From Arthrobacter pascens (lineage in GTDB: Bacteria; Actinomycetota; Actinomycetes; Actinomycetales; Micrococcaceae), in the NCBI RefSeq assembly GCF_030815585.1, contig NZ_JAUSWY010000001.1, positions 124,001-188,000 of the forward strand: 64,000 nucleotides of DNA, written 5' to 3'. Every line of letters starts with the position of its first letter. Position 1 is the stretch's first letter. The position numbers and the translations under genes were made by a program. The notes beneath the pieces were generated by a model, which was not told the origin of the DNA, made no database searches, and saw only the letters and a list, made by a program, of their open reading frames with translations. Of this stretch, positions 1-64,000 are shown piece by piece.

Positions 1-90
1 GAAAACTGCAGGGCAGGCGCCGTTGCGCGCCCCTGCTGCCGAGCCAGCGGGTTCCTGGGCGAGGACGCCGGCCTCGGACAGGAATGCCAT
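1..90 (-). other. Possible 5' part of a gene cut by the window edge
   Basis: Downstream of the ATPase-domain gene on the minus strand, an open frame runs off the window from an ATG at 90. It gives about 30 residues beginning MAFLSEAGVLAQEPAG with G/C-rich third positions. The frame is also open further upstream, overlapping the end of the previous gene. I do not recognise the product. A plus-strand frame ending at 103 is also open, so even the strand is uncertain. Confidence 0.2.
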
Positions 91-125
91 GGCCTGGACG
101 TGAGTTGCTTGTCCGGCTTCCGACG

Positions 126-599
126 TCAGTCCAGGGGAAGGGTGATGGATACCCGGGTGCCTTTGCCGGGGGCGGAGTCTATGGCGATGGTGCCGTGAGC
201 TTGGTGCACGGCCATGGTCATCAGGTGCACACCGTATCCATGCTTCCGGCCGCCGGCCGACTGGCTCGCCGGGTTGAAGCCGACGCCGTTGTCCGTGACC
301 GTAAGCCGGACGCCGTGGTAGACGGCTGCGAGCCGGACGGTCAGGTCGGTGGCGTGGGCGTACTTGAAAGCATTGGCGAGTGTTTCCTGAGCAGCCTGGT
401 AGAGAAGCCCAGCACTGCTTGCCGGAATTTCGACCCCATGGTGCGGCGTCTCCCAGTGCACCGAGACTCCCTCCCGGCGCAGTGGAACGGTAAGCTTGTC
501 GATGCAGCCGGCGAGTCCCAGGGTGTGGAACTCATCGGTGAGGTCATCCGTGATGACGCTACCGGCCGAACCTTGTTCGAGAGTTGCTGAATGACTCAC
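126..599 (-). CDS. Orphan histidine-kinase-type ATPase domain protein (HATPase_c)
   Basis: A 157-residue protein that is essentially the C-terminal ATP-binding half of a NarL/DesK-type sensor kinase. The N-box ETLANAFKYAHA, the G1 box DNGVGFNPA and a G2-like GYGVHLM segment are visible. No H-box (the RELHD-type phospho-acceptor helix), sensor or membrane segment precedes it. The start is GTG 599, with AGGGAA 5-6 bases upstream and about 370 bp of non-coding DNA before it. It may be a truncated kinase or a stand-alone ATPase subunit working with another protein. The expected response-regulator partner is not visible, although the next gene is cut by the window edge. Confidence 0.75.
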   Translation of the reverse strand: MSHSATLEQGSAGSVITDDLTDEFHTLGLAGCIDKLTVPLRREGVSVHWETPHHGVEIPASSAGLLYQAAQETLANAFKYAHATDLTVRLAAVYHGVRLTVTDNGVGFNPASQSAGGRKHGYGVHLMTMAVHQAHGTIAIDSAPGKGTRVSITLPLD

Positions 600-801
600 G
601 GCGTTCCCTGCTTCCTTGCATCCCTAACGGTATCTTCGCCCACCTGGCCCGATTTGACCGGCGTCCCTTGAGTTAATTGTGGATTTCCACCATCAAGGGT
701 CCCGGCAGTTATCCGCAGCTTGCGTGCAGGTTTACGGAAATGTTCAGCAAGCATGATCAAACTGCTCCTGCGGGACGTGTGAAACTCGCGCGCCTACGAC
801 T

Positions 802-828
802 GAAACGTTGATTTAACCAGCTCGAAAC
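802..828 (+). promoter_or_regulatory. GlnR-type operator upstream of amt
   Basis: Half-sites GAAAC (802-806), TTAAC (813-817) and GAAAC (824-828) are separated by exactly 6 bp each. This reproduces the actinobacterial GlnR layout GTnAC-n6-GaAAC with its 22-bp period. A further GAAAC at 781 is 21 bp upstream. It lies about 145 bp before the amt start. GlnR control of ammonium transporters is known in actinomycetes; its action here is inferred. The remainder of the 600-972 interval shows no gene. Confidence 0.6.
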
Positions 829-972
829 CTACGTTGGTATTGCGGCCATACAGTTGAAGCCAGACGGCAATAGCTGCCCTCCGATGTGCGCGGTAAGGAC
901 TCCGCGTTCCTCCTCCGGAGCGGCTCTCCGGGCAATTTCCGTTCTCTCTTCGCATCACGAAAGGGGTTTCCC

Positions 973-2262
973 ATGGATTCGGGAAATGTCGCTTGGATTC
1001 TGGCCAGCTCCGCACTGGTCTGTATGATGATTCCCGCCCTGGCCCTGTTCTACGGGGGCATGGTGGGGTCCCGTCGCATTCTCAACATGATGATGATGTG
1101 CTTCGGCGGCGCAAGCCTGGTTGCTGTGCTCTGGGCATTGTTCGGCTACTCAATGGCCTTCGGAAATTCAGCCGGAGGCCTGGGCCTGATCGGCGATGTC
1201 ACCGAATTCCCCGGCATGGGCCAACTGCTCGCCGCGGATGAGGCCGCGTCCATTCCGGTCATCCTCTTCGCAGCATTCCAGCTGTTCTTCGCGTGTGTCA
1301 CCACGGCCCTGGTTGCGGGAGCGGCAGCCGGGCGCATGAAGTTCGGAGCCTGGATGCTGTTTGCCGGGATCTGGGCCACTATCGTCTACTTCCCCATCGC
1401 GCACTGGGTGTTCGCGTTCTCCTCGGCTGACGGCAGCGTCACGGGTGGCTGGATCGCCAGCGGCATCAAGGCCATTGACTTTGCAGGCGGAACCGCCGTG
1501 CACATGAACGCCGGTGCCGCTGCCTTGGCTCTGGCCCTCGTACTGGGCAAGAGCTCTGGCTGGCCGAAGATGGAACACACCAAACCCCACAGCCGGCCGC
1601 TCGTGCTGGTCGGGGCGGGACTCCTCTGGGTTGGCTGGTTCGGCTTCAATGCCGGCTCCGCACTTTCCGCGGGCCAGTCCGCCTCGGTAGTCTTCCTCAA
1701 CACGGCCGTGGCTGCCTCCGCCGGCCTCCTCGCCTGGGCATTGGTTGAACGGCTCCGCAGCGGTGCCGCCACCAGCATGGGTGCAGCTTCCGGCCTGATT
1801 TCGGCACTGGTTGCCATCACACCCGCCTGTGGTGCGGTGAGCCCCCTCGGCGCCCTGGCCATTGGGGCCATCGCCGGAGCCGTCTGTTCATTGGCCATCG
1901 AGCTGAAGTTCCGCCTGGGCTTCGACGATTCGCTCGACGTCGTCGGCGTCCACCTGGTCGGCGGCATCCTGGGAACCCTGCTCATCGGGCTGTTCGCCAC
2001 GGATGCTGCCCCGAACGGTGTGAGCGGCCTCTTCTACGGCGGCGGCGTTGAATTGCTCGGCGTCCAGGCGCTGGCCACGGTCAGCGTTCTGGTCTACTCC
2101 TTCGGCATCACCTGGATCCTCGCAAAGATCCTGGACCGGATTGTGGGCCTGCGCATCAAGCCCGAGGACGAATTGCGCGGCATCGACCTCGCCGCCCACT
2201 CGGAGGCCGCGTACCTCACGGATGAAGACCCGGTGGAGCTTGGCTCCCATCACAGGGTCTGA
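973..2262 (+). CDS. amt: Ammonium transporter, Amt/Mep/Rh family
   Basis: A 429-residue polytopic membrane protein (about 11 helices) that conducts ammonium/ammonia into the cell. The ATG at 973 is preferred over an upstream in-frame ATG at 886 because AAAGGGG precedes it at normal spacing and the protein then begins with the family's short N-terminus and first helix (MDSGNVAW). Family hallmarks include ALFYGGMV in helix 1, the segment FAGGTAVHMNAG, which holds the first pore histidine, and VVGVHLVGG, which holds the second. No glnK or glnD follows, unlike the common amtB-glnK-glnD operon. A GlnR-like operator upstream suggests nitrogen-limited expression. Confidence 0.95.
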   Translation: MDSGNVAWILASSALVCMMIPALALFYGGMVGSRRILNMMMMCFGGASLVAVLWALFGYSMAFGNSAGGLGLIGDVTEFPGMGQLLAADEAASIPVILFAAFQLFFACVTTALVAGAAAGRMKFGAWMLFAGIWATIVYFPIAHWVFAFSSADGSVTGGWIASGIKAIDFAGGTAVHMNAGAAALALALVLGKSSGWPKMEHTKPHSRPLVLVGAGLLWVGWFGFNAGSALSAGQSASVVFLNTAVAASAGLLAWALVERLRSGAATSMGAASGLISALVAITPACGAVSPLGALAIGAIAGAVCSLAIELKFRLGFDDSLDVVGVHLVGGILGTLLIGLFATDAAPNGVSGLFYGGGVELLGVQALATVSVLVYSFGITWILAKILDRIVGLRIKPEDELRGIDLAAHSEAAYLTDEDPVELGSHHRV

Positions 2263-2320
2263 TCTCCAGCACAAGGACCCCGGGTAGTTTCTGACACTTT
2301 CGGGGCACGGGTCAGGCAGA

Positions 2321-2377
2321 GGGCTGAACCGCGGAGGACCGATGCCAGCAGCTGGTGATGGTTCCGCGGTTCGGCCC
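2321..2377. terminator. Long inverted repeat after amt
   Basis: Arms GGGCTGAACCGCGGA (2321-2335) and TCCGCGGTTCGGCCC (2363-2377) pair in 14 of 15 positions around a 27-base loop. It lies between the convergent amt gene and the HNH gene remnant, so it may terminate both. There is no long T-run, so it could also be a repeat element. Confidence 0.5.
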
Positions 2378-2386
2378 TTCGCTGTT

Positions 2387-2415
2387 CCGGTGCTGGTACT
2401 TAGGACCAGCACCGG
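2387..2415. terminator. Second perfect hairpin after amt
   Basis: Perfect 11-bp arms CCGGTGCTGGT (2387-2397) and ACCAGCACCGG (2405-2415) enclose a 7-base loop, 9 bases after the previous hairpin. Back-to-back GC-rich hairpins without U-tracts are common at actinobacterial gene ends, so a bidirectional terminator is the simplest reading. Confidence 0.55.
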
Positions 2416-2506
2416 CATCAGACATTTGTGGAGACCAGGTTGCCATCCTGATTTTCCTGTAGCTGCCATTCCTCCCATTCCACGGCAGGGGCAACCTCAA
2501 AGTCGT

Positions 2507-3687
2507 TCAGGTCAAAGCCGGGTCCAGGTCCGGGTAGGGCTCCAGGGCGCGTTCGAGTTCGATGGCCGGATCGGGATCTTCGGGAAACTCCGGGCCGCCA
2601 GGCGTGCCCGCTTCGAGGTGGAGGAGATCCTCCGGCCAGTCGGGCGGTTCCCAGTCCTGTTGTTCGCTGGGGTAGGTGCGTCCCGCTGGTGAGATCCAGC
2701 CGGGAGGCTTGTCGATGCTGGCGCCTATCGGCATCCAACCAGTGGTGTGTTTTAGGCGGTGGTGTTTGCGGCAGGGTTGGCCGAGGTTGCTGATGCCGGT
2801 GGTGCCGCCGCGGGCCCAGGCGTGGAGGTGGTCGGCGTCGTTGTCGAGGGAGTGGTTGTTGCAGCCGGGGAACGGGCATTTGCCGTCCCTGAGCCGGAGC
2901 CATTGCCGCAGGGTTTTAGGGATGCGGTAGCTCGTCCGGCCGATTTCCAGGGGTGCACCGTCGCGGGGATCTGTCAGAACGCGGAGGAACGAGGTTGCGC
3001 CGTCGGCGACGAGGCGGCGGGCCATGGACGGCGGGATCGGTCCGTACCCGTCCAGGATTGTCAGTTCATTGGTGGTGCCGAGGAGGGACATGACCGGGAC
3101 TGTGACGAGGACCTGGGCGGTCGGGGACGGGACATCACTGCCCGTGCCGGTGACGCCGCCTGTTCCGCTACCGGCCGTGTCGCCGGTGGTGTTGTTTGTG
3201 AGGAGCCAGGTGGCGGCCGCGTCGGCGCGGAGCTGGGTGAGGGTCCTGGCCTCGGTCGGGCCTTGGAGGGCGCGGGCTGCGGTGGTGGTGCGGTTCCAGA
3301 TCCCGGCGGCTTGGTCGGCGGGGAGGTAGGCGGAGAGCCAGGCCATGCCGTCCCGGTCCGGGGCGTACTCCAGGCGCCGGTCCTGGAGGCCCTTGGCATG
3401 GCGCTTCTCGATGGATACGGGGTGGTGGCGTTCGCGCCAGGTGCGGGCCTTGGTGCGGAACCGGGACGGGACGAGCTCCCCGGCCGGGCAGCTGCGGGCG
3501 GGGTTCACCGCGTCGGGGTCCAGGAAGTGCGCTTCGAGCGCCTTGGCGCCGTCGGGGTCGAGGTTGGCGGTTTCATCAACCATTACCCTCGCGTGCTGCC
3601 AGGAAATCGTCCCGGCCTGCAGCGCGGACAGGGTCAGGGGCAGGGCGGTGGTGAGTTCGTGGGACTCGGACAGCAGGACCCCCGGCG
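2507..3687 (-). pseudogene. DUF222/HNH endonuclease-like protein, C-terminal part (split by IS256)
   Basis: C-terminal two thirds of a 13E12-repeat-family protein. It carries the end of DUF222 and a complete HNH motif: CPFPGC, then DADHLHAWARGGTT, then NLGQPCRKHHRLKH. The family is abundant in Arthrobacter and is assumed to be a DNA endonuclease or mobile nuclease; its function is not established. The open frame continues upstream of the internal ATG at 3583 (residues LLSESHELTTALPLTLSALQ) to the insertion point, so 3583 is not a real start. The matching N-terminal part is at 5162-5567. An isolated product from 3583 is possible but would lack most of DUF222. Confidence 0.85.
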
Positions 3688-3688
3688 G
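3679..3688. repeat. Target-site direct repeat, left copy
   Basis: CCCCCGGCGG at 3679-3688 is identical to 5161-5170 on the other side of the insertion element. The family usually makes 8-9 bp duplications, so the outer bases may belong to the IS ends. Confidence 0.8.
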
Positions 3689-5161
3689 AGCCTGTCAAGT
3701 TATTTGTGTAAGTGAGGTGCTGCCTCATCGGTTCAGGTAGGGTCCGATTCGGTCGGGATAGTTCAGGACGAGGATGCCAAGGGCTTCACTCCATCCCTGC
3801 GTGAAGGTGCCCTCAACGAGTTTGTCCACGGTCTTGGAACGGTTGCTGCGAGTCTTGGAGTCCAGTTTTGACCGTTCCTTGGCGCGTTTGTCTTCGATGT
3901 TGCAGATGGCCAGCCAGAGCAGCTTCACTGCGGCCTGGTCGTTAGGGAAATGCCCGCGGTTCTTGATGATCTTGCGCAGCTGGTAATTCAGGGACTCGAT
4001 CGCATTGGTCGTGTAGATGATGCGTCTGACCGGCGGCGGGAACGCCAGGAACGGGGTGAACTTCTCCCAGCCGTTGCGCCAGGTCCGAACCGTTGCGGGG
4101 TACTTCCGTCCCAGATCGGAGGCCTCGAAGCCATCGAGCGCCTCCTGCGCGGCGTCGGCCGTCGGGGCGGTGTAGACCGGTCTCAGGGCCGCAGCGACTT
4201 TTTTCCGGTCCTGATAGCCGATGAACCGCATCGAGGCGCGGATCAGGTGCACCACGCACGTCTGGATCGTCGCGGCCGGCCAGGTCGCGGCGACCGCTTC
4301 GGGGAAGCCGGTCAGCCCGTCGCAGCAGACAATGAGCACGTCCCTGACACCGCGGTTGGCCAGTTCAGCACAGACGCCTGCCCAGAATTTCGCGCCTTCG
4401 CTGGCCTCGACCCAGATGCCCAGGACGTGCTTGATGCCCTCCATGTCCACGCCCACGGCGATGTGCGCGGCACGGTTCTGGACCTGGTGCCCGTCACGGA
4501 CCTTGATGACGATCGCGTCCAGATAGAGGATCGGATACAGCGGATCCAGCGGGCGCTTCTGCCACTCCAGCACCTCGTCGAGGACCTCGTCGGTGATCTT
4601 CGAGATGGTCTCCTGGGAGAGCTCGGTTCCAAGCGTGGACTCCAGATGATGGGCGATGTCCCGGACCGTCATCCCGCCGGCGTAAAGACTGATGATCATG
4701 TCATCCAGGCCGGCAGTCCGGCGCGCTCCCTTGGGAACCAGATGCGGGATGAACGACCCGTCACGGTCCCGCGGAACAGCCAGATCCACGTCCCCGGCAG
4801 AGGTTCCCAGCGTCTTCGGATAGGACCCGTTGCGCGAATTGGGCAGGAACCGCCCGACCGGATCGCCCTTGTCATAGCCCAAGTGCCCGGACAGCTCGGC
4901 CTGCAGCCCTCGTTCGAGCGAGGCCTTGATTAGCTGCTGTATGAAACCGTCCTTGCCATCGAGCTCCAGCCGGCCGGAATCGATCTGTGCCATCAGCTCA
5001 TCAAACACGCCGGAGGCCTTCAAAGCATCCATGCTGCCCGCCGCAGCAGCCCTGCGTGCCAACTCCTCCGGAAGAACTTCACGGGGTTCAGTCATAGCCA
5101 CAATGATTCTCCAATCACCCCAGCGACTACATCCCTCCTACACAATCAATCTGACACCCTC
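3688..5161 (-). mobile_element. IS256-family insertion sequence, about 1.47 kb
   Basis: A single transposase gene is bounded by imperfect inverted repeats. The left end reads GAGCCTGTCAAGTT then TTGTGTAAG; the right end (reverse strand) reads GAGGGTGTCAGATT then TTGTGTAGG. A direct repeat of 8-10 bp flanks the element. It sits inside a DUF222/HNH gene. The ends and transposase look intact, so the element may still be active. The exact boundary is uncertain by 1-2 bases because the target repeat and the terminal bases overlap. Confidence 0.9.
3725..5101 (-). CDS. IS256-family (Mutator-type) transposase
   Basis: A 458-residue DDE transposase that cuts and joins the ends of its own element. The catalytic triad is visible: D195 in LYLDAIVIK, D261 in VCCDGLTG and E369 in TTNAIESLN. 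The family C-x2-H motif (CVVHLIRAS, about 282-285) lies between D261 and E369. Length is typical for the family (about 400-460). Start ATG 5101 is just inside the right inverted repeat and the stop is 37 bp from the left end, so the gene fills the element. No frameshift or missing residue is seen. Confidence 0.97.
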   Translation of the reverse strand: MAMTEPREVLPEELARRAAAAGSMDALKASGVFDELMAQIDSGRLELDGKDGFIQQLIKASLERGLQAELSGHLGYDKGDPVGRFLPNSRNGSYPKTLGTSAGDVDLAVPRDRDGSFIPHLVPKGARRTAGLDDMIISLYAGGMTVRDIAHHLESTLGTELSQETISKITDEVLDEVLEWQKRPLDPLYPILYLDAIVIKVRDGHQVQNRAAHIAVGVDMEGIKHVLGIWVEASEGAKFWAGVCAELANRGVRDVLIVCCDGLTGFPEAVAATWPAATIQTCVVHLIRASMRFIGYQDRKKVAAALRPVYTAPTADAAQEALDGFEASDLGRKYPATVRTWRNGWEKFTPFLAFPPPVRRIIYTTNAIESLNYQLRKIIKNRGHFPNDQAAVKLLWLAICNIEDKRAKERSKLDSKTRSNRSKTVDKLVEGTFTQGWSEALGILVLNYPDRIGPYLNR

Positions 5162-5170
5162 CCCCGGCGG
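5161..5170. repeat. Target-site direct repeat, right copy
   Basis: CCCCCGGCGG, identical to 3679-3688. It marks the far side of the IS256 insertion. Confidence 0.8.
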
Positions 5171-5567
5171 TGCGTTCGCTGACCGTCAGGACACACGCGA
5201 CCTCAGCAACCACTGCCATCTCCTGCGCCGTCGCCTCCTGCGGGGTGGCGGCCGGCGACGCTAACGCCCTGGCTCCATCGGCGTATCTGGCCGTGAGGTG
5301 CACTATCAGGGCGGCCATTTTGGCTTCTGCACGCTTCGCCTCAGCGAGTCCGTCCAGGCACGCATCGGTCTGGTCCCGGAGGGGGTCACCACCGGCGGAG
5401 CCCGGGTTGCCCGTCGCGTGGCGGACAAGAACAGCAAGCGCAGCGACGGAGGCCTCGATGGCCTCCAGCGTCTCCACAGCTGCCCCGCTTTCCATACCCA
5501 AAGCATCCCAGCAGGCACCGACAATTAACCCGGACCCGGTTCTGACGGGAATGTCCGGCCGCCTCAC
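5162..5567 (-). pseudogene. DUF222/HNH endonuclease-like protein, N-terminal part (split by IS256)
   Basis: Encodes the first about 135 residues of a DUF222 protein (for example EAIEASVAALAVLVRHATG and the segment VACVLTVSERTAG), then reads into the insertion element and stops at 5127. The start may be 5567 or the internal ATG 5495 (MESGAAVETLEAI), which fits the family N-terminus better. Joined to 2507-3687 it would give the family sequence SERTAG-VLLSESHEL. However, removing the IS plus one target repeat leaves the halves one base out of frame in a run of five G. The gene was therefore either already frameshifted or has gained a base since insertion. Confidence 0.8.
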
Positions 5568-5609
5568 TTTCTGGGGCGAGGGCGCCAGCGGGCTGAAGTT
5601 TCCGAGCGC

Positions 5610-8600
5610 TCAGTCCTTGAAGAGGCCTGCCAGGTCCTCGGCCGTGATGGCACCGCCGGAGAGGGCATCGCCTTCCATCACGTCGGCGAACAGCTGCGAT
5701 TTCCGTGCTTTCAGGGCCATGACCTTTTCCTCGATCGTGTCCTTGGCCACCAGCCGGTAGACCATCACGTTCCGCGCCTGACCGATCCTGTGCGTACGGT
5801 CCACGGCCTGCGCTTCGGAGGCAGGGTTCCACCACGGGTCCAGCAGGAACACATAGTCCGCCTCTGTCAGGTTCAGGCCAAATCCTCCGGCCTTCAATGA
5901 AATCAGGAACACCGGCGCGCTGCCGTTCTTGAACTCATTCACGACATCAGTACGGTTTCGGGTGCCGCCATCGAGATAGCAGAACTCGATCTTCTCCTCG
6001 ACCAGCCGTTCGCGCACCTTGCCCAGGAAGCCTGTGAACTGGCTGAAGATCAGGGCCCGGTGGCCTTCCGCCACCAGGTCCTCAAGCTGTTCGAAGAGAA
6101 CGTCCAGCTTGCTGGACCGCACTCCGGAGAGCGACGGATCCACCAGCGAGGCGTCCAGGCTGAGCTGCCGCAGCAGAGTGAGCGACTGGAAGATGGTGAA
6201 GCGGTTCTTGTTGACGTCCTCGATCAGGCCCAGGATCTTCTGCCGCTCGCGCTGCAGGTGCGTCTGGTAGACCTTCTGGTGCCGCGGGTTCAGAACCACT
6301 TCCAGGATCTGCTCCTGCTTGGGCGGCAGGTCCTGGATGACCTGATCCTTGGTGCGGCGCATCATGAGCGGACGGACCCGACGGCGGAGCTTCTCCAGCT
6401 GCCCCTTGTCGCCGTTCTTTTCCACCGGCTTCTGGTAATACTCGGCGAACCGCTTGGGGCTCGCGAACAGGCCCGGCGCCACGATGGAGGTCAGCGCCCA
6501 GAACTCCATGAGGTTGTTCTCCAGCGGCGTGCCGGTGACGGCCAGTTTGAACGCCGCGGGCAGCTTGCGGGCGCACTGGTACGCCTTGGACTGGTGGTTC
6601 TTCACAAACTGGGCTTCATCCAGCACCAGCCCTGCCCAGCTCTTGGAGGCGTAGGAGTCGTAGTCGATCCGGAACAGGGCATAGGAGGTGATGACGATGT
6701 CCGCGCCAGCCAGGGCTTCGGCCGCGTCCTGGCTGTTCTTCGCGAACGTTTCGCCGATGGCCCTGACCGTGAGTCCGGGGGCAAAGCGGGCCGCTTCCGC
6801 CGCCCAGTTGCCCACCACGCTGGTGGGGGCCACCACCAGAAAGGGAGCGGAGCCGGCCACGCCGTCCACGGCGGCATCCTCCTTGGCAGCGCACATCAGC
6901 GCGAGCGCCTGCACCGTTTTCCCCAGGCCCATGTCGTCCGCGAGCACCCCGCCCAGGCTGTGCCGGTACAGGAAGCTGAGCCAGTTGAAGCCCTCCAGCT
7001 GATAGGGACGCAGCTCGGCGTTAAGCGAATCCGGCAGCGGCAGTCCGTTCACCCCGCCGTCGAGCAGTCCACCCACCGCCTCCCGCCACGCAGCCGCCTG
7101 CTCATCAACGATGCCCAAGTGTGCCAGCTCGTCCCATAGCCCGGCCTGGAAGCGGCTGATCTGCAGGGGTGCGTCCTTGTTGTCCTGCAGCGAGCGGGCC
7201 TCTTCAATGAGGGCCCGCAGCTGGTGTAGTTCGGGCAGATCCAGGGAGAAGTAGGCGCCGCTGGGCAGCAGCATCTTGGTCTGCCCGGCGGCCAAGGCGG
7301 AGAACACCGCGGCAAAGGACACCGGCTGGCCCTCAAGGCTGATCTGAATGCCCAGGTCGAACCAGTCGCGCTGTTCCGTGGCCTTGGTGGAGATGGAGAC
7401 CACGGGGGCTTCCTCGGCTTCGCGGTAGTCTGCGATGTCCCCGGAGGTGTCCACCGCAACGTCCGGCGCTTTCCGGAGCTGGGGCAGCACTTCCTCGGTG
7501 AAGGCCAGCGTGTCCAGGCCGCTTAGTTCGGCGGAAGCGGCCAGGCGGGGCGTGCCCCAGCCGCCCGTTGCGGATTCGCCCAGGCCGGGGACCAGGTCCC
7601 AGGGCTGGCCGATGCCCTCAAGGATCCGGGCCTCCGCCGTGTCGTCACGGTAGCCGTGGTCACCGGGGTGGCGCCACAGCGGCTGGGCCGTGACCAGGTT
7701 TCCGGACTTGTAGTGCCATTCCCAATGCAGGCGGACCTTGTGGCCGGCGCCGTAGTTCGCCAGCAGGGAGAGGGTGGGGACGGCCAGCGTCGGCAGCTCC
7801 ACGGATTCGTCCTTCGCCGTGACCCGGGCAGCCTGCTTCAGCTTGGGGTAGAAACCGGTGAGGAAGCGTGTTTCGTCCCGGGCCGGAATGTGCAGGGTGC
7901 TGCCGGCCGTCACAAACGTCAGCAGCTCCTCGCTCAGCCCGCTCTCCAGCGGAGCCAGCGTGATCACGTTCTCCGCCGCAACACCGGGGAGCGTGTCCCC
8001 GCCGGAAGTCAGGAAGATGCCGTGCGCCGGGCGGCCGATGGTCCCCACGGAAGCCGGATCAACCTCCGCCCCCTCAACGGTGATGGTGGGCGCGAGCTCC
8101 AGCCCGCCGTCGTCGTCCGTTTTTCCGGTGTCTTCACCGGTGGGGCCGCTGACGGTGGGGCCGCTGACGGTGGGCCCGCTGACGGGGGAGCCGAAACGGC
8201 TCAGGTTAAGCCCGACGGCGGCAGGGGACTCCGCGAGCCGGACCGGCTCGGTGCCGCGGCTGTGGACCAGGGCCAGGCCGATCTTCTTGGCGTCAGCCAG
8301 CAGGCTCCACATGTTCTTGCCGGCGAAGGTGTTCAGGCCCAGCCAAAGGGCGGAGGAGTTGTGCAGGCGGTTGGCGGCGGCGGTGTGGGCGGCGAGGAAC
8401 GTCTGCATCCACTCCACGTGTGCCTCGTTGCATTCGCGCCGGAAGTTCAGGTAGCTGAGGGTGTTCCAGGAGACGTCGCCGCGGATCCATTTGCCCTTGG
8501 CCCCCATGATGACCGGACGGGCCTTGAGCTGGCGGACGCTGCGGAGCGGGTCCCGGCGGCCGGTGTAGGAGAAGTGCGGCGCAGGCTCCTCGATGTCGAA

Positions 8601-9059
8601 TTGCAGCGCCAGCGGGATGCCATTCGTGGACTGGGTGATGCCGGGCTGCGAAATGAGCGGGCTCAGGGCCTGCTCCCAGTCGGCGAGCTCCAGGGCGGCG
8701 GGCTGGCGGGACAGCCGCGACACGTCAGCCGGAGCCAGCAGCTGGACGCGGGTGGCCGGGTTGTCCTCGGCTGCGAACAGCAGCGCGGCCACGTGCTTGC
8801 AGTCCTTGCGCACTGGGCAGCTGCACACGCCCACGGTGCAGCTCCAGCCACCGGCCCTACGGACCAGCTTGGCTGTGGTGGAGTACGGCATCTCGGCGCC
8901 TCCCCGGACTTTGCCGAGCATCAGCCCCGTGGCGGCGTCAAACGAGATCCCGGAAACGCGGCTACCCATGGCATACGCCAGCCCGGCCGCGAGTGAGCGG
9001 TCGTTGATGGCGGGAGTCTGTATTGCCAGTGCCGCACTCTCGTCCGGTTGGGATGGCAT
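5610..9059 (-). CDS. SWIM zinc-finger SNF2/SWI2-type DEAD/DEAH helicase
   Basis: About 1150 residues. An N-terminal SWIM zinc finger (C-x-C-x5-C-x-H, in CSCPVRKDCKH) is followed by a long middle region and a C-terminal SNF2 ATPase. Visible ATPase motifs are DDMGLGKTVQ (Walker A), LDEAQFVKN (Walker B, DEAQ), TGTPLENN, then in helicase lobe 2 LIFSQFTGFL and DRTHRIGQ. It probably remodels protein-DNA complexes or acts in DNA repair or transcription; the precise role is unknown. Start ATG 9059 (MPSQPDES) is chosen over ATG 9122, whose extra Arg-rich N-terminus looks untypical; neither has a strong ribosome site. Three 15-bp repeats encode VSGPT x3 in the middle region. Confidence 0.92.
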   Translation of the reverse strand: MPSQPDESAALAIQTPAINDRSLAAGLAYAMGSRVSGISFDAATGLMLGKVRGGAEMPYSTTAKLVRRAGGWSCTVGVCSCPVRKDCKHVAALLFAAEDNPATRVQLLAPADVSRLSRQPAALELADWEQALSPLISQPGITQSTNGIPLALQFDIEEPAPHFSYTGRRDPLRSVRQLKARPVIMGAKGKWIRGDVSWNTLSYLNFRRECNEAHVEWMQTFLAAHTAAANRLHNSSALWLGLNTFAGKNMWSLLADAKKIGLALVHSRGTEPVRLAESPAAVGLNLSRFGSPVSGPTVSGPTVSGPTGEDTGKTDDDGGLELAPTITVEGAEVDPASVGTIGRPAHGIFLTSGGDTLPGVAAENVITLAPLESGLSEELLTFVTAGSTLHIPARDETRFLTGFYPKLKQAARVTAKDESVELPTLAVPTLSLLANYGAGHKVRLHWEWHYKSGNLVTAQPLWRHPGDHGYRDDTAEARILEGIGQPWDLVPGLGESATGGWGTPRLAASAELSGLDTLAFTEEVLPQLRKAPDVAVDTSGDIADYREAEEAPVVSISTKATEQRDWFDLGIQISLEGQPVSFAAVFSALAAGQTKMLLPSGAYFSLDLPELHQLRALIEEARSLQDNKDAPLQISRFQAGLWDELAHLGIVDEQAAAWREAVGGLLDGGVNGLPLPDSLNAELRPYQLEGFNWLSFLYRHSLGGVLADDMGLGKTVQALALMCAAKEDAAVDGVAGSAPFLVVAPTSVVGNWAAEAARFAPGLTVRAIGETFAKNSQDAAEALAGADIVITSYALFRIDYDSYASKSWAGLVLDEAQFVKNHQSKAYQCARKLPAAFKLAVTGTPLENNLMEFWALTSIVAPGLFASPKRFAEYYQKPVEKNGDKGQLEKLRRRVRPLMMRRTKDQVIQDLPPKQEQILEVVLNPRHQKVYQTHLQRERQKILGLIEDVNKNRFTIFQSLTLLRQLSLDASLVDPSLSGVRSSKLDVLFEQLEDLVAEGHRALIFSQFTGFLGKVRERLVEEKIEFCYLDGGTRNRTDVVNEFKNGSAPVFLISLKAGGFGLNLTEADYVFLLDPWWNPASEAQAVDRTHRIGQARNVMVYRLVAKDTIEEKVMALKARKSQLFADVMEGDALSGGAITAEDLAGLFKD
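8139..8183. repeat. 15-bp tandem repeat x3 inside the helicase gene
   Basis: Units GGTGGGGCCGCTGAC at 8139, 8154 and 8169 (one mismatch in the third) encode SGPTV repeats on the minus strand. The repeat is in frame, so a change in copy number would lengthen or shorten a likely linker without disrupting the gene. Confidence 0.85.
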
Positions 9060-9164
9060 GGTGCGCGCTACTTTCAGCAGGCCACGGCGGTGCCGTGTCC
9101 GATGGTTGGTTATCTGATCCATCTTAGTTCGCCCGGCGAGGCCCCGCCGCCTGTCCAGCCTCAG

Positions 9165-9243
9165 CCGCCGACGTCGCGGGAAACGTGCGCGTTAGCCGGA
9201 AGCTCCCAGCGAGCCGGCAGGCTTCCCGCGAATTCGACGGCGG
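9165..9243. repeat. Intergenic palindromic repeat, family B copy 1
   Basis: Left arm CCGCCGACGTCGCGGGAA (9165-9182) pairs with the right arm starting TTCCCGCGAATTCGACGG (9223-9243). The right half (GGCAGGCTTCC, then CGCGAATTCGACGGCGG) closely matches the palindrome at 12933-13023. It lies between the divergent helicase and ABC-transporter genes, so it is not a gene-end terminator here. REP-like element suspected. Confidence 0.6.
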
Positions 9244-9274
9244 ATGCCGGTTGGGGCGCGGGTAGACTCAACCA

Positions 9275-10069
9275 GTGCGCGCGTATTGGGAGCTGGCCAA
9301 GTCGTCCTTCCGACGCCATTCCACGTACCGTCTGGCCGCATTCTCCGGAGCCTTCACCAACTCTGTCTTCGGCCTGATCAGGGCGTCCCTGCTGCTGTCG
9401 GCCATTTCGACGGCGGGAGGAAGCATCGGCGGTTACTCCGCCGTCGAGGCGGCAACCTATGTGTGGTTGGGCCAGGCCCTGCTGTCCCCCCTGGGGATCT
9501 TCGGCAGCGCCGAATTGGCCAGCCGGGTCAAGAGCGGGGACATCGCCGTGGACCTCTCCCGATCGGTAAACCTCACAGCGTCATACTGGGCGCAGGACCT
9601 CGGCCGGGCGGCCTTCGACATCCTGCCCAGGGGAGTGCCGCCGCTGGTCATCGGCGCTCTTGTCACAGGGCTGTCGCTTCCCACGTCGGCTGGCCCCTAC
9701 GTGCTCGGCTTCGTCTCGGTCTTGGCGGCCCTGACCCTGAACTTCCTGGGATTCTTCGTCATCAACCTGCTCTCTTTCTGGGTGGTGGAGATCCGCGGCT
9801 ACTGGATGCTGTATATGGTCCTCATGAACCTGCTCTCCGGGTTCCTGGTGCCGGTGACGTGGTTCCCGCAGTGGATGCTGGACTTTGCCCGGGCCACTCC
9901 TTTCCCTTCTATGCTGCAGACCCCGGTGGACATCCTGGCGGGAAGGACCGACGGCGCCCAGAGCCTGGCGCTGGTGGGCGTCCAGCTGCTGTGGCTGGCC
10001 GTACTGCTGGCCGGCACCCAGCTGATGGTCCGCTACGGTTCACGGAAGCTGGTGGTGCAGGGTGGCTGA
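9275..10069 (+). CDS. ABC-2 type exporter permease (DUF990 family), subunit 1
   Basis: A 264-residue inner-membrane protein of about six helices, of the ABC-2 family 6 (DUF990) type. It starts at GTG 9275 (MRAYWELAKSSFRRHSTYR), with the usual short cytoplasmic lead before the first helix. It overlaps the next permease gene by 8 bp, and the ATP-binding subunit follows, so the three make a heterodimeric exporter. The substrate is not evident. Such three-gene sets are common in actinobacteria and are usually annotated as drug or daunorubicin-type exporters without proof. Confidence 0.88.
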   Translation: MRAYWELAKSSFRRHSTYRLAAFSGAFTNSVFGLIRASLLLSAISTAGGSIGGYSAVEAATYVWLGQALLSPLGIFGSAELASRVKSGDIAVDLSRSVNLTASYWAQDLGRAAFDILPRGVPPLVIGALVTGLSLPTSAGPYVLGFVSVLAALTLNFLGFFVINLLSFWVVEIRGYWMLYMVLMNLLSGFLVPVTWFPQWMLDFARATPFPSMLQTPVDILAGRTDGAQSLALVGVQLLWLAVLLAGTQLMVRYGSRKLVVQGG

Positions 10070-10925
10070 CGATCCATCAGTGAACAGCCAAACAGTGGAC
10101 CGCCCGGCTGCTGACAGTTCCCCGGTCACGAACGCCAAGCTGCTGCGGCTGCTGGTTTCAGCCCGGTTGCGTTCGCAGACTGCCTACCGGGGGAGCTTCG
10201 CCGCCGACGTCGCCGGGCAGATGATGCTGGCGCTGACGGAGTTTGTGGAGCTGTATGCGATTGTGCATAACATCCCCACGTTCGGGGGCATGACCTTTGC
10301 CCAGGCCCTGCTCGTGTTCGCCTTCGCGTCAGTGGGGTTCTCCATCGGCGACCTGATCCTGGGCGAGACCGATTCCATGAGCGAGGCTATCCGCACCGGA
10401 AAGTTGGAAGTACTGCTGATCCGGCCGCTTCCGGTGCTGCTGCAGCTCATGACGTCGGACTTCCAGCTCCGCAGGGTGGGCCGGCTGGTTTTCGCCCTGA
10501 TCGCATTGGCGGCCGCGCTGTTCCTGACGGACATCCAGTGGGACCCGGCAAAGGTGGCACTGTTCATCGTCACGCCGCTGGCGGGTGCCGCGATTTTCGG
10601 TGCGCTGTTCGTCGGGGCAGGGGCGGTGCAGTTCTGGCTTCTGGACGGGCGTCAGTTCGCCAACGCGTTCACATACGGCGGCCGCTACGTGGCGTCCATG
10701 CCTGGCGCGGCGATGTTCCTGCCGCTGCAGGTCTTTTTCACATTTGTGGTCCCCGCAACGCTGGTGGCCTACGCTCCCAGCCTGGTCCTCCTGGGGCTGG
10801 ACGGACCCGCGGGAATACCCAGCTGGACCGGCTGGCTGGGGCTGCCTGCCGCCGTCGTCCTTTGGGGACTCATGCTGTTGCTGTGGCGGGCGGCCATCAG
10901 AAAGTACACCGGAGCAGGGGGATAA
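10062..10925 (+). CDS. ABC-2 type exporter permease (DUF990 family), subunit 2
   Basis: A 287-residue membrane protein starting at GTG 10062 inside the end of the previous gene, suggesting translational coupling. It has a 25-30 residue hydrophilic N-terminus, then LVSARLRSQTAYRGSF and about six hydrophobic segments. It belongs to the same family as subunit 1 but is clearly diverged, as expected for the two halves of one exporter. It ends immediately before the ATPase gene. Confidence 0.88.
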   Translation: MADDPSVNSQTVDRPAADSSPVTNAKLLRLLVSARLRSQTAYRGSFAADVAGQMMLALTEFVELYAIVHNIPTFGGMTFAQALLVFAFASVGFSIGDLILGETDSMSEAIRTGKLEVLLIRPLPVLLQLMTSDFQLRRVGRLVFALIALAAALFLTDIQWDPAKVALFIVTPLAGAAIFGALFVGAGAVQFWLLDGRQFANAFTYGGRYVASMPGAAMFLPLQVFFTFVVPATLVAYAPSLVLLGLDGPAGIPSWTGWLGLPAAVVLWGLMLLLWRAAIRKYTGAGG

Positions 10926-11909
10926 ATGATTATCGAGGCAGAAGCGCTGAGCCGGAACTTTACCGTGGCGGAAGCGGTGGGAGGCCGGGGACTGGGCAGG
11001 CTGCGGCGCCGCTCCCGCACGGTGCACGCCGTCCGGGACGTGAGTTTCACGGTGGAGCAGGGAGAGGCCGTGGGCTATATCGGCGCCAACGGCGCGGGGA
11101 AGTCGACCACCATCAAGATGCTCACCGGCATCCTGGTGCCTTCTTCGGGGCGGGTGACGGTCTGCGGGCTGCAGCCTGTGCCGCAGCGGCAGGCGCTGGC
11201 GCGGAAGATCGGCGTGGTGTTCGGGCAGCGCTCGCAGCTCTGGTGGGACCTGCCCCTGAAGGATTCGTTCCCCATCCTGGGAGCCATGCACCGCCAGCCG
11301 GAGAGCCGATGGCGGCCACGTTTCCAGGAGTTGGCCGAGCAGATGGGCCTGGATCCCTTTCTCGGAACTCCGGTGCGCCAACTGTCCCTGGGGCAGCGGA
11401 TGCGCGGTGAAGTGGCTGCGGCGCTGCTGCACCGTCCCGAACTGGTGATCCTGGACGAACCAACTATCGGCCTGGACATGATCAGCAAGGAGAGCCTGCG
11501 CCGCTTCCTGGATTTTGAGCGCCGGGAGAACGGCACCACGCTGCTGCTGACCACCCACGACATGAGCGATGTCCAACGTCTCTGCCACCGGATCCTGGTG
11601 GTGGACGACGGCGCCATCGCCTTTGACGGTCCGCTCACCGGACTGGCGGAAGTGGCGGAGGCCCGGCGCACCATGGTGGTTGACTTCAGTTCGCCGCTGC
11701 CCGTCCCTGACCTGATCCTGCCCCAGGGCGCCGTCCATCTGGGTGCTGAGTCCGAGGGGATCCGTCACCGCATTGCGTTCGATCCCCGCCGGCTGTCAGC
11801 ATCGGCCCTGCTGGCGGCCGTCGCTGCCAGGGCCGAGGTGGCTGATCTGTCACTGCACGAGCCGGATATCGAAGACCTCGTGCGGCAGCTGTACACCTCG
11901 GCCCGGTAG
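10926..11909 (+). CDS. ABC exporter ATP-binding protein
   Basis: A 327-residue ATPase driving the two preceding permeases. Walker A GANGAGKST, the ABC signature LSLGQRMRGE, Walker B LVILDEPTIGLD and the switch histidine in LLLTTHDMSD are all present. It starts at ATG 10926, directly after the stop codon of the previous gene. The C-terminal about 80 residues form the extra domain typical of DrrA/NatA-like exporter ATPases. Substrate unknown. Confidence 0.93.
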   Translation: MIIEAEALSRNFTVAEAVGGRGLGRLRRRSRTVHAVRDVSFTVEQGEAVGYIGANGAGKSTTIKMLTGILVPSSGRVTVCGLQPVPQRQALARKIGVVFGQRSQLWWDLPLKDSFPILGAMHRQPESRWRPRFQELAEQMGLDPFLGTPVRQLSLGQRMRGEVAAALLHRPELVILDEPTIGLDMISKESLRRFLDFERRENGTTLLLTTHDMSDVQRLCHRILVVDDGAIAFDGPLTGLAEVAEARRTMVVDFSSPLPVPDLILPQGAVHLGAESEGIRHRIAFDPRRLSASALLAAVAARAEVADLSLHEPDIEDLVRQLYTSAR

Positions 11910-12080
11910 CCGGAGCCCCCGCAGGAGCTGCGACCGGGTTCGCCGGGTTCGCCGGGTGACCCAGGAACGGGAGCCCAAACTTCGCACGACGTTCACTTTC
12001 TCCTCAACCCGGGATCTGCCCTGCCCACGTAGCGTGAAAAGTGTTCTGAGCACCATCGGCATTCAGCAGTAAGGATTCCC

Positions 12081-12932
12081 ATGACCACGAGCCAACAGCC
12101 TGTCGTTCTGACCACCGGCAGCATCGAAGCAAGCGACGAGGAAGTCGTCGACGCGAACGTCAGCGTGGTTGATGCCATGCACAAGGAACTGCTCCACACC
12201 GACGAGATGTCCCCGGTGGCCCTCCGCAGTTACTACGTGGATTTCTACCTCACGCAGTCCCTGGAGGGCGGCTTCGCCCAGTACGTATTCACGTCCCTCG
12301 ACCGGGACGAGACCGACACCCTCATCCGCGAAGGCATGGCAGCCATGGGCGCCACCGCCCACCTGGATCTGTTCAACAGGACCGTTGAGGCCTTCGAGGA
12401 CCTGTCCGAGGAGGATGAGGAGCGCTACCTCGACGGCGGCCTGGACGAGGATGAGGAAAGCTCGGACGGCGTGCGCGGCATGGAGGAGCTTGACGGCGAA
12501 TTCGAGGAGCTGCTTGAGACCGAGAACATCACCGCCCTCAACGCGGCCTGGCTCCGCGGGCAGGAAGCACTGCTGGTGCTGGACGAAGAGGAGCTCAAAG
12601 CCCACATCGAGCGGCTCGTGGCGCTTATCCCCGACCTCGCCGAGCGCCAGGCCAAAGCCGACGCCGAGGCCCTGGAGAATGCGCCGGAGTTCGAGATCAT
12701 CATCCGCGAACTGTGCGACATTGCCGGCTACGCCCTGCAGAAGATCACCATGGGCGACCCCAACTACCTGCACCACGGGGAGAAGATGCTGGCCTGGCAC
12801 TTCAGCACTGACCACGGAGACTTCATCATGGTCGAAGAGGACGACGAAGCGTTCATGATCAACCCCCAAACCCAGGAAATCGTGGCCGCCGTGGAGTTCG
12901 AGGACGCCGACGAAGACCTGGTGGACGCCTAA
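12081..12932 (+). CDS. DMP19/DUF4375-like acidic protein
   Basis: A 283-residue soluble, very acidic protein. Residues about 35-90 (SYYVDFYLTQSLEGGFAQYVF) resemble the DMP19 (DUF4375) domain, a family with DNA-mimic members. The middle is rich in Glu and Asp (for example LSEEDEERYLDGGLDEDEESS), in keeping with a DNA-mimic type surface, but no function is proven. A C-terminal segment (HHGEKMLAWHF and GDFIMVEEDDEAFMINP) looks like a second small domain. Start ATG 12081 is preceded by TAAGGA. A stand-alone gene with its own upstream region of about 170 bp. Confidence 0.7.
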   Translation: MTTSQQPVVLTTGSIEASDEEVVDANVSVVDAMHKELLHTDEMSPVALRSYYVDFYLTQSLEGGFAQYVFTSLDRDETDTLIREGMAAMGATAHLDLFNRTVEAFEDLSEEDEERYLDGGLDEDEESSDGVRGMEELDGEFEELLETENITALNAAWLRGQEALLVLDEEELKAHIERLVALIPDLAERQAKADAEALENAPEFEIIIRELCDIAGYALQKITMGDPNYLHHGEKMLAWHFSTDHGDFIMVEEDDEAFMINPQTQEIVAAVEFEDADEDLVDA

Positions 12933-13023
12933 AGCCCTCCGGATTCGCCGGAAGCCTGCCAGTACGCCGGAAACTCGCGGCGGATTGGCAGGCTTCCGGC
13001 GATTTCGGCGGCGGAAGGGGGCT
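12933..13023. repeat. Intergenic palindromic repeat, family B copy 2
   Basis: The left arm begins AGCCCTCCGGATTCGCCGG and continues to 12960. The right arm (12987-13023) begins GGCAGGCTTCCGGCGATTT. It directly follows the stop of the DMP19 gene, so here it may also terminate transcription. It shares the GGCAGGCTTCC...GGCGGCGG block with the element at 9165-9243. Confidence 0.6.
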
Positions 13024-13182
13024 CCGGATCGTCAGCCAGGCCCTGACCGTAATGCCGTCCCAAGAAGATATTCGGAAGAATTTCCAGGCGGCCGTAACTT
13101 TTCCCGGCCGGCCAGCGATGTAGGTGGTGAGTGGTTCCCACGGAGCCGCATCTGAATTGTCTTCTATGTTTTGGAGTGTCGT

Positions 13183-13824
13183 ATGTCCTTGTTCACTGTT
13201 CTTGCCACCAGTAAAGTTGCAGCCGGATTCCTGGCCGCGGGCACCTTGGCCGTCGGCGGAACCGGCATCGCCGCTGCTTCGGGAGTCCTTCCGGCGGACG
13301 CCCAGCAGACCGCCCACGAACTGCTCGGCGCCCCGGCTCCGCAGCTGGCCACCGATGCAGCAGCAGCGGCAGCTGGCTCAGCAGACGCTTCCGGCACCGC
13401 AGCAGTGTCCGGCGACGAGGTGGCAGCAAACGCGAACGCCTCGGCTGCGGCAGGTACCGAAGTTGACGCTGCCGGCGCAGCGGCCATCGGCCTCTGCACG
13501 GCTTTCGCCAACGGCGGACTGAACGCCTCCTCCGAAGGCTTCGCCTCGCTGGCTGTTGCTGCCAAGGGTGAAGCAAACGTGGAGAGCTTCTGCACGGACG
13601 TAGCTGCCAAGGCCGGCGCTGCCGCTGACGCCAAGGCTGCTGCCGAGGGCTCCGTCGCTGTTGAGGCCGAGCTTCCCGAGCTGCCTGCTGTCCCCGCGGT
13701 TCCGGCTGTCCCCGCCGTGCCGGCTGTTCCGGGCATCGACGGACTGCCGGCCGTTCCCGCTGTTCCGGCCGTGCCTGCAGTCCCGGGCGACGCAGTGGAC
13801 GCTCCTTCCGTTTCGGCCCACTAG
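13183..13824 (+). CDS. Ala-rich membrane-anchored or exported protein next to a sigma factor
   Basis: A 213-residue protein. Start ATG 13183 (MSLFTVLATS) follows TTGGAG at good spacing; an upstream in-frame TTG at 13171 overlaps that site and is less likely. One hydrophobic segment (about 8-34) is followed by GVLPADAQQTAHELLG, then long Ala-rich stretches. A block bracketed by two Cys (GLCTAFANGGLN ... VESFC) follows, then C-terminal repeats of PAVPAVP that would form an extended Pro-rich rod. The function is not recognised. The hydrophobic-plus-GVLPADAQ layout recurs in the protein downstream of the sigma gene, so the two may be related. Confidence 0.65.
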   Translation: MSLFTVLATSKVAAGFLAAGTLAVGGTGIAAASGVLPADAQQTAHELLGAPAPQLATDAAAAAAGSADASGTAAVSGDEVAANANASAAAGTEVDAAGAAAIGLCTAFANGGLNASSEGFASLAVAAKGEANVESFCTDVAAKAGAAADAKAAAEGSVAVEAELPELPAVPAVPAVPAVPAVPGIDGLPAVPAVPAVPAVPGDAVDAPSVSAH

Positions 13825-13936
13825 CAGCCCTTCAGCTAGTCTGGACTGCGGGACCGGCCCTTGAGGGGCCGGATTCCCGCAGTCCACATGGCAGTCCAAG
13901 AGGCAGTGGAGAAGTCCGCGCCGGATACCGGGATGT

Positions 13937-14533
13937 GTGAGTCCGCAGCCCGCGATGGAGGAGCCGCCGGTGCTTGACACTTTGGCCGAAGAAGACATCG
14001 AGATACTCGCAGACACAGCCGGAACCGACCCGGCCGTGCTCTTTGGCGCTGTCTACCGTTCCTTCTCCGGCGCCGTGCTGGGCTACCTCCGCGCCCGAGG
14101 TGTCGATGACCCCGAGGCCGTCACCCAGGATGTGTTCCTGGCTTTCTTTCCGAAAATCGGTGAACTTACCGGCGGACTCCAAGGCGCCAAGTCGCTGTTA
14201 TTCTCAATCGCCCACGCCCGGATGGTGGACTATTACCGCCGGCTGGAACGCAGGCCCGATTTCACCCCTTATGATCCGCTGCAGGACGGGCGCAGTACGG
14301 CTTCGGCCGAGGACCACGCGCTGGGCCACGACGGCGGCGCGGCTGCCCTGTTGGACGGCCTCGCTGATGACCACCGGGAAGTTCTGGCCCTCCGCGTTGT
14401 GGCGGATCTCTCCATCGAACAGGTGGCCGGCATCATGGGCAAATCCCAAGGCGCCATTAAGCAGCTGCAACGCAGGGCGCTGCAAAATCTCAAGGACCAG
14501 ACGCTAAGAAGAAACCAGGCACATCATGAGTGA
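13937..14533 (+). CDS. RNA polymerase sigma factor, sigma-70/ECF type
   Basis: A 198-residue sigma factor with region 2 (about 35-100: YRSFSGAVLGYLRARGVDDPEAVTQDVF and AKSLLFSIAHARMVDYYRR) and region 4 (about 140-190: LLDGLADDHREVLALRVVADLSIEQVAGIMGKS). It directs RNA polymerase to its own promoter class. The start is GTG 13937 or, less likely, ATG 13955. It overlaps the next gene by 8 bp. The gene upstream encodes an Ala-rich membrane-associated protein, and the gene downstream a one-helix membrane protein that is the likely regulator. Confidence 0.9.
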   Translation: MSPQPAMEEPPVLDTLAEEDIEILADTAGTDPAVLFGAVYRSFSGAVLGYLRARGVDDPEAVTQDVFLAFFPKIGELTGGLQGAKSLLFSIAHARMVDYYRRLERRPDFTPYDPLQDGRSTASAEDHALGHDGGAAALLDGLADDHREVLALRVVADLSIEQVAGIMGKSQGAIKQLQRRALQNLKDQTLRRNQAHHE

Positions 14534-15221
14534 CATCGCAGGCTCCAGCAACGGCGGGGCTGTTGAGCAGCTACTGCTCGAAGCAGAGCTGGACGGCGAC
14601 GACGGACTCCGCCCTGTCCTGCTTGAGCTCCGGGCTTTGGCAACCGAACAGCCGGAGCCCTCTGCAGCGGTGGCGGCCCTGATGGTTCCCGCAGCCCACC
14701 AGCAGGCAGCAGCAGGGCCCGTAGCCGGAGCAGCGACTGATGAGCTCGCCGCACGCCGCCGGGCGAAGCGCCGGATCACGCTCACCACGCTCTCGGTGGC
14801 GGTCTCGCTGGCCGCCGGCGGTGCGGTTGCCGCCGCCTCGGACCAGGGCATCCGGGACTCCTTCGGCCACGCAGTCACGTCCTTCGTGTCCACAGTGGGC
14901 GGCGGACCCGTGAACCAACCTGCGGAAACCCCAGCCCCGGTTCCTGCCCAGCCCGGGGGTTCCGCGTCCGTGCCGGCTCCAACAGCCCCTGCGCCGGCCC
15001 CCAGCGCGCCGGGTGCAGACCCTGCGCAGGGACCGCAGAACCTTCCCTCCCCGGCCACGTCACAGCCAGTGCACCTGCCGGAGCTTCCCGTGCCGGAGAA
15101 CCTCACTCCGGGCGTTCCAGGCGGCCCCCTCAACGGCGCGCCCCCTAACGGCGAGGGACAGCCCCCGGCACTGCCCCTTCCGGCCACACCTCCGGTCCCG
15201 CTGCCCAGTCCGGCTCCATAA
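14526..15221 (+). CDS. Single-helix membrane protein, probable anti-sigma regulator
   Basis: 231 residues starting at ATG 14526 inside the sigma-factor gene. A cytoplasmic part of about 80 residues is followed by a basic ARRRAKRR stretch, one membrane helix (about 83-104), and an extracellular Pro/Ala-rich tail of about 125 residues. The placement, coupling and topology fit an anti-sigma factor. However, there is no zinc-binding H-x3-C-x2-C motif, so the assignment rests on context. The post-helix region (DQGIRDSFGHAVTSFVS) resembles the corresponding part of the protein at 13183. Confidence 0.6.
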   Translation: MSDIAGSSNGGAVEQLLLEAELDGDDGLRPVLLELRALATEQPEPSAAVAALMVPAAHQQAAAGPVAGAATDELAARRRAKRRITLTTLSVAVSLAAGGAVAAASDQGIRDSFGHAVTSFVSTVGGGPVNQPAETPAPVPAQPGGSASVPAPTAPAPAPSAPGADPAQGPQNLPSPATSQPVHLPELPVPENLTPGVPGGPLNGAPPNGEGQPPALPLPATPPVPLPSPAP

Positions 15222-15320
15222 GCTCCGGCTCCCTGAGCCCTGTTCCGTAACCACAGCCTGCTTTCGTACAGCCCAATTTCGTACAGCCCGGTGCGGCAAC
15301 CGCAGTGGGCCGGGCTCCTG

Positions 15321-15833
15321 TCAGTACGCCGCCCCCGCCTTCTTGATCATCTCCCCGGCCGGGTTCGCCAGGTACCAGACGTCGTTGACGCCTTGGCCCA
15401 GGACATCGCCGGGGTTCTTGTCCTGGGCGAAGTAGTACAGCGGGAGGCCGTTCAGCGTCAGCTGCTTTGCCCCATCCGGCGTCGTAATTGTTCCCACTGT
15501 GCCCGTGACCCCCTCAGCGGCTGGTGTGGCCGCCGTGCTGGTGACTGGCGGCCACGCGGTGAGGCAGGCACCGGTGCAGGCGCTGGTGCCGGAGTCCTTC
15601 ACGTCCTTGGTGAAGAAATAGACGCTCATGCCCTTGGCATCCACAACGATGGTGCCCGCGCTGGAGGACGCTGTCTTGAGGTCGACGGCGGCTGCCGCAG
15701 TTGGGGAGGTCGCGGTCGGCGCGGGGGAGGTAGTTGCAGGAGTTGTTGTGGTCGTTCCGGGGCTTCCGCCGCAGCCTGTCAGAGCGGCCGCAAGGGCCAG
15801 AGCGGCAAAACCTGCGCCTAGATGCTGTTTCAT
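15321..15833 (-). CDS. Lipoprotein with Yx(FWY)xxD repeats (COG4315 type)
   Basis: A 170-residue secreted lipoprotein with an N-terminal signal and lipobox LTGC (Cys about 20), then a Thr/Pro/Ala linker. Two copies of the PF03640-type repeat follow: VYFFTKDVKDSGTSACTG and LYYFAQDKNPGD, with a short CTGACLTAWPP between them. Function unknown; members are cell-surface proteins, some linked to heme or redox stress. It is divergent from an ECF sigma gene and carries an identical-looking ECF promoter, so it is likely a direct target of that sigma factor. Confidence 0.88.
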   Translation of the reverse strand: MKQHLGAGFAALALAAALTGCGGSPGTTTTTPATTSPAPTATSPTAAAAVDLKTASSSAGTIVVDAKGMSVYFFTKDVKDSGTSACTGACLTAWPPVTSTAATPAAEGVTGTVGTITTPDGAKQLTLNGLPLYYFAQDKNPGDVLGQGVNDVWYLANPAGEMIKKAGAAY

Positions 15834-15884
15834 GTGAATGCTCCTTGGCTGGTGCCCGGCGTCGGATCACCGGACGCTAACCGG

Positions 15885-15913
15885 TACGACGCACCAGGGT
15901 GAAGAATGGTTCA
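15885..15913 (-). promoter_or_regulatory. ECF-type promoter of the lipoprotein gene
   Basis: On the minus strand, TGAACC (15913-15908) is followed by a 16-bp spacer and CGTCGTA (15891-15885). It lies about 50 bp before the lipoprotein start and mirrors the plus-strand promoter of the sigma gene. The pattern resembles SigL promoters of mycobacteria. Confidence 0.65.
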
Positions 15914-15915
15914 AA

Positions 15916-15944
15916 TGAACGTTTTAGCGCCAACGGACGTCGTA
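15916..15944 (+). promoter_or_regulatory. ECF-type promoter of the sigma/anti-sigma operon
   Basis: TGAACG (15916-15921), a 16-bp spacer (15922-15937) and CGTCGTA (15938-15944). This is the same spacing and -10 block as the divergent lipoprotein promoter, 2 bp away. It suggests autoregulation of the sigma gene that starts at 16017. Confidence 0.65.
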
Positions 15945-16016
15945 TCAGCCGGGATGCGTAAGGGGTAGTTCCGGGCAGAACCTTGACGCAGGATCCAGGG
16001 ACAGGAGAAGGCTGGC

Positions 16017-16517
16017 ATGCCGCTGGACGAAGATGTGGTTGCAGCGATTTACCGCGAACACGGCACCGCCCTGCGCCGCTTTGTCCTCAGCGCGTCCCGC
16101 GACCCCCAGCTGGCCGAGGACGTGGTCCAGGAGACCGTGCTCCGCGTCTGGCAGCAGGCCCCGGACATCACCGGAAGCCTGCGCAGCTACCTGTTCAGGA
16201 CCGCGCGGAACATTATGATCGACAACTATCGCAAGGCCCAGCGGCGGCCGGCAGAAGCCATGGAACGCGAGCTCACCGATCCCGCGGACGCCGTGGAGCG
16301 CGTGGACGAGCTTCTCAACCGGGTGCTCATGGAGGAGGCCCTGCTCCGGCTCAGCACCGAACACCGGGACGTCCTGGTAGCCCTGCACTACCGCCGCTTC
16401 ACCGTCAACGAGGCCTCCGTGCAGCTGAACATCCCCAGCGGAACGGTGAAGTCGCGGGCCTTTTACGCGGTGCGCGCCCTGCGGACCATCCTGGATGAAA
16501 TGGGGGTGGAACGGTGA
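16017..16517 (+). CDS. ECF RNA polymerase sigma factor (SigL-like)
   Basis: 166 residues. Region 2 holds SRDPQLAEDVVQETVLRVW and SYLFRTARNIMIDNYRK. Region 4 holds LSTEHRDVLVALHYRRFTV and NIPSGTVKSRAFYAVRAL. Start ATG 16017 follows GGAGAAGG. The stop overlaps the anti-sigma start by 4 bp (GTGA). The SigL label comes from the zinc anti-sigma partner and from promoters resembling TGAACC-N16-CGTnnn; it is an inference, not a sequence match I can measure. Confidence 0.92.
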   Translation: MPLDEDVVAAIYREHGTALRRFVLSASRDPQLAEDVVQETVLRVWQQAPDITGSLRSYLFRTARNIMIDNYRKAQRRPAEAMERELTDPADAVERVDELLNRVLMEEALLRLSTEHRDVLVALHYRRFTVNEASVQLNIPSGTVKSRAFYAVRALRTILDEMGVER

Positions 16518-17179
16518 GCGACTCCGAACTGCACCAGCTGCTGGGCGCCTACCTGCTGGGCGGGCTGGACGCCGAGGATACGCTTCGCTTCCAGGCCCAC
16601 ATTCAAGAGTGTGCGGACTGCCAGGCGGAACTGGCCGAGCTGGAGAAACTGCCGACCCTGCTGAACGCCCTTCCCGTACCGGACGCGGTGGCGCTCACCG
16701 CCAGCCGCGGCACGGCGGCGGGCGCTGAGCCTGTCCCGTCCGTTCCGCGCGCGGTCCTTGACCGACTGGCCGCCCGGCGTCGGACATCACGACGGCGGCG
16801 GGCCGCTCTGGTGGGCGCCGTGGCGGCCGCATGCCTTGCGCTGGGCCTGGCTGCCGGGCCGGTACTCAACCGTCCCCCGCAGCCGGACGCCAGCTACTCC
16901 GTGCAGTCCGGAGACGGATTGCGGTTCAGTATTGACCTGGCGCGGAAAACGTGGGGCACTGAACTCGCAGTGAACGGCAGCAGCTTGCCGCTGGACGGGA
17001 CACTTTCGCTTTGGATCCGGGACCGCGACGGCGGGGAGGACCGGGCGTGTGCGTGGACCGCCACGCCTAGCGGCCGGGTCAAGGTCACCGGCGCCACGCC
17101 GGTTCAGCTGGCCAGCATCGCCAGCGTGGAGCTGCGGGACGGATCCCAGCACACGGTTGCTGAGATCAGCGTGCCGTGA
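16514..17179 (+). CDS. Zinc-binding anti-sigma factor (ZAS family), membrane-anchored
   Basis: 221 residues, GTG start coupled to the sigma gene. The N-terminal domain has the ZAS motif H29-x3-C33-x2-C36 in QAHIQECADC, which binds the sigma factor and can respond to redox change. A basic RRRTSRRRR stretch precedes one membrane helix (about 98-118). An extracytoplasmic beta-rich domain of about 100 residues follows (for example TLSLWIRDRDGG), resembling the anti-sigma-K factor (RskA) C-terminal domain. It should hold the SigL-like factor inactive until an envelope or thiol signal arrives. Confidence 0.9.
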   Translation: MSDSELHQLLGAYLLGGLDAEDTLRFQAHIQECADCQAELAELEKLPTLLNALPVPDAVALTASRGTAAGAEPVPSVPRAVLDRLAARRRTSRRRRAALVGAVAAACLALGLAAGPVLNRPPQPDASYSVQSGDGLRFSIDLARKTWGTELAVNGSSLPLDGTLSLWIRDRDGGEDRACAWTATPSGRVKVTGATPVQLASIASVELRDGSQHTVAEISVP

Positions 17180-17216
17180 TTCTTGGCCATGACCGCTGTG
17201 TTACGAGCTCCCCTTG

Positions 17217-17699
17217 TTACGGCCTCGTGTGCGTGCGGAACTCGGCCACCAGCTCCGGATCCTCGCATGCCCGGGCGAATGCTTCAATCCGCTTTTCGAT
17301 CTCGCGGCCCAGCAGCCAGGCGCCCATCCTCTCCGCCACCGGCCGCAACCACGCCGGTCGGCAGGAGAAGGTGTACTTCCAGACTGCCCGTGTGCCGCCG
17401 TCGTCCGCGGTGAAGCGCCACCCGCCACCGAAATTCTTAAAGAACCAGGGTCCGGACACCATTGTCATGCCCACGTTCCTGGGTGGTGAGTAGGAGACGT
17501 ATTCGCTCACCATCACCAGGGCCAGGCGTGACACGGTCCGTGTCCGGACGCCCTTCCCGGCAGAGGCGGCGCCGTCGAGGAAGCCCTGGGCTGAGATGAA
17601 GGGGTCCCACTTGAGCCGGAATCCGCCGGTGGTCTGGGAGAAGGCAAAGGCCGTCTCCGGATCGAGGCGGATGAGGCGTTCGGCGCGTACCTGGGGCAT
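17217..17699 (-). CDS. SRPBCC (START-like) family protein
   Basis: A 160-residue single-domain protein with the helix-grip features of polyketide-cyclase/SRPBCC proteins: N-terminal RAERLIRLDPETAFAF and a long C-terminal helix (AEFRTHTRP end). They bind hydrophobic ligands, but no substrate can be named. Start ATG 17699. It lies tail-to-tail with the anti-sigma gene 38 bp away. Confidence 0.75.
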   Translation of the reverse strand: MPQVRAERLIRLDPETAFAFSQTTGGFRLKWDPFISAQGFLDGAASAGKGVRTRTVSRLALVMVSEYVSYSPPRNVGMTMVSGPWFFKNFGGGWRFTADDGGTRAVWKYTFSCRPAWLRPVAERMGAWLLGREIEKRIEAFARACEDPELVAEFRTHTRP

Positions 17700-17769
17700 G
17701 CGTCCACCCTAGCCGGACAGGGTCGGAGCAGGTCCTGCCGAGCCGTGCCACATAGGAAAAGTGGCCTGG

Positions 17770-18600
17770 CTACATCCTGGCCAGGCGCGCCCGGACCACC
17801 ATATAGAGTCCGTAGCAGATCAGCCCGGCGCCCACACCGGCCAGCACGTAGATCCCGAACGGCTGGTCGCGGAGCGCCTTGAGCCCGCCGTCCAGGCCGG
17901 TGGATTCCTCCGGATGCGCCCGCACGGTGGCGATCACGATGAGCAGCCCCGTCAGCAGGAGCACAACCCCCTTGGCGACGTAGCCCGTCATACCCAGCGC
18001 CGTGACTCCCGTCCGGGCTGCACCGGACGAGGGGAGCGCCAAGTGCTTTTCGAAGGATTTCATCATCCCGCGGATCGCGTACACCACACCGGTGATGGCC
18101 ACGCCGGCACCCACCAGGACCAGGAGCGCCACACCTCCCGGCGCCCGGATGACGGTGACGGTGAGGTCGGTCGCGGACTGCTGGTTGTCGGCGCTGGAAC
18201 CGGTGCCCGTGGCGAACGAAGCGAGCGTCAGTGCGAGTCCGGCGAAGACCAGAGCCTGGGCCGCCGCTACGAGCTTTTTCCCGGCTTTCTCCTTGGTAGG
18301 CAGGTGGTTGAAGTCAAAGATGGCATCGCTGGCCTGCCAAAGGGAGAGCGCCGCACACGCTGCGAAGCTGCTCCACAGCAGGATCGGGCCCGCGGGCTGG
18401 CTGGCAAGTTCGGCTACGGCTCCGCTGACGTCCGCGCTGCCGCCTCCGCCAGTGGCCAGCCGGATGGCGATGGTCCCCACCAGGAGATGCAGGATGCCGC
18501 TCACCGCAAAACCGGCCCTGGCCAGCAACTCCACTGTGCGTGAGTTGGTGACGTCCTCCGCCGCATCGGCGGCCTGCCTGAGTTCTCTTTTGATGGTCAT
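17770..18600 (-). CDS. DUF1206 integral membrane protein
   Basis: 276 residues with about six hydrophobic segments arranged as three two-helix repeats, the pattern of DUF1206 (for example LARAGFAVSGILHLLVG near the N-terminus). Function unknown. Start ATG 18600 (MTIKRELRQAAD) fits the family N-terminus. AAAGGA abuts it directly, which is unusually close, and an open frame extends upstream to 18663. Confidence 0.85.
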   Translation of the reverse strand: MTIKRELRQAADAAEDVTNSRTVELLARAGFAVSGILHLLVGTIAIRLATGGGGSADVSGAVAELASQPAGPILLWSSFAACAALSLWQASDAIFDFNHLPTKEKAGKKLVAAAQALVFAGLALTLASFATGTGSSADNQQSATDLTVTVIRAPGGVALLVLVGAGVAITGVVYAIRGMMKSFEKHLALPSSGAARTGVTALGMTGYVAKGVVLLLTGLLIVIATVRAHPEESTGLDGGLKALRDQPFGIYVLAGVGAGLICYGLYMVVRARLARM

Positions 18601-18863
18601 TCCTTTGTGAAGCGCCAATGGTGCGCAGTTCCTGGTGCCCCACCATAAGGCCAATCGTGCCACGGGAACATAGTCCCGAACAGTCCCGGTCGACGTCGAG
18701 CGCGAACTGGCAGATAGCGACCCTTTCGAGCGGATTTGAGGGTGTTACCTGCCTGTTCGCGCCAGTGGATGGGGAGTGATCCCCATCGCCGTGGGCTGGC
18801 GTCTGTGCGACGATGAGCGTCAGCGATAGACCCTGAACCACAAACTTCTCCGGGGGAGACAGC

Positions 18864-20444
18864 ATGACTTTTTACGGCGCTGACGTTAGCCAGCTGCGCG
18901 AGCTGGCCAAGGCCGCAGACAAGGCTGCCTCGTTGCTCAGCAGCCGGGCCAGCTCCCTGCAAAGCCAGATCCAGGCCGCCCCGTGGAAGGGGGCTGACAG
19001 CGAGCAGTTCCGTCAGGACTGGACGGGGAGCCATCGCCCAGGCCTGGAGCGGGTGGTATCCAGTCTCCGCCACAATTCCAAGCTCCTCCTGCAGCACGCA
19101 GATGAGCAGGAAAAATCTTCGGCCAGTTCAACGGGCGGCACCGGCACGAGCGCGTGGGACAAGATCAAGGCTATGGCCCAGCAGGCATCGGACTGGCTCC
19201 AGGAACAGGCCAAGCAGGCCGCCGCGGCCGCCGAGCACCGCGCGGAGCTGGAAAACGGCCTGGACAAGATGCTCGACGCGAGCCCCGAAGAACAAGCCAA
19301 ATGGTGGGACAGCCTGTCAGCCGCGGACAGGAAGTACCTGATCGAGGGCGAAGGCGAGAACGGCCCGTTCGCCGAGGACCTGATGAAGATGGATGGCGGC
19401 ATCCCCAACTCCGCCCAGGAACAGGCCAAGCACCACCTTCAGGAGCTGGCCAAGGCGGACATCCCGGTCTACACGGAGACCGGGAAGGCATCGGTCGAGG
19501 CCAGGGTCGCCTGGGTCCACGGCGGCGCCGAGGTGGGCACCGAAGTGGTAGAGAACGCGGACGGCTCGGCCACGATGAAGGTTTACGGAAACATGGGCCT
19601 GGGCGTCAATGACGCCAGCGGCGCGGCAGGCGTCACGCTCAACGGGGAAGTGTCCCGCGAGTACACCTTCGACAGCGTTGAGGAGGCCATGGCCGCGCGC
19701 GAGCAGATGTACACGGACCTTCCCCCGGACAGCGTGGGCGAGATCAAGGATGTGGCCGGCAACCCGCCCGGCTACATTCTGGACACCATCAACGATGCAG
19801 CTGATGACAACGGATCCACCGGCCAGTCGGACAAGGCCAAGGGAACTCTTTCCCTTGAGGCCGAAGGCGAGTCGGGCCCCGCGTCAGGTTCGGCGAAGCT
19901 CGATCTTGCCTATGAACGGAATCTGACCGATGGCACCGCCACCGCCAGCGGCGAGGTGTCCGCCCAGGGCAAACTGGACCTCGACGGCCGCGTATTCGAG
20001 GCGTCCGGCAAGGGCGGCCTGGAAGTGAACCTGGACAAGGGCAGCAACATCGAGTCCGTTTCCCTGTCCATGGACGGAACTGTGGCAGAAGGCGCCACAG
20101 CGGGAACTGACGTCAAGGCAGCCAAGGTTGAGTCCACAGTGACAGTCGGCACCCAGGGCACCGTCAAGATCGATGTTGAGTATTCGCCGGAGAACAAGGC
20201 CGTGATCGACAGCTACATGCGGAACGTGGCGCTGGGCAACACCGCGGGCGCAGCCTCCGATGCCGCCAAACTGTACGAGGCCGGTTCCGCCACCGTTCAG
20301 GTCAACAGCGTGGTGACGGCGTCCAACGAGGCAGGATTTGACGTCAAGGTGGGCGAGGTGGAACTCAAGACCGAGAACCAGGCCACCACCAACGTCTCCA
20401 CGTACTATAAGGTGCCGAACGACACGAAGCTTGAGAGGCTCTGA
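18864..20444 (+). CDS. WXG100-domain protein with long beta-rich C-terminal region
   Basis: A 526-residue protein. Residues 1-100 form an ESAT-6/WXG100-like helical hairpin with the W-x-G turn at W41-K-G43 (QAAPWKGADSEQF). A helical stretch (about 105-200) and a C-terminal region (about 220-526) rich in short repeats of charged and Thr/Gly residues follow, typical of beta-solenoid or beta-barrel surface proteins. WXG100 domains target proteins to type VII (ESX) secretion, so export is likely. No known toxin active site is visible. Start ATG 18864 follows GGGGGAGA. A small gene follows 74 bp later and is probably functionally linked. Confidence 0.75.
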   Translation: MTFYGADVSQLRELAKAADKAASLLSSRASSLQSQIQAAPWKGADSEQFRQDWTGSHRPGLERVVSSLRHNSKLLLQHADEQEKSSASSTGGTGTSAWDKIKAMAQQASDWLQEQAKQAAAAAEHRAELENGLDKMLDASPEEQAKWWDSLSAADRKYLIEGEGENGPFAEDLMKMDGGIPNSAQEQAKHHLQELAKADIPVYTETGKASVEARVAWVHGGAEVGTEVVENADGSATMKVYGNMGLGVNDASGAAGVTLNGEVSREYTFDSVEEAMAAREQMYTDLPPDSVGEIKDVAGNPPGYILDTINDAADDNGSTGQSDKAKGTLSLEAEGESGPASGSAKLDLAYERNLTDGTATASGEVSAQGKLDLDGRVFEASGKGGLEVNLDKGSNIESVSLSMDGTVAEGATAGTDVKAAKVESTVTVGTQGTVKIDVEYSPENKAVIDSYMRNVALGNTAGAASDAAKLYEAGSATVQVNSVVTASNEAGFDVKVGEVELKTENQATTNVSTYYKVPNDTKLERL

Positions 20445-20518
20445 CGTGCCGGTGCTGCGTCCAGTCCCGTCCCCATCATCAGCCGGCCCGGCCAAGACGT
20501 ATTGCTGAAGGAGCAACC

Positions 20519-20965
20519 ATGTCAGTGCATATCGAATCCCCGCTCGGCTTCACGGCAGATTTTCCAGAGCACACCCAGGTCCTGGAGGACTCCACCGCTG
20601 GGCCCAACACCGAACAGTATGGCCTGCTGGGCGACGTCTTGGTAACGGTCATCAAGGACGAAACGTCCGTCCAAGGCGCCCCGCAGGCCAATGGCTGGGC
20701 CCACCTGATGTCCACGTTCTACATCGAAGAGCGCGAAGGGACCCTCCTGACCGAAGGCGAACTGAACCTGTCCGGCAAGGCCGCATACGCCGTGGTGGTG
20801 GGCTACACGGACTCGGCCGGGTCGGGGAAAGTCGCTGCAACCGTGGGCATATGGGAAAACGACCGGTTCATCGGCGTCGTGGTGATCTGGCCGTACGTCA
20901 ACCCGGAGATCGAGCCGCGGCTCGGCATGCTCAAGGAGATCGTAGCCGCCATCAGCGTAAGTTGA
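20519..20965 (+). CDS. Small protein of unknown function downstream of the WXG100 gene
   Basis: 148 residues, start ATG 20519 after GAAGGAG. It has no signal peptide or membrane segment. It has a mixed alpha/beta look with a central AAYAVVVGYTDSAG strand and ends GMLKEIVAAIS. The pattern faintly recalls DcrB/LpqN-type domains, which is not a firm match. The position suggests a chaperone, immunity or partner protein for the WXG100 protein; this is inference from context only. Confidence 0.6.
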   Translation: MSVHIESPLGFTADFPEHTQVLEDSTAGPNTEQYGLLGDVLVTVIKDETSVQGAPQANGWAHLMSTFYIEEREGTLLTEGELNLSGKAAYAVVVGYTDSAGSGKVAATVGIWENDRFIGVVVIWPYVNPEIEPRLGMLKEIVAAISVS

Positions 20966-20973
20966 TGGCCGGC

Positions 20974-21017
20974 TCAGCGGGTGCTGGCTTCTGACCTGAT
21001 CCGCTGACGAAGCCAGC
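20974..21017. terminator. Interleaved inverted repeats between convergent genes
   Basis: TCAGCGG (20974-20980) can pair with CCGCTGA (21001-21007), and GCTGGCTTC (20983-20991) with GAAGCCAGC (21009-21017). Because the order is a-b-a'-b', the two stems are either alternative or form an H-type pseudoknot. It lies between genes ending at 20965 and 21023, so transcription termination is the likely role. Confidence 0.5.
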
Positions 21018-21022
21018 CGGCG

Positions 21023-21946
21023 TTACCGCCGGCGGTAGCAGAGGTCAAAGATCAGCCGGCCGGCCTCGTGTGCCTTCGCCTCGAAGCTGGTACGGATCCG
21101 GCCCTCAAAGCGCGGGGCCCACCCGCCGGTTTCGTCCACGCCCTCGTTTGGCCCGGTGTGCAAAGTGCTCACCGGAGCGCGGCCTTCCCTGACGGGCGCG
21201 CCGCCCACCACGGACTCGACGCCGGACTGCCACACCTGGGTGAGCGGGCTCTCGGGACCGTGGCGTTCGCCATTGTGCAGGTTTTCGAAGTCCTCGGAAC
21301 CAGCCAGGACGTCCCGGACGTGGACGGCGTAATTGGACCAGTCGGTGGCGATGCGCCAGAGCCCGCCCTTCTTCAGGGCGCGGGCAGCCAGTTCAGCAAA
21401 CTCCGGCTGGATGAGACGGCGTTTGTGGTGGCGCGATTTGTGCCAGGGATCGGGAAAGAACACCCACAGCTCGCTGACCGAGCCGGAGGGCAGCATGGTG
21501 GCGAGGACCTCCGGGGCGTTGGCTTCAACCACGCGTACATTGCTGAGCCCTCGGCTGTTGATCTTGATGATGGTGTTGGCGAGGCCCGGGGTGTAGACCT
21601 CCACGGCAAGGAAGTCCGTGTCCGGGTTCTGCTCGGCGGCGTGACAAATGGCGTCGCCCAGGCCGGAGCCGATCTCCACCACAAGCGGCGCCTTACGGCC
21701 GAATTCCGCCTCCGCGTCGAACGTGTAGTCGGGGTGCACTGAGGTGTTGGCGATGTGCCGGGGGACGTCCACGGCCCAACGGTCCGCATGCTCTTCCCAG
21801 GCGGCCTGGCGGCGGCCCTGCAACCGGGTTCCGCGGCGGACAAAGCTGACCGGCCGGCCGCCGTAAGTGCCGAAAGACGCCTGGGTTCCGGGCGTTACCG
21901 GCCGCGGGACATGCGGAGGCTGGGGGGTTTCTGGGGTTTCGCTCAT
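21023..21946 (-). CDS. trmB: tRNA (guanine-N7)-methyltransferase TrmB
   Basis: 307 residues. It methylates G46 of tRNA using S-adenosylmethionine. Motifs include the SAM-binding VEIGSGLGDAICHAAEQNP, the family signature WVFFPDPWHKSRHHKRRL and a C-terminal SFEAKAHEAGRLIFDLCYRR. The N-terminal about 50 residues (TPETPQPPHVPRP) are a Pro-rich actinobacterial extension. Start ATG 21946 is preferred to the longer frame from 22021 because GGAAGGG precedes it. Confidence 0.95.
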   Translation of the reverse strand: MSETPETPQPPHVPRPVTPGTQASFGTYGGRPVSFVRRGTRLQGRRQAAWEEHADRWAVDVPRHIANTSVHPDYTFDAEAEFGRKAPLVVEIGSGLGDAICHAAEQNPDTDFLAVEVYTPGLANTIIKINSRGLSNVRVVEANAPEVLATMLPSGSVSELWVFFPDPWHKSRHHKRRLIQPEFAELAARALKKGGLWRIATDWSNYAVHVRDVLAGSEDFENLHNGERHGPESPLTQVWQSGVESVVGGAPVREGRAPVSTLHTGPNEGVDETGGWAPRFEGRIRTSFEAKAHEAGRLIFDLCYRRR

Positions 21947-22145
21947 CCCTTCCAGAATAGAGGAGATCTTCCGGGTGGCCCGCAGCAGTGGGGGCGGGCA
22001 GCAGCCACCGAGGCGACTCATAGTGAGCCGGGTTCAGTACAGAAGCCTCAGCGTGTGCGCCGTGCCCAGCACAAGTCCCGCCCCGAGAATCCACAAGGCG
22101 GCGACAGCGCAGCTGTGGCTGTTGGAGCGGGGTGGGGATCCGGCC

Positions 22146-22395
22146 ATGCTGGTGGTGCCTTCACCCCCCCGCTTCCGCGCAGTGGCGGCCACGCTGGTGG
22201 CGGCCCATCAGCTTGCGGCCGCGCGGGAAGCGGTGGTGAGTGTGGATCGTGGGGCTTTGGAACGCTCATCGTTCTTCGAATGGCTGAAGGGAACTTGGTG
22301 GGTGAAGACCTGTTCAGCGTAGGAAGCCGCCGGAGACGGTGCCAGCAACGCGGCGGCCTATGTGGATATCTTCCAGTGGACGGAGGCGAGCTAAT
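22146..22395 (+). pseudogene. Possible decayed gene fragments between trmB and an MFS gene
   Basis: The 460 bp between trmB and the next gene holds coding-like scraps. One open frame ends at 22322 (MLVVPSPPRFRAVAATLVAA start at 22146, 58 residues). A second frame just after it reads AAAYVDIFQWTEAS before a stop at about 22393; that string resembles the C-terminal strand of small antibiotic-biosynthesis-monooxygenase-like proteins. Neither has a convincing start. I read this as gene remnants, not functional genes. Confidence 0.3.
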
Positions 22396-22407
22396 CAGCC
22401 TGACAGA

Positions 22408-23700
22408 ATGGATCCCGTGACCCGCGCTGAGAAGACCGATGTTCCGGACCTCCTGGTCGACGCCGAGATCGACGACGTTCCCGCGGCGGCGCCCACCCGG
22501 CTTCCCGGCACTCCCGGCACTAAGCGGACGCTGGTCTATCTGGGCGTATGCCTGGTCCTGATCGGCCTGAACCTGCGCACGGTCTTCTCCAGTTTCGCCG
22601 CTGTGCTCCCCGAGGTAACGTCCGGCGCCGGCCTGCCCGGGTGGGCCGTCGTGGTGCTCACCACCGTTCCTGTCACCCTCCTGGGGGTATTTGCGCCGCT
22701 TGCCCCGCCGCTGGCTCGGCGCTTCGGCGCCGAGCGGGTCCTGCTGGGAGCCATGGCTGTGCTCACCGCCGGGCTGCTGCTGCGGCCGTTGGATCTTGGC
22801 GGGCTGGTGCCAGGGGCCGGCCACCTACCGGCGCTGCTGACGGGGACTGCCGCCTGCGGCGCGGCCATCGCCCTCTGCAACGTCCTCCTTCCAGGGCTGG
22901 TGAAGCGTGACTTCCCGCACCGGCTCGGGCTGATGGGTGGCCTGTACACCACTGCGATCTGTGCCTCGGCCGCTCTCGGCGCCGGCTTTACCTACCCTGT
23001 CTTCACGGCAGCGGGGGAATGGACATTGGCGCTGTGGTTCTGGGCGGTTCCGGCCGCCGTCGTACTTCTCCTGTTCCTCCCGGTGGCGCTGCGGCAACGA
23101 CCCGCCCGGCACCAGGCAGTCAAGGGCGGCGTCAACGTGTGGCGCTCCGCTGTGGCTTGGCAGGTGACAGTTTTTATGGTGCTGCAGGCCATGATGTCGT
23201 TCAGCGTCTTTGCGTGGCTGGCGCCGATCCTGCGCGAGCGTGGCGTTGACGGGGCCACCGCGGGGCTCATGGTGTCCGTATCCATCGGGCTGCAGATGCT
23301 GGGTTCGCTGTTTGCCCCGGCATTGGCCACAAGGTTCGCAGACCAGCGCGCCATCAACACGGTGGTGGCGCTCATGACAGGCTGCGGATTCGCGCTCAGC
23401 ATCTTCGGCCCGCTGGAACTCATCTGGGTGTGGACCGGACTGCTCGGGCTGGGACAGGGGAGCCTGACCGCGGTGGCGCTGACCATGATCATGGTCCGGA
23501 CCCGCGACGGGCACACCGCCGCGCACCTGTCCGGAATGATGCAGGGCGTGGGCTACGGGGTGGGCTCCACCGGGACGCTTATGGTGGGCCAACTGCACCA
23601 GGCCACGGGTTCCTTCATGGCCGCCGGGGTGCTCTTTCTGGCGGTGGGATCTCTCGCCGCCCTCTTCGGCTACCGTGCTGGCCGGAACCGATACGTCTGA
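22408..23700 (+). CDS. MFS transporter, CynX/NimT-type
   Basis: About 430 residues with 12 predicted membrane helices. The first helix segment LVYLGVCLVLIGLNLRTVFSS and the conserved APPLARRFGAERVL loop match the CynX/NimT subfamily of the major facilitator superfamily (cyanate or nitroimidazole-type exporters). Substrate unknown. Start ATG 22408 (MDPVTRAEKTD) or GTG 22417; an upstream ATG at 22339 gives an unlikely hydrophilic leader. No clear ribosome site is seen for either. Confidence 0.85.
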   Translation: MDPVTRAEKTDVPDLLVDAEIDDVPAAAPTRLPGTPGTKRTLVYLGVCLVLIGLNLRTVFSSFAAVLPEVTSGAGLPGWAVVVLTTVPVTLLGVFAPLAPPLARRFGAERVLLGAMAVLTAGLLLRPLDLGGLVPGAGHLPALLTGTAACGAAIALCNVLLPGLVKRDFPHRLGLMGGLYTTAICASAALGAGFTYPVFTAAGEWTLALWFWAVPAAVVLLLFLPVALRQRPARHQAVKGGVNVWRSAVAWQVTVFMVLQAMMSFSVFAWLAPILRERGVDGATAGLMVSVSIGLQMLGSLFAPALATRFADQRAINTVVALMTGCGFALSIFGPLELIWVWTGLLGLGQGSLTAVALTMIMVRTRDGHTAAHLSGMMQGVGYGVGSTGTLMVGQLHQATGSFMAAGVLFLAVGSLAALFGYRAGRNRYV

Positions 23701-23744
23701 CCCCAACGAGGTAGGGCCCACATCCTCCTAAACGACATCTGCTG

Positions 23745-24212
23745 CTACTCAGTTGGGTCTGGCTTCCAGCGGACCGGTCCCGTGCCGGCCGAGCCCAAGT
23801 TGTCCTCCGGATTCTGGAGCCGGCAAGCCTTCAGGCTCAGGCAGCCGCAGCCGATGCAGCCGTCCAGGTCCCGGCGGAGGTGTTCCAAAGTATCGATGCG
23901 GGCATCCAGTTCCGCACGCCAGAGCCGCGAAAGCCGGGACCAGTCGCGCTTGGTGGGCGTACGGGCCTCCGGCAGCGAGTCCAGCGCGGCGCGGATGTCC
24001 TTCAGCGGGATTCCCACCCGCTGTGACACCCGGATGAACGCCACCCGCCGGAGCGCGTCCCTGCGGTAGCGCCGCTGGTTGCCGGCGGTGCGCTCGGAGG
24101 AGATGAGGCCGTTGCGTTCGTAAAAGTGAAGGGCCGACGGCGCCACCCCACTCCGGTCCGACAACTCGCCGATGCTGAGGGCATGGTGCGCCCCGCCTGC
24201 GAGCTGTGGCAT
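23745..24212 (-). CDS. soxR: Redox-sensitive transcriptional activator SoxR
   Basis: 155 residues of the MerR family. An N-terminal winged helix (LSIGELSDRSGVAPSALHFYERNGL) is followed by a dimerisation helix and the [2Fe-2S] cluster motif C-x2-C-x-C-x5-C (CIGCGCLSLKAC). It is oxidised by redox-cycling compounds and then activates its target promoter. Start ATG 24212 after GGGGGAAG. Divergent from an MFS exporter whose promoter holds a strong SoxR operator, the usual arrangement in actinobacteria. Confidence 0.95.
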   Translation of the reverse strand: MPQLAGGAHHALSIGELSDRSGVAPSALHFYERNGLISSERTAGNQRRYRRDALRRVAFIRVSQRVGIPLKDIRAALDSLPEARTPTKRDWSRLSRLWRAELDARIDTLEHLRRDLDGCIGCGCLSLKACRLQNPEDNLGSAGTGPVRWKPDPTE

Positions 24213-24282
24213 GCTTCCCCCTGTTGGGCCAATCGCGTTCCCGGGCCGAGGGTCCAGCGTTTTCCGTAAGCCGGACGTTTCC

Positions 24283-24313
24283 TTGACCTCAACCTTAGTT
24301 GAGGTCCTACGGT
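24283..24313 (+). promoter_or_regulatory. SoxR operator and promoter of the MFS gene (leaderless)
   Basis: Perfect 9-bp arms GACCTCAAC (24285-24293) and GTTGAGGTC (24298-24306) with a 4-bp centre match the SoxR box (CCTCAA...TTGAGG). The operator sits between -35 TTGACC (24283-24288) and -10 TACGGT (24308-24313) with a 19-bp spacer, the lengthened spacing typical of MerR-activated promoters. The expected start of transcription falls on or next to ATG 24321, so the mRNA should lack a leader. Confidence 0.8.
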
Positions 24314-24320
24314 GGCGTCC

Positions 24321-25793
24321 ATGACAAACGATCAGGCCGTTACCGTGCGCGAATCCACTCTTCCAGCCACCGACCCCGCAACGGGCATCCTGCACCGGCC
24401 GTACCTGTGGGTGACCATCGGTTCGTGTGCGCTCGTGTTCCTGGGGGCCTTTGAATCCCTTGCGGTGACCACCATCATGCCCATCGTCAGCCGTGAACTG
24501 GAGGGCGCCGCCCTTTATGCCCTGGCCTTCGCCGGCCCGCTGGCCACAGGGGTGATCGGAATGGTGGCGGCCGGCAACTGGTCGGACCGCCGAGGACCTT
24601 CCGTCCCGCTCTATGCGTCGGTGGCACTGTTCGTGGTTGGCCTGCTGATTGCGGGCACGGCAAGCACCATGCCCGCATTGGTGACAGGCCGGCTGGTGCA
24701 GGGACTCGGCGGCGGGGCAATGACCGTTGCGCTCTACGTGGTGGTGGCGCGCGTCTACCCTGCGCTGCTGCACCCCAAGATTTTCGCCGCGTTCGCAGCC
24801 GCATGGGTGATCCCGTCCCTGGTGGGTCCGTTCGCGGCCGGGATCGTGGCGCAGGTCCTGAGCTGGCACTGGGTGTTCCTGGGCGTGGTGGGCCTGGTGA
24901 TTCCCGCCCTGGTGATGATTGTGCCGGTGCTCCGCGGGATGGCGCCCGATCCCAGGGCGGCGTCCAGGAGGCAACTCGAAGCCAATGAAACGAAACCAGC
25001 CGCCACACCCCCGTGGGCCGTGGGCCGCATGGCCTGGGCCGCGCTCGCGGCCTTGGCCGTCCTGGGCCTGAACCTGTCCGCGGAGGTCAGGCTGTCAGGC
25101 ATCCCGGCCGCGGGGGCTGTCCTGGCCGTCGCCGCCGTCGTCGTTGCCCTGCTGGCCGTCCGGCCGCTGGTGCCAAAGGGAACGCTGACAGCCCGCCGCG
25201 GACTGCCAAGCGTAATTCTCACGCGCGGGCTGGCCTCCGCGGCGTTCTTTGGCGCCGAGGTCTACCTGCCCTACCTCCTGATTGAGCAGTACTCCTTCTC
25301 CGCCACCTTCGCGGGCCTGACCCTCACCGGCGGAGCGCTGGCCTGGGCGGGTGGCTCGGCGATCCAGGGCAGGCTCGGCACCCGGCTGGCCCACAGCGTT
25401 GCCGTGCGGATCGGCTCGGTGCTGGTGCTGGCCGCCATCGTGCTGGCCCTGGCCACCACGGCACTCAACTGGTCTGCCGCCGTCGCGATTGCAGGCTGGA
25501 TCTTCGCCGGCGGCGGCATGGGGCTGTTGTATCCGCGGCTGAGCGTGATGACGCTGGCGCTCTCCAGCAAGGACAACGAAGGCTTCAACAGCTCCGCCAT
25601 GTCCATTTCGGATTCGCTCGGCGGCGCGCTGGCGCTCGCCACCACGGGCATCGTTTTCACCGCATTTACGACGACGGCGGAATCGTTCGCCGGGGTCTTC
25701 GCCCTGGCGGCAGTGGTCGCCGTCGCCACGGTCGCCGTGGCGCCCCGGGTCTCGGCACCGCACCTGGCCTCAGCATCCCGCCGCACCGACTGA
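24321..25793 (+). CDS. MFS multidrug exporter, probable SoxR target
   Basis: 490 residues with about 14 hydrophobic segments (DHA2-like). It has the MFS loop motif GNWSDRRGPSVPL and the exporter motif C-like AAWVIPSLVGPFAAG. It is likely to export redox-active or toxic compounds, since SoxR regulons in actinobacteria contain such pumps. ATG 24321 is chosen over GTG 24312 because the GTG lies inside the -10 element of the SoxR-dependent promoter. Confidence 0.9.
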   Translation: MTNDQAVTVRESTLPATDPATGILHRPYLWVTIGSCALVFLGAFESLAVTTIMPIVSRELEGAALYALAFAGPLATGVIGMVAAGNWSDRRGPSVPLYASVALFVVGLLIAGTASTMPALVTGRLVQGLGGGAMTVALYVVVARVYPALLHPKIFAAFAAAWVIPSLVGPFAAGIVAQVLSWHWVFLGVVGLVIPALVMIVPVLRGMAPDPRAASRRQLEANETKPAATPPWAVGRMAWAALAALAVLGLNLSAEVRLSGIPAAGAVLAVAAVVVALLAVRPLVPKGTLTARRGLPSVILTRGLASAAFFGAEVYLPYLLIEQYSFSATFAGLTLTGGALAWAGGSAIQGRLGTRLAHSVAVRIGSVLVLAAIVLALATTALNWSAAVAIAGWIFAGGGMGLLYPRLSVMTLALSSKDNEGFNSSAMSISDSLGGALALATTGIVFTAFTTTAESFAGVFALAAVVAVATVAVAPRVSAPHLASASRRTD

Positions 25794-25796
25794 CCC

Positions 25797-25865
25797 CGGA
25801 GTTTGTGTGGAGAGATAATGCGGCCAAACGCGCACCGAAGTCGCGTTATCTGCACAAAAACTCGG
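25797..25865. repeat. Intergenic palindromic element, family A copy
   Basis: The arms start CGGAGTTTGTGTGG and end CTGCACAAAAACTCGG, with an inner AGATAATGCG paired to CGCGTTATCT. It shares GAGTTTTTGT...AGATAA with the palindromes at 46679 and 56180. It lies between convergent genes and may act as a bidirectional terminator. Confidence 0.6.
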
Positions 25866-25873
25866 TGGAAAGG

Positions 25874-26473
25874 TCAGTAGTCCGGACGGGGCAGGACGTT
25901 GAAGTAGAGGTGCGTAACGCCGTCGCCCTCGATGACCCGGGTCCTCTCCAGTTTTACCGGGGCAGAACCCAGATGGTCGAAGAAACGGATCCCTGACCCC
26001 AGCAGCCACGGCGCCAGGTTCACCCGGACCTCCGCCAGCAGGCCGGCGTCGATCGCCTGCCGGATGATGTCCGGCCCGGCGAGCCCCACGTCCTTGTCCC
26101 CTGCCAGCCGGCTGGCGGCCTCAACAGCCTCCTGGAAGCCGCTGGTGACAAAGGTGTAGGGGACGCCGTCCCGCGGCCAGCCGTCCGGGACCGAGTGGCT
26201 GAGCACCACGATGGGGCAGCTGATGGGGTGCTGTCCGTCCCAGCCTTGGGTTATGTCGAAGATGCGCCTGCCCACGAGGAGAGCGCCCGCGCTCATGGTG
26301 CGCTGAAGGTGCTCCGCGCTGGCCTGGGAGACGTGCCACGTCATGTCCGGCCTGGCGGTGGGGACCTCCACCGTGCCGTTGCTGTACCAGTCGAACAGAC
26401 CGCCCACGCTGTCATCCGGCAAGGCAATGAACCCGTCCAGTGACATGGTCATTTCTGCGACAAGCCTGGCCAT
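25874..26473 (-). CDS. Dihydrofolate reductase family protein (RibD C-terminal domain)
   Basis: 199 residues, start ATG 26473 (MARLVAEMTMSLDGFIA). The pattern of SLDGFIA at the N-terminus, LLVGRRIFDITQGW, and DVGLAGPDIIRQAIDAGLLAEVRVNLAPWLLGSG is that of the YwjB/YyaP group of DHFR-fold reductases. The natural substrate is unknown, and it is not the housekeeping DHFR. Confidence 0.88.
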   Translation of the reverse strand: MARLVAEMTMSLDGFIALPDDSVGGLFDWYSNGTVEVPTARPDMTWHVSQASAEHLQRTMSAGALLVGRRIFDITQGWDGQHPISCPIVVLSHSVPDGWPRDGVPYTFVTSGFQEAVEAASRLAGDKDVGLAGPDIIRQAIDAGLLAEVRVNLAPWLLGSGIRFFDHLGSAPVKLERTRVIEGDGVTHLYFNVLPRPDY

Positions 26474-26516
26474 CGGTATGTCCTTCCTGGGGTGGCGGTT
26501 CCGGGTCTCTGCCGGG

Positions 26517-27236
26517 TCAGGGCAGCCTGGTTGCCCGAAGGACGGTGTCGGCGATGACTGCCTCCTGGCCGTCCGGACCCGTGGCCAGCCGGTCGCGGGT
26601 GGTGAGGACTTCGACTTGCCATTGCGGCGAGTCCAGTTCCAGTTCCTCGACCAGTTGTGCCGGGGTGTAGAACATCTCCGGCGAGGTGTGGGATCCCCAC
26701 GGCGGCAACCGGTCCGGGTGGTGGCCCACGATCAGCAGCGTGCCGCCGTGCTTGACGGCAGCAGCCGCCGTCCGCAGCGGGCCCTGCCATGCAAGGGAGG
26801 GCGAATGCAGGAACTGGGAGGACACCAGATCGAACGTTCCCGCCGGCTGCCATTCCGCAAGGTCACACTGTTGCCAGTGGATGCGGCTGGGGATGGCGCC
26901 CTCACCCGCGTGCACGCTCTCCCGGTCAAGCGCCGCTTTTTCGTGCATGGCCGCACGCTCCAGGGCGACGCCGGAAACGTCGACTGCGGTGACGGTCCAG
27001 CCTTGCTGCGCGAGCCAGATGGCGTCGGCCCCTTCGCCGCAACCCAGGTCCAGCGCCTCACGCGGGTGCAGCCCGGCCGCCTCTCGGATCAGCTGGGGAT
27101 TGGGTTTGCCGCTCCAGATCCGAGGCTTGCTCCGATATTTTTCGTCCCAGGCGGAAGCAGCGCTCTGATCCGATCCTTCCGCCGGGCGGCTACCGCCGTC
27201 GTCCGTCAGGTAGTGGGCCTCACCCTGTTGCGTCAT
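26517..27236 (-). CDS. Class I SAM-dependent methyltransferase
   Basis: 239 residues. Motif I LDLGCGEGADAIWLA and motif II-like VTAVDVSGVAL bind S-adenosylmethionine. The N-terminal SAWDEKYRSKPRIWSGKPNP is typical of the group that includes tellurite-resistance and thiopurine-type methyltransferases. The substrate cannot be deduced. It precedes the DHFR-like gene on the same strand by 43 bp, so the two may be cotranscribed. Confidence 0.88.
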   Translation of the reverse strand: MTQQGEAHYLTDDGGSRPAEGSDQSAASAWDEKYRSKPRIWSGKPNPQLIREAAGLHPREALDLGCGEGADAIWLAQQGWTVTAVDVSGVALERAAMHEKAALDRESVHAGEGAIPSRIHWQQCDLAEWQPAGTFDLVSSQFLHSPSLAWQGPLRTAAAAVKHGGTLLIVGHHPDRLPPWGSHTSPEMFYTPAQLVEELELDSPQWQVEVLTTRDRLATGPDGQEAVIADTVLRATRLP

Positions 27237-27288
27237 GCCTCAAGCGTGCTCCTGGAGGGCACCCGATGGCAACGGCCCTGGTGACCCA

Positions 27289-27346
27289 ACTAGGTCGCAT
27301 TTAACGTCGTCATTCCTTGTTTTGGCGACATTAAATGCGAGTCAGT
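27289..27346. repeat. Intergenic palindrome upstream of the DEAD-box gene
   Basis: TCGCATTTAACGTCG (27295-27309) pairs with CGACATTAAATGCGA (27326-27340) in 14 of 15 positions. Outer AACT/AGTT bases extend the stem. It has the same size and layout as other palindromes in this window but different sequence. It lies between divergently oriented genes, so its role is unclear. Confidence 0.55.
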
Positions 27347-27414
27347 TGGAGGGAGGGAGACCCAAGGCACTGGTGTGCGGGGAAGCAAGAAAAGGTCCGG
27401 GGGCTTCGGGATGG

Positions 27415-27481
27415 TAGACTGGTGGAACTTGATGTGCAGTGATGCCCGCCTGGTCCCAGTTTTTCGGGAGTGGGCTTTTTT
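27415..27481 (+). promoter_or_regulatory. Leader of the DEAD-box helicase gene: promoter, short ORF and terminator-like hairpin
   Basis: A -10-like TAGACT (27415-27420) is followed within 12 bases by ATG 27432, which opens an 18-codon ORF (MCSDARLVPVFREWAFFM). The ORF runs across a hairpin: GCCC 27444-27447 with GGGC 27472-27475, and TCCC 27454-27457 with GGGA 27466-27469. A run of six T follows (27476-27481). This resembles an intrinsic terminator in the 5' leader, about 175 bases before the helicase start, so attenuation is possible. Confidence 0.45.
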
Positions 27482-27655
27482 CATGTGAGAGGCACATCCT
27501 GCGTCGATGAACGCGTTCCATTTGGTCCCGACTGCCGTCTTTGCACGATTGGCAGCAGCCCGGTTGATCACCTGACTTTTCTTCGGCGAACCCCTGAGCC
27601 AACCGGCATCGGGGCCGATATCCGCACGGATACCGCCTGAAAGACTTTGAAACAC

Positions 27656-29563
27656 ATGACTACTTTTGCTGCCCTCGGCACGCCCAAAGCGCTTGCCGAC
27701 ACCCTCACCGCCCAGGGAATCGTAGAACCGTTCCCCATCCAGGTGAAGACCCTCCCTGACACGCTGTCCGGACGCGACGTCCTGGGCCGCGGCCGCACCG
27801 GCTCCGGCAAGACCATCGCCTTCGCCATCCCGCTTGTAGCACGACTCGCTGAGCGGGAAGCCAAGCACTTCCGCAAGCCCGGCCGCCCCATGGGGCTTGT
27901 CCTTGCACCCACCCGTGAGCTGGCCACCCAGATCAACGCCACCATCGAGCCGATGGCCAAGGCCATGGGCCTGACCACCACCGTGATCTACGGCGGTATC
28001 TCCCAGGCCCGCCAGGAAAAGGCCCTGCGTGCCGGCGTCGACATCGTCATCGCCTGCCCGGGCCGCCTGGAGGACCTGATCCGCCAGCGCATCCTCACCC
28101 TCGAGGCCGTGGAGATCACTGTCCTGGACGAGGCCGACCACATGGCTGACCTCGGCTTCCTTCCGGTTGTGAAGAAGCTGATGGACATGACCCCCAGCCA
28201 GGGCCAGCGCCTCCTGTTCTCCGCAACGCTGGACAACGGCGTGGACAAGATCGTCCAGCGCTACCTGTCCAACCCGCTGACCCACTCCGTGGACGATCCG
28301 CAGGCCGCGGTAACCACCATGGAGCACCACGTGCTGGTGGTCAACGACCAGACCGTCAAGAAGCAGCTGATCGTTGAGCTCGCCTCCGGCGCCGGACGCC
28401 GCCTTCTCTTCATGCGCACCAAGCACCACGCCCGCAAGCTGGCCAAGACCCTGACCGACGCCGGGATCCCCGCCGTTGATCTGCACGGCAACCTCTCGCA
28501 GAACGCCCGTGACCGCAACCTGGCCGAGTTCTCCTCCGGTGACGTCCGCGTCCTGGTGGCCACCGACGTCGCAGCACGCGGAGTCCACGTGGACGACGTC
28601 GAACTGGTGATCCACGTTGACCCGCCCACAGAGCACAAGGCATACCTGCACCGCTCAGGCCGTACGGCCCGCGCGGGTTCGGACGGCACAGTGGTGACGC
28701 TGACCCTTCCGGAGCAGCAGTCTGACGTCAAGAAGCTCATGAAGGCTGCCGGCGTCGAGGTCAACTTCGAGCGCGTCACCGCCAACTCGCCGCTGGTCGC
28801 TGAACTGGTGGGCGAAATGGCCGACAAGATCGATCCGCGCACCCGTGCGGCTCTGCTCGCCGCCAAGGCAGCACAGCAGGGCGGCGGCACCTCCACCGGC
28901 GCCAACGCTGAGCGCAAGCGCGCTCGCCGCCAGGCTGCACCCTCCGCGGGTGGCCGTGGCGGACGTGGCGGACGTGGACGGGTGGCTGCTGAAGCTCCCC
29001 GCACCGACCTGCCCCGCGCCGAGCGCCGGGCCGTGGCCTACGAAGGTCAGGCCGCAGCCCGTAACGCCGCAGACCGCGTCGTTGAGCAGAATGAGGACCG
29101 CGCCCAGGCAGCGGCAGCAGCACGGCGCAACTCCCGCGGCCGCAACACTGCTTACAGCACGCACCGCAACGACGTTCCCGCGGCAGGTGGCCGGTCATCG
29201 GCTGGCCGCGGTTCTGACGGACGCGCAGCCGAAGGCCGTGGCGATGTCCGCGGTGCAACCCGCAGCGGAGCACCTCGTGGCGGTACCGGTGCTCCCCGCG
29301 CCGGTGCTCCCCGCGCCGGTGCAACCGGCGCCGGTGCAACCGGCGGCCAGCGCGGCGGACGTCCGGCAACCGGCCAGCGCGCCGGGGCCGCAGCAAGCAC
29401 AGGCAACGCAGGCAACAAGGCCGTATGGTCCTCCAACACCGGCGGGACCTCCGGTGGTTCTTACGCTGGCAACGGCAACGGCCGTTCCGGCGAAGGCCGT
29501 CCGGCCCGCAGCGGTCCCCGCCGTGCGTCGGCTCCCGCCTCAAACGAACGCCGCGGCCGCTAA
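27656..29563 (+). CDS. DEAD-box ATP-dependent RNA helicase with Arg/Gly-rich tail
   Basis: About 635 residues. Motif I GRTGSGKT, Ia PTRELA, II DEAD, III SAT, V TDVAARGVHV and VI HRSGRTARAG make a complete two-lobe RNA helicase (residues about 1-380). The C-terminal about 200 residues are rich in Arg, Gly and Ala with repeats such as GGRGGRGGRGR and GAPRAGAPRAGATGAG, typical of RNA-binding or condensate-forming tails. It probably unwinds rRNA or mRNA, for example in the cold. ATG 27656 (MTTFAALGTP) is chosen over TTG 27647. The 5' leader is structured. Confidence 0.93.
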   Translation: MTTFAALGTPKALADTLTAQGIVEPFPIQVKTLPDTLSGRDVLGRGRTGSGKTIAFAIPLVARLAEREAKHFRKPGRPMGLVLAPTRELATQINATIEPMAKAMGLTTTVIYGGISQARQEKALRAGVDIVIACPGRLEDLIRQRILTLEAVEITVLDEADHMADLGFLPVVKKLMDMTPSQGQRLLFSATLDNGVDKIVQRYLSNPLTHSVDDPQAAVTTMEHHVLVVNDQTVKKQLIVELASGAGRRLLFMRTKHHARKLAKTLTDAGIPAVDLHGNLSQNARDRNLAEFSSGDVRVLVATDVAARGVHVDDVELVIHVDPPTEHKAYLHRSGRTARAGSDGTVVTLTLPEQQSDVKKLMKAAGVEVNFERVTANSPLVAELVGEMADKIDPRTRAALLAAKAAQQGGGTSTGANAERKRARRQAAPSAGGRGGRGGRGRVAAEAPRTDLPRAERRAVAYEGQAAARNAADRVVEQNEDRAQAAAAARRNSRGRNTAYSTHRNDVPAAGGRSSAGRGSDGRAAEGRGDVRGATRSGAPRGGTGAPRAGAPRAGATGAGATGGQRGGRPATGQRAGAAASTGNAGNKAVWSSNTGGTSGGSYAGNGNGRSGEGRPARSGPRRASAPASNERRGR

Positions 29564-29569
29564 GGTCCC

Positions 29570-29648
29570 TTAAAACACCATCGAGTGCTCCGTAAGCGCC
29601 GTTTAGAAGGTTCATAACGGCACTTATGGAGCACTCGATGGTGTTTAA
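29570..29648. terminator. 79-bp near-perfect palindrome between convergent genes
   Basis: The left arm starts TTAAAACACCATCGAGTGCT and the right arm ends CACTCGATGGTGTTTAA. About 33-bp arms (29570-29603 and 29616-29648) carry only two or three mismatches around a 12-base loop. It lies 6 bp after the helicase stop and 6 bp before the stop of the next, convergent gene. A bidirectional terminator is very likely. Confidence 0.75.
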
Positions 29649-29654
29649 CCAGGG

Positions 29655-30323
29655 TCACCAGCCGCGGGCGCGCCACTCCTCAAGGTGCGGGCGTTCCGTG
29701 CCAAGGGTGGTGGGTTTGCCGTGGCCCGGGTGCACCACAGTATTGTCCGGGTACACGTCGAACAACCGCTCGGCCACATCCGTGATCAGCTGGTTGAGGC
29801 GTTCGGGATCCTTCTGGGTGTTGCCCACGCCGCCGGGGAAAAGTGAGTCACCGGAGAAGATGTGGGCCGGCCCGGCCGGGTCCTGGTAGACAAAGGCAAC
29901 GGACCCAGGGGTGTGCCCGCGCAGGTGCACTGCTGTCACGGCGAACCCGTCGAAGTTCCCGACGTCCCCGTGGTCCAGCAGCACATCCACCTTCACGGGA
30001 AGCCCGGGGGCGTCAGCAGCGCCCGCTGCAGTCCGCGCGCCGGTGGCTTCCACCAGTCCAGGCAGTGCCCGGACATGGTCCCAATGCTGGTGCGTGGTGG
30101 CGATCAGCTCCAGCCGGGGCGTTCCCGGGGAATCCGCGTCGGCGTCCGCGAGCAACTCCTGGATGGCCGGAAGGTCATCCGCGGCGTCGATCAACAGCTG
30201 GGCGCCCGAGTCTTTGGCCGTCAGCAGATACACGTTGTTGTCCATCTCGCTGACGGAGATCCGGCGGATGGTGATGTCCCGTAACGAGTGAATGAGCGTG
30301 TCCATGCGGACCAGTTTATTCAC
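29655..30323 (-). CDS. MBL-fold metallo-hydrolase (glyoxalase II-like)
   Basis: 222 residues. The metal-binding motif THQHWDH, a later RGHTPGSVAF, the bridging Asp in FSGDSLFPGGVGN and the histidine in VHPGHGKPT define a metallo-beta-lactamase-fold hydrolase of the glyoxalase II or persulfide-dioxygenase kind. The exact substrate is unknown. GTG 30323 overlaps the end of the aldo/keto reductase gene by 8 bp, suggesting coupling; ATG 30305 is the alternative. Confidence 0.9.
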   Translation of the reverse strand: MNKLVRMDTLIHSLRDITIRRISVSEMDNNVYLLTAKDSGAQLLIDAADDLPAIQELLADADADSPGTPRLELIATTHQHWDHVRALPGLVEATGARTAAGAADAPGLPVKVDVLLDHGDVGNFDGFAVTAVHLRGHTPGSVAFVYQDPAGPAHIFSGDSLFPGGVGNTQKDPERLNQLITDVAERLFDVYPDNTVVHPGHGKPTTLGTERPHLEEWRARGW

Positions 30324-31311
30324 GGCCTTCGGACACCCAGTTGAGGTCCGCGGAGCGGGAGCCGACGACGGCGTCCGCCGCCTGGTCCAGGGCGTCCAGT
30401 TGCGCCGGGGTCAGGTCCAGGGCCAGGGCGCCCAGGTTTTCATCGATCCGGTGCGTCCTGCGCGTCCCGGGGATGGGGACTACCGCAAGGCCCAGGCGCT
30501 TGCCCTGCGCCAGCAGCCAGGCCAGTGCCACCTGGGCAGGCGTGGCTTCCAGCACCGTGGCCACCAGCTGGACCGCGGCCACCACAGCCTGGTTGGCATC
30601 CGCGGCGTCTTCGGCGAAACGCGGGATCCGCCGGCGGAAGTCGTTCTCACCCAGCTGTGAGGCGTCGACAGTCCCGGTGAGGAATCCCCGGCCCAGCGGT
30701 GAATACGGGACAAAACCCACTCCGAGCTCGGCCGCGGCAGGAACAACGTGGCGTTCCACGTCGCGGCTCCAGATGGACCATTCGCTCTGGACCGCGGCGA
30801 TGGGGTGCACGGCGTGCGCCTGGGCCAGCTCCTGAGCCGTCACTTCGGACAGGCCTAGATGCTTGACCTTGCCCTCCTTTACAAGCCCCGCCATGGCCTC
30901 CACGGTTTCCACAATCGGAACGCGGAGGTCACGGCGGTGCATGTAGTAGAGGTCAATGGCGTCCGTGTCCAGGCGCTTCAGGCTGGCGTCCACGGCCTCC
31001 CTGACGTAGGCGGCGTCCCCCCGGACGTCCGTGTAGCCGTTGTGGGGATTTCCCACCAGGGAGAACTTGGTGGCCAGCTGCACCTCGCCCCGGCGCTCCT
31101 TCAGCAGCCGCGAAATGAGTTCTTCATTGCTGCCCCCGCCGTAGATGTCCGCGGTGTCGATGAAGGTGACGCCGGAATCCACGGCATGGTGCAGGGTTCT
31201 CAGTGCCTCGCCAGGGTCAACGTCCCCGTAGACGGGTGTGAGGGCCATCCCGCCAAATCCCAGTGGGCTGACCTTGAGGCCGTCGCCGAGCTCTACCGAT
31301 GCTGCAGTCAT
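30316..31311 (-). CDS. Aldo/keto reductase
   Basis: 331 residues with a TIM-barrel NADPH-dependent reductase pattern. Catalytic Asp and Tyr are in FIDTADIYGGGSNEE, Lys in ATKFSLVG and His in YYMHRRD; the cofactor loop is VPIPGTRRTHRIDEN. It resembles YajO/AKR11-13-type enzymes; substrate unknown. Start ATG 31311 follows GGAGCG; the frame extends to 31395 but that part is not family-like. It forms an operon with the downstream metallo-hydrolase. Confidence 0.93.
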   Translation of the reverse strand: MTAASVELGDGLKVSPLGFGGMALTPVYGDVDPGEALRTLHHAVDSGVTFIDTADIYGGGSNEELISRLLKERRGEVQLATKFSLVGNPHNGYTDVRGDAAYVREAVDASLKRLDTDAIDLYYMHRRDLRVPIVETVEAMAGLVKEGKVKHLGLSEVTAQELAQAHAVHPIAAVQSEWSIWSRDVERHVVPAAAELGVGFVPYSPLGRGFLTGTVDASQLGENDFRRRIPRFAEDAADANQAVVAAVQLVATVLEATPAQVALAWLLAQGKRLGLAVVPIPGTRRTHRIDENLGALALDLTPAQLDALDQAADAVVGSRSADLNWVSEGRE

Positions 31312-31410
31312 AATGCGCTCCGTTCGCTGTGAAGTGGTGTCCCAGCCAGGAACCCCGATGTCGGCCAGGGTATTCCTGGCGGCGTCCACAGTCATCCTAG
31401 GACGGGCCCC

Positions 31411-32037
31411 TTAGGACCAGCTGATGATCCGATCCGCCGAAGCCCTCGTCTTTTCGATCAGCTCTGCGTTGGCCTGGTCCGAGCCGGCCGCCCATTCTTC
31501 CGCCGCAGGCCGCTCCATGCCAAAGAACACATGCCTGTCCACCAGCCGCTCAAGCCGAAGCGCCGGTGGTGTGTCCACGAACCACACCTCGTCGAGCTGT
31601 GCGCGGACCTTCTTCCACGGAGGCGAATCCGCCAACAGGTAGTTCCCTTCGGTGATGACCAGCGGAACGGATGCCGGAACAGCGATGGACGCTGCCACCG
31701 GCTCGTCCAAGGTGCGCCGGAATTCCGGTGCGTACACCACTTCCTCGTCCCGCCGGGCCAGCCGCTGCAGCAGCGACAAGTAGCCGCCGACGTCGAACGT
31801 GTCTATGGCGCCTTTCCGCTGCCTCAGCGGCGTGCCGTCGATGATGGCGTTGCCAAGGTGGAACCCGTCCATTGGCACCACCACCGCCAGTTCGGCGCCT
31901 AGCTGATGCTGGATCCAGGCCGCGAAGGTCGACTTCCCGGAGCCGGGAGCGCCCGCGAGTCCCAACAGGGTCCGCCCGCCCCCGGCCATTTTGCGGCGCA
32001 ACGCGTCCATTGCCTGATTTATCTCGGGGGAGTCCAT
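31411..32037 (-). CDS. Nucleoside/nucleotide kinase family protein (uridine-kinase-like P-loop)
   Basis: 208 residues. Walker A GAPGSGKST, then VVPMDGFHLGNAIIDG (substrate Asp), and a lid-like segment LRLERLVDRHVFFGMERPAAEEWAAGSDQANAELIE. This is the PanK/PRK/uridine-kinase superfamily, and this subgroup often sits in sugar-catabolism loci, but the phosphorylated substrate is unknown. Start ATG 32037. Confidence 0.88.
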   Translation of the reverse strand: MDSPEINQAMDALRRKMAGGGRTLLGLAGAPGSGKSTFAAWIQHQLGAELAVVVPMDGFHLGNAIIDGTPLRQRKGAIDTFDVGGYLSLLQRLARRDEEVVYAPEFRRTLDEPVAASIAVPASVPLVITEGNYLLADSPPWKKVRAQLDEVWFVDTPPALRLERLVDRHVFFGMERPAAEEWAAGSDQANAELIEKTRASADRIISWS

Positions 32038-32046
32038 GCCAAAATC

Positions 32047-32394
32047 CTAGTCCGGCCGCCTGGCCGGTAAGGCCTTGAGTCCAGCAGCGCAGCCCACAAT
32101 GCCGGCGATGAAGAGAACCTTGAGCAGGCTAAAGGGTTCGACGCCGGTGGCCATCGCCCAGCCGACTGTCAGGGCTGCGCCGATCCCCACCCAGACGGCG
32201 TAGGCGGTGCCCAGCGGGATACTTTTCACGGCAAACCCCAGACCCACCAGGCTCAGCGTGGCAGTAACGGCGAAGACTGCGGTGGGGAGAGGCAGGGCGA
32301 AGCCGTCAGACAGTCCCAGAGCTGTGGCCCACACGGCCTCAAGCACCGCGGAAGCGAGCAGGATCGGCCAGGCCGCAGCGGACGTGGACAGCAT
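32047..32394 (-). CDS. SMR-family exporter, second subunit (guanidinium exporter type)
   Basis: 115 residues, four membrane helices. The helix-1 motif VLEAVWATALG contains the conserved Glu and the VWA signature of the Gdx/SugE guanidinium-exporter subgroup, unlike the EmrE drug-exporter type. ATG 32394 overlaps the stop of the first SMR gene (TGATG), so the two are coupled and probably form a heterodimer. A guanidine-III riboswitch precedes the pair. Confidence 0.88.
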   Translation of the reverse strand: MLSTSAAAWPILLASAVLEAVWATALGLSDGFALPLPTAVFAVTATLSLVGLGFAVKSIPLGTAYAVWVGIGAALTVGWAMATGVEPFSLLKVLFIAGIVGCAAGLKALPARRPD

Positions 32395-32717
32395 CACGCC
32401 ACCACTTTCAGGCCGACCACGCACGCGGCGATGCCGGTCAGCAGCAGCAGCCGCGCCGCCGTCGGCCTTTCCGCCCTGGTGATGATCGCGTAGGCGGAGG
32501 TAAGCACCACGCCGACGCCCACCCACACCGCGTAGGCAGTTCCCGTGGGGATGGCCTGCATGGCAATTGCCAGGCCTCCGGTGCTGGCAATGACGGAAAC
32601 CAGGAAGATCAGCGCGGGCAACAGGCGTCGGCGGCCGGAAGCCTGGAACGTCCGGTGCAGCGCCGCCGCCCAGACGGCTTCCAGCGCGCCGGAGAGAAGG
32701 AGGATTAACCACGACAT
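32394..32717 (-). CDS. SMR-family exporter, first subunit (guanidinium exporter type)
   Basis: 107 residues, four helices. The motif GALEAVWAAAL in helix 1 holds the essential Glu, and IPTGTAYAVWVGVG is the helix-3 dimer-interface signature. Start ATG 32717 with AAAGGA 6 bases before. The gene is immediately downstream of a guanidine-III riboswitch, which is known to control guanidinium exporters, so the pair most likely expels guanidinium in exchange for protons. Confidence 0.92.
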   Translation of the reverse strand: MSWLILLLSGALEAVWAAALHRTFQASGRRRLLPALIFLVSVIASTGGLAIAMQAIPTGTAYAVWVGVGVVLTSAYAIITRAERPTAARLLLLTGIAACVVGLKVVA

Positions 32718-32731
32718 GACAGATCCTTTGG

Positions 32732-32770
32732 CCAGTCTTGTCGCGTGCCGGGTACTGAACCGTCGTCCGG
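32732..32770 (-). promoter_or_regulatory. Guanidine-III riboswitch (ykkC-III)
   Basis: On the minus strand the blocks CCGGACGA (at 32770), GTACCCGG and GACAAGAC occur in the order and spacing of the guanidine-III aptamer, a compact pseudoknot. A closing CTGG at 32732 is 14 bases before the SMR start and just before the AAAGGA ribosome site, so ligand binding should control translation of the exporter pair. Confidence 0.88.
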
Positions 32771-32845
32771 AGGTTCGCTGCGGAGCCTTGTTTCCAGCGT
32801 AGCAACGGCCGACGGCGGGGGCCAACGATGGTGGTTTACCTCACC

Positions 32846-32869
32846 GGAGGGGGAGGGGGAGGGGGAGGG
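32846..32869 (+). repeat. G-rich tandem repeat (GGGGGA)
   Basis: Three G5 runs and one G3 run separated by single A bases form a perfect short repeat between the divergent SMR leader and the end of the ferritin gene. It could fold into a G-quadruplex on the plus strand and is likely to vary in copy number. Confidence 0.6.
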
Positions 32870-33397
32870 CTACAGGGCGCCGCCGGCAGCGTCCGGCGCG
32901 CCGGAGTCGCGGCCGCCGTTGCCGATGGTTTCACGGGCGATGAAATTCTCGATGTCGAACAGGTTGTCTGCGCGTTCGGCGATGTTCAGCAGGGTGGTCA
33001 TGGCGGCCACTTCCTCCACCTGCTCCTTGAGGAACCACAGCATGAACTGCTCGCCCAAGGCATCGTCCTCGGCCCGGGCCGCCCGGAAGAGTGCCTCGAT
33101 GTTGCCCGTGACTTCCTTCTCCTGCTTCAGGGCAAGGGCCAGCGGCTCGGTGACGGAGGAGAAGTCGTTGCGCACGTCGGGAACGCCCGGGATGGTGAAG
33201 GGAATGTTCCGGTCCAGCATGTACTGCACCATCATCATGGCGTGATTCCGTTCCTCCACGGACTGCCGGTAAAAGTAGCGGGCCAGCTGCGGAAGGTCCT
33301 GGTTGGCGAACCACGTTGCCACCGCAATGTACTGCTGCGAGGCCGCGAACTCGTTGCCGATCTGGGTGGACAGAAGCGAATTAAATGGTGTGGTCAT
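32870..33397 (-). CDS. Non-heme ferritin
   Basis: 175 residues. It stores iron as a 24-mer. Ferroxidase ligands are visible: Glu in STQIGNEFAASQQY, the pair in SVEERNHAMMM, and Glu in KQEKEVTGNIEAL; Gln and Glu follow in FLKEQVEEVA. It resembles the mycobacterial BfrB-type ferritins (no heme-binding Met as in bacterioferritin). Start ATG 33397. The C-terminal tail is short and Gly/Ala-rich. Confidence 0.93.
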   Translation of the reverse strand: MTTPFNSLLSTQIGNEFAASQQYIAVATWFANQDLPQLARYFYRQSVEERNHAMMMVQYMLDRNIPFTIPGVPDVRNDFSSVTEPLALALKQEKEVTGNIEALFRAARAEDDALGEQFMLWFLKEQVEEVAAMTTLLNIAERADNLFDIENFIARETIGNGGRDSGAPDAAGGAL

Positions 33398-33479
33398 AGC
33401 CCGAGTCTAGGGACGGTGTCCGTAGCTGACCAGTGTGGGCAGGCTGGGATTACCAAGGTGAGGCTGGCCTCCCTGCGGC

Positions 33480-34094
33480 TCAGCCGGCCACACGGTCGAT
33501 CGAGACGACGGCCAGGAAACCGCGGCCCAGGATTTCAGGGGACTGCGTGTCTGAACCGACGACGGCGTCGTAGCGGCTGAATGCCTGCTGTTCACCTGCG
33601 AGGGCCGGCGGTTCGCCGCCTTCGGGTTCCTCCGCGGCGCCAGGGCTGACGGTGGCCTGTCCCTGGAGCAAAATGCCGATCTGGCCTGCAAAGACGGGGT
33701 GGGCCCGTTTCTTGGAGAGCTCGATGATGGACGTGTAGCCCTTGAACGCGTCAGCCCGGGTGATGACGTTGAGGTTCCGGACATCGCCCGTGGGCAGGGC
33801 GCCATGCGTGCTGGCGTCGCCCGAGAACCTGAAGGGCCGGTACTTTTCCAGGGGGTGCTCGGCTCCGTCCACAGTCAGCAGCAGGAGTTCGCCGTCGACC
33901 ACTGTCAGCACGCGCTCCATGCCGGGGAAGGTTGAAAAGTCTCCGGCCTTGGTGAGTTCCGCGATGCTGACCCGCCAGTCCCAGGCGCCGTCTTGCGCCG
34001 AGGCGGCCTTGGGATGGCTGGCGAGCTCCCGGGTCACCCCGCCGCCGTTGCGCCACGGTTCGGACTTGAGTTCTGCATAGCGGATGATCTCCAT
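33480..34094 (-). CDS. HutD/Ves family cupin-like protein
   Basis: 204 residues with the HutD signature near the N-terminus (WRNGGGVTRELA) and VSIAELTKAGDFSTFPGMER. HutD proteins are linked to histidine utilisation or to unknown regulation in other bacteria. No hut genes occur here, so the function is open. Start ATG 34094. Confidence 0.85.
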   Translation of the reverse strand: MEIIRYAELKSEPWRNGGGVTRELASHPKAASAQDGAWDWRVSIAELTKAGDFSTFPGMERVLTVVDGELLLLTVDGAEHPLEKYRPFRFSGDASTHGALPTGDVRNLNVITRADAFKGYTSIIELSKKRAHPVFAGQIGILLQGQATVSPGAAEEPEGGEPPALAGEQQAFSRYDAVVGSDTQSPEILGRGFLAVVSIDRVAG

Positions 34095-34171
34095 CCGTCC
34101 AGCCTAGCCTTCAGCAAGTTCTGCGCGGAGCGGGTGTGCAGCTTGCCGGGGCGGCGCCGTGAGAACGGATG

Positions 34172-34537
34172 TCAGCCAAGGGGCGAGACGCGGATGAGGT
34201 TTCCGTCGGGGTCAGCGACAACGAAAGTGCGGCCGAACACGTCGTCATGGAGCTCCTCTACCACGGTGACCCCCTTTGCGGACCACTCGGCGTAGCGGTC
34301 ATCCACGCCAGATTGGGCACCCGGAAGCATGAGGCCCACCTCGCAGGTGCGCGGCAGATCAGGCGTCACCTGTTCGGCACGCCCGCTCCAGAGCGCGAAG
34401 AGGATTCCTGGCGCGATCTCGAACGGAACATAGCGGGGAGTGATGGTCTGCGGCTGCATATCGAACAGGTCGCTGTAAAAGGCCACGGACCGCTCGACGT
34501 CGGTCACGTAGATCAGGAACAGGTTAGGTGAAGTCAT
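34172..34537 (-). CDS. VOC (glyoxalase/bleomycin-resistance) family protein
   Basis: 121 residues, one VOC domain (NLFLIYVTDVERSVAFYSDLF to VVADPDGNLIRVSPLG). Start ATG 34537 with AGGGGAA upstream, not ATG 34576. It is divergent from a WYL-type regulator that shares its operator region, so it is probably the target of that regulator. The catalytic substrate is unknown. Confidence 0.88.
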   Translation of the reverse strand: MTSPNLFLIYVTDVERSVAFYSDLFDMQPQTITPRYVPFEIAPGILFALWSGRAEQVTPDLPRTCEVGLMLPGAQSGVDDRYAEWSAKGVTVVEELHDDVFGRTFVVADPDGNLIRVSPLG

Positions 34538-34585
34538 GGTGGCAATTTCCCCTTCGGCTGGTATTGGTGACACCACGATGACAGC

Positions 34586-34612
34586 AATACCTGACGTAAC
34601 TTGTCAGGTATT
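34586..34612. promoter_or_regulatory. Operator between the VOC gene and the WYL regulator
   Basis: A perfect palindrome with 10-bp arms AATACCTGAC (34586-34595) and GTCAGGTATT (34603-34612), spacer 7 bp, in the middle of the divergent promoter region. It ends 16 bp before the regulator start. It is the obvious binding site for the regulator dimer. Confidence 0.7.
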
Positions 34613-34628
34613 GGGACACACTTGAAAA

Positions 34629-35585
34629 GTGAAACCGCACAGACTGTTCTCGATGATGCTGCTTCTGCAGTCCCGCCCCCAGGTCTCGACGGCCGAACTG
34701 GCGCATGAGTTGGGGGTGTCCGTCCGTACAGTCCTGCGCGACGTAGCCTGGCTTGAGGATGCAGGAGCTCCGATTTACGTCCGTCGAGGACGGTACGGGG
34801 GGATCTCGATCCTGCCAGGAGCCCAGCTGGATACGTCACGGCTGTCGCCTGAAGAGGTGGATCGCCTCAGAATGGGTGGCCTCGACCAAACCCAGCTCAC
34901 AGAACTCGGTCTTGTCGGGACCGACCTCACAGCCCAGCGGAAACTACGTGCCCGGGCCAAGCCGCCCGGTGATGACCTGATCGCCGTCTCCAAAATCGTG
35001 GTTGTCGACAACCGGGCCTGGTTCAGCGCCGATCCCTCCGGTGTCTCCCCGGGTGAGCTCATCGGCGACCTGCGGCGCGGGCGCCGGCTGCGCATCAGGT
35101 ATCGACGGAGTGCCGAGCCGGACGCCACCTGGCGGACAGTGGATCCCTATGGGCTGCTGTCCAGAGCCGGCCGATGGTATTTGGTCGCCGATTCGGCCGG
35201 AAAGCCCGGACTGTTCCCCCTTGAGCGGCTTGAGGCTTGGGAGGCCGGAGCTGGGGCCAGACGCCTGCGCAGGGGCGAGACCCTCGAATCCGTTGCTCAG
35301 GAACTGAGTGTGAAATTGGAACGCGAAGCAGTATTCGAGGTCCGTGCGCGGCTCCGTGCAGACCGTCTTGACCTTGCCAGGCGCATTCTCGGCCGCCGCC
35401 TGACGGAGGTCAGCTCCCTGGATCCGGAGTATGTCCAGATCACTGTTGCCTATGACCAGCTCCAGGGCATCCGGCAACTACTGCAGTTCGGCGAACACCT
35501 GACCCTGACCCATCCTCCGGAAGCCACCAGGGCAATGCGGGAGATCGTGGACGCCATGGCGTCGATTTACTCGCCGCGCTCTTGA
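34629..35585 (+). CDS. WYL-domain transcriptional regulator (DeoR-like HTH)
   Basis: 318 residues. N-terminal helix-turn-helix (LFSMMLLLQSRPQVSTAELAHELGVSVRTVLRDV) followed by a WYL domain (about 135-215: RRLRIRYRRSAEPDATWRTVDPYGLLSRAGRWYLVA) and a C-terminal WCX extension. WYL domains sense small ligands or nucleic acids. The start is GTG 34629. Divergent from the VOC gene with a perfect palindrome between them, so it probably controls itself and that gene. Confidence 0.92.
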   Translation: MKPHRLFSMMLLLQSRPQVSTAELAHELGVSVRTVLRDVAWLEDAGAPIYVRRGRYGGISILPGAQLDTSRLSPEEVDRLRMGGLDQTQLTELGLVGTDLTAQRKLRARAKPPGDDLIAVSKIVVVDNRAWFSADPSGVSPGELIGDLRRGRRLRIRYRRSAEPDATWRTVDPYGLLSRAGRWYLVADSAGKPGLFPLERLEAWEAGAGARRLRRGETLESVAQELSVKLEREAVFEVRARLRADRLDLARRILGRRLTEVSSLDPEYVQITVAYDQLQGIRQLLQFGEHLTLTHPPEATRAMREIVDAMASIYSPRS

Positions 35586-35675
35586 GCGGGCAGGCGTCAC
35601 ATCGGCGCCTGAGCCGGTTCCCTGCTAGTCTCAGCTCGCGGGGGAGATCGTGAAGACTGCCTGAAGGAGCCGGGA

Positions 35676-36275
35676 ATGTTCGTCAAAGTCTGTGGTCTGA
35701 GTACGCCCGAATCCGTCCGTGAGGCTGTAGACGCCGGGGCGGACGCCGTCGGCTTTGTGCTGACAGCCAGCCCGCGGGTGGTCTCCCCCTCGCAGGTTAA
35801 GGTGCTTCTGGCCGGTGTGCCGGCGGGGGTGGCCGCCGTCGGCGTTTTCCGGCATGAACCTGTCGCCGATGCCATTGCCATCGCCCGTTCCGCCGGACTT
35901 GAGTGGGTTCAACTCCACGGGGACCTCACCCCGGAAGACGTCACAACAGTGCACGACGCCGGCATGAAGCTGATCAGGGCGGTCACCATGGCAGCCACTG
36001 CGGACGCGTTCGCCGACTGGGGCGAGGAACTCCTGTTGATCGACGCCGCCGTGCCCGGGTCCGGAGAGGCCTGGGACTACGCCTCCATGGTGGACGTGAC
36101 GGCGCTCCAGGACCGCGAGTGGCTGCTGGCCGGCGGACTGGATCCGGACACCGTGGCGCACGCCACCGCAGCCTCAGGCGCGTGGGGCGTGGACGTCTCC
36201 TCCGGGGTGGAAGTCTCCCGCGGGGTCAAGGACCTGGAGAAGATCCGCGCTTTCGTGAAGGCAGCGAAGGGCTAA
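35676..36275 (+). CDS. trpF: Phosphoribosylanthranilate isomerase
   Basis: 199 residues, TIM barrel. It converts N-(5'-phosphoribosyl)anthranilate to CdRP in tryptophan synthesis. Signatures: KVCGLSTPE with the catalytic Cys, WVQLHGDLTPE, LLIDAAVPGSG with the catalytic Asp, LAGGLDPDTVAHA and GVDVSSGVEVSRGVKD (phosphate loop). Start ATG 35676 after GAAGGAG. No other trp gene is nearby. Many actinobacteria use bifunctional PriA in place of TrpF, so a separate trpF is notable. Confidence 0.9.
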   Translation: MFVKVCGLSTPESVREAVDAGADAVGFVLTASPRVVSPSQVKVLLAGVPAGVAAVGVFRHEPVADAIAIARSAGLEWVQLHGDLTPEDVTTVHDAGMKLIRAVTMAATADAFADWGEELLLIDAAVPGSGEAWDYASMVDVTALQDREWLLAGGLDPDTVAHATAASGAWGVDVSSGVEVSRGVKDLEKIRAFVKAAKG

Positions 36276-36367
36276 ACACGCTGCTGACACGTTCGGCTGA
36301 CTCACTCAGGGACCAATCAGGGCAGACCCATAGGTTTTTGTCAGACCCCGCAAGGCACAATGGACAG

Positions 36368-36769
36368 ATGAAGACTCTGCTCAACATCATCTGGCTGGTT
36401 TTCGGCGGACTGTGGCTTGCCCTGGGCTATTTCCTGGCCGGCATCATCTGCTGCTTGCTCATCATCACCATTCCGTGGGGCATCGCGTCGTTCCGTATTG
36501 CCGCGTACACGCTCTGGCCGTTCGGGCGCATGGTCGTCGATAAGCCCGGCGGAACGGGCATCTTCTCGCTGCTGGGGAATGTGATCTGGCTGCTGGTTGC
36601 CGGAATCTGGATTGCGATCGGCCACGTGGTCACGGCCGTTGCCATGGCCATCACCATCATCGGCATCCCGCTGGCCATCGCCAACCTGAAGCTCATCCCG
36701 GTATCACTGATGCCGCTCGGCAAACAGATCGTTCCCACCAGCACGCCGTTCGTCAGGAGCTACCACTAG
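36368..36769 (+). CDS. YccF-family inner membrane protein
   Basis: 133 residues. Two similar halves each carry a two-helix unit (LLNIIWLVFGGLWLALGYFL, and later LLGNVIWLLVAGIWIAIGHV) with conserved IPWG/IPLA loops, the YccF duplication pattern. Function unknown; about four membrane segments. Start ATG 36368. Confidence 0.9.
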   Translation: MKTLLNIIWLVFGGLWLALGYFLAGIICCLLIITIPWGIASFRIAAYTLWPFGRMVVDKPGGTGIFSLLGNVIWLLVAGIWIAIGHVVTAVAMAITIIGIPLAIANLKLIPVSLMPLGKQIVPTSTPFVRSYH

Positions 36770-36802
36770 CCAGGGGCGTCCCTGGGACCCAGTCCACTGG
36801 AC

Positions 36803-37243
36803 CTAGTCCTGCGGCTGTTTTTCCGGAGGCTGCCCGCCGACACCCTCCACCAGCCCCTGGGCTTCCAGCTCCTCGGTCCGCAGGGCACGGAGCACACAGA
36901 ACTCGTTGCCGTCGGGGTCGGCCATCACCACCCACGTCACGTCGTCGCCCTGGCCGACTGAGACGCGGGCGGCGCCCAAGGCTTCGAGCCGCTGCACTTC
37001 CACGGCCTGGTCTTCAGGGCGCAGGTCCAGGTGCAGCCTGTTCTTGAGCTCCTTGCGCTCGGGGACTTTCACGAACAGCAAGTCCGGCGAGACGCCGTCT
37101 TCGGGGCTGCCCGCCGGCGGCTCAAGGACGATTTCGTCTTCAGCCTCGTACGTCCGGCGCCATCCCAGGGCCTTTTCCCAGAAGTCGGCGGGTACTTTGG
37201 GGTCGGTGGAGTCGACGCTCACGGCTTGGATGCGCAAGTTCAT
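36803..37243 (-). CDS. VOC (glyoxalase-like) family protein
   Basis: 146 residues, one glyoxalase-like domain (MNLRIQAVSVDSTDP, DFWEKALGWRRTYE, LHLDLRPEDQ, VVMADPDGNEFCVLRA). The His and Glu/Asp metal-ligand positions are partly kept, but the activity is unknown. Start ATG 37243, after GGAAGA. It lies downstream of the HD-domain gene on the same strand but not overlapping. Confidence 0.87.
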   Translation of the reverse strand: MNLRIQAVSVDSTDPKVPADFWEKALGWRRTYEAEDEIVLEPPAGSPEDGVSPDLLFVKVPERKELKNRLHLDLRPEDQAVEVQRLEALGAARVSVGQGDDVTWVVMADPDGNEFCVLRALRTEELEAQGLVEGVGGQPPEKQPQD

Positions 37244-37301
37244 CCGAGCAGTCTTCCACTGCCCGCACCGGTCGTAAAGGCCTGCGGGCTGGCGGTGCCT
37301 T

Positions 37302-38171
37302 TCAGGCAAGTTCGCCCTGGAGGTTCCGGCGGGCTGCGTCCAGCCACAGCTCCCGCGCGCGCCCGCTGTGGAACAGCGGGTCCAGTTCCAGCAGGTGGCG
37401 CACGACGGCGGCGCGTCCGGCCGCGAAGTCGGCGTCGCCGATGTGCGCATAGTCTTCCCGGACGGCGGCCACATACCGGGCATAGCTCTCCGGTTCGCCG
37501 CCGAGGATGGACAGGTCCGCATCGCAGAGGAGGGCGCCGTCGTCGTCCCCTGGCTCCGGACGGTGGTCCGACGTCAGGCGGACCAGGCGGGCCACCTCTT
37601 CGATTTCAGCGTCGGGCAGGCCCGCGTCGGACAGGCGGTCCTCCGCGAGCCGGGCGGATTCCTCTTCATCCTGGCCTGCGACGCCGCGGTAGACGGCATC
37701 GTGGAACCAGGCCGCGAGCCGCACCGTGTGCGGTGGTTCGCCAGGGTCGCTGAGCAGGTCCAGGGCCTCCAGTACGGCCAACAGGTGGGTGCGTCCGTGG
37801 TACTTGCGGTGCTCCTCGCTCCAGCGGTCCAGCAGATCCAGGAAGAGCGCATCATGGCCTGGCATGATGGTGTTCCAGCGGTGCAGGAGCGGCACCTTCA
37901 ATGACTTGTTCCGCTCACGTGCCGGGATCCGCAGCCCGCTGGCCATGAGCTTGCGCACCAGGATTCTGGCCTCCACGGGGATGGCGCCCGCGGCCACAAG
38001 GTCGTCGAACCGGCGCTCCGGAATGTCGTAGTGGTCACAGTCGAAGGCCCGCTCCGGGATCCCGGCCTCGGCGGCGAAGGCATGGAGTTCCTCTAGCGAG
38101 CTGTCCGAGACCAGATGCGAGAAGTGCGTTCCGTGCGCAGGCCAGAGCGGCGGATCAAGGTAGAGGGCCAT
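37302..38171 (-). CDS. DUF4031 plus HD-domain fusion protein
   Basis: 289 residues. The N-terminal about 80 residues (MALYLDPPLWPAHGTHFSHLVSD ... HYDIPERRFDDLVAAGA) are DUF4031. The rest is an HD-like metal-dependent phosphohydrolase domain with RTHLLAVLEAL, LAAWFHDAVYRG (HD pair) and DADLSILG. The fusion suggests a nucleotide or signalling phosphohydrolase; substrate unknown. Start ATG 38171. Confidence 0.88.
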   Translation of the reverse strand: MALYLDPPLWPAHGTHFSHLVSDSSLEELHAFAAEAGIPERAFDCDHYDIPERRFDDLVAAGAIPVEARILVRKLMASGLRIPARERNKSLKVPLLHRWNTIMPGHDALFLDLLDRWSEEHRKYHGRTHLLAVLEALDLLSDPGEPPHTVRLAAWFHDAVYRGVAGQDEEESARLAEDRLSDAGLPDAEIEEVARLVRLTSDHRPEPGDDDGALLCDADLSILGGEPESYARYVAAVREDYAHIGDADFAAGRAAVVRHLLELDPLFHSGRARELWLDAARRNLQGELA

Positions 38172-38220
38172 GCAGGCAGTCTAGTGCGGGCGGCTGCGAG
38201 CCGTCCCCGGGCGAAAGAAG

Positions 38221-38255
38221 CGGCGGCCGGCCTCCCCCAAGGTGACCGGCCGCCG
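38221..38255 (-). terminator. Hairpin terminator after the secreted-protein gene
   Basis: Perfect 10-bp arms CGGCGGCCGG (38221-38230) and CCGGCCGCCG (38246-38255) with a 15-base loop, 30 bp past the stop of the gene at 38285. On the minus strand it is followed by CTTCTTTC, a modest U-rich tail. Confidence 0.6.
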
Positions 38256-38284
38256 GGTTTGTGGAACAGCCGGGTTGTGCGGCC

Positions 38285-39160
38285 CTAGCCGGCAGCCAGC
38301 TCGGCTGCCCGGGACGCTGCCTGCTTCCGGATCTCGGTCACCTTGGTGATTTCCGGCTCCAGCTGCTGCATACGGGTGGTCAGGTACTTGTCCAGCAGGG
38401 CGTCCAGCTGGCCGTGGAAGCCGACCTGCTCCCGGCACGTTGCATCTGTTACGGCGATCTTGAACTCGTTCAATCCGCCAGCCTCCACACCTGCACCCAC
38501 GGCGTCCGCCGGGCTGCGGAAGTTGGCGTACGGCGAAGAAGACATGCAGTCCTTCCAGGAGTCGATGGCTTTCTGGAACCCGGAATCGGACATCGCCGCG
38601 CCCGCCGCGGAGTTGAGAGAATTCATGGCTACGCCGGTGGCAAGGATGTAGTTCTCCATGCTGCCGTAGATCGTCTTGGCAGCTTCCCCGCGGCATCCCT
38701 GGCCCGATGTGCCCATGCCGGTGCCGTTGTGCAGCACCATGTCGTCCTCCGGCCGCGCTCCAGATAGGGCGGCCACAAAGGCGGGATCGGCGAAGAGCGC
38801 AGCTTCAGTGGACCCCTCCGCCGGTTCGCCCGGCCCGGACGGCTGAAGGGAGGCGTACCCGCTCGCCTTCGCGGTGGCCACGTCCAGGCGCTTGAAGCCG
38901 ATGTTGTCGTTGAAATCGACTGTGTGGAAGTCCGGGGCAGGGAGGTAGTCGTAGCCCGCCGCCGCCATGCACTTCCTGATGGCCGTATGCCTGCCCGCTT
39001 CTGCGGCTGCGTCCGGGCTGGCATACGCCTCGGCCTGCGCCGTAATTCCGCTGATGGGCGTTCCTGATGCCGTGATGGTGCCGCCCGGTACGGTTGAGGC
39101 CGCGAGGGCCGCCGTTGCCCCGACTGCAAGCATGGCGAGTCCGATGAGTCTCTTTTTCAT
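38285..39160 (-). CDS. Secreted protein of unknown function
   Basis: 291 residues. A Sec signal peptide (MKKRLIGLAMLAVGATAALAAS) is followed by a soluble region with Cys residues in pairs (RKCMAAAG, GQGCRGEA, KDCMSSSP, ATCREQVG) that could form disulfides outside the cell. It resembles no family I can name. Start ATG 39160 with GGGGGAC upstream. It lies just downstream of a two-component system on the same strand and may be under its control. Confidence 0.8.
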   Translation of the reverse strand: MKKRLIGLAMLAVGATAALAASTVPGGTITASGTPISGITAQAEAYASPDAAAEAGRHTAIRKCMAAAGYDYLPAPDFHTVDFNDNIGFKRLDVATAKASGYASLQPSGPGEPAEGSTEAALFADPAFVAALSGARPEDDMVLHNGTGMGTSGQGCRGEAAKTIYGSMENYILATGVAMNSLNSAAGAAMSDSGFQKAIDSWKDCMSSSPYANFRSPADAVGAGVEAGGLNEFKIAVTDATCREQVGFHGQLDALLDKYLTTRMQQLEPEITKVTEIRKQAASRAAELAAG

Positions 39161-39238
39161 GATGTCCCCCAATAGTTGGTGATGTGATGGTGTGGTGAGC
39201 CTTATCCAGGGCCGGGCGCGGCCTTGGCGATAGTGGCT

Positions 39239-39955
39239 TCAGTTGCCGAGCAGCCCGTTTTCGTAGGCGTAGGCCACCAGTTGGATCCGGTTGCGGAGCT
39301 TGAGTTTGGCCAGGATGCTGCCCACATGCGATTTCACCGTGGCCTCGCTCAGCACCAGGCCCGCGGCGATTTCGGCGTTGCCCTGCCCGGCGGCCGCAAG
39401 CAGGAATACGTCCTTTTCCCGCCCGGAGAGCGCATCCAGGGCTGCCGTAATGCCGGCCGCAGGAGTGGTGTAGTCGCGGAGCAGCTGGTTGGTGGCATGC
39501 GGGGCCATCACGGCATGCCCGGAATGGACCGTCCTGATGGCCGCCAGCAGGAATTCCGGCGTTGCATCCTTGGTCAGGAATCCTGCCGCACCGGCCTGGA
39601 TGGCCCGGACCACCGCCTCGTCGTGCTGGATGGTGGTGAGAACAATGACCTTCGGCGGCGCACCGGGGCCGGAGGATATGGTATCGGTGGCCGTGATCCC
39701 GTCCATCACCGGCATCCTGATGTCCATCAGCATGATGTCAGGCCCGACGGCGGCCGCCAGTTCCACGGCGGCGGCACCATTGTGCGCCTCACCTACAAAG
39801 TCCAGGTCGGGCTGGCTGCGCAGGATCATCTTGAGGCCGGCACTGAACAGGGGTTGGTCGTCCACCAGCGCAATCCGGATGGCTGGGGCTGAGGTGTCTG
39901 GTTGGTCGGTGTCTGGTTGGTCGGTGTCTGGTTGGTCGGTGAAAGGGGTGTTCAT
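39239..39955 (-). CDS. Two-component response regulator, NarL/LuxR type
   Basis: 238 residues. Receiver domain (IRIALVDDQPLFSAG with the acidic pair, phosphoacceptor Asp in IMLMDIRMPVMDG) followed by a LuxR-type helix-turn-helix (LSGREKDVFLLAAAGQGNAEIAAGLVLSEATVKSHVGS). An unusual N-terminal tail TDQPDTDQPDTDQPDT is encoded by a 15-bp repeat. Overlaps the sensor kinase by 4 bp, so the two are coupled. Confidence 0.94.
   Translation of the reverse strand: MNTPFTDQPDTDQPDTDQPDTSAPAIRIALVDDQPLFSAGLKMILRSQPDLDFVGEAHNGAAAVELAAAVGPDIMLMDIRMPVMDGITATDTISSGPGAPPKVIVLTTIQHDEAVVRAIQAGAAGFLTKDATPEFLLAAIRTVHSGHAVMAPHATNQLLRDYTTPAAGITAALDALSGREKDVFLLAAAGQGNAEIAAGLVLSEATVKSHVGSILAKLKLRNRIQLVAYAYENGLLGN
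39894..39938. repeat. 15-bp tandem repeat x3 at the start of the response-regulator gene
   Basis: GTGTCTGGTTGGTCG repeated exactly at 39894, 39909 and 39924 encodes DQPDT units on the minus strand. The in-frame repeat can vary in copy number without breaking the gene. Confidence 0.9.
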
Positions 39956-41151
39956 GGCAGGAGTGCCTCCACATCGAATCGGTTCCCGGTGGTGCGGGCA
40001 CTGAGCGAGCCGCCCACCGCCGTCGCGCGTTCCTTCATTCCGGGGATGCCCCTGCCGGTGCCGGCGCTGGAAGCAGCGTCCGCGGCTGCGCCATCATCGG
40101 ACAGCTCTGAACTGACGCGGATAGTGAGCCCATCTGGGCCGGGCACCACCGAGACGGCGGCACCGCTGGACCTGTTCCCGTGCCGGAAGGCGTTGGTCAG
40201 GCTTTCCTGGACCAGGCGGTAGGCCGTGAGTTCCTGCAGCGGCGTTACTCCAGGCGGCATGGCCGGAGCATCCAGCGTGACGGTCATGCCGCTTGCCGTG
40301 AATTGGCTGGCCAAGGAGTCCAGTTGCTCAAGGGAAGGCGCCGGGGCCGTTTCCGTGGGGGAGACGTTTTCCAGCATGTGGCGGGTTTCGAGCAAAGCGG
40401 TCCGTGCAGCGGAAGCGATGATCAGGGCAGCCCCCTCCACGGCCTCGGGCTCGCTGCGGTGGATGTAGCGGATTCCTTCGGCCTGGGCTGTGATGACGGT
40501 GAGCGAGTGCGCCAGGACATCGTGGAGTTCGCGGGCGATCCGGTTGCGTTCCTGCTCCACGGCGAGGTCAGTTGCGGCCTGCTGCAGGTCCGACTCCGCT
40601 TTGAGCTGTGCCCGCCGGCTGCTGGAAACGTTGTTGACCGCGAGCGCCGCTGCCCAGGCTGCGAGGTTGAACGCCGCGAAAGCCCCGAAGACCAGGAAGA
40701 CGTAGGTGCCGGTGCGGAGGGCGCCCCGGCCGTACAGCTGGGTGCCAAAAACGAAGTTGACCCAGGTGGCGTCGCCGAACCAGTTGACCGTGATGAGCCC
40801 GGCCGAAGCCACGGCAAACACCGGCAGCAACCAACGGTGCCGGCCCCGGTAACCCAGGCTGGCGAACAGGATGGCCAGCGGAACTGCCACGTAGCTGAGG
40901 ACCCCGGACACCATGACCACGGGAAGGACTTTAAGGCTCTGAAGCAGCAGGACTTCGGCCGCAAATGCCAGTGCCCCCACTGGGATCAGACGGGCTACGG
41001 CCACGGAGGACAGCAGCGCAAACAGTAGGGCACTGTCCCGGTTGAAACCGCGTTGCTCAAGCACCAGGAGGGCCAGCAGCACTGCCAGCGAAGTGGCAGG
41101 CGCTGCGGCCTCGCGGGCTGGCCTGCGGAAACGGTTCAGGAGGGGGAACAT
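39952..41151 (-). CDS. Two-component sensor histidine kinase (NarL/DesK family)
   Basis: 399 residues. About six N-terminal membrane helices (residues about 20-170), a coiled linker, the HisKA_3 H-box (RNRIARELHDVLAHSLTVI) with the phospho-acceptor His, and an HATPase domain (LVQESLTNAFRHG; the G1 position is weak) ending near IPGMKERATAVGGSL. Partner of the overlapping response regulator. The signal is not evident from the membrane part. Confidence 0.92.
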   Translation of the reverse strand: MFPLLNRFRRPAREAAAPATSLAVLLALLVLEQRGFNRDSALLFALLSSVAVARLIPVGALAFAAEVLLLQSLKVLPVVMVSGVLSYVAVPLAILFASLGYRGRHRWLLPVFAVASAGLITVNWFGDATWVNFVFGTQLYGRGALRTGTYVFLVFGAFAAFNLAAWAAALAVNNVSSSRRAQLKAESDLQQAATDLAVEQERNRIARELHDVLAHSLTVITAQAEGIRYIHRSEPEAVEGAALIIASAARTALLETRHMLENVSPTETAPAPSLEQLDSLASQFTASGMTVTLDAPAMPPGVTPLQELTAYRLVQESLTNAFRHGNRSSGAAVSVVPGPDGLTIRVSSELSDDGAAADAASSAGTGRGIPGMKERATAVGGSLSARTTGNRFDVEALLP

Positions 41152-41251
41152 GCTTCCACCCTAAGCGGGCCGTTTGCCCCCAGCAGCGCGCATCCCGGCA
41201 GTTCAACACCAAGGATGACGAAGTTCAACCGGAGTGATGAGTGCCCGGCGG

Positions 41252-42589
41252 TCAGGAGCCTGCCGGCAGGATGTTCTGGTTGCCGCGGAAGATGTTCTGC
41301 GGATCGAAGTCGCGCTTGACCCTGGCCAGCCGAGCGTAGTTCCCATTGCCAAAGGCGGCCCGGATGCGGTCCTGCCCCTCGTTGCCGATGAAGTTCAGCC
41401 ACACCCCGCCGTTGGCGTAAGGGGCGATCTTGGCTCGGAAGTCCTTCACCCAGGCCTTGGCCCGTTCACCTTCTTCGGCGGTGGGGGAGATGCCGTAGGG
41501 GTGGCTCACCCAGGCAGCGTTTCGGTTGATCAGCGGAGTGGCCGCACCCAGGTTCCCTCCTACGGCGCCACCCCAGCGCGCGATGAGCTGCTGGGAGGTG
41601 GCATCGGGAAGGTTGCGGGCCGATTCCACAAAGAGGTCGAGTGCTTCATCAGGCAAGTCGTCGTGGTAGTCGGCGCTCCAGTAGTTGTAGTGGTCCGGCG
41701 GGTCATCGAGGGAGCACTGGAAATCGGCATAGTTGGTGTCTCCCACCAGATCCACGGCAGGCCCGAGCTCACGGAATGGCCTGGCGTGTTCGGAGCCTTC
41801 CTCAGGATCGCCCGCGTAGAGGTACGCCATGGCAACGGCCATCCTGCCCACCATCCGCTCCGGGATAAGGGGCTCCGGCCACGCGGTCAGGTACAGGAGG
41901 GCCAGGCCCACACCGTCGGGTGCGGCAAGGGCAAGATCCCTGAACGCGGGAGTAATATCCGCGGCCGCTTCACCGGGCCACAGCATGAGCCCGGCATGGA
42001 CCACTGGACCAAGCCGGTGTGCCTGAAAAGTTAGCGACGTGGCAACGCCGAAGTTTCCGCCGCCGCCATGAAGCGCCCAGAAGAGTTCGCGGTTTTCCGT
42101 GGCACTTGCGGTGACGCGGTCGCCGTCGGCCGTCACCAGGTTCACCGAAACCAGACTGTCGCACGCGAACCCGTAGGAACGCTCCAGCCAGCCGGACCCG
42201 CCGCCCAGCGTGAAACCTGCCACTCCCGTGGTGGAGGCCCGGCCACCCGTCACAGCCAGGGCATGCTCCTGCGTTGCACGGTCGAATTCGCCCCAGGTCA
42301 GGCCGGCGCCGGCGGTGACGACACCCGATTCCGGGTCCACCTGAATGGACTTCATCGGGCGGACGTCGATCACCAGGCCGCCGTCATTCATGGACATTCC
42401 GGCCACAGAATGCCCGCCGGCCCGGACGGCTATCGCGAGCGAGTTGTCCCTTCCGTATCTGAGGGCCTCGGCCACCTCGGCGTCGTTGGAACACTGGGCG
42501 ATGACGGCCGGACGCCGGTCAATCATGGCGTTGAAGACCTTGCGGGCCGGGTCATAGTCGGGGCTGTCAGGGTTGATCCACTTCATCAC
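41252..42589 (-). CDS. FAD-binding oxidoreductase (PCMH/BBE type)
   Basis: 445 residues. PCMH FAD domain with the covalent-flavin His region (VRAGGHSVAGMSMNDGG), FTLGGGSGWLERSYG, and a C-terminal BBE segment (NYARLARVKRDFDPQNIFRGNQNI). It resembles 6-hydroxy-D-nicotine oxidase and berberine-bridge-type oxidases; substrate unknown. Both ATG 42589 and 42586 are possible. Divergent from the TOBE/mod operon. Confidence 0.92.
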   Translation of the reverse strand: MMKWINPDSPDYDPARKVFNAMIDRRPAVIAQCSNDAEVAEALRYGRDNSLAIAVRAGGHSVAGMSMNDGGLVIDVRPMKSIQVDPESGVVTAGAGLTWGEFDRATQEHALAVTGGRASTTGVAGFTLGGGSGWLERSYGFACDSLVSVNLVTADGDRVTASATENRELFWALHGGGGNFGVATSLTFQAHRLGPVVHAGLMLWPGEAAADITPAFRDLALAAPDGVGLALLYLTAWPEPLIPERMVGRMAVAMAYLYAGDPEEGSEHARPFRELGPAVDLVGDTNYADFQCSLDDPPDHYNYWSADYHDDLPDEALDLFVESARNLPDATSQQLIARWGGAVGGNLGAATPLINRNAAWVSHPYGISPTAEEGERAKAWVKDFRAKIAPYANGGVWLNFIGNEGQDRIRAAFGNGNYARLARVKRDFDPQNIFRGNQNILPAGS

Positions 42590-42753
42590 AACGCTCCTCA
42601 GCGAGTGCGGCCCCTCCCCAAGGAAAGCCTAGGACCCAGGCTGCTGCGGCACCATAGATAATCCTTGCGGGGCAAATTCGGATTCGCGGCGCTGAGGGAC
42701 TTCTTCTGTTCGGATCGCGGAAGAAATCACAGCTACGGGACGCAAATGCGGAC

Positions 42754-42765
42754 TAGAATGACGAA
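42754..42765 (+). promoter_or_regulatory. -10 element of a probable leaderless TOBE/mod transcript
   Basis: TAGAAT (42754-42759) is followed by six bases and then ATG 42766. This puts the expected transcription start on the start codon. No clear -35 element or ribosome site is visible, which fits leaderless translation. Confidence 0.55.
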
Positions 42766-43176
42766 ATGCCCACTATCCGCGTTTCCGAGGCGGCCCGCTT
42801 CCTCGGCGTCAGTGACGACACTATCCGGCGCTGGACCGAGAACGGCAGTCTGACCCCGGTCAAGGACGACGCCGGGCGGCTGGCTGTGGATGGACTGGAG
42901 CTGGCCAGGCACGCGCAAAAGCTGGCACAGCTTCCCGACGATCCGCACCGGACCGGCAGCTCTGCCCGAAACAGGTTCGTGGGGTTGGTTACCGGCATCA
43001 CCATGGACACTGTGATGGCCCAGGTGGAGCTGCAGTGCGGACCGTTCCGGGTGGTGTCGCTCATGAGCAGCGAGGCAGTCCGGGAGCTTGGCCTGGAGCT
43101 CGGATCCGTTGCCACTGCCGTGGTCAAGGCCACCACCGTAATCATCGAAACGCCGCACGGGAAGGGCGCCCCGTGA
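42766..43176 (+). CDS. HTH plus TOBE (molybdopterin-binding) regulator or molybdate-binding protein
   Basis: 136 residues. N-terminal excisionase/MerR-like helix-turn-helix (VSEAARFLGVSDDTIRRWTENGSL) joined to a TOBE/Mop domain (SARNRFVGLVTGITMDTVMAQVELQCG to VKATTVIIE). It probably senses molybdate and regulates or buffers the transport genes that follow; this is inference from domains and context. It overlaps modA by 4 bp (GTGA). Confidence 0.9.
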   Translation: MPTIRVSEAARFLGVSDDTIRRWTENGSLTPVKDDAGRLAVDGLELARHAQKLAQLPDDPHRTGSSARNRFVGLVTGITMDTVMAQVELQCGPFRVVSLMSSEAVRELGLELGSVATAVVKATTVIIETPHGKGAP

Positions 43177-43994
43177 GGTCCGCCAGCCGGTTCCTGAGCT
43201 TCAAACCCGCGGCCGCAACAGCGGCGATGATCTTGGCAGCCACACTCGCCGGATGCGCGCCAGCCGGACAGGACGGACAGAACGGAACCAACGACGGCGG
43301 CACGCCCGGGGCCGGAGGCAGCGTCACCGTTTTCGCCGCGGCCTCGCTCAAGGCCGCCTTCACGGAGCTGGCCGGAGAGTTCGAGGCCCGCAACCCGGGA
43401 ACCAAAGTCACCCTGAGCTTTGCCGGCTCCGCGGACCTGGTCACACAAGTCAGCCAGGGTGCACCCGCGGACGTTTTTGCCTCCGCGGATACCCGGAACA
43501 TGGCCAAGCTCCAGGACGAGGGCCTGGTGGAGGGTGAACCCAGGAACTTCGCCTCGAACACGCTCACCATCGTGGTCCCGCCCGGGAACCCGGCGGGAAT
43601 CACCGGCTTCGGAGACCTGGCCCGGGCTGGAGTCAAGGTGGTTGTCTGTGCCGGCCAGGTGCCCTGTGGCGCCGCCGCACGGACCATCGAGCAGGAATCC
43701 GGAACCACGTTGAGCCCTGTCAGCGAGGAATCGTCCGTCACCGATGTCCTGGGCAAGGTCACCTCCAGGGAGGCCGACGCCGGGCTGGTCTACGTCACGG
43801 ACGCCAGAACCGCCGTCGGCAAGGTTGAGTCTGTTCCGGTCCCCGAGGCAGCGACAGCCGTCAACACCTACCCCATTGCGACCGTGAAAGGTGCCAGGAA
43901 CAAGCAGGCGGCGGACGCGTTCGTGGACCTGGTCCTGGGCAGCGAGGGCAGGGCTGTGCTGGACAGCGCCGGCTTCGGAGATCCGCTGCCATGA
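43173..43994 (+). CDS. modA: Molybdate ABC transporter substrate-binding lipoprotein
   Basis: 273 residues. Start GTG 43173 overlaps the previous stop (a longer frame to 43035 is spurious). Signal peptide with lipobox LAGC, then the ModA fold: [43 protein letters not shown], and a C-terminal [23 protein letters not shown]. It captures molybdate or tungstate outside the membrane. Confidence 0.95.
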
Positions 43995-44004
43995 GAAAGC
44001 AGCC

Positions 44005-44853
44005 ATGAAAGGCCCAAGAGCCGCCACCTACACCGGCATCCCCGGCTGGGTCTATGCCGTGGCTGCCGCTGGAGGATTGTTGGTACTGCTCCCGCTCGCC
44101 GCCATGGCGGCCAAGGTCAACTGGGCACAGTTCCTCCCACTGGTCACGTCCGAATCCTCGCTCACCGCCCTGGGCCTGAGCCTGCGCACCTCGGCGGCCA
44201 GCACCGCCCTGTGCATCCTCCTGGGCGTTCCGCTCGCCCTGGTCCTGGCACGCGGCAGCTTCCCCGGTCAGCGGGTCCTGAGGTCCCTGGTGCTCCTGCC
44301 GCTGGTGCTGCCGCCCGTGGTGGGCGGCATCGCACTGCTCTATACGTTCGGCCGGCAGGGGCTGCTGGGCCGCACCGTGGAGGTCCTGGGCCTGCAGATA
44401 GCGTTCTCCACGACTGCCGTGGTCCTGGCACAGACGTTTGTGGCCCTGCCCTTCCTGGTGGTCAGCCTTGAGGGCGCCCTCAGGACGGCGGGCCGCAAGT
44501 ACGAGGCCGTGGCAGCCACGCTCGGCGCCCGCCCCAGCACGGTACTTCGCCGGGTCACCCTCCCGCTGGTGCTGCCCGGGCTTGCCTCCGGCGCCGTGCT
44601 GTCCTTTGCCCGCAGCCTGGGCGAGTTCGGCGCCACCCTCACTTTCGCCGGGAGCCTGCAAGGGGTGACCCGGACCCTGCCGCTGGAAATCTACCTGCAG
44701 CGCGAAACGGACGCCGACGCCGCCGTCGCGCTTTCCCTCGTCCTGGTGGCCGTCGCTGTGACTGTTGTGGCGCTCGCGTACCGCAGCCCACGCGCCCCGG
44801 TCAGCGGTCAAAGTACGACGGCGGCACCCGCCGCAGGCGGGGGAGTCCGGTGA
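44005..44853 (+). CDS. modB: Molybdate ABC transporter permease
   Basis: 282 residues with about six helices and the EAA loop [22 protein letters not shown]. Start ATG 44005, 10 bp after modA; the upstream frame to 43891 overlaps modA and is not used. The C-terminal tail is Thr/Ala-rich and overlaps modC by 4 bp. Confidence 0.94.
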
Positions 44854-45914
44854 CGTTCACGGTCCAGGCTGCCGTGGCGGACCGGGGCTTCGACGTGTCC
44901 CTCTCGCTCGGAGCTGCAGAGACAATCGCCGTCATGGGCCCCAACGGCGCGGGCAAGTCCACTCTCCTGGCCGTCATCGCGGGTCTGCTCCACCCCGACT
45001 CGGGCATGGCGCAGTTGGACGGCCGGACCCTTTTTGACCTCGAGGACGGCCGCGGCGAGTGGACAGCGCCCCACCACCGCGGCACGGCGCTCCTGGCCCA
45101 GGAGCCGCTCCTCTTCCCCCACCTGAACGCGCTGGAGAATGTGGCCTTCGGGCCCCGGAGCGCGGGTGCTTCAAAACAGGACGCCAGAAAATCCGCCAAG
45201 CACTGGCTGGCCGAGGTTGAAGCGGAGGAGCTGCAGTCCCGCCGGCCTTCAGAACTGTCCGGCGGGCAGGCCCAGCGCGTGGCCGTGGCGCGGGCACTCG
45301 CCGCGGATCCCGGGCTCTTGCTACTGGATGAGCCCATGGCGGCGCTGGACATCCATGCGGCGCCGCTGCTCCGGCGGCTGCTCAAGCGCGTTCTGGCCCG
45401 CCGGCGCGCCATCATCATCACCCACGATGTCCTGGACGCGCTCATGCTGGCGGACAGGGTGGTGATCCTTGAGGATGGCCGGATCAGCGAGCAAGGCCCC
45501 ACCCGGGACGTTCTCCAACGGCCGCGGAGCCGGTTTGCGGCCGGGCTGGCCGGGCTGAATTTCGTGGCCGGCAGCATCACCGCACATGGTCTCCAGGCCG
45601 GTGACTTGATCGTCTACGGGCAGCACGACGACCTCCCCGGGCCGCTGCCTGTCGGCCAACCCGGCGTGGCCGTGTTCCCGCCGTCGGCCGTGTCCGTTTT
45701 CCTCTCACAGGCACACGGCAGCCCCCGGAATTCCTTCGCCGTCACCATCACCGACCTGGAGCCCCACGGGGACCGGATCAGGGTCCGCGCCGGGGAGGGC
45801 GGGCAGCTGGGCGCCGACATCACCCCGGAGGCCTCGGCTGACCTGGGCCTGTCACCCGGCATGCGCGTGTACTTTGTGATCAAGGCCGGTGCAGTGTCCA
45901 TCTACCCGGGCTGA
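44850..45914 (+). CDS. modC: Molybdate ABC transporter ATP-binding protein
   Basis: 354 residues. Walker [10 protein letters not shown], signature [16 protein letters not shown], Walker [13 protein letters not shown], switch His IIITHD. The C-terminal about 120 residues contain a TOBE/Mop domain, as usual for ModC. GTG 44850 is coupled to modB. The order TOBE regulator-modA-modB-modC forms one operon. Confidence 0.95.
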
Positions 45915-46001
45915 ATCATCCCTTGGAGCGAGCCCGGTTCCCGATTCCTTGGCTAGGCTGGTGGGCGCTGGCCGCATGGGCCGGCCGCATTTGGGAGCGG
46001 A

Positions 46002-46684
46002 ATGAAGATACGTGGCAGAAGAATCACGACGGCGGCTGCAGGGCTTGCGCTGGCAGCCGGACTGGCAGGCTGCAGCCTGTTTCCGGCTCCCCCGCAGCCG
46101 ATTCCGGCCCCGGCCAGCCCAGAGTCCCTGTTGTCGGCGATTGCCCGTTCCTGGGCTCCGAGGACGTGGTCCCGGTGCGGATCCCGCGGGGGACGCCCAA
46201 GGAAACCATCGGCGGCGTCCTGAATGCCTACGGCGCATGGCTCAACGCAGGCTCCGAGGTCCTGTCCGCCTGGAAGGCGCGGGGCGCGGTCCCGCCACAA
46301 TGCGTGGATGGCCTGGCCGGCAGGAACGCGGAGGCGTACGCGGCCACGATTTTCACCACGCACGCCGATGTGGCCTGGCAGGAGTACTTCGGCGCCGTTG
46401 AACGGATGAACGCCCAAACGCTCCAGAGCCTCCTGGCCGTCGAACCCGGCAAAGCCCACCGGGGCACGTTCGAGCTGCTGCAGGAAATCGATTCAAGCTC
46501 CACGGACAACGGCACTTTCCTGAAGTTCGATGCCGTCTATAAAGCCGCAGCTGAGGGTGAACCAGCGGAAGGCGAGTGGGAGGGGTGGGACAAACCGACC
46601 CGCTGGTACGTGGAGCTCGTCCCGGCGCAGGACTTCTTCGTCATCAACTACATCGAGCAGACCCCCGCCGCCGGCTATCCCTGA
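46002..46684 (+). pseudogene. Lipoprotein gene with a frameshift near its start
   Basis: The 5' part from ATG 46002 encodes a clean lipoprotein signal (TTAAAGLALAAGLAGCSLF) and a Pro-rich linker, but that frame stops at 46223. The mature domain (VVGDCPFLGSEDVVPVRIPRG ... NYIEQTPAAGYP, ending 46684) is in another frame. A single-base deletion between about 46090 and 46150 would explain this. It may be a real pseudogene or a sequencing error. The domain (AWLNAGSEVLSAWKARG, VDGLAGRNAEAYAATIF) is a family of unknown function. The stop overlaps the palindrome at 46679. Confidence 0.7.
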
Positions 46685-46750
46685 GTTTTCGTCCAGATAT
46701 TGGCCTTTGGGAGGGCGTTTGGGGACGTTATCTGGACAAAAACTCAGGGG
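46679..46750. repeat. Intergenic palindromic element, family A copy
   Basis: The left arm starts CCCTGAGTTTTCGTCCAGATA (46679-46699); the right arm ends ATCTGGACAAAAACTCAGGG. The left arm supplies the TGA stop codon of the upstream lipoprotein gene. It matches the elements at 25797 and 56180 in the GAGTTTTTGTCCAGATAA core. Terminator function plausible. Confidence 0.65.
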
Positions 46751-46813
46751 CAGGGGAGGAGAGATATGGGGATAAGTGGTCCAGCTGACTACTTGACGGA
46801 TTCTGTTATTTAA

Positions 46814-46848
46814 CGTGACATGCATCACATCTGACGGTAATATCGCGT
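46814..46848 (+). promoter_or_regulatory. Strong plus-strand promoter with a CRP-like operator
   Basis: GTGACA (46815-46820), a 17-bp spacer and TAATAT (46838-46843) make a near-consensus sigma-70 promoter in an AT-rich patch. The palindrome GTGA-N6-TCAC with flanking A (46815-46829) overlaps the -35 and matches the Crp/GlxR consensus. ATG 46849 follows the -10 by five bases, so transcription should begin on it. No gene of known function lies downstream on this strand before clpB. Confidence 0.55.
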
Positions 46849-46896
46849 ATGGACCGCCCGCGCGGATTTTGCCGCCTCTGCGTCTGCTGTCAAAGG
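46849..46896 (+). other. Possible leaderless Cys-rich leader ORF (start only)
   Basis: ATG 46849 opens MDRPRGFCRLCVCCQR, four Cys within seven codons, directly before the hairpin at 46899. The frame stays open for 158 codons but then runs antisense to the YCII gene. Only the first codons look meaningful, resembling cysteine-sensing leader peptides of other actinobacteria. No regulated gene follows, so this is speculative. Confidence 0.3.
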
Positions 46897-46898
46897 CA

Positions 46899-46936
46899 CC
46901 CTGGCGGGCGGCTCGTTGGGGAGCCTCCCGCCAGGG
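46899..46936. terminator. Perfect hairpin downstream of the YCII gene
   Basis: Arms CCCTGGCGGG (46899-46908) and CCCGCCAGGG (46927-46936) with an 18-base loop, 17 bp past the stop of the YCII gene. It probably terminates that gene, and could equally attenuate the plus-strand transcript that starts at 46849. Confidence 0.65.
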
Positions 46937-46952
46937 GCAGTAAAACTGGGGC

Positions 46953-47288
46953 CTACACCCCCGGAAGGTCCAAGGACTCGTACACCTGGATGCTGGCTCC
47001 TGGCATCATGAGGTGCGGGTGGCCTTCCAGCAATGCCCGGGCGCCGTCCAGGCCATCGGCCTGGACAATGCCGTATCCGGCGACGTTGGTGTTGGTGTCC
47101 GACGTCCCGGACGCAGTGACCTCTTTTCCGGCACCCAGCGGATTTCCCATGTCCACAATGCCGTCACCTGCCCGTCCGGCCCATTCCATCCAGGCCTTCA
47201 TGCCTTCCTGGGCGGCCTCCGGGGAACTCTCCGCCATCTGTGCCTGGGCGGACTGCTGCGCGATGTACAGAACAACAAACTTTTTCAT
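46953..47288 (-). CDS. YCII-related (DGPF) family protein
   Basis: 111 residues. A ferredoxin-like YCII fold (MKKFVVLYIAQQ, AWMEWAGRAGDGIVDMGNPL, GYGIVQADGLDGARALLEGHPHL). Members are small cytoplasmic proteins that occur with ECF sigma factors in some genomes, but none is adjacent here. ATG 47288 is chosen because GAGG lies 7 bases upstream; ATG 47294 is too close to it. Confidence 0.87.
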   Translation of the reverse strand: MKKFVVLYIAQQSAQAQMAESSPEAAQEGMKAWMEWAGRAGDGIVDMGNPLGAGKEVTASGTSDTNTNVAGYGIVQADGLDGARALLEGHPHLMMPGASIQVYESLDLPGV

Positions 47289-47474
47289 GGCCATCCTCGT
47301 CTCGAGTGCGCCGGCGGAACGGTGATCCCCGGTCACAAACCGATCCTAGGGTGATCAGCCCGTCGGCGATACAGTGCAGGTGACACTTCAGGGCGATGGT
47401 CCGCCGGACTCTTGCCCTTCCGGAACGTCCGGTTCGCTCTTGGCAAACATGGGGCGAGTGAAGCGACTGCCGAA

Positions 47475-47495
47475 GTTGAGCGTAGTAGACTCAAC
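47475..47495. promoter_or_regulatory. HAIR/HspR operator upstream of clpB
   Basis: GTTGAGC (47475-47481), 7 bp, ACTCAAC (47489-47495): the inverted-repeat HAIR element (CTTGAGT-N7-ACTCAAG) bound by HspR, 33 bp before the clpB start. It indicates heat-shock control of clpB through HspR repression, as in Streptomyces and mycobacteria. Confidence 0.8.
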
Positions 47496-47527
47496 TTAGC
47501 AAAACGCATATCCGGAAGGAGCTCTCT

Positions 47528-50185
47528 TTGGACGTCAAATTCACCACCAAGAGCCAGGAGGCTCTTTCGGCAGCAGCCATGAACGCCTCCACGGCCGGAA
47601 ATCCCCAGGTGGAACCGGCCCACCTGCTCAAGGCCCTGATGGATCAGCGGGAAGGCGTCGCCGTCGCGCTCCTGCGCGCCACCGGCGCGGATCCGGACGC
47701 CGTGAGCGTCCAGGCCAGCACAGCCATCAAGGCGCTGCCGGCGACGTCGGGAGGTTCCACGCAGCAGGCCCAGCTGTCCAGGCCGGCGCTGCAGGCCATC
47801 CAGAACGCCAAGAACGAGGCTGACAGGCTGGGTGACACCTTCGTCTCCACGGAGGTCCTGCTGCTCGGACTCTCGGCCGGAAGTGACGCCGTCGGGAGGT
47901 TAATGCGCGACGCCGGTGCCTCCCATGAGGCGCTGCTCGCCGCCCTGCCCGGTGTCCGCGGAGACCGCAAGGTCACCAGCCCGGACCCGGAAAATACCTT
48001 CCAGTCCCTGGAGAAGTTCGGTACCGACCTCACTGCGATGGCGCGTTCCGGCAAGCTGGACCCGGTGATCGGCCGCGACACGGAAATCCGGCGGATTATC
48101 CAGGTCCTGAGCCGCCGCACCAAGAACAACCCCGTGATCATCGGTGAGCCCGGCGTTGGCAAAACAGCCGTTGTTGAGGGCCTGGCCCAGCGGATCGTGG
48201 CCGGCGACGTCCCGGAAAGCCTGCGGGGCAAGACCCTGATTGCCCTGGACCTCGCGTCCATGGTGGCCGGCGCCAAATACCGCGGCGAGTTCGAGGAGCG
48301 GCTCAAGGCTGTCCTGGAGGAGATCAAGAACTCCGAAGGCCAGATTGTCACCTTCATCGACGAGATCCACACCGTGGTGGGCGCGGGAGCAACCGGAGAA
48401 TCCTCGATGGACGCTGGCAACATGCTTAAGCCCATGCTGGCCCGCGGCGAGTTGCGGTTGATCGGCGCCACCACGCTGGATGAGTACCGCGAGAACATCG
48501 AGAAGGACCCTGCCCTGGAACGCCGCTTCCAGCAGGTGTACGTGGGCGAGCCCAGTGTTGACGACACCATCGGCATCCTGCGCGGCCTCAAGGAACGCTA
48601 CGAGGCCCACCACAAGGTGACCATTTCGGACTCCGCGCTGGTGGCGGCTGCCACTCTCTCCAACCGCTACATCTCGGGCCGCCAACTGCCGGACAAGGCC
48701 ATCGACCTGGTGGACGAGGCCGCTTCCCGGCTGCGCATGGAAATCGACTCAGCGCCGGAGGAGATCGACCAGCTGCGGCGATCGGTGGACCGCCTCACCA
48801 TGGAGGAGCTTGCCCTTGAGAACGAGAAGGACGCCGCCTCCATGGAGCGCCTGGCCGCAATCCGGGCCGACAAGGCGGACAAAAATGAGGAGCTGGCAGC
48901 GCTCAATGCCCGCTGGGAAGCCGAGAAGGCCGGGCTGAATCGGGTCGGTGACCTGAAGGCCAAGCTGGACGAGCTGCGTTCCACCGCTGACAAGGCCCAG
49001 CGCGAAGGGGACCTGGAGACTGCCTCGCGGGTCCTGTACGGGGAAATTCCCGCCCTTGAACGGGAGCTGAACGCCGCGGCCGCTGCTGAAGCCGAGGTGA
49101 CGGACAAGTCCGGCCAGATGGTGGCCGAACAGGTCACGGCAGACGACATTGCCGAGGTCATCTCGGCCTGGACCGGCATCCCGGCCGGCCGCATGCTGCA
49201 GGGTGAAAGCCAGAAGCTGCTGCACATGGAGGAAGAACTCGGAAAGCGGCTGATCGGCCAGTCCAAGGCCGTGGCCGCAGTGTCCGACGCCGTCCGCCGG
49301 GCCCGTGCCGGCATCAGCGACCCCAACCGTCCCACGGGCTCGTTCCTGTTCCTGGGCCCCACCGGTGTGGGCAAAACGGAACTGGCCAAGGCCCTGGCCG
49401 ATTTCCTCTTCGACGACGAACGCGCCATGGTTCGGATCGACATGTCCGAGTACGGCGAGAAGCACTCCGTGGCGCGGCTCGTGGGCGCGCCTCCGGGTTA
49501 CGTGGGCTACGAGGAGGGCGGACAGCTGACCGAGGCCGTCCGCCGTCGGCCGTATTCCGTGGTCCTGCTGGACGAGGTGGAAAAGGCGCATCCGGAGGTG
49601 TTCGACATTCTCCTGCAGGTGCTCGACGACGGCCGCCTCACCGACGGCCAGGGCCGCACCGTGGACTTCCGCAACGCAATCCTGGTGCTGACCTCAAACC
49701 TGGGCAGCCAGTTCCTGGTGGACCAGACCCTGGACGCACAGGCCAAGCGCCACGCCGTGATGGCCACCGTCAACGCGTCCTTCAAGCCGGAGTTCCTGAA
49801 CCGGCTGGACGAAGTGGTGCTGTTCGACGCCCTGACGGTGGATGAACTGGCGCAGATCGTGGAACTGCAGGTGGCCGAGCTGGGCCAGAGGCTGCACGAC
49901 CGGCGGCTGACCCTGGAGGTGACCGACGGGGCCCGCGCCTGGCTGGCCATGTCAGGCTTCGACTCCGCCTATGGTGCGCGGCCGCTCCGCCGGCTGGTGC
50001 AGCGGGAGATCGGCGACCGGCTGGCCAGGGCCATCCTGTCCGGGGACATCCAGGATGGCGATACCGTGCTGGTGGACACAGCTGCCGACTTCGGCGAACT
50101 GACCATTGAAGGTCTGGAGGCGCTGGCAGGGCCCGACGGCGGCGCTCCCGCCGGCACCGGGTTGTCGGTCCGGCGGAAGGACTAG
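47528..50185 (+). CDS. clpB: ATP-dependent chaperone ClpB
   Basis: 885 residues. The Clp N-domain pair (about 1-150) is followed by the first AAA+ ring (Walker A GEPGVGKT), the coiled-coil middle domain (about 400-525) and the second AAA+ ring (GPTGVGKT). It pulls proteins out of aggregates together with DnaK. TTG 47528 is the start, with GGAAGGAG 7 bases upstream. Length is normal for ClpB (850-900). Confidence 0.96.
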
Positions 50186-50210
50186 CCGGCCATACGCTGC
50201 GGATATATAG

Positions 50211-50954
50211 CTAGGGGAGCACGCTGGAGTTGATGACGTTTCCGCCGTCCGCCGTGACGTAGCAGTCGGCTCGGCGGTCACCGGAATCCCAGCTGGTTCT
50301 GCTGGGATAGGAACGCTGGAAGTTCAGCGTGTAATCGTTGGCCGCCGGGGCCAGTCTGGCAGCCTGACAGGCCTCCAGCGCCTTGGCCTTGAGGGCTTCG
50401 CTGCCTGGGTAGGAGTCCGTGGCTGGATAGCGGTAGATGGCCACCAGCTGGGCTGAGTGTCCTGTATCGCAGGCCACGATGGTTGACTTCAGGGCGTTGG
50501 GGGCAAAGTCCTTGAAACAGTCCCCCAGCCGGAAGTCCGGCGGCGCCACCCCTTCCCGGGGCAGCGGCAGGGGGCTGGGCAGTGGAGTAGCTGAAGTTTC
50601 CACCACGCCGGGTACATCACCGTCGCCGGTTCCGGTGGGCTGCCCGTCAGCCCTGAGCCAGAGCGCGAGCCACACCAGGAAGCCCACAACGACCACGAGA
50701 AACACCGCAAAAGCCGCCTTGAGTACGGTCGGCCGGATCTGACGGGGCCTCCAGGGAGGAGGTTCAATCGGAAACGGTGGTTCGGGTGCCGGTGCGGGCG
50801 TTGCTCCGGCCGGCACGTGCCGAGTGGCCGGCACGCGGGGCAGTCCGGCCGTTGGCGGCGAGGAAGGCTTGGGCGGGACAGGGCGCTGACCATGGCCGGA
50901 AGGGTTGTCCTGGCCATCGGCTGCGGGCCGTGCCGGGATGTCCTGGTGGTTCAC
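50211..50954 (-). CDS. Membrane-anchored protein with septum-formation-like domain
   Basis: 247 residues. A Pro-rich cytoplasmic N-terminus of about 75 residues, one membrane helix (TVLKAAFAVFLVVVVGFLVWL) and an extracellular domain with three Cys (LGDCFKDF, VACDTGHSAQLVAIY, LEACQAAR) that resembles the Septum_form domain of actinobacteria. Its role is not proven. Start ATG 50954. Confidence 0.75.
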   Translation of the reverse strand: MNHQDIPARPAADGQDNPSGHGQRPVPPKPSSPPTAGLPRVPATRHVPAGATPAPAPEPPFPIEPPPWRPRQIRPTVLKAAFAVFLVVVVGFLVWLALWLRADGQPTGTGDGDVPGVVETSATPLPSPLPLPREGVAPPDFRLGDCFKDFAPNALKSTIVACDTGHSAQLVAIYRYPATDSYPGSEALKAKALEACQAARLAPAANDYTLNFQRSYPSRTSWDSGDRRADCYVTADGGNVINSSVLP

Positions 50955-51229
50955 TGGGATGCGCCCTCCTGCGTTCTGTCCGCATCGAGCGGCCGGTCCG
51001 TTCGGCCGGGATCAGCAGCTGTTCAAGTGACTCTACCGAAGAAAAAAGCTGGTAACTGTGCGGTCCGCCGCGGGAATGTCCCCGACATGCCATCAAGCCG
51101 GCCCGGCTGGCAAGCAGGGGCCGCCGAAAGCATGTAATCTAGGTGTACGACAAATTGACCAAACATTCCGGGGCCTCACCGATAGCCAAGGTGACCACCT
51201 CCGGTCCAAGTACAAAAGGGGGTCACGCC

Positions 51230-51463
51230 ATGGGGCGCGGCCGTCAAAAGGCAAAAGCTACCAAGCAGGCTCGGGATATCAAGTACTACTCCCCGAACAC
51301 TGACTATTCGGCACTTCAGCGCGAGCTGACGGGTCCGGGCAGTCGTGCCACGAGCCATTTCGCGAATGAGCCGGTTGAGCCGGACTATTCGGCTTATGTG
51401 GATAAGTACGCGGACGATTTGGAAGAAGACGACGACGAGGTAGACACCCGTCGGATCGGCTAG
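51230..51463 (+). CDS. DUF3073 small acidic protein
   Basis: 77 residues. Family signature MGRGRQKAKATKQARDIKYY, a Ser/Thr/Pro middle and an acidic C-terminus (ADDLEEDDDEVD). Conserved in actinobacteria, function unknown. ATG 51230 follows AAAAGGGGG; the longer frame from 51143 is not family-like. Confidence 0.92.
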   Translation: MGRGRQKAKATKQARDIKYYSPNTDYSALQRELTGPGSRATSHFANEPVEPDYSAYVDKYADDLEEDDDEVDTRRIG

Positions 51464-51505
51464 TTGTCGCAAGCCGGTGTGGCCGTAAGGCACCCTGCGC
51501 AGTGA

Positions 51506-51540
51506 CGCCGCAGTACTTTCTTCGTACGGCGCTTCTTTTT
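51506..51540 (+). terminator. Terminator of the DUF3073 gene
   Basis: Stem CGCC-GTAC / GTAC-GGCG (51506-51516 with 51524-51531), interrupted by a small bulge, loop TTTCTTC, followed by CTTCTTTTT. It is a standard intrinsic terminator 43 bp after the stop. Confidence 0.7.
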
Positions 51541-51586
51541 CAGCACCCTGGATCCAGGCGGAACCATGGTGCTGCCCTCAGTTATC

Positions 51587-51636
51587 AGGCCCGTTGCCTG
51601 TGCCGAAGTCCCGGCGCAGGCAGCGGGCCTTTGCTT
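51587..51636 (+). terminator. Second terminator-like hairpin
   Basis: AGGCCCG, GCCTG and GCC (51587-51604) pair with GGC, CAGGC and GCGGGCCT (51613-51630) with single-base bulges and an 8-base loop; TTGCTTT follows. It lies between DUF3073 and the next small gene, together with the first terminator. Confidence 0.6.
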
Positions 51637-51712
51637 TCACAGTCTCGCTTTTCACAGTCTCGCCAAAGGGATTTCCTCTTCGGTTCTCAAGGGGCTGCAC
51701 CATGATCAAGTG

Positions 51713-52009
51713 ATGACTCTTTGGAGGAAGACCATGGTTCCCGCACTTGCAGCTCTTGCGGTGTTCCTCTTGGGTGCGGCCAGCGTCTCCGGCGTGGACC
51801 AGATGGCAAACAGCAAGGCGGCGAATGCGGCCGCCGTCACCGTGGCCGCCGCCGTTGCAGACGGGCAGCCAACGCTGCGACAGATGGTCATGCTCGGCCT
51901 GGCCGACGGATCACTCCCTGGAGGCTTCCCGTACGACGAACCGCGCGAAGAAAAGTACGACGAGAACTATCAGGAATCACTTCGAGTCGGGCCCGCCACT
52001 CCGGCGTAG
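51713..52009 (+). CDS. Small protein with one membrane helix
   Basis: 98 residues starting ATG 51713 (MTLWRKTMVPALAALAVFLLG). A signal/anchor helix, an Ala-rich stretch and a Pro/Asp/Glu-rich C-terminus (PYDEPREEKYDENYQE). No family recognised. An upstream ATG 51693 gives a 3-codon ORF that ends at the start. A longer frame from 51566 covers the terminator hairpin and is not used. No strong ribosome site, so moderate confidence. Confidence 0.5.
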   Translation: MTLWRKTMVPALAALAVFLLGAASVSGVDQMANSKAANAAAVTVAAAVADGQPTLRQMVMLGLADGSLPGGFPYDEPREEKYDENYQESLRVGPATPA

Positions 52010-52112
52010 TGGAGGGCGCAGCCAGGAGCCGAAGTCCGGTCCTGTTGCTTGTCCCCGTGCCGGTGTTGACTGATGGTGCAGGAACAGAAATTTCACCTCG
52101 AAAGGACCTCCT

Positions 52113-52907
52113 ATGCCAGAAAACGCCAGCCCACCCCGCTACCGCCATGGCGAGCCATGCTGGGCAGACGTCCAGACGCGCGATGTGGAGGCCGCAAAGG
52201 ACTTTTACCGGGCAGTGTTCGGCTGGCGCTTCCAGGACATGCCCACCCCGGACGGCCGCAGTTACGCGCAGGCCTACCTGGACGACGACCTCGTGGCCGT
52301 TGTGGCGCCGCAGAATCCACACCAGGAGTCGCTAGGCGCAGAGGCCCAGTGGAACATCTACTTCGCGGCCGACGACGCCCGCGCCGTGGCCGGGGAAACA
52401 CCCTCTGCCGGCGGGGCCGTGCAGTTCGGTCCGGAGGAGGTTGCGGACACTGGGGTGATGGTGTTTGTGGACCCGCCAGGCGGCGGCACCACGGGCGTGT
52501 GGCAGGCCGGTACGCACACGGGCACAGGCCGCTATAACCAGCCCGGGGCGCTCTCCTGGGCGGAACTTCTGACACCCGAGCCGCAGGCCGCCGTCGGATT
52601 CTTCCAGCAGCTGTTCGGTCACGAGGTGACGGAGTATCCGCAGGACGACGGCGGCACCTACACCACGCTGATGGTTAACGGCGCGGAGGTGGCCGGGGTA
52701 GCGGCGGCTGAGGAGGCTGCAACCTGGCAGATCTACTTCGGCGTCGCCGATGTGGCAGACACCGTGCGGAAAGCGGTGGCAGCCGGCGCCCAGGTACTTA
52801 TCGGGCCCGAGACCGTCGAAGCGGACGACGACGAAGCGGAAGCCGCCGGAGCCACCGCAACCCTGAAGGATCCGCAGGGCGGCGTGTTCAGCCTCCTGGA
52901 GGTCTAA
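52113..52907 (+). CDS. VOC family protein with two glyoxalase domains
   Basis: 264 residues. Two VOC domains: about 10-125 (GEPCWADVQTRDVEAAKDFYRAVFGW) and about 140-264 (LSWAELLTPEPQAAVGFFQQLFGHEV). The tandem arrangement makes one four-module active site, as in hydroxylase-associated glyoxalases. Substrate unknown. Start ATG 52113 after AAAGGACC. Confidence 0.9.
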   Translation: MPENASPPRYRHGEPCWADVQTRDVEAAKDFYRAVFGWRFQDMPTPDGRSYAQAYLDDDLVAVVAPQNPHQESLGAEAQWNIYFAADDARAVAGETPSAGGAVQFGPEEVADTGVMVFVDPPGGGTTGVWQAGTHTGTGRYNQPGALSWAELLTPEPQAAVGFFQQLFGHEVTEYPQDDGGTYTTLMVNGAEVAGVAAAEEAATWQIYFGVADVADTVRKAVAAGAQVLIGPETVEADDDEAEAAGATATLKDPQGGVFSLLEV

Positions 52908-52916
52908 ACGTGGGAG

Positions 52917-54080
52917 TTAGGCGTAGGCGTTGACCAGTCGGACAGCGCCGCCGTCCACGCCCTTGGCGCCCTGGACGTAGTCCGGGCCGGACTTGAGGAT
53001 GGAATCCGAATCCTCGGTGACAGTGCCCATGATCCAGGCCGGCAGGCCGCGGTCGTTCAGGCGGGCCACGGCGGCATTGGCAGCCGCAGGGGACACGATG
53101 GCCACCATGCCAACGCCCAGGTTCAGGGTGCGCTCCAGGTCGGCCAGCGGAACGTTGCCCAGCTCCGAGACCAGCTTGAAGATGGCCGGCAGCTCCCACG
53201 TGGCGCGGTCCACCGTGGCTACGAGGCCCTGAGGAAGCACTCGAGCCAGGTTTGCGGCCAATCCGCCGCCAGTGACGTGGCTGAAGCCGTGTACGGCTGC
53301 TCCTTCGGCGCCGCCGGGGCCGTTGACCGGGAAGGTGCGCGCCAGGTCCAGGCAGTCGGCGGCGTAGACGCGGGTGGGTTCCAGCAGTTCCTCGCCCAAG
53401 GTGCGTCCGAGTTCGGAAACCTGGCGATCCAGGGCCCAGCCGGCGTGGTTGATGACCCGGCGGACCAGGGAGTAACCGTTGGAGTGCAGGCCGGATGAAG
53501 CCATGCCGATCACCACGTCGCCGGCACGGACGCGGTCCGGTCCCAGCAGGGCGTCGGCTTCCACAACGCCGGTGGCGGCACCGGCGACGTCGTATTCGTG
53601 CTCGCCCAGCAGGCCTGGGTGCTCGGCCGTCTCGCCGCCCACCAGCGCAGTACCGGCAACCGAGCAGGCAGCGGCGATGCCGCGGACGATGTCCGCGATG
53701 CGCTCCGGGACAACCTTGCCGCAGGCGATGTAGTCAGTCATATAGAGCGGCTCGGCGCCAACCACCACAATGTCGTCAACAACCATGCCCACCAGGTCAA
53801 AGCCGATGGTGTCGTGGATGTCCATGGCCTGGGCGATGGCAACCTTGGTGCCCACGCCGTCAGTGGACGTGGCCAGCAGCGGACGCTTGTAGGTCAGGAG
53901 CCGGGAAACGTCGTAAAGTCCGGCGAAGCCACCTACGCCGCCGATCACGGACGAGTTATGGGTGGCCTTTACGGCACCCTTCATCAGCTCGACGGCGCGG
54001 TCGCCGGCCTCGACGTCAACGCCTGCGGAGGCATAGGTGATGCCTGCGGCGTTGTCAGCAGCTGGGGTTGCGGAAGTCAT
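52917..54080 (-). CDS. purM: Phosphoribosylformylglycinamidine cyclo-ligase
   Basis: 387 residues. It forms AIR in purine synthesis (step 5). Signatures: the ATP loop DGVGTKVAIAQAMD, VDDIVVVGAEPLYMTDY, GGETAEHPG, GMASSGLHSNGYSLVRR, and GGGLAANLARVLP. It overlaps purF by 4 bp (ATGA) and is downstream of it in one operon. Confidence 0.96.
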   Translation of the reverse strand: MTSATPAADNAAGITYASAGVDVEAGDRAVELMKGAVKATHNSSVIGGVGGFAGLYDVSRLLTYKRPLLATSTDGVGTKVAIAQAMDIHDTIGFDLVGMVVDDIVVVGAEPLYMTDYIACGKVVPERIADIVRGIAAACSVAGTALVGGETAEHPGLLGEHEYDVAGAATGVVEADALLGPDRVRAGDVVIGMASSGLHSNGYSLVRRVINHAGWALDRQVSELGRTLGEELLEPTRVYAADCLDLARTFPVNGPGGAEGAAVHGFSHVTGGGLAANLARVLPQGLVATVDRATWELPAIFKLVSELGNVPLADLERTLNLGVGMVAIVSPAAANAAVARLNDRGLPAWIMGTVTEDSDSILKSGPDYVQGAKGVDGGAVRLVNAYA

Positions 54081-55765
54081 ACGGACCCTTTCTTGTCAGC
54101 GCCGGCAGTGGTGGCGTTGAGGTGGACGTCTGGCACAAGGTCGGCTTCGGTCAGCAGGTTCTCGAACTCGGCGTCCGGTCCGGGATCGCAGCCCGTGGCG
54201 CCGGACTTGTCTGCGGGATCCTCTCCGTCATCGACGGAGGACACAGTCAGCGCGGCGGTTTCGCCCGGCAGGGCAGAGGGCGACGGCGGCAGCCCGCCGA
54301 GGTCCGTGCGCTCCAGCAGGTTCTTGCCCAGTTTGTCCGAACCCGGCAGCTCGATGGGGTACTGGCCCGTGAAACAGGCCGTGCAGAGCCGTTCGCGCGG
54401 CTGCTGGGTGGCGCCTATCATGCCGTCTTCGGAAATATAGGCCAGGGAGTCGGCTCCGATGGCCTGGGAGATTTCGTGGATGGTGGCGCCGTTGGCGATC
54501 AGTTCCGCCCGGGAGGCGAAGTCGATGCCGTAAAAGCAGGGCCACTGGACGGGAGGAGAGGAGATCTTCACGTGGACGGCGGCGGCACCGGCTTCACGAA
54601 GCATCCGTACGATTGCCCGCTGGGTGTTGCCGCGGACGATTGAGTCATCCACCACCACAACGCGCTTGCCGCGGATCACGGATTCCAGGGCATTCAGCTT
54701 GAGCCTGATACCCAGCTGGCGGAGCGTCTGGGAGGGCTGGATAAATGTGCGGCCCACGTAGGAGTTCTTGACGAAGCCGTGCGCGAACGGGATGCCGGAT
54801 TCCTCGGCGTAGCCCACCGCTGCCGGCGTCCCCGACTCCGGGACGGGAATGACAATGTCCGCCTCCTGGGTGTTTTCGCGGGCCAGTTGGCGGCCCATCT
54901 CCACGCGGGATTCATAAACGGAGCGGCCGGCGATGGAGGCATCCGGGCGGGCAAGGTAGACGTACTCAAAAACGCAGCCCGCCGGCGTCGGCTCTGCGAA
55001 GCGCTGGGAGCGCACGCCGTCCTCGTCGATGGCGATGAATTCGCCCGGTTCGATTTCACGGATGAAGCTAGCGCCCACGGTGGCCAGGGCGGACTGTTCG
55101 GAGGCGACCACCCAGCCGCGCTCCAGCCGGCCGAGGACCAGCGGGCGGATACCGTAGGTGTCGCGCGCAGCGTAGAGGGTGCCCTCGTCCATAAAGACGA
55201 AGCAGAAGCCGCCCTTGATCTTGGGGAGGAGCTCCGTGGCGGTCTGTTCGAGGGTCTTGCCCTCTTCGCCTTCCAGCAGTGCCGTGACCAGGGCAGTGTC
55301 GGAGGTGTTGCCCTGCTTCATTTCGCCGCTGAGCTGGCCGCCGTTGCGTTCCAGGATCATGGCGTTGAGCTCGGCCGTGTTGGTCAGGTTGCCGTTGTGG
55401 GCCAGGGCCACGGTGCCGGTGCTGGTGGCGCCGAGCGTGGGCTGGGCGTTGGCCCAGTGGCTGGCTCCGGTGGTGGAGTAGCGGCAGTGTCCCACCGCCA
55501 GGTGCCCGGTCAGGGTGTTCAGCGTGGTCTCGTCGAAGACCTGGGAGACGAGTCCCATGTCCTTGTAGACGTTGATCCGCGTGCCATCGCTGGTGGCAAT
55601 ACCAGCCGACTCCTGACCGCGGTGCTGCAGTGCATACAGCCCGTAGTAGGTGAGTTTTGCTACTTCTTCACCTGGTGCCCAGACCCCGAAAACGCCACAA
55701 GCGTCCTGAGGGCCTTTTTCGCCAGGGAGAAGATCATGAGAAAGTTTTCCATCGCCGCGTGCCAC
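54077..55765 (-). CDS. purF: Amidophosphoribosyltransferase
   Basis: 562 residues. First committed step of purine synthesis. After a short propeptide the nucleophile Cys follows in DACGVFGVW. The glutamine domain has ALQHRGQESAGIA; the PRT domain has VVVDDSIVRGNTQRAIV. The C-terminal about 60 residues are an actinobacterial extension. The start is GTG 55765. Coupled to purM. Confidence 0.96.
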   Translation of the reverse strand: MARGDGKLSHDLLPGEKGPQDACGVFGVWAPGEEVAKLTYYGLYALQHRGQESAGIATSDGTRINVYKDMGLVSQVFDETTLNTLTGHLAVGHCRYSTTGASHWANAQPTLGATSTGTVALAHNGNLTNTAELNAMILERNGGQLSGEMKQGNTSDTALVTALLEGEEGKTLEQTATELLPKIKGGFCFVFMDEGTLYAARDTYGIRPLVLGRLERGWVVASEQSALATVGASFIREIEPGEFIAIDEDGVRSQRFAEPTPAGCVFEYVYLARPDASIAGRSVYESRVEMGRQLARENTQEADIVIPVPESGTPAAVGYAEESGIPFAHGFVKNSYVGRTFIQPSQTLRQLGIRLKLNALESVIRGKRVVVVDDSIVRGNTQRAIVRMLREAGAAAVHVKISSPPVQWPCFYGIDFASRAELIANGATIHEISQAIGADSLAYISEDGMIGATQQPRERLCTACFTGQYPIELPGSDKLGKNLLERTDLGGLPPSPSALPGETAALTVSSVDDGEDPADKSGATGCDPGPDAEFENLLTEADLVPDVHLNATTAGADKKGSV

Positions 55766-55848
55766 TGGTCGATTATCTCACGATATGCGGTAACACTTTT
55801 CCGTGGGGAAGTTTGTGACTGCGCCTGGGTCTGTGCCTGCGTTTGTTC

Positions 55849-56163
55849 CTACGGATCTGTGCCGTCGTCGGGCTCGGAGTCCGGGACGGCTTCCACGACG
55901 GCCCGTTCCTGCTGCTTGACGCTCCGCCGGTCCAGAACCAGGGCAGCGACGGCGCCCAGAACCGCACCGCCGGCGCCGAACATGACCAAGAAGAACCCGA
56001 ACACCGAGCCTCTGTCGAAGCTTGCGTCGCCGGGGAGCCCGTACGCGATGAAGGCCGCTACGGCGACGCCGACCAGCCCGCCAAGTAGCAGGAAAGGCAC
56101 GTACTTGGGTGCCCGGCGCACGGTGACCTCGCGGCGTTCAGCGGGGGATTCTTCAAAAGCCAT
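55849..56163 (-). CDS. Small two-helix membrane protein
   Basis: 104 residues with two hydrophobic segments (VPFLLLGGLVGVAVAAFIAYG and VFGFFLVMFGAGGAVLGAVAALV) and an acidic C-terminus. Common next to purF in related bacteria; function unknown. Start ATG 56163. It lies 83 bp upstream of purF on the same strand. Confidence 0.8.
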   Translation of the reverse strand: MAFEESPAERREVTVRRAPKYVPFLLLGGLVGVAVAAFIAYGLPGDASFDRGSVFGFFLVMFGAGGAVLGAVAALVLDRRSVKQQERAVVEAVPDSEPDDGTDP

Positions 56164-56179
56164 GCCATCTAGCCTACTT

Positions 56180-56252
56180 CCCCTGAGTTTTTGTCCGCAT
56201 AATGACCCAAAACGGCGGTTAGCTCCCTAGAGCTGGACAAAGACTTCTGGGG
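56180..56252. repeat. Intergenic palindromic element, family A copy
   Basis: The left end CCCCTGAGTTTTTGTCCGC pairs imperfectly with the right end CTGGACAAAGACTTCTGGGG. It shares GAGTTTTTGTCC with the other two family A copies. It lies between two minus-strand genes. Confidence 0.6.
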
Positions 56253-56257
56253 AGGGG

Positions 56258-56596
56258 CTAGCTGCCGCGGTAGGTGGAGTAGGCGAACGGACTCAGGAGC
56301 AGCGGCACGTGGTAGTGCTCCGCGCCCGTCACCTCGAACACCAGGTCCACCTCCGGGAAGAACGTGGCCGTGCCCAGTCCCGCATAGTAGTCGCCGGTGC
56401 CGAAGTTGAGGCGGTAGTGCCCGGGCGGCAGCTGCTCCGGCCCCAGGTCCTTCGCGCGGCCGTCGGTATCAGTGGCGGAACTGGCAAGCTCACGCCAGCT
56501 GCCGCCGTCGTTCCGGTAAAGCACGACGGCGACGCCCGCCGCCGGGCGTCCGGCGCCGGTGTCCAGGACGTGCGTGGTGACGTGGGAAATGCTCAT
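56258..56596 (-). CDS. uraH: 5-hydroxyisourate hydrolase
   Basis: 112 residues, transthyretin-like fold. It hydrolyses 5-hydroxyisourate to OHCU in uric acid breakdown. Signatures: N-terminal HVTTHVLDTGAGRPA and C-terminal YHVPLLLSPFAYSTYRGS, with the invariant YRGS end. ATG 56596 overlaps the uraD stop by 4 bp. Confidence 0.96.
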   Translation of the reverse strand: MSISHVTTHVLDTGAGRPAAGVAVVLYRNDGGSWRELASSATDTDGRAKDLGPEQLPPGHYRLNFGTGDYYAGLGTATFFPEVDLVFEVTGAEHYHVPLLLSPFAYSTYRGS

Positions 56597-57090
56597 TCGC
56601 TGATCAGTCCTTCGAGCCGCAGTACGGCGATTTCGCGCAGTTGCCGTGCCACGATTACGTCTTCTTCGGCAGGGGAGTTGGCAAGCCGCTCTTTGAGGGC
56701 CGCCAGAATTTCCGGGGCGGTCCGTCCGGCGGCGCGGACCAGGAAGACCCTGCCGAACTTTTCCTCATAGTCCCGGTTGCCTTGGGCCAGCGCCTCCACC
56801 ACCTTGGCATCCGCCGGGTCAACGCCGGACTGTTCCGAGCGCGACATGGAGGCTTCGGCGGTGCTGGCTGTTGGGCGTTCACCGATCCGGGGGTGGTGCG
56901 CCATGGCTGCTTCAACCTCAGCTGACGTGAACGGCTCCGCCGCTTCGGCTGCGGACCTCAGCAGGGCGGCCTTGGACGGAAAGGGGCGCGCGGCTGTAAT
57001 GGTCTCCACCCAGCGTCGGACATCGATGCAGGGTTTCAGGACTTCGGCGGCCCGGACTGGATCCGCGCTGTTGAATTCGGCAAGCTTCAT
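56593..57090 (-). CDS. uraD: OHCU decarboxylase
   Basis: 165 residues. It makes S-allantoin from OHCU. Signatures: MKLAEFNSADPVRAAEVL, HHPRIGERP with the catalytic His, QGNRDYEEKFGRVFLVRAAGR and EILAALKERL. ATG 57090 is used because the frame to 57195 adds a non-family leader, and GAGG lies upstream. It precedes uraH; no uricase gene is in the window. Confidence 0.94.
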   Translation of the reverse strand: MKLAEFNSADPVRAAEVLKPCIDVRRWVETITAARPFPSKAALLRSAAEAAEPFTSAEVEAAMAHHPRIGERPTASTAEASMSRSEQSGVDPADAKVVEALAQGNRDYEEKFGRVFLVRAAGRTAPEILAALKERLANSPAEEDVIVARQLREIAVLRLEGLISE

Positions 57091-57281
57091 GCTGGTTGAG
57101 TCCTCGGTGCAGGTGCTGGCATCCATGGCGATGGCTATGCGGAGGCTGGTTTCCCGGTAACTTCCTTTCTTGGGAAGCAAATAAGTGTTCCGCATAATGG
57201 AACTGTTATTTCAGCATACGTAATAGTGAAGCGGACGGTGCCGCGCAGTGTCAAGCGACCGCAGCGCCTGCGCGTGCCGGT

Positions 57282-57704
57282 TCAAACCTGGGAGGTCCGG
57301 GACAGGATCCAGGTGTTGGTGGCGCCCTGCCGTTCAAACGTCACAGTGGTCACCAGCGCCTGGATGAGTGCGAGGCCCCGGCCTGACTCCGATTCATCCT
57401 CCACGGGAACGGGTTCCATGGGCCCGAACGGCGGTTTGGCGTGGAAGGCACTGACCCGGGCCTGGAGGAGCGCGGGCTGGACGCTGATTTCCATTCCCAG
57501 CTCCACCGGCAATGCTGTGGCCGGTTCCGCGTGCTGGACGATGTTGGAAGCAGCCTCGATTACGGCCGTGGTGAACGTCATCTGGTCCATGTCCTGGACG
57601 AACGGTGCATCCTCCCAGAGGCCATCCAGCTCGTTATGGACCGATTCGATGGCTTCTGGTGTGGACAGTCCCCGGAAGCTCCGGCGGGCCAGGACGTCAG
57701 TCAT
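57282..57704 (-). CDS. RsbW/SpoIIAB-like ATPase (anti-sigma or regulator kinase)
   Basis: 140 residues of the HATPase_c_2 family. The N-box region EAASNIVQHA and the ATP-lid segment ESGRGLALIQAL are present. The usual G1 box (DxGxG) is replaced by a segment around SAFHAKPPFGP that lacks the key Asp. Kinase activity may therefore be weak or absent. It overlaps the STAS gene by 8 bp, and in the operon it would act on the STAS protein and bind a target. Confidence 0.82.
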   Translation of the reverse strand: MTDVLARRSFRGLSTPEAIESVHNELDGLWEDAPFVQDMDQMTFTTAVIEAASNIVQHAEPATALPVELGMEISVQPALLQARVSAFHAKPPFGPMEPVPVEDESESGRGLALIQALVTTVTFERQGATNTWILSRTSQV

Positions 57705-58029
57705 TGCTGAACGCTTCTTCCGCCGAGGCGTAGGAGGTCAGCACCCTGTCCATGCTGGTCAGCTCCAGCACCATCTTTACCTGCGGCTGGACGGCCGCGA
57801 TCCGAAGGTCGCCGCCCGCCTGACGGGCAGCTTTGAGGCAGCCGATCAGTGCCCCAAGGCCGGAGGAATCCATAAAGGCAGTCTTCTCCAGGTTGACCAC
57901 TATCCTGCTGGACCCGCCCGCGATGACGTCCGTGACGAACTCGCGGAGCTTCGGGGCAGACACCATATTGAGCCGTCCGTCTGCCTTCACCTCCGCATAC
58001 GAGTCCTTGACTTCGTAGCTAAACTCCAT
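57697..58029 (-). CDS. STAS-domain anti-anti-sigma factor-like protein
   Basis: 110 residues. STAS fold with the phosphorylatable Ser in the motif AFMDSSGLGALIG (residues about 52-64). It switches partners when phosphorylated by the downstream ATPase and is reset by the PP2C phosphatase of this operon. Start ATG 58029 with GAGAGGAAA, overlapping the GT2 gene end by 11 bp. Confidence 0.92.
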   Translation of the reverse strand: MEFSYEVKDSYAEVKADGRLNMVSAPKLREFVTDVIAGGSSRIVVNLEKTAFMDSSGLGALIGCLKAARQAGGDLRIAAVQPQVKMVLELTSMDRVLTSYASAEEAFSND

Positions 58030-59986
58030 CGGATTTCCTCTCTTCCGGCTGTGTGCCTGGAGGGAGCACAAACCCCTTGTACCGAACGGCACCTATCAGG
58101 ACGCTCATCACCGCCAGGTCAAAAATAACCCAAGCCACGTTGACCAGCGTGCCAAGTGGCTCCGCCAGTCCCGTGGCGAGACGGATAAGGCCGACGACGG
58201 CGGCAACCGCCAGCATTGCCGACACCACGATTTGCGGGCGGATGAGGCTCCAGGAGGGGCCTCCGCTCTGGCGGGCCTTGGGCGTCACGGCGAACCCCAG
58301 GGGGCGTCCGAACCAGACGTTGCGGGCCGCCGTCGAGCAGGCCTTGATCCACGTGGGGAACAGCGCCAGGCTGTACTGCTGGCCCCGCCACGTGCTGATT
58401 CCGCGGCCGGCCACGGCGAACAGCAACTGGTTGACGATCATGAATGGGACGAAGCGGATGAAGAAGTCCGTGCTCAGGCTGCCCACCGGCAGGATGCCCA
58501 GCAGCAGGTAGATGATCGGGGCCGTGAAGTAGATGACCGCCGCATAACCGCTCAGGTACGTCCACATGGTGGCAAAGTACATCAGCCGCTGGCCTAGCTT
58601 GAAGCCAGGCTGGACCAGCGGGTTTTCGCGCAGCATCACTTGAATAGTTCCCTGCGCCCAGCGAAGGCGCTGCGTCAGCATGGTCTTGAGGTCTTCCGGT
58701 GCCAGACCGTACGCGAGGATCTCGTGGTGGTAGACGCTTTCCCAGCCCATCGCATGCATACGCATGGCGGTGGCCATGTCCTCCGTAACGGAGATGGTGG
58801 CGAGCGGCATGACTGGCTGTGCCTCGTGATTGCGCTCCACAGACAGTGCGTCCAGGACCGCCTGCACGGATTCCAGGGCGCCCAGCGGGGACCAGTCGCG
58901 GGCCGACATCCGTTTCACGGCATCGTCGGCGACAACAGGGACCCCGGCCTCGCCCACGTGGGCCAGCTCCATGGTTGCGATTTCTTCGAGGTCCGCCTGG
59001 AGCGCCGACACGTCAGCCATCACCAGTGCCTGGACGGCCTGGTCCACCCGGCGGCGCACCCGGTAGGTGATCTCGCTCAGCGGTTCGCGCCGGTCCAGTT
59101 GCTGCTGGGCCTCAAAGGTTGCCGCCTCCACCTCGTCCAGGACCTGGAAGACCAACGGTGACTCGAGGCCGGGCGATTTCCTGGCCTGCCGGATGGCCGA
59201 TCGGGAGGCCGCCAGCGCGCGCCGTATGCTCTTTTCGGTTTCCTTGACATAGCCCACCAGACCCAGCTGCATCAGGGCCTCACGGCGGAGGATCGCGTTG
59301 GAACCGCAGAAGAAGGCCGCATTCCAGCCGTCCTTGCCCTGCTGGATGGGGCCGTAGAAAAGGGGCGCCTGGCTGCCCAGCGGATCATCCGCCGGGACGT
59401 TGCTGAAGTACTGCGGGGTCTGGACCAGTGCCACCCGGCGGTTGTTGAAGTAGCCCACGGTCTTGTCCAGGATGTCCGGCTCAGGGATCTGGTCGGCATC
59501 CAGAATGAGGAGGAACTCGCCGTGGGTGACCATCAGGGCGTTGTTCAGGTTGCCTGCCTTTGCGTGCCGGGGCCGGTCCGTCCAGTCCTCGCCGCGTGTC
59601 ACATAGCCCAGTCCGTGCTCTTCGGCGAGGGATTCGAGTTCGGGACGGGAGCCGTCGTCCAGGATCCAGGTGCTGTGCGGGTGGCGGATCCGTTGCGCGG
59701 CCAGGGCAGTGGTCATCACCATGTCCAGGGGCTCGTTGTAGGTAGTGATGAACACGTCCACCGTTGCATCGCGCGGCGCTTCCGGCGCTCCGCTGCGCAG
59801 CTTCAGATTCCACACGGTCATGCCGAACAGCATGACGTCGATTAGGCTGTAGGTTTCCGCCAGCACCAAGGGCACGGAGATCCACCAGGCATCCCAGTTG
59901 AGCGATGAGTTCCAGCGCCAAGCCACGTAATTCAGGCCGAGGATGACTGTTAGTGCCACGACCAGGCGGGTCCAGAAGCGGGTCAT
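58019..59986 (-). CDS. Cellulose-synthase-like glycosyltransferase, family 2, membrane-bound
   Basis: 655 residues. Two N-terminal helices, a cytoplasmic GT-A domain and about six C-terminal helices. Processive synthase motifs are visible: Asp in ILDDGSRPELE, D-x-D in ILDADQIPEPD (about 163-165), TED in ISVTEDMATAM and QRLRW in TQRLRWAQGT. A helical insertion (about 250-370) separates them. There is no PilZ domain, so no direct c-di-GMP site. It probably builds an exported polysaccharide. It overlaps the phosphatase gene by 4 bp and the STAS gene by 11 bp. Confidence 0.92.
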   Translation of the reverse strand: MTRFWTRLVVALTVILGLNYVAWRWNSSLNWDAWWISVPLVLAETYSLIDVMLFGMTVWNLKLRSGAPEAPRDATVDVFITTYNEPLDMVMTTALAAQRIRHPHSTWILDDGSRPELESLAEEHGLGYVTRGEDWTDRPRHAKAGNLNNALMVTHGEFLLILDADQIPEPDILDKTVGYFNNRRVALVQTPQYFSNVPADDPLGSQAPLFYGPIQQGKDGWNAAFFCGSNAILRREALMQLGLVGYVKETEKSIRRALAASRSAIRQARKSPGLESPLVFQVLDEVEAATFEAQQQLDRREPLSEITYRVRRRVDQAVQALVMADVSALQADLEEIATMELAHVGEAGVPVVADDAVKRMSARDWSPLGALESVQAVLDALSVERNHEAQPVMPLATISVTEDMATAMRMHAMGWESVYHHEILAYGLAPEDLKTMLTQRLRWAQGTIQVMLRENPLVQPGFKLGQRLMYFATMWTYLSGYAAVIYFTAPIIYLLLGILPVGSLSTDFFIRFVPFMIVNQLLFAVAGRGISTWRGQQYSLALFPTWIKACSTAARNVWFGRPLGFAVTPKARQSGGPSWSLIRPQIVVSAMLAVAAVVGLIRLATGLAEPLGTLVNVAWVIFDLAVMSVLIGAVRYKGFVLPPGTQPEERKSDGV

Positions 59987-61095
59987 GCCCCGGCTTGACG
60001 CGGCAGCCGGCGCACCACCACAGCGGTCACGTCATCCTCGGCTGAATCCGCAGGCGCCAGGGACATAATGGCATCGCTGGCGGACTGGGCGGACTGCTGG
60101 CCATGGGTGGCGAGCAGCACCGACTCCGTGAAGGCCTCCACGGAGTCAAAGACGTCCAGGACTCCGTCGCTCACCACCACCAGTGAGTCTCCCGGTGCCA
60201 GGGTAAGTGTCGACTGTGGCCAACTGGACCCGGCCCAGGCGCCTACGGGCGGGCCGCCGGAGGGAAGGCGGCGGACTGTCCCGCCGGAGTGCACGTGGAG
60301 CGCAAGCCCGTGCCCGGCGTCGACGTAGCTGACTGTACCGGAGGCCGCCTCCAGGCGGGCGTGGAACAGGGTCACGAAGGAACTGGATGAGTCCAGATCC
60401 GAGGCGATGGCCGAGCTGGCAGCCGTGAACGCTCCGCCCAGATCCTGGCGGAGGCTTGTGGAGCGCATCACGGCACGTACAGTGGCGGCGATGAGGGCCG
60501 CGCCCATGCCCTTGCCCATGGCATCGGCGAAGGTCAGGTGCAGGCCGTCAGGTGTCCGGTACCAGTCATAGAAGTCGCCGCCGACGTTGCGGGACGGACG
60601 GAAAGCCCCGGCCAGGTCGTAGCCTTCAACCCGGACATCTTCATTGGGCAGGAGACTCTGCTGTACCTCGGTGGCACGCTCAAGTTCCTTGACGGCGGCC
60701 GAGTCCACAACGGGGGACTGGCGCCGGCGGAAGAGTGCGTTGACCCTTGCCTGCAGTTCACGGGGACTGAACGGCTTGCTGATGTAGTCATCGGCGCCGT
60801 TGTCCAGGCCCGCGAGTTTGTCCAATTCCTCGACGCGCGCCGTCAGCATCACAATGAAGGCGTCCGAGAATTCACGGAGAAGCTTGCAGACCTCCAGACC
60901 ATCCAGGTCCGGGAGGTTGAGGTCCAGGGTGACCAGATCCGGCCGAACACGGCGGACTTCCTCAACCCCTGGCAGGCCTGCTTCCGCCTCTGTGACTTCG
61001 AAGCCCTGCTTGGTCAGAACCCGGACCAGCAGGCCCCGGATATCCGGGTCGTCCTCGATGACAACGGCGCGGCGTGTTTCGGGGTTGGAAGGCAT
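59983..61095 (-). CDS. Response-regulator-linked PP2C phosphatase (RsbU/SpoIIE type)
   Basis: 370 residues. Receiver domain 8-125 with the acidic pair D15/D16, phospho-Asp D58 (VTLDLNLPD) and Lys K107 (YISKPFS). A linker helix (about 130-150) is followed by a PP2C domain with metal Asps at D174 (GGDFYDW) and D191 (FADAMGKGMG), and a C-terminal EDDVTAVVV. An unknown kinase would activate it to dephosphorylate the STAS protein. ATG 61095 is chosen; the frame to 61551 is a shadow. Confidence 0.93.
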   Translation of the reverse strand: MPSNPETRRAVVIEDDPDIRGLLVRVLTKQGFEVTEAEAGLPGVEEVRRVRPDLVTLDLNLPDLDGLEVCKLLREFSDAFIVMLTARVEELDKLAGLDNGADDYISKPFSPRELQARVNALFRRRQSPVVDSAAVKELERATEVQQSLLPNEDVRVEGYDLAGAFRPSRNVGGDFYDWYRTPDGLHLTFADAMGKGMGAALIAATVRAVMRSTSLRQDLGGAFTAASSAIASDLDSSSSFVTLFHARLEAASGTVSYVDAGHGLALHVHSGGTVRRLPSGGPPVGAWAGSSWPQSTLTLAPGDSLVVVSDGVLDVFDSVEAFTESVLLATHGQQSAQSASDAIMSLAPADSAEDDVTAVVVRRLPRQAGA

Positions 61096-61353
61096 GCCTC
61101 TATTAAGGCCTGTCTTTACAGAGTTGTCACGCTGGCCACCGGCTGGCGTCAAATTGCAGAGGTCCTTCGTTGCAATCCCCGAGGCACCAACGAAGGCCGT
61201 TACGGACACTCGGTCTTGCCAAAATCCTTGGACTGCCTTGACTGGAACTTGAGCAACTGTCGCCACACTCGAAGTGAACGGTTCGAAGAAGAGCTGGTCG
61301 GCTTGCTTGGGGACGGTCTGAGGACGGTGCAGGGTCTTATGTGGAGAATTCAA

Positions 61354-61626
61354 ATGGGGCGGGACCCGGTGCCCGTCGCGTCGGGACTGCGCGAGCTGAT
61401 GAAGCAGACCCCGGAGTACAAACGGCGAGCCCTTCTCTACTGGAAGCACTCGTGGAAGGTTCGAACCCTTTCCAGGGCACTGGCCAAAGCCCTGGACGAG
61501 TGCGTCCAGGCATCCACATGGCCTGGCGAGCGGCTCCAAGTCAGCCTCCACATGTCAGGACAGGTGGAACAGATCACCCGGCGCCTTCAGCTTGAAACCA
61601 AGGCGTACGCCCGCATCTGCGCGTGA
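61354..61626 (+). CDS. Possible small protein gene containing an RNA-like structure
   Basis: A 90-residue frame (MGRDPVPVASGLRELMKQTP ... KAYARICA) with GGAGAA 7 bases before ATG 61354; ATG 61339 is an alternative. Its third positions are less G/C-rich than in neighbours, so it may be foreign or non-coding. The 70-nt structured element at 61440-61509 lies inside it. I do not recognise the product. Confidence 0.35.
   Translation: MGRDPVPVASGLRELMKQTPEYKRRALLYWKHSWKVRTLSRALAKALDECVQASTWPGERLQVSLHMSGQVEQITRRLQLETKAYARICA
61440..61509. other. 70-nt nested palindrome with a tRNA-like shape
   Basis: CTGGA plus GCACTCGT (61440-61453) pairs with ACGAGTGC plus TCCAG (61496-61509), leaving one mismatch. 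Inside, CCAGGGC (61472-61478) pairs with GCCCTGG (61489-61495), and GGAAGGTTCGAACCCTTTCC (61454-61473) holds a self-complementary GGTTCGAACC. The parts stack into a compact folded RNA or cruciform. It reads similarly on both strands. Confidence 0.5.
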
Positions 61627-61963
61627 TCCATAAGCGCAGGAGCGCGCGCTAAAGACTGGACGCCTCCCACGAAGTATCCACATTGCGGTGATGACACCAT
61701 TCCATGCCGGAAACTTTGCATGCGACACTTGGGGACAATCGAGTGGCTGGGGGGATACCAAGTCAGGAGATTGCCGTGTGTTGGAAGCCAGCATTAATGA
61801 TGACTGCTGCAGGTGGAACCACTGTCTCAGGTGAGGCTCCTACAACGCCCCGAGCCCGGCCGGGAGGTGAACTCCCGCCCGTCCGAAGAACGCCTTCTTC
61901 ATACCTGATTCGTTCGCTCAGCCAGCGGCCGGTCACGCCGCCACTGAAGAAGGCGAGCGGATC
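61627..61963. other. Intergenic stretch with no recognised gene
   Basis: About 340 bp with lower coding signal than its surroundings. The only structure seen is a short hairpin CGGGAG-gtgaa-CTCCCG (61861-61877). No promoter or gene I would call. Confidence 0.5.
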
Positions 61964-62077
61964 ATGTATATAGGGTGGGCGTACCTCATAGCGGGCCTCA
62001 TAACCATGGATACGCTTCTCGTGGTTTTGTGGCTAATGGACAAGGACTGGCCCTGGCCAAAGCGCTGGAAGAAATAA
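61964..62077 (+). CDS. Very small membrane protein (37 residues)
   Basis: ATG 61964 to TAA 62077 encodes one hydrophobic helix (YIGWAYLIAGLITMDTLLVV) followed by a basic, Trp-rich tail (DKDWPWPKRWKK). An AAGGCGAG site lies 6 bases upstream. The pattern of helix plus positive tail is typical of real small membrane proteins. The stop is 23 bp before the end of the convergent GNAT gene. Confidence 0.45.
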   Translation: MYIGWAYLIAGLITMDTLLVVLWLMDKDWPWPKRWKK

Positions 62078-62099
62078 CCTCAAGGAGCACCCCGAACGC

Positions 62100-62672
62100 T
62101 CAGCGCAGGTCAAGGCGCATGAGCACGCGCGGGAAGCCATTGAGCACCGAGTCTGTATCGGCGGCCTTAACGAACCCGGCCCGTTCGAAGAGCTTGCGGG
62201 TACCCACATAGGCCATGGTGAGGTCGACTTTGCTGCCGCCGTTGTCCACCGGGTAGCCCTCGATGGCAGGCGCGCCGTACGTGCGGGCCAGGCCGACGGC
62301 ACCGTTCAGCAAGTGATGGGAAATTCCCCTGCCGCGATGCCCGGGCCGGACCCGGATGCACCACACCGACCACACGTCGAGATCATCCACGTGCGGAATC
62401 TTGCGGTTGCGGGCGAAACTGGTGTCAGAACGCGGATGGACCGCCGCCCAGCCCACCACTTCGTCGCCGTCGTAAGCAAGGACCCCGGGCGGCGGATCCT
62501 GCCCCACCAGTTGCTTCACCAAGTCTCCGCGGGCGGTCCCGCGCAACTCCAGGTTTTGCTTGGAAGGGATACGGTAGCTCAGGCACCAGCACACGTTGGC
62601 ATCGGGCCGCATGGGGCCAACCACCGCCTTCACGTCCAAGAACAGCGTTGCGGGCCGGATCTCGATCGCCAT
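62100..62672 (-). CDS. GNAT-family N-acetyltransferase
   Basis: 190 residues. The acetyl-CoA loop motif A is VRPGHRGRGISHHLLNGAV; motif B-like AYVGTRKLFERAGFVKA follows. N-terminal MAIEIRPATLFLDVKAVVGP. The substrate is unknown. Start ATG 62672. Confidence 0.9.
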   Translation of the reverse strand: MAIEIRPATLFLDVKAVVGPMRPDANVCWCLSYRIPSKQNLELRGTARGDLVKQLVGQDPPPGVLAYDGDEVVGWAAVHPRSDTSFARNRKIPHVDDLDVWSVWCIRVRPGHRGRGISHHLLNGAVGLARTYGAPAIEGYPVDNGGSKVDLTMAYVGTRKLFERAGFVKAADTDSVLNGFPRVLMRLDLR

Positions 62673-62799
62673 GCCGCTATCCTGTCACCGCCGCCCGGCA
62701 CCCACAACGGACACCAAACGCATGGCCGTTATTGACTTGCTCATTGTGGAATGCAGGCTCCAGGAAGAAGGAGCGGGGCCCTGACCACGTGGGCCCGGC

Positions 62800-63018
62800 T
62801 CAGGCTTTGGGTGTGAGCCCGTACTCTTCCGGCGGTGTCCGCATTTGGATGGTGCGCCAAACGCCATCGGTCACTCGTACCGTGAGGTGGTTCCCGACAA
62901 TAGCTACCTCCCCTTGAGGGATTGCGAAGGGGTCCAGTCCGTTGGCGTAGATCCAGTTCATTGACTGGCTGTGGAGGGCGTTGCCATGCGGGTAGTCGCG
63001 AAGGTCAATTGAAGGCAT
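62800..63018 (-). CDS. Small hypothetical protein
   Basis: 72 residues from ATG 63018 (MPSIDLRDYPHGNALHSQSMNWIYANGLDPF), ending EYGLTPKA. Compact and not obviously transmembrane; no family recognised. A longer start at 63030 is possible. The codon use looks coding, but the ribosome site is weak. Confidence 0.5.
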   Translation of the reverse strand: MPSIDLRDYPHGNALHSQSMNWIYANGLDPFAIPQGEVAIVGNHLTVRVTDGVWRTIQMRTPPEEYGLTPKA

Positions 63019-63269
63019 GAGGAGAACCATTTCGTCGGCGAGGCTAGCTGGTACCTACGAGAACCGCCGGACGAACGGAACATGACGCGAATACGTCCGG
63101 ATTTTCCGAACTACGTCTCCTCAAACGCCCAGCCCAGGGAAGCCACCCCACCGCCAGCCTGATTATCTCACCACCAACCGTACGGGATTGCCCGGGCAAG
63201 TTCCCATATATGTCGGGAAAGGCCAGGCCCGGCCTGATCGGGGCGCCGGGGGTGGGAGGAGCGGGACTC

Positions 63270-63749
63270 TCAGACGCCCAGTGCTTCCTTGAGTGCCGCC
63301 ACGTGGCCCTGGGCCTTGACCTGGTATTGGGCCAGTGTGACCTTGCCTTCGGGGTCCAGCACCACGGTGGAGCGGACGATTCCCTCGGTGATCTCACCGT
63401 TGACCAGCTTCTCGCCCCATGCGCCGTAGGCCAGCGCCACGGAGTGGTCCTCGTCAGCGAGCAGAGGGAACGTGAGCGCAAAGTCGCCCGTGAAGTTGGC
63501 CAGCTTTTCCGGGGCGTCGGGGGAGACCCCCAGGACCTCGTAGCCGGAGCCCTGCAGCGAGGCAAGGTTGTCGCGGAAGTCGCAGGCCTCCGTGGTGCAG
63601 CCAGGGGTGGCGGCCTCCGGGTAGAAGTACACAATGACGTTCTTGCCGCGGTAATCGGCCAGGGAGGTCTTCTTTCCTCGGGCGTCCTGCAGGGTGAAAT
63701 CAGGGGCATGGGTTCCGGGCTGAAGTTTGGTGGTCAGTTGGGGGCTCAT
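63270..63749 (-). CDS. bcp: Thiol peroxidase / peroxiredoxin Bcp
   Basis: 159 residues. Thioredoxin-like peroxiredoxin with the peroxidatic Cys in YPEAATPGCTTEACDFRD (Cys in PGCT; a resolving Cys five residues later) and the Q-type layout of the BCP/PrxQ subfamily. It reduces hydroperoxides with thioredoxin. Start ATG 63749. Confidence 0.95.
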   Translation of the reverse strand: MSPQLTTKLQPGTHAPDFTLQDARGKKTSLADYRGKNVIVYFYPEAATPGCTTEACDFRDNLASLQGSGYEVLGVSPDAPEKLANFTGDFALTFPLLADEDHSVALAYGAWGEKLVNGEITEGIVRSTVVLDPEGKVTLAQYQVKAQGHVAALKEALGV

Positions 63750-63901
63750 GGCAAATTCCTTCGGGAGACTCTGGGTGGATCAGGCAAACAGGTCAAACTA
63801 AAAGATCAAGTGAAGCGGCTGCCCGCTCTAGGGACAACTCCGGCGTCATACGCTGTATTCCGCCGGGCCGCGAACGGTGGCACTCGACGCCGATGGGCCC
63901 C

Positions 63902-64000
63902 TCAGACCCCGCCGCGGCGGATCAGTTTGCCGCCGGGTGTCTGGCCGTCCACCACGTTGCCGCGCAGGTAAGTCCTGCGGACGACGCCGGAGAGCGCCTT
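63902..64000 (-). CDS. allB: Allantoinase, C-terminal end (partial, cut by window edge)
   Basis: The last 32 codons (SGVVRRTYLRGNVVDGQTPG) match the C-terminal strand of allantoinase/dihydroorotase-family amidohydrolases, where a VVRRTWLRG-type segment is typical of AllB. The gene continues outside the window. It would act on the allantoin made by UraH/UraD, encoded at 56-57 kb. The assignment rests on a short segment. Confidence 0.5.
   Translation of the reverse strand, partial: KALSGVVRRTYLRGNVVDGQTPGGKLIRRGGV

Follow-up and report, generated by a model that had tools for sequence, protein, structure and literature searches.

A cellulose-synthase-like polymerase encoded within a partner-switching operon of Arthrobacter pascens and probably controlled by it

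We describe four overlapping genes in a window of 64,000 nucleotides from Arthrobacter pascens (contig NZ_JAUSWY010000001.1, positions 124,001 to 188,000) that are likely, judging from their sequences, to form one self-contained regulated enzyme, in which partner switching replaces the PilZ/c-di-GMP control of a polysaccharide synthase. The switch would act directly on the synthase, probably through an insert in its catalytic domain. For bacterial cellulose-type synthases, allosteric control is generally attributed to the action of c-di-GMP on PilZ. Because PilZ gave no match in most of the sampled hosts of this synthase, and GGDEF none in 13 of 45, the gating of their polymer synthesis needs explaining. 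If our reading is correct, this would be the first partner switch known to us to have a processive polymerase as its output.

Results

All four genes lie on the minus strand, and their ends overlap by 4 bp (PP2C/GT2, 59983-59986), 11 bp (GT2/STAS, 58019-58029) and 8 bp (STAS/ATPase, 57697-57704), as had been predicted from the letters of the DNA. They encode a SpoIIE-type PP2C phosphatase of 370 residues with an N-terminal receiver (59983..61095; Pfam SpoIIE, 5.2e-34, at 60007-60552; Response_reg, 2.8e-27, at 60742-61065), a BcsA-like GT2 polysaccharide synthase of 655 residues (58019..59986; Pfam Cellulose_synt, 4.2e-22, and Glycos_transf_2), a STAS protein of 110 residues (57697..58029; Pfam STAS, 1.4e-18; ant_ant_sig, 5.8e-24) with a DSSGLG phospho-acceptor motif at 57853-57870, and an RsbW-like protein of 140 residues (57282..57704; Pfam HATPase_c_2, 1.4e-9). 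The Pfam assignments confirmed the identities given to these products in the original prediction, including the lack of a PilZ domain in the GT2. For the phosphatase we adopted the ATG at 61095, which yields the 370 residues and matches most close orthologs; the open reading frame as listed begins further upstream, at a GTG. In agreement with the prediction that neither a sigma gene nor a sensor kinase lies nearby, none was seen among the translations at 51-64 kb, which were inspected by eye and in part with Pfam. Rfam gave no match at 56000-62700 up to an E value of 0.1.

The synthase matches BcsA structures in the PDB at 1.5e-66. It shares with BcsA (TIGR03030; PDB 7lby, 4hg6) the GT2 core, a gating-loop-like FAVTPK segment and the DDG, DxD, TED and QxxRW motifs (D110-D111-G112, D163/D165, T401-E402-D403 and Q439..R442-W443), these four motifs being invariant in an alignment of 52 sequences. 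We assume that these motifs and the FAVTPK segment have the same roles here as in BcsA, and on that basis take the TED motif (residues 401-403; 58778..58786) to be the catalytic base region. The protein differs from BcsA in the absence of PilZ, in its score of 345.6 bits against TIGR03030, below the family cut-off of 699.1, in having no bcsB seen beside it, and in an insert of about 150 residues (residues 245-394; 58805..59254) that separates the FFCGS..RREAL segment from the TED motif; PDB BcsA aligns on either side of it, in two pieces, 3-244 and 395-630. No Pfam family matched the insert above its cut-off. A profile of the insert searched against solved structures returned only LidA (E values of 0.015 and 0.5), alpha-actinin (0.52) and M protein (2.7), which we took to be chance matches.

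Motif spacing across the insert was 159-176 in 162 of 166 measured hits, 116 in two and 10 in two. Synthases with a segment of 27-159 residues at the TED site were found in Actinomycetota, in one cyanobacterium (Nostoc) and in Proteobacteria, the length varying between phyla (114-159 residues in 12 actinobacterial members, 47-51 in 11 Proteobacteria and 27 in Nostoc, whose synthase has a second insert elsewhere); in all 10 of the other GT2s compared, this segment has 4-5 residues. Two very distant sequences (L025 and L029) were counted in this comparison and dropped before tree construction. In a tree of 32 synthases from which the insert columns were excluded, the 24 insert-bearing members, 19 of them with STAS and ATPase genes nearby, formed one side of a supported branch (100/97) separating them from the 8 others. 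Neither STAS nor ATPase genes occurred near any of 25 control GT2 loci, and 3 of 11 proteobacterial loci had no such gene within 5 kb. In the Proteobacteria, this family occurs in plant- and animal-associated members, where plasmid records annotate the synthase simply as a glycosyltransferase or cellulose synthase; the neighbouring genes are those for STAS, ATP-binding and phosphatase proteins. Pfam detected PilZ in 6 of 10 insert-free GT2s and in none of 10 scanned insert-bearing synthases; because the other 4 insert-free GT2s also have no PilZ, the reciprocity between insert and PilZ is incomplete. We regard the insert as a candidate docking site of the switch.

Among related loci, PP2C, GT2, STAS and ATPase genes were contiguous in 73 of 80, and the last three in 75 of 80. 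GT2, STAS and ATPase genes were also adjacent in 18 of 19 loci of a class sample, the order recurring in other families of the class, and for 37 of the 46 GT2s of 48 further loci (47 from a family sample and one from a phylum sample, with the broken synthase copies L142 and L155 dropped), the other 9 having no adjacent pair; the 80-locus, 48-locus and class samples overlap. The original prediction had proposed such a synteny search and had named confinement to this strain as the result that would speak against it, and the search found the order conserved in many genomes. A phylum-wide search had returned full-length homologs only from the window genome and one other (G214), an apparent rarity that the class and family samples corrected; of 420 matches in one homolog search and 3246 in another, the best 120 each were covered, which is less than the full breadth of the family. 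In one family sample, a STAS ortholog was present in 62 of 63 genomes with the GT2 vs 4 of 232 without it. Departures from the pattern were also seen: the PP2C-STAS-ATPase trio is retained with no GT2 match in three genomes of one genus (L216, L217 and L219), a STAS-ATPase pair occurs without the GT2 in genome G515 (L218), and the GT2 of another genus has its trio at a separate location (L213, L214, L221 and L224). The synthases at L144 and L145 are divergent and have a shortened insert; each is followed directly by a STAS gene, likewise divergent, and neither locus gave a match for the ATPase or the PP2C.

The comparison of switch proteins covered 155 paired loci, which include places fetched twice and genomes present in two collections and correspond to 122 distinct STAS/ATPase pairs. 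DSSGLG was present in the STAS protein of every one, by either count, and the ATPase residues E50, N54 and H58 were conserved at all 155 loci. The ATPase profile matches the RsbW structure 6m36 at 4.5e-9. In the window protein, Ala86 (57447-57449) takes the place of the G1-box Asp, the E50/N54/H58 N-box and GRGL being retained, and kinase activity is doubtful because this Asp is missing. The aligned column holds A in 82 loci (the window included), D in 42, E in 28, H in 2 and G in 1, or, for the distinct pairs, A in 75, D in 25, E in 20, H in 1 and G in 1. The altered G1 box and the GT2 insert are both features beyond those noted in the original prediction. The nearest PP2C carried a receiver at 90 of the 155 loci, a GAF domain at 46 and another arrangement at 7, and none was found at 12. 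Mirror-tree partial correlations over 56 non-redundant loci were 0.43 for insert and STAS given the core, 0.37 for insert and ATPase given the core, and 0.27 for core and STAS given the insert; we gave them no weight because the ATPase behaves like STAS and relatedness was not removed.

Discussion

How might such a switch work? We propose that the GT2 would be a membrane beta-glycan synthase, that the RsbW-like ATPase would phosphorylate the STAS protein, or in the clade of the window perhaps only bind it, and that the receiver-PP2C, once signalled, would strip the phosphate from STAS, which might then bind the insert that immediately precedes the TED motif and activate the synthase. We infer each of the four elements of this scheme: contact between the GT2 and the switch, STAS and not the ATPase as the partner, the insert as the site, and activation as the sign. 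More tentatively, at a little under an even chance in our estimation, one ancient synthase clade spanning Actinomycetota, Cyanobacteriota and Pseudomonadota may be under partner switching and not c-di-GMP, with STAS docking on the pre-TED insert and phosphorylation of the STAS serine gating polymer synthesis itself. The conserved quartet and an insert at one defined place make this a concrete and experimentally decidable hypothesis.

The usual outputs of partner switches are GGDEF proteins and SigB-type sigma factors, and sigma control is the main rival to direct action on the synthase. In a classical anti-sigma circuit, the ATPase would hold a SigB-type sigma encoded elsewhere, the synthase being merely co-transcribed or a member of the regulon. 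We consider this unlikely, although the genome itself offers some support: its one SigB-like sigma (at 3988888; score of 211.9 bits, with a cut-off of 234.35) has no RsbW gene beside it, and of nine HATPase_c_2 matches, the window ATPase is the only one that is clearly a short RsbW-like protein, the other of the two in short frames being, by eye, an apparent sensor-kinase fragment. A SigBFG search found no cognate sigma gene beside the operon (181-185 kb of the contig), the nearest weak match being at 138345 (23.2 bits). The SigB-type family was searched in 45 genomes with the GT2 and 23 without it. At E<=1e-40, a SigB-like sigma was found more often in family genomes that have the GT2 (17 of 30 vs 3 of 23), and trios without a GT2 occur as an anti-sigma circuit would allow; against it, no SigB-type match of that strength was found in 14 of the 45 GT2-positive genomes or in the three trio-only genomes, G008 and G480 have such a sigma and no STAS ortholog, and the TED-site insert that accompanies the trio in three phyla is left unexplained.

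The ATPase might instead contact the synthase, inhibiting the GT2 as an anti-sigma factor inhibits sigma until dephosphorylated STAS pulls it off. This parallels RsbW logic, the loss of the G1 Asp suits a binding-only role and the ATPase gene comes after STAS in adjacent sets, but L144 and L145 retain STAS beside the GT2 with no ATPase match, and we rate this reading as distinctly unlikely. That the trio regulates something unrelated, its order simply inherited by descent and its link to the synthase one of co-expression only, is suggested by the detached and GT2-free trios; it appears highly improbable to us, given that the trio recurs in three phyla next to synthases that are related only distantly, and given the empty controls. 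A switch with c-di-GMP as its intermediary, on the model of SiaABCD, Hsb or Bgr, with the GT2 responding indirectly, would be in keeping with the diguanylate cyclases among known STAS-switch outputs (PMC8457831) and with the five GGDEF matches in this genome, of which the four listed lie at 3.2-4.6 Mb and none is in the four genes. We rate it as extremely improbable because, in addition to the PilZ-less GT2, no GGDEF match was found in 13 and no PilZ match in 42 of the 45 GT2-positive genomes; both GGDEF and a SigB-type sigma (E<=1e-40) were missing in 8. Direct control of the synthase accords with the earlier suggestion that the enzyme is controlled post-translationally or produced together with its own switch; for joint production, and probable control, conserved order, co-occurrence, the 25 controls and three-phylum recurrence all speak. 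The one SigB-like sigma keeps some probability for a sigma target here.

We know of no partner switch that directly controls a GT2 synthase, and found no paper on one in open-licence PMC text. STAS-type proteins do control enzymes directly, as SiaC does SiaD (PMC8457831). According to that source, SiaABCD, HsbD (HsbA) and BgrR (BgrV) are alike in that the phosphorylation state of a STAS-type protein governs an enzyme, with biofilm or polysaccharide as the end result, but the enzyme in those systems is a diguanylate cyclase, which acts via c-di-GMP, whereas the gene next to the switch here encodes the polymerase itself, and no cluster-encoded diguanylate cyclase was found in the four genes. SypA/SypE of Vibrio fischeri and HmpUVW of Nostoc punctiforme likewise tie STAS to biofilm polysaccharide, SypA being active when unphosphorylated and its target unknown, and the available portions of those accounts describe no connection with a synthase that lacks PilZ and carries an insert at the TED site (PMC4517449, PMC8256260). 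The original prediction had raised the possibility of a new system, and in this respect it needs qualifying: the gene block is new only in part, since similar genes are listed in Klebsiella (PMC12974863), their content resembling our proteobacterial loci by description, with no mechanism, insert or wider family given in the text available from that source. The RsbU-RsbV-RsbW sigma-B switch has the same three protein types and the phospho-acceptor DSSGLG; here, in contrast, no sigma gene was seen beside the genes, the synthase gene lies between those for the phosphatase and STAS, and the ATPase G1 Asp is lost in the clade. The insert, on the TED side of the GT2 core, presumably resembles in location the CSR of plant cellulose synthases. 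The plant P-CR and CSR insertions are also extra segments within a GT2 catalytic core and, in the available text, are linked to oligomerisation, the likeness to the bacterial insert being one of position (PMC6821405).

A conserved quartet of genes

Four minus-strand genes in the window, encoding a receiver-PP2C phosphatase (59983-61095), a GT2 synthase (58019-59986), a STAS protein (57697-58029) and an RsbW-like HATPase_c_2 protein (57282-57704), overlap by 4, 11 and 8 bp, and gene calls and domain matches agree with the types originally assigned to them. On inspection by eye, the receiver shows its customary motif residues (DD, D, T and K); the metal-binding Asp residues of the PP2C domain are present as well. 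On the same strand, the ATPase gene is followed by OHCU decarboxylase and HIUase/transthyretin-family genes (56258-57195), both associated with urate breakdown. The approximately 1 kb upstream of the operon (61096-62099) contains no called gene and gave no Rfam match; comparison with ten related loci showed stretches of it to be conserved in six.

The original prediction proposed a search for conserved synteny, and among the best 80 of 462 relatives in the genome_contigs set, where the nearest named loci belong to Arthrobacter and Pseudarthrobacter, the order PP2C-GT2-STAS-ATPase was found in 73. The other seven comprise GT2-STAS-ATPase-PP2C (two), PP2C-GT2 at a contig end (one), GT2-PP2C (one) and GT2 alone (three); all but one of the four interrupted loci (L131, L132 and L134) have a STAS-ATPase pair on the opposite strand, at a distance of 1.6-3.5 kb. 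GT2, STAS and ATPase genes are also adjacent in 37 of 46 further loci (48 picked from the family search, except L143, less two broken copies) and in 18 of 19 class-sample loci, the 19th being at a contig end. For two of the nine exceptions among the further loci, wider stretches (L215 at the place of L056, L226 at that of L053) revealed a pair on the opposite strand, no more than about 3 kb distant.

Of the 295 genomes in the family sample, 63 have a GT2 homolog (E<=1e-100), as do 22 of the 394 in the class sample, and in the phylum sample of 396 genomes the only full-length matches, among the matches listed, were in the window's own 4.73-Mb genome and one other (G214); because these sets and genome_contigs overlap, the counts are not summed. 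Across those 295 family genomes, 62 of the 63 with the synthase also have a STAS ortholog (E<=1e-20), versus 4 of the 232 without it, counts that are uncorrected for kinship; in the 63rd genome (G683), a STAS match of lower strength adjoins the GT2 gene (L220).

A synthase with an insert and without PilZ

The best structural relatives of the window GT2 are BcsA proteins, to which it aligns in two pieces (residues 3-244 and 395-630), and the 150 residues between them form an insert before the TED motif. This insert matched no Pfam family at its cut-off, the BcsA family model scored half its own cut-off on the protein, and the Pfam scan detected no PilZ domain, as originally noted. The spacing from FFCGS..L to TED, measurable in 166 of 206 GT2 matches of the fetched loci, is 159-176 residues in 162, 116 in L144 and L145, and 10 in L010 and L017, a pattern with which the GT2 alignment agrees. 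The second half of the insert is its best-conserved part (R363, S366-P367-L368, R385 and E388-A389-Q390, among others; 56 non-redundant loci).

Of the 12 actinobacterial members, 11 have a TED-site segment (measured between window GT2 residues 241 and 398) of 155-159 residues, and L145 has one of 114; the segment is 47-51 residues long in the 11 members from Proteobacteria, 27 in the Nostoc synthase and 4-5 in each of 10 other GT2s. C-tails measure 4-47 residues in insert-bearing synthases versus 53-216 in the other GT2s; Pfam found PilZ in 6 of these 10 and in none of 10 insert-bearing synthases scanned. In a tree built without the insert columns, whose root is fixed by the choice of eight others as outgroup, several on long branches, the 24 insert-bearing synthases lie on one side of a branch (100/97) recovered in all of 200 bootstrap trees. 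STAS and ATPase genes occur in the fetched stretch for 19 of these 24 (not in L145, L160, L249, L253 or L254), and in 25 control loci of 3.1-19 kb around other GT2 relatives neither STAS nor ATPase was matched (E<=1e-4); three of these loci gave a PP2C-model match.

Proteobacterial and cyanobacterial relatives

When plasmids were searched with the window GT2, a Nostoc plasmid came out on top, followed by a Sphingobium plasmid. The Sphingobium record carries a GT2 faced by ATPase, STAS and SpoIIE phosphatase genes, and a second locus of like content. A search from the former returned 17 records, its own included (99-100% of the query covered, at least 55.9% identity); ten of these and the second Sphingobium locus make up 11 proteobacterial loci, in which neighbours were called from annotation and, for L249, L253, L254 and L255, also by profile search. 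STAS and ATPase genes lie within about 5 kb of GT2 in eight (L247, L248, L250, L251, L252, L255, L256 and L257), all with a phosphatase; L249 and L254 have a phosphatase only, and L253 a weak receiver-type match only. DUF3131 genes are annotated in eight of the 11, OpgC by name in four and 'acyltransferase' in three. Four loci (L250, L251, L254 and L256) place synthase, DUF3131 and switch genes on large Enterobacterales plasmids, three of them with OpgC; in L254, from the P. stewartii DC283 plasmid, an IS66 element adjoins the phosphatase gene and no STAS/ATPase pair was seen nearby.

The Nostoc locus brings together, within about 12 kb, GH26, GT2, PP2C pieces, an RsbW-like gene (52 bits) and a STAS gene that carries DSSGLG. 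Its synthase (L246:7917-9902) matches 3246 database proteins (E<=1e-30), the best 120 of which are Nostoc-like where named. In addition to a short TED-site insert, it has some 100 extra residues in the stretch from DDG to HAKAGN, which marks another insertion site in this fold.

The switch and its possible target

Taken as a whole, the original observation proved real and larger than had been stated. The quartet is a new form of partner switching: its parts are known, but the pairing of a partner switch with a PilZ-less, insert-bearing synthase is not described as a mechanism in the open-licence literature searched. A block of genes with matching content has been listed in Klebsiella (PMC12974863, in excerpt).

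All 122 distinct STAS/ATPase pairs retain the STAS serine motif, so switching probably still depends on phosphorylation. What changes among 155 loci is the sensory part of the phosphatase (REC in 90, GAF in 46, another in 7, none found in 12), with GT2, STAS and ATPase constant: different inputs would feed one output. In the window ATPase, the G1-box codon (57447-57449) encodes Ala instead of Asp. Ala occupies this position in 75 of the distinct pairs, the window's included (Asp 25, Glu 20, His 1, Gly 1), and in 82 of the 155 loci (Asp 42, Glu 28, His 2, Gly 1); across paired loci the choice among Asp, Glu and Ala goes with the group, Asp being that of the deeper families. Because E50, N54 and H58 are nevertheless invariant, the protein has been kept, although it may be a weak or dead kinase. 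In L144 and L145, where the insert of GT2 is shorter, a divergent STAS gene directly follows it, and neither ATPase nor PP2C was matched; this retention points to STAS as the contact of the synthase. By eye, these two STAS genes (L144:7797-8249 and L145:8181-8618) have lost the D-S-S acceptor motif.

The switch, we propose, probably acts directly on the synthase. With the insert positioned at the TED motif, movement there could control catalysis, and dephosphorylated STAS would be the activator, a sign preferred by analogy with SiaC (PMC8457831, in excerpt) and SypA (PMC4517449, in excerpt). Among 45 synthase-bearing genomes that we chose from the family, class and phylum samples, no match was found to GGDEF in 13, to PilZ in 42 and to a SigB-type sigma (E<=1e-40) in 14; eight (G413, G441, G460, G535, G555, G619, G675 and G822) have neither GGDEF nor SigB-type sigma, and keep the STAS gene beside the synthase with the two best-known switch outputs absent. 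SigB-like sigma is nonetheless commoner with the synthase (17 of 30 family genomes tested versus 3 of 23 without it), the window strain has one such sigma with no RsbW gene adjoining, and three genomes of one genus (L216, L217 and L219) carry the PP2C-STAS-ATPase trio without a synthase. A second target of the switch, or a sigma target in the window strain, is therefore possible. By eye, the trios of L216 and L219 lie among genes resembling clpX, clpP and valyl-tRNA synthetase.

The polymer

A GH26-like gene is present in the fetched stretch of 40 of 122 loci with GT2, drawn from overlapping sets; one example, in L148, forms a fusion with an acyltransferase of OpgC type (OpgC_C 8.9e-50, GH26 9.7e-5). 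With this fusion as query, 10 of 15 genomes tested gave a match, eight of them over both parts, and the window's genome gave none. Given these neighbours, and the enzyme roles that we assume for GH26 and OpgC-type proteins, the product is probably an acylated beta-glycan in some members; for the window strain, the same product would be a guess. In that strain, a GH26 gene and a DUF7793/SpoIIAA-like gene adjoin a second synthase (L142:8406-10381; G000:C1:4062423-4064323), which is 61-65% identical and broken into two frames, and a related copy in L155 is likewise broken.
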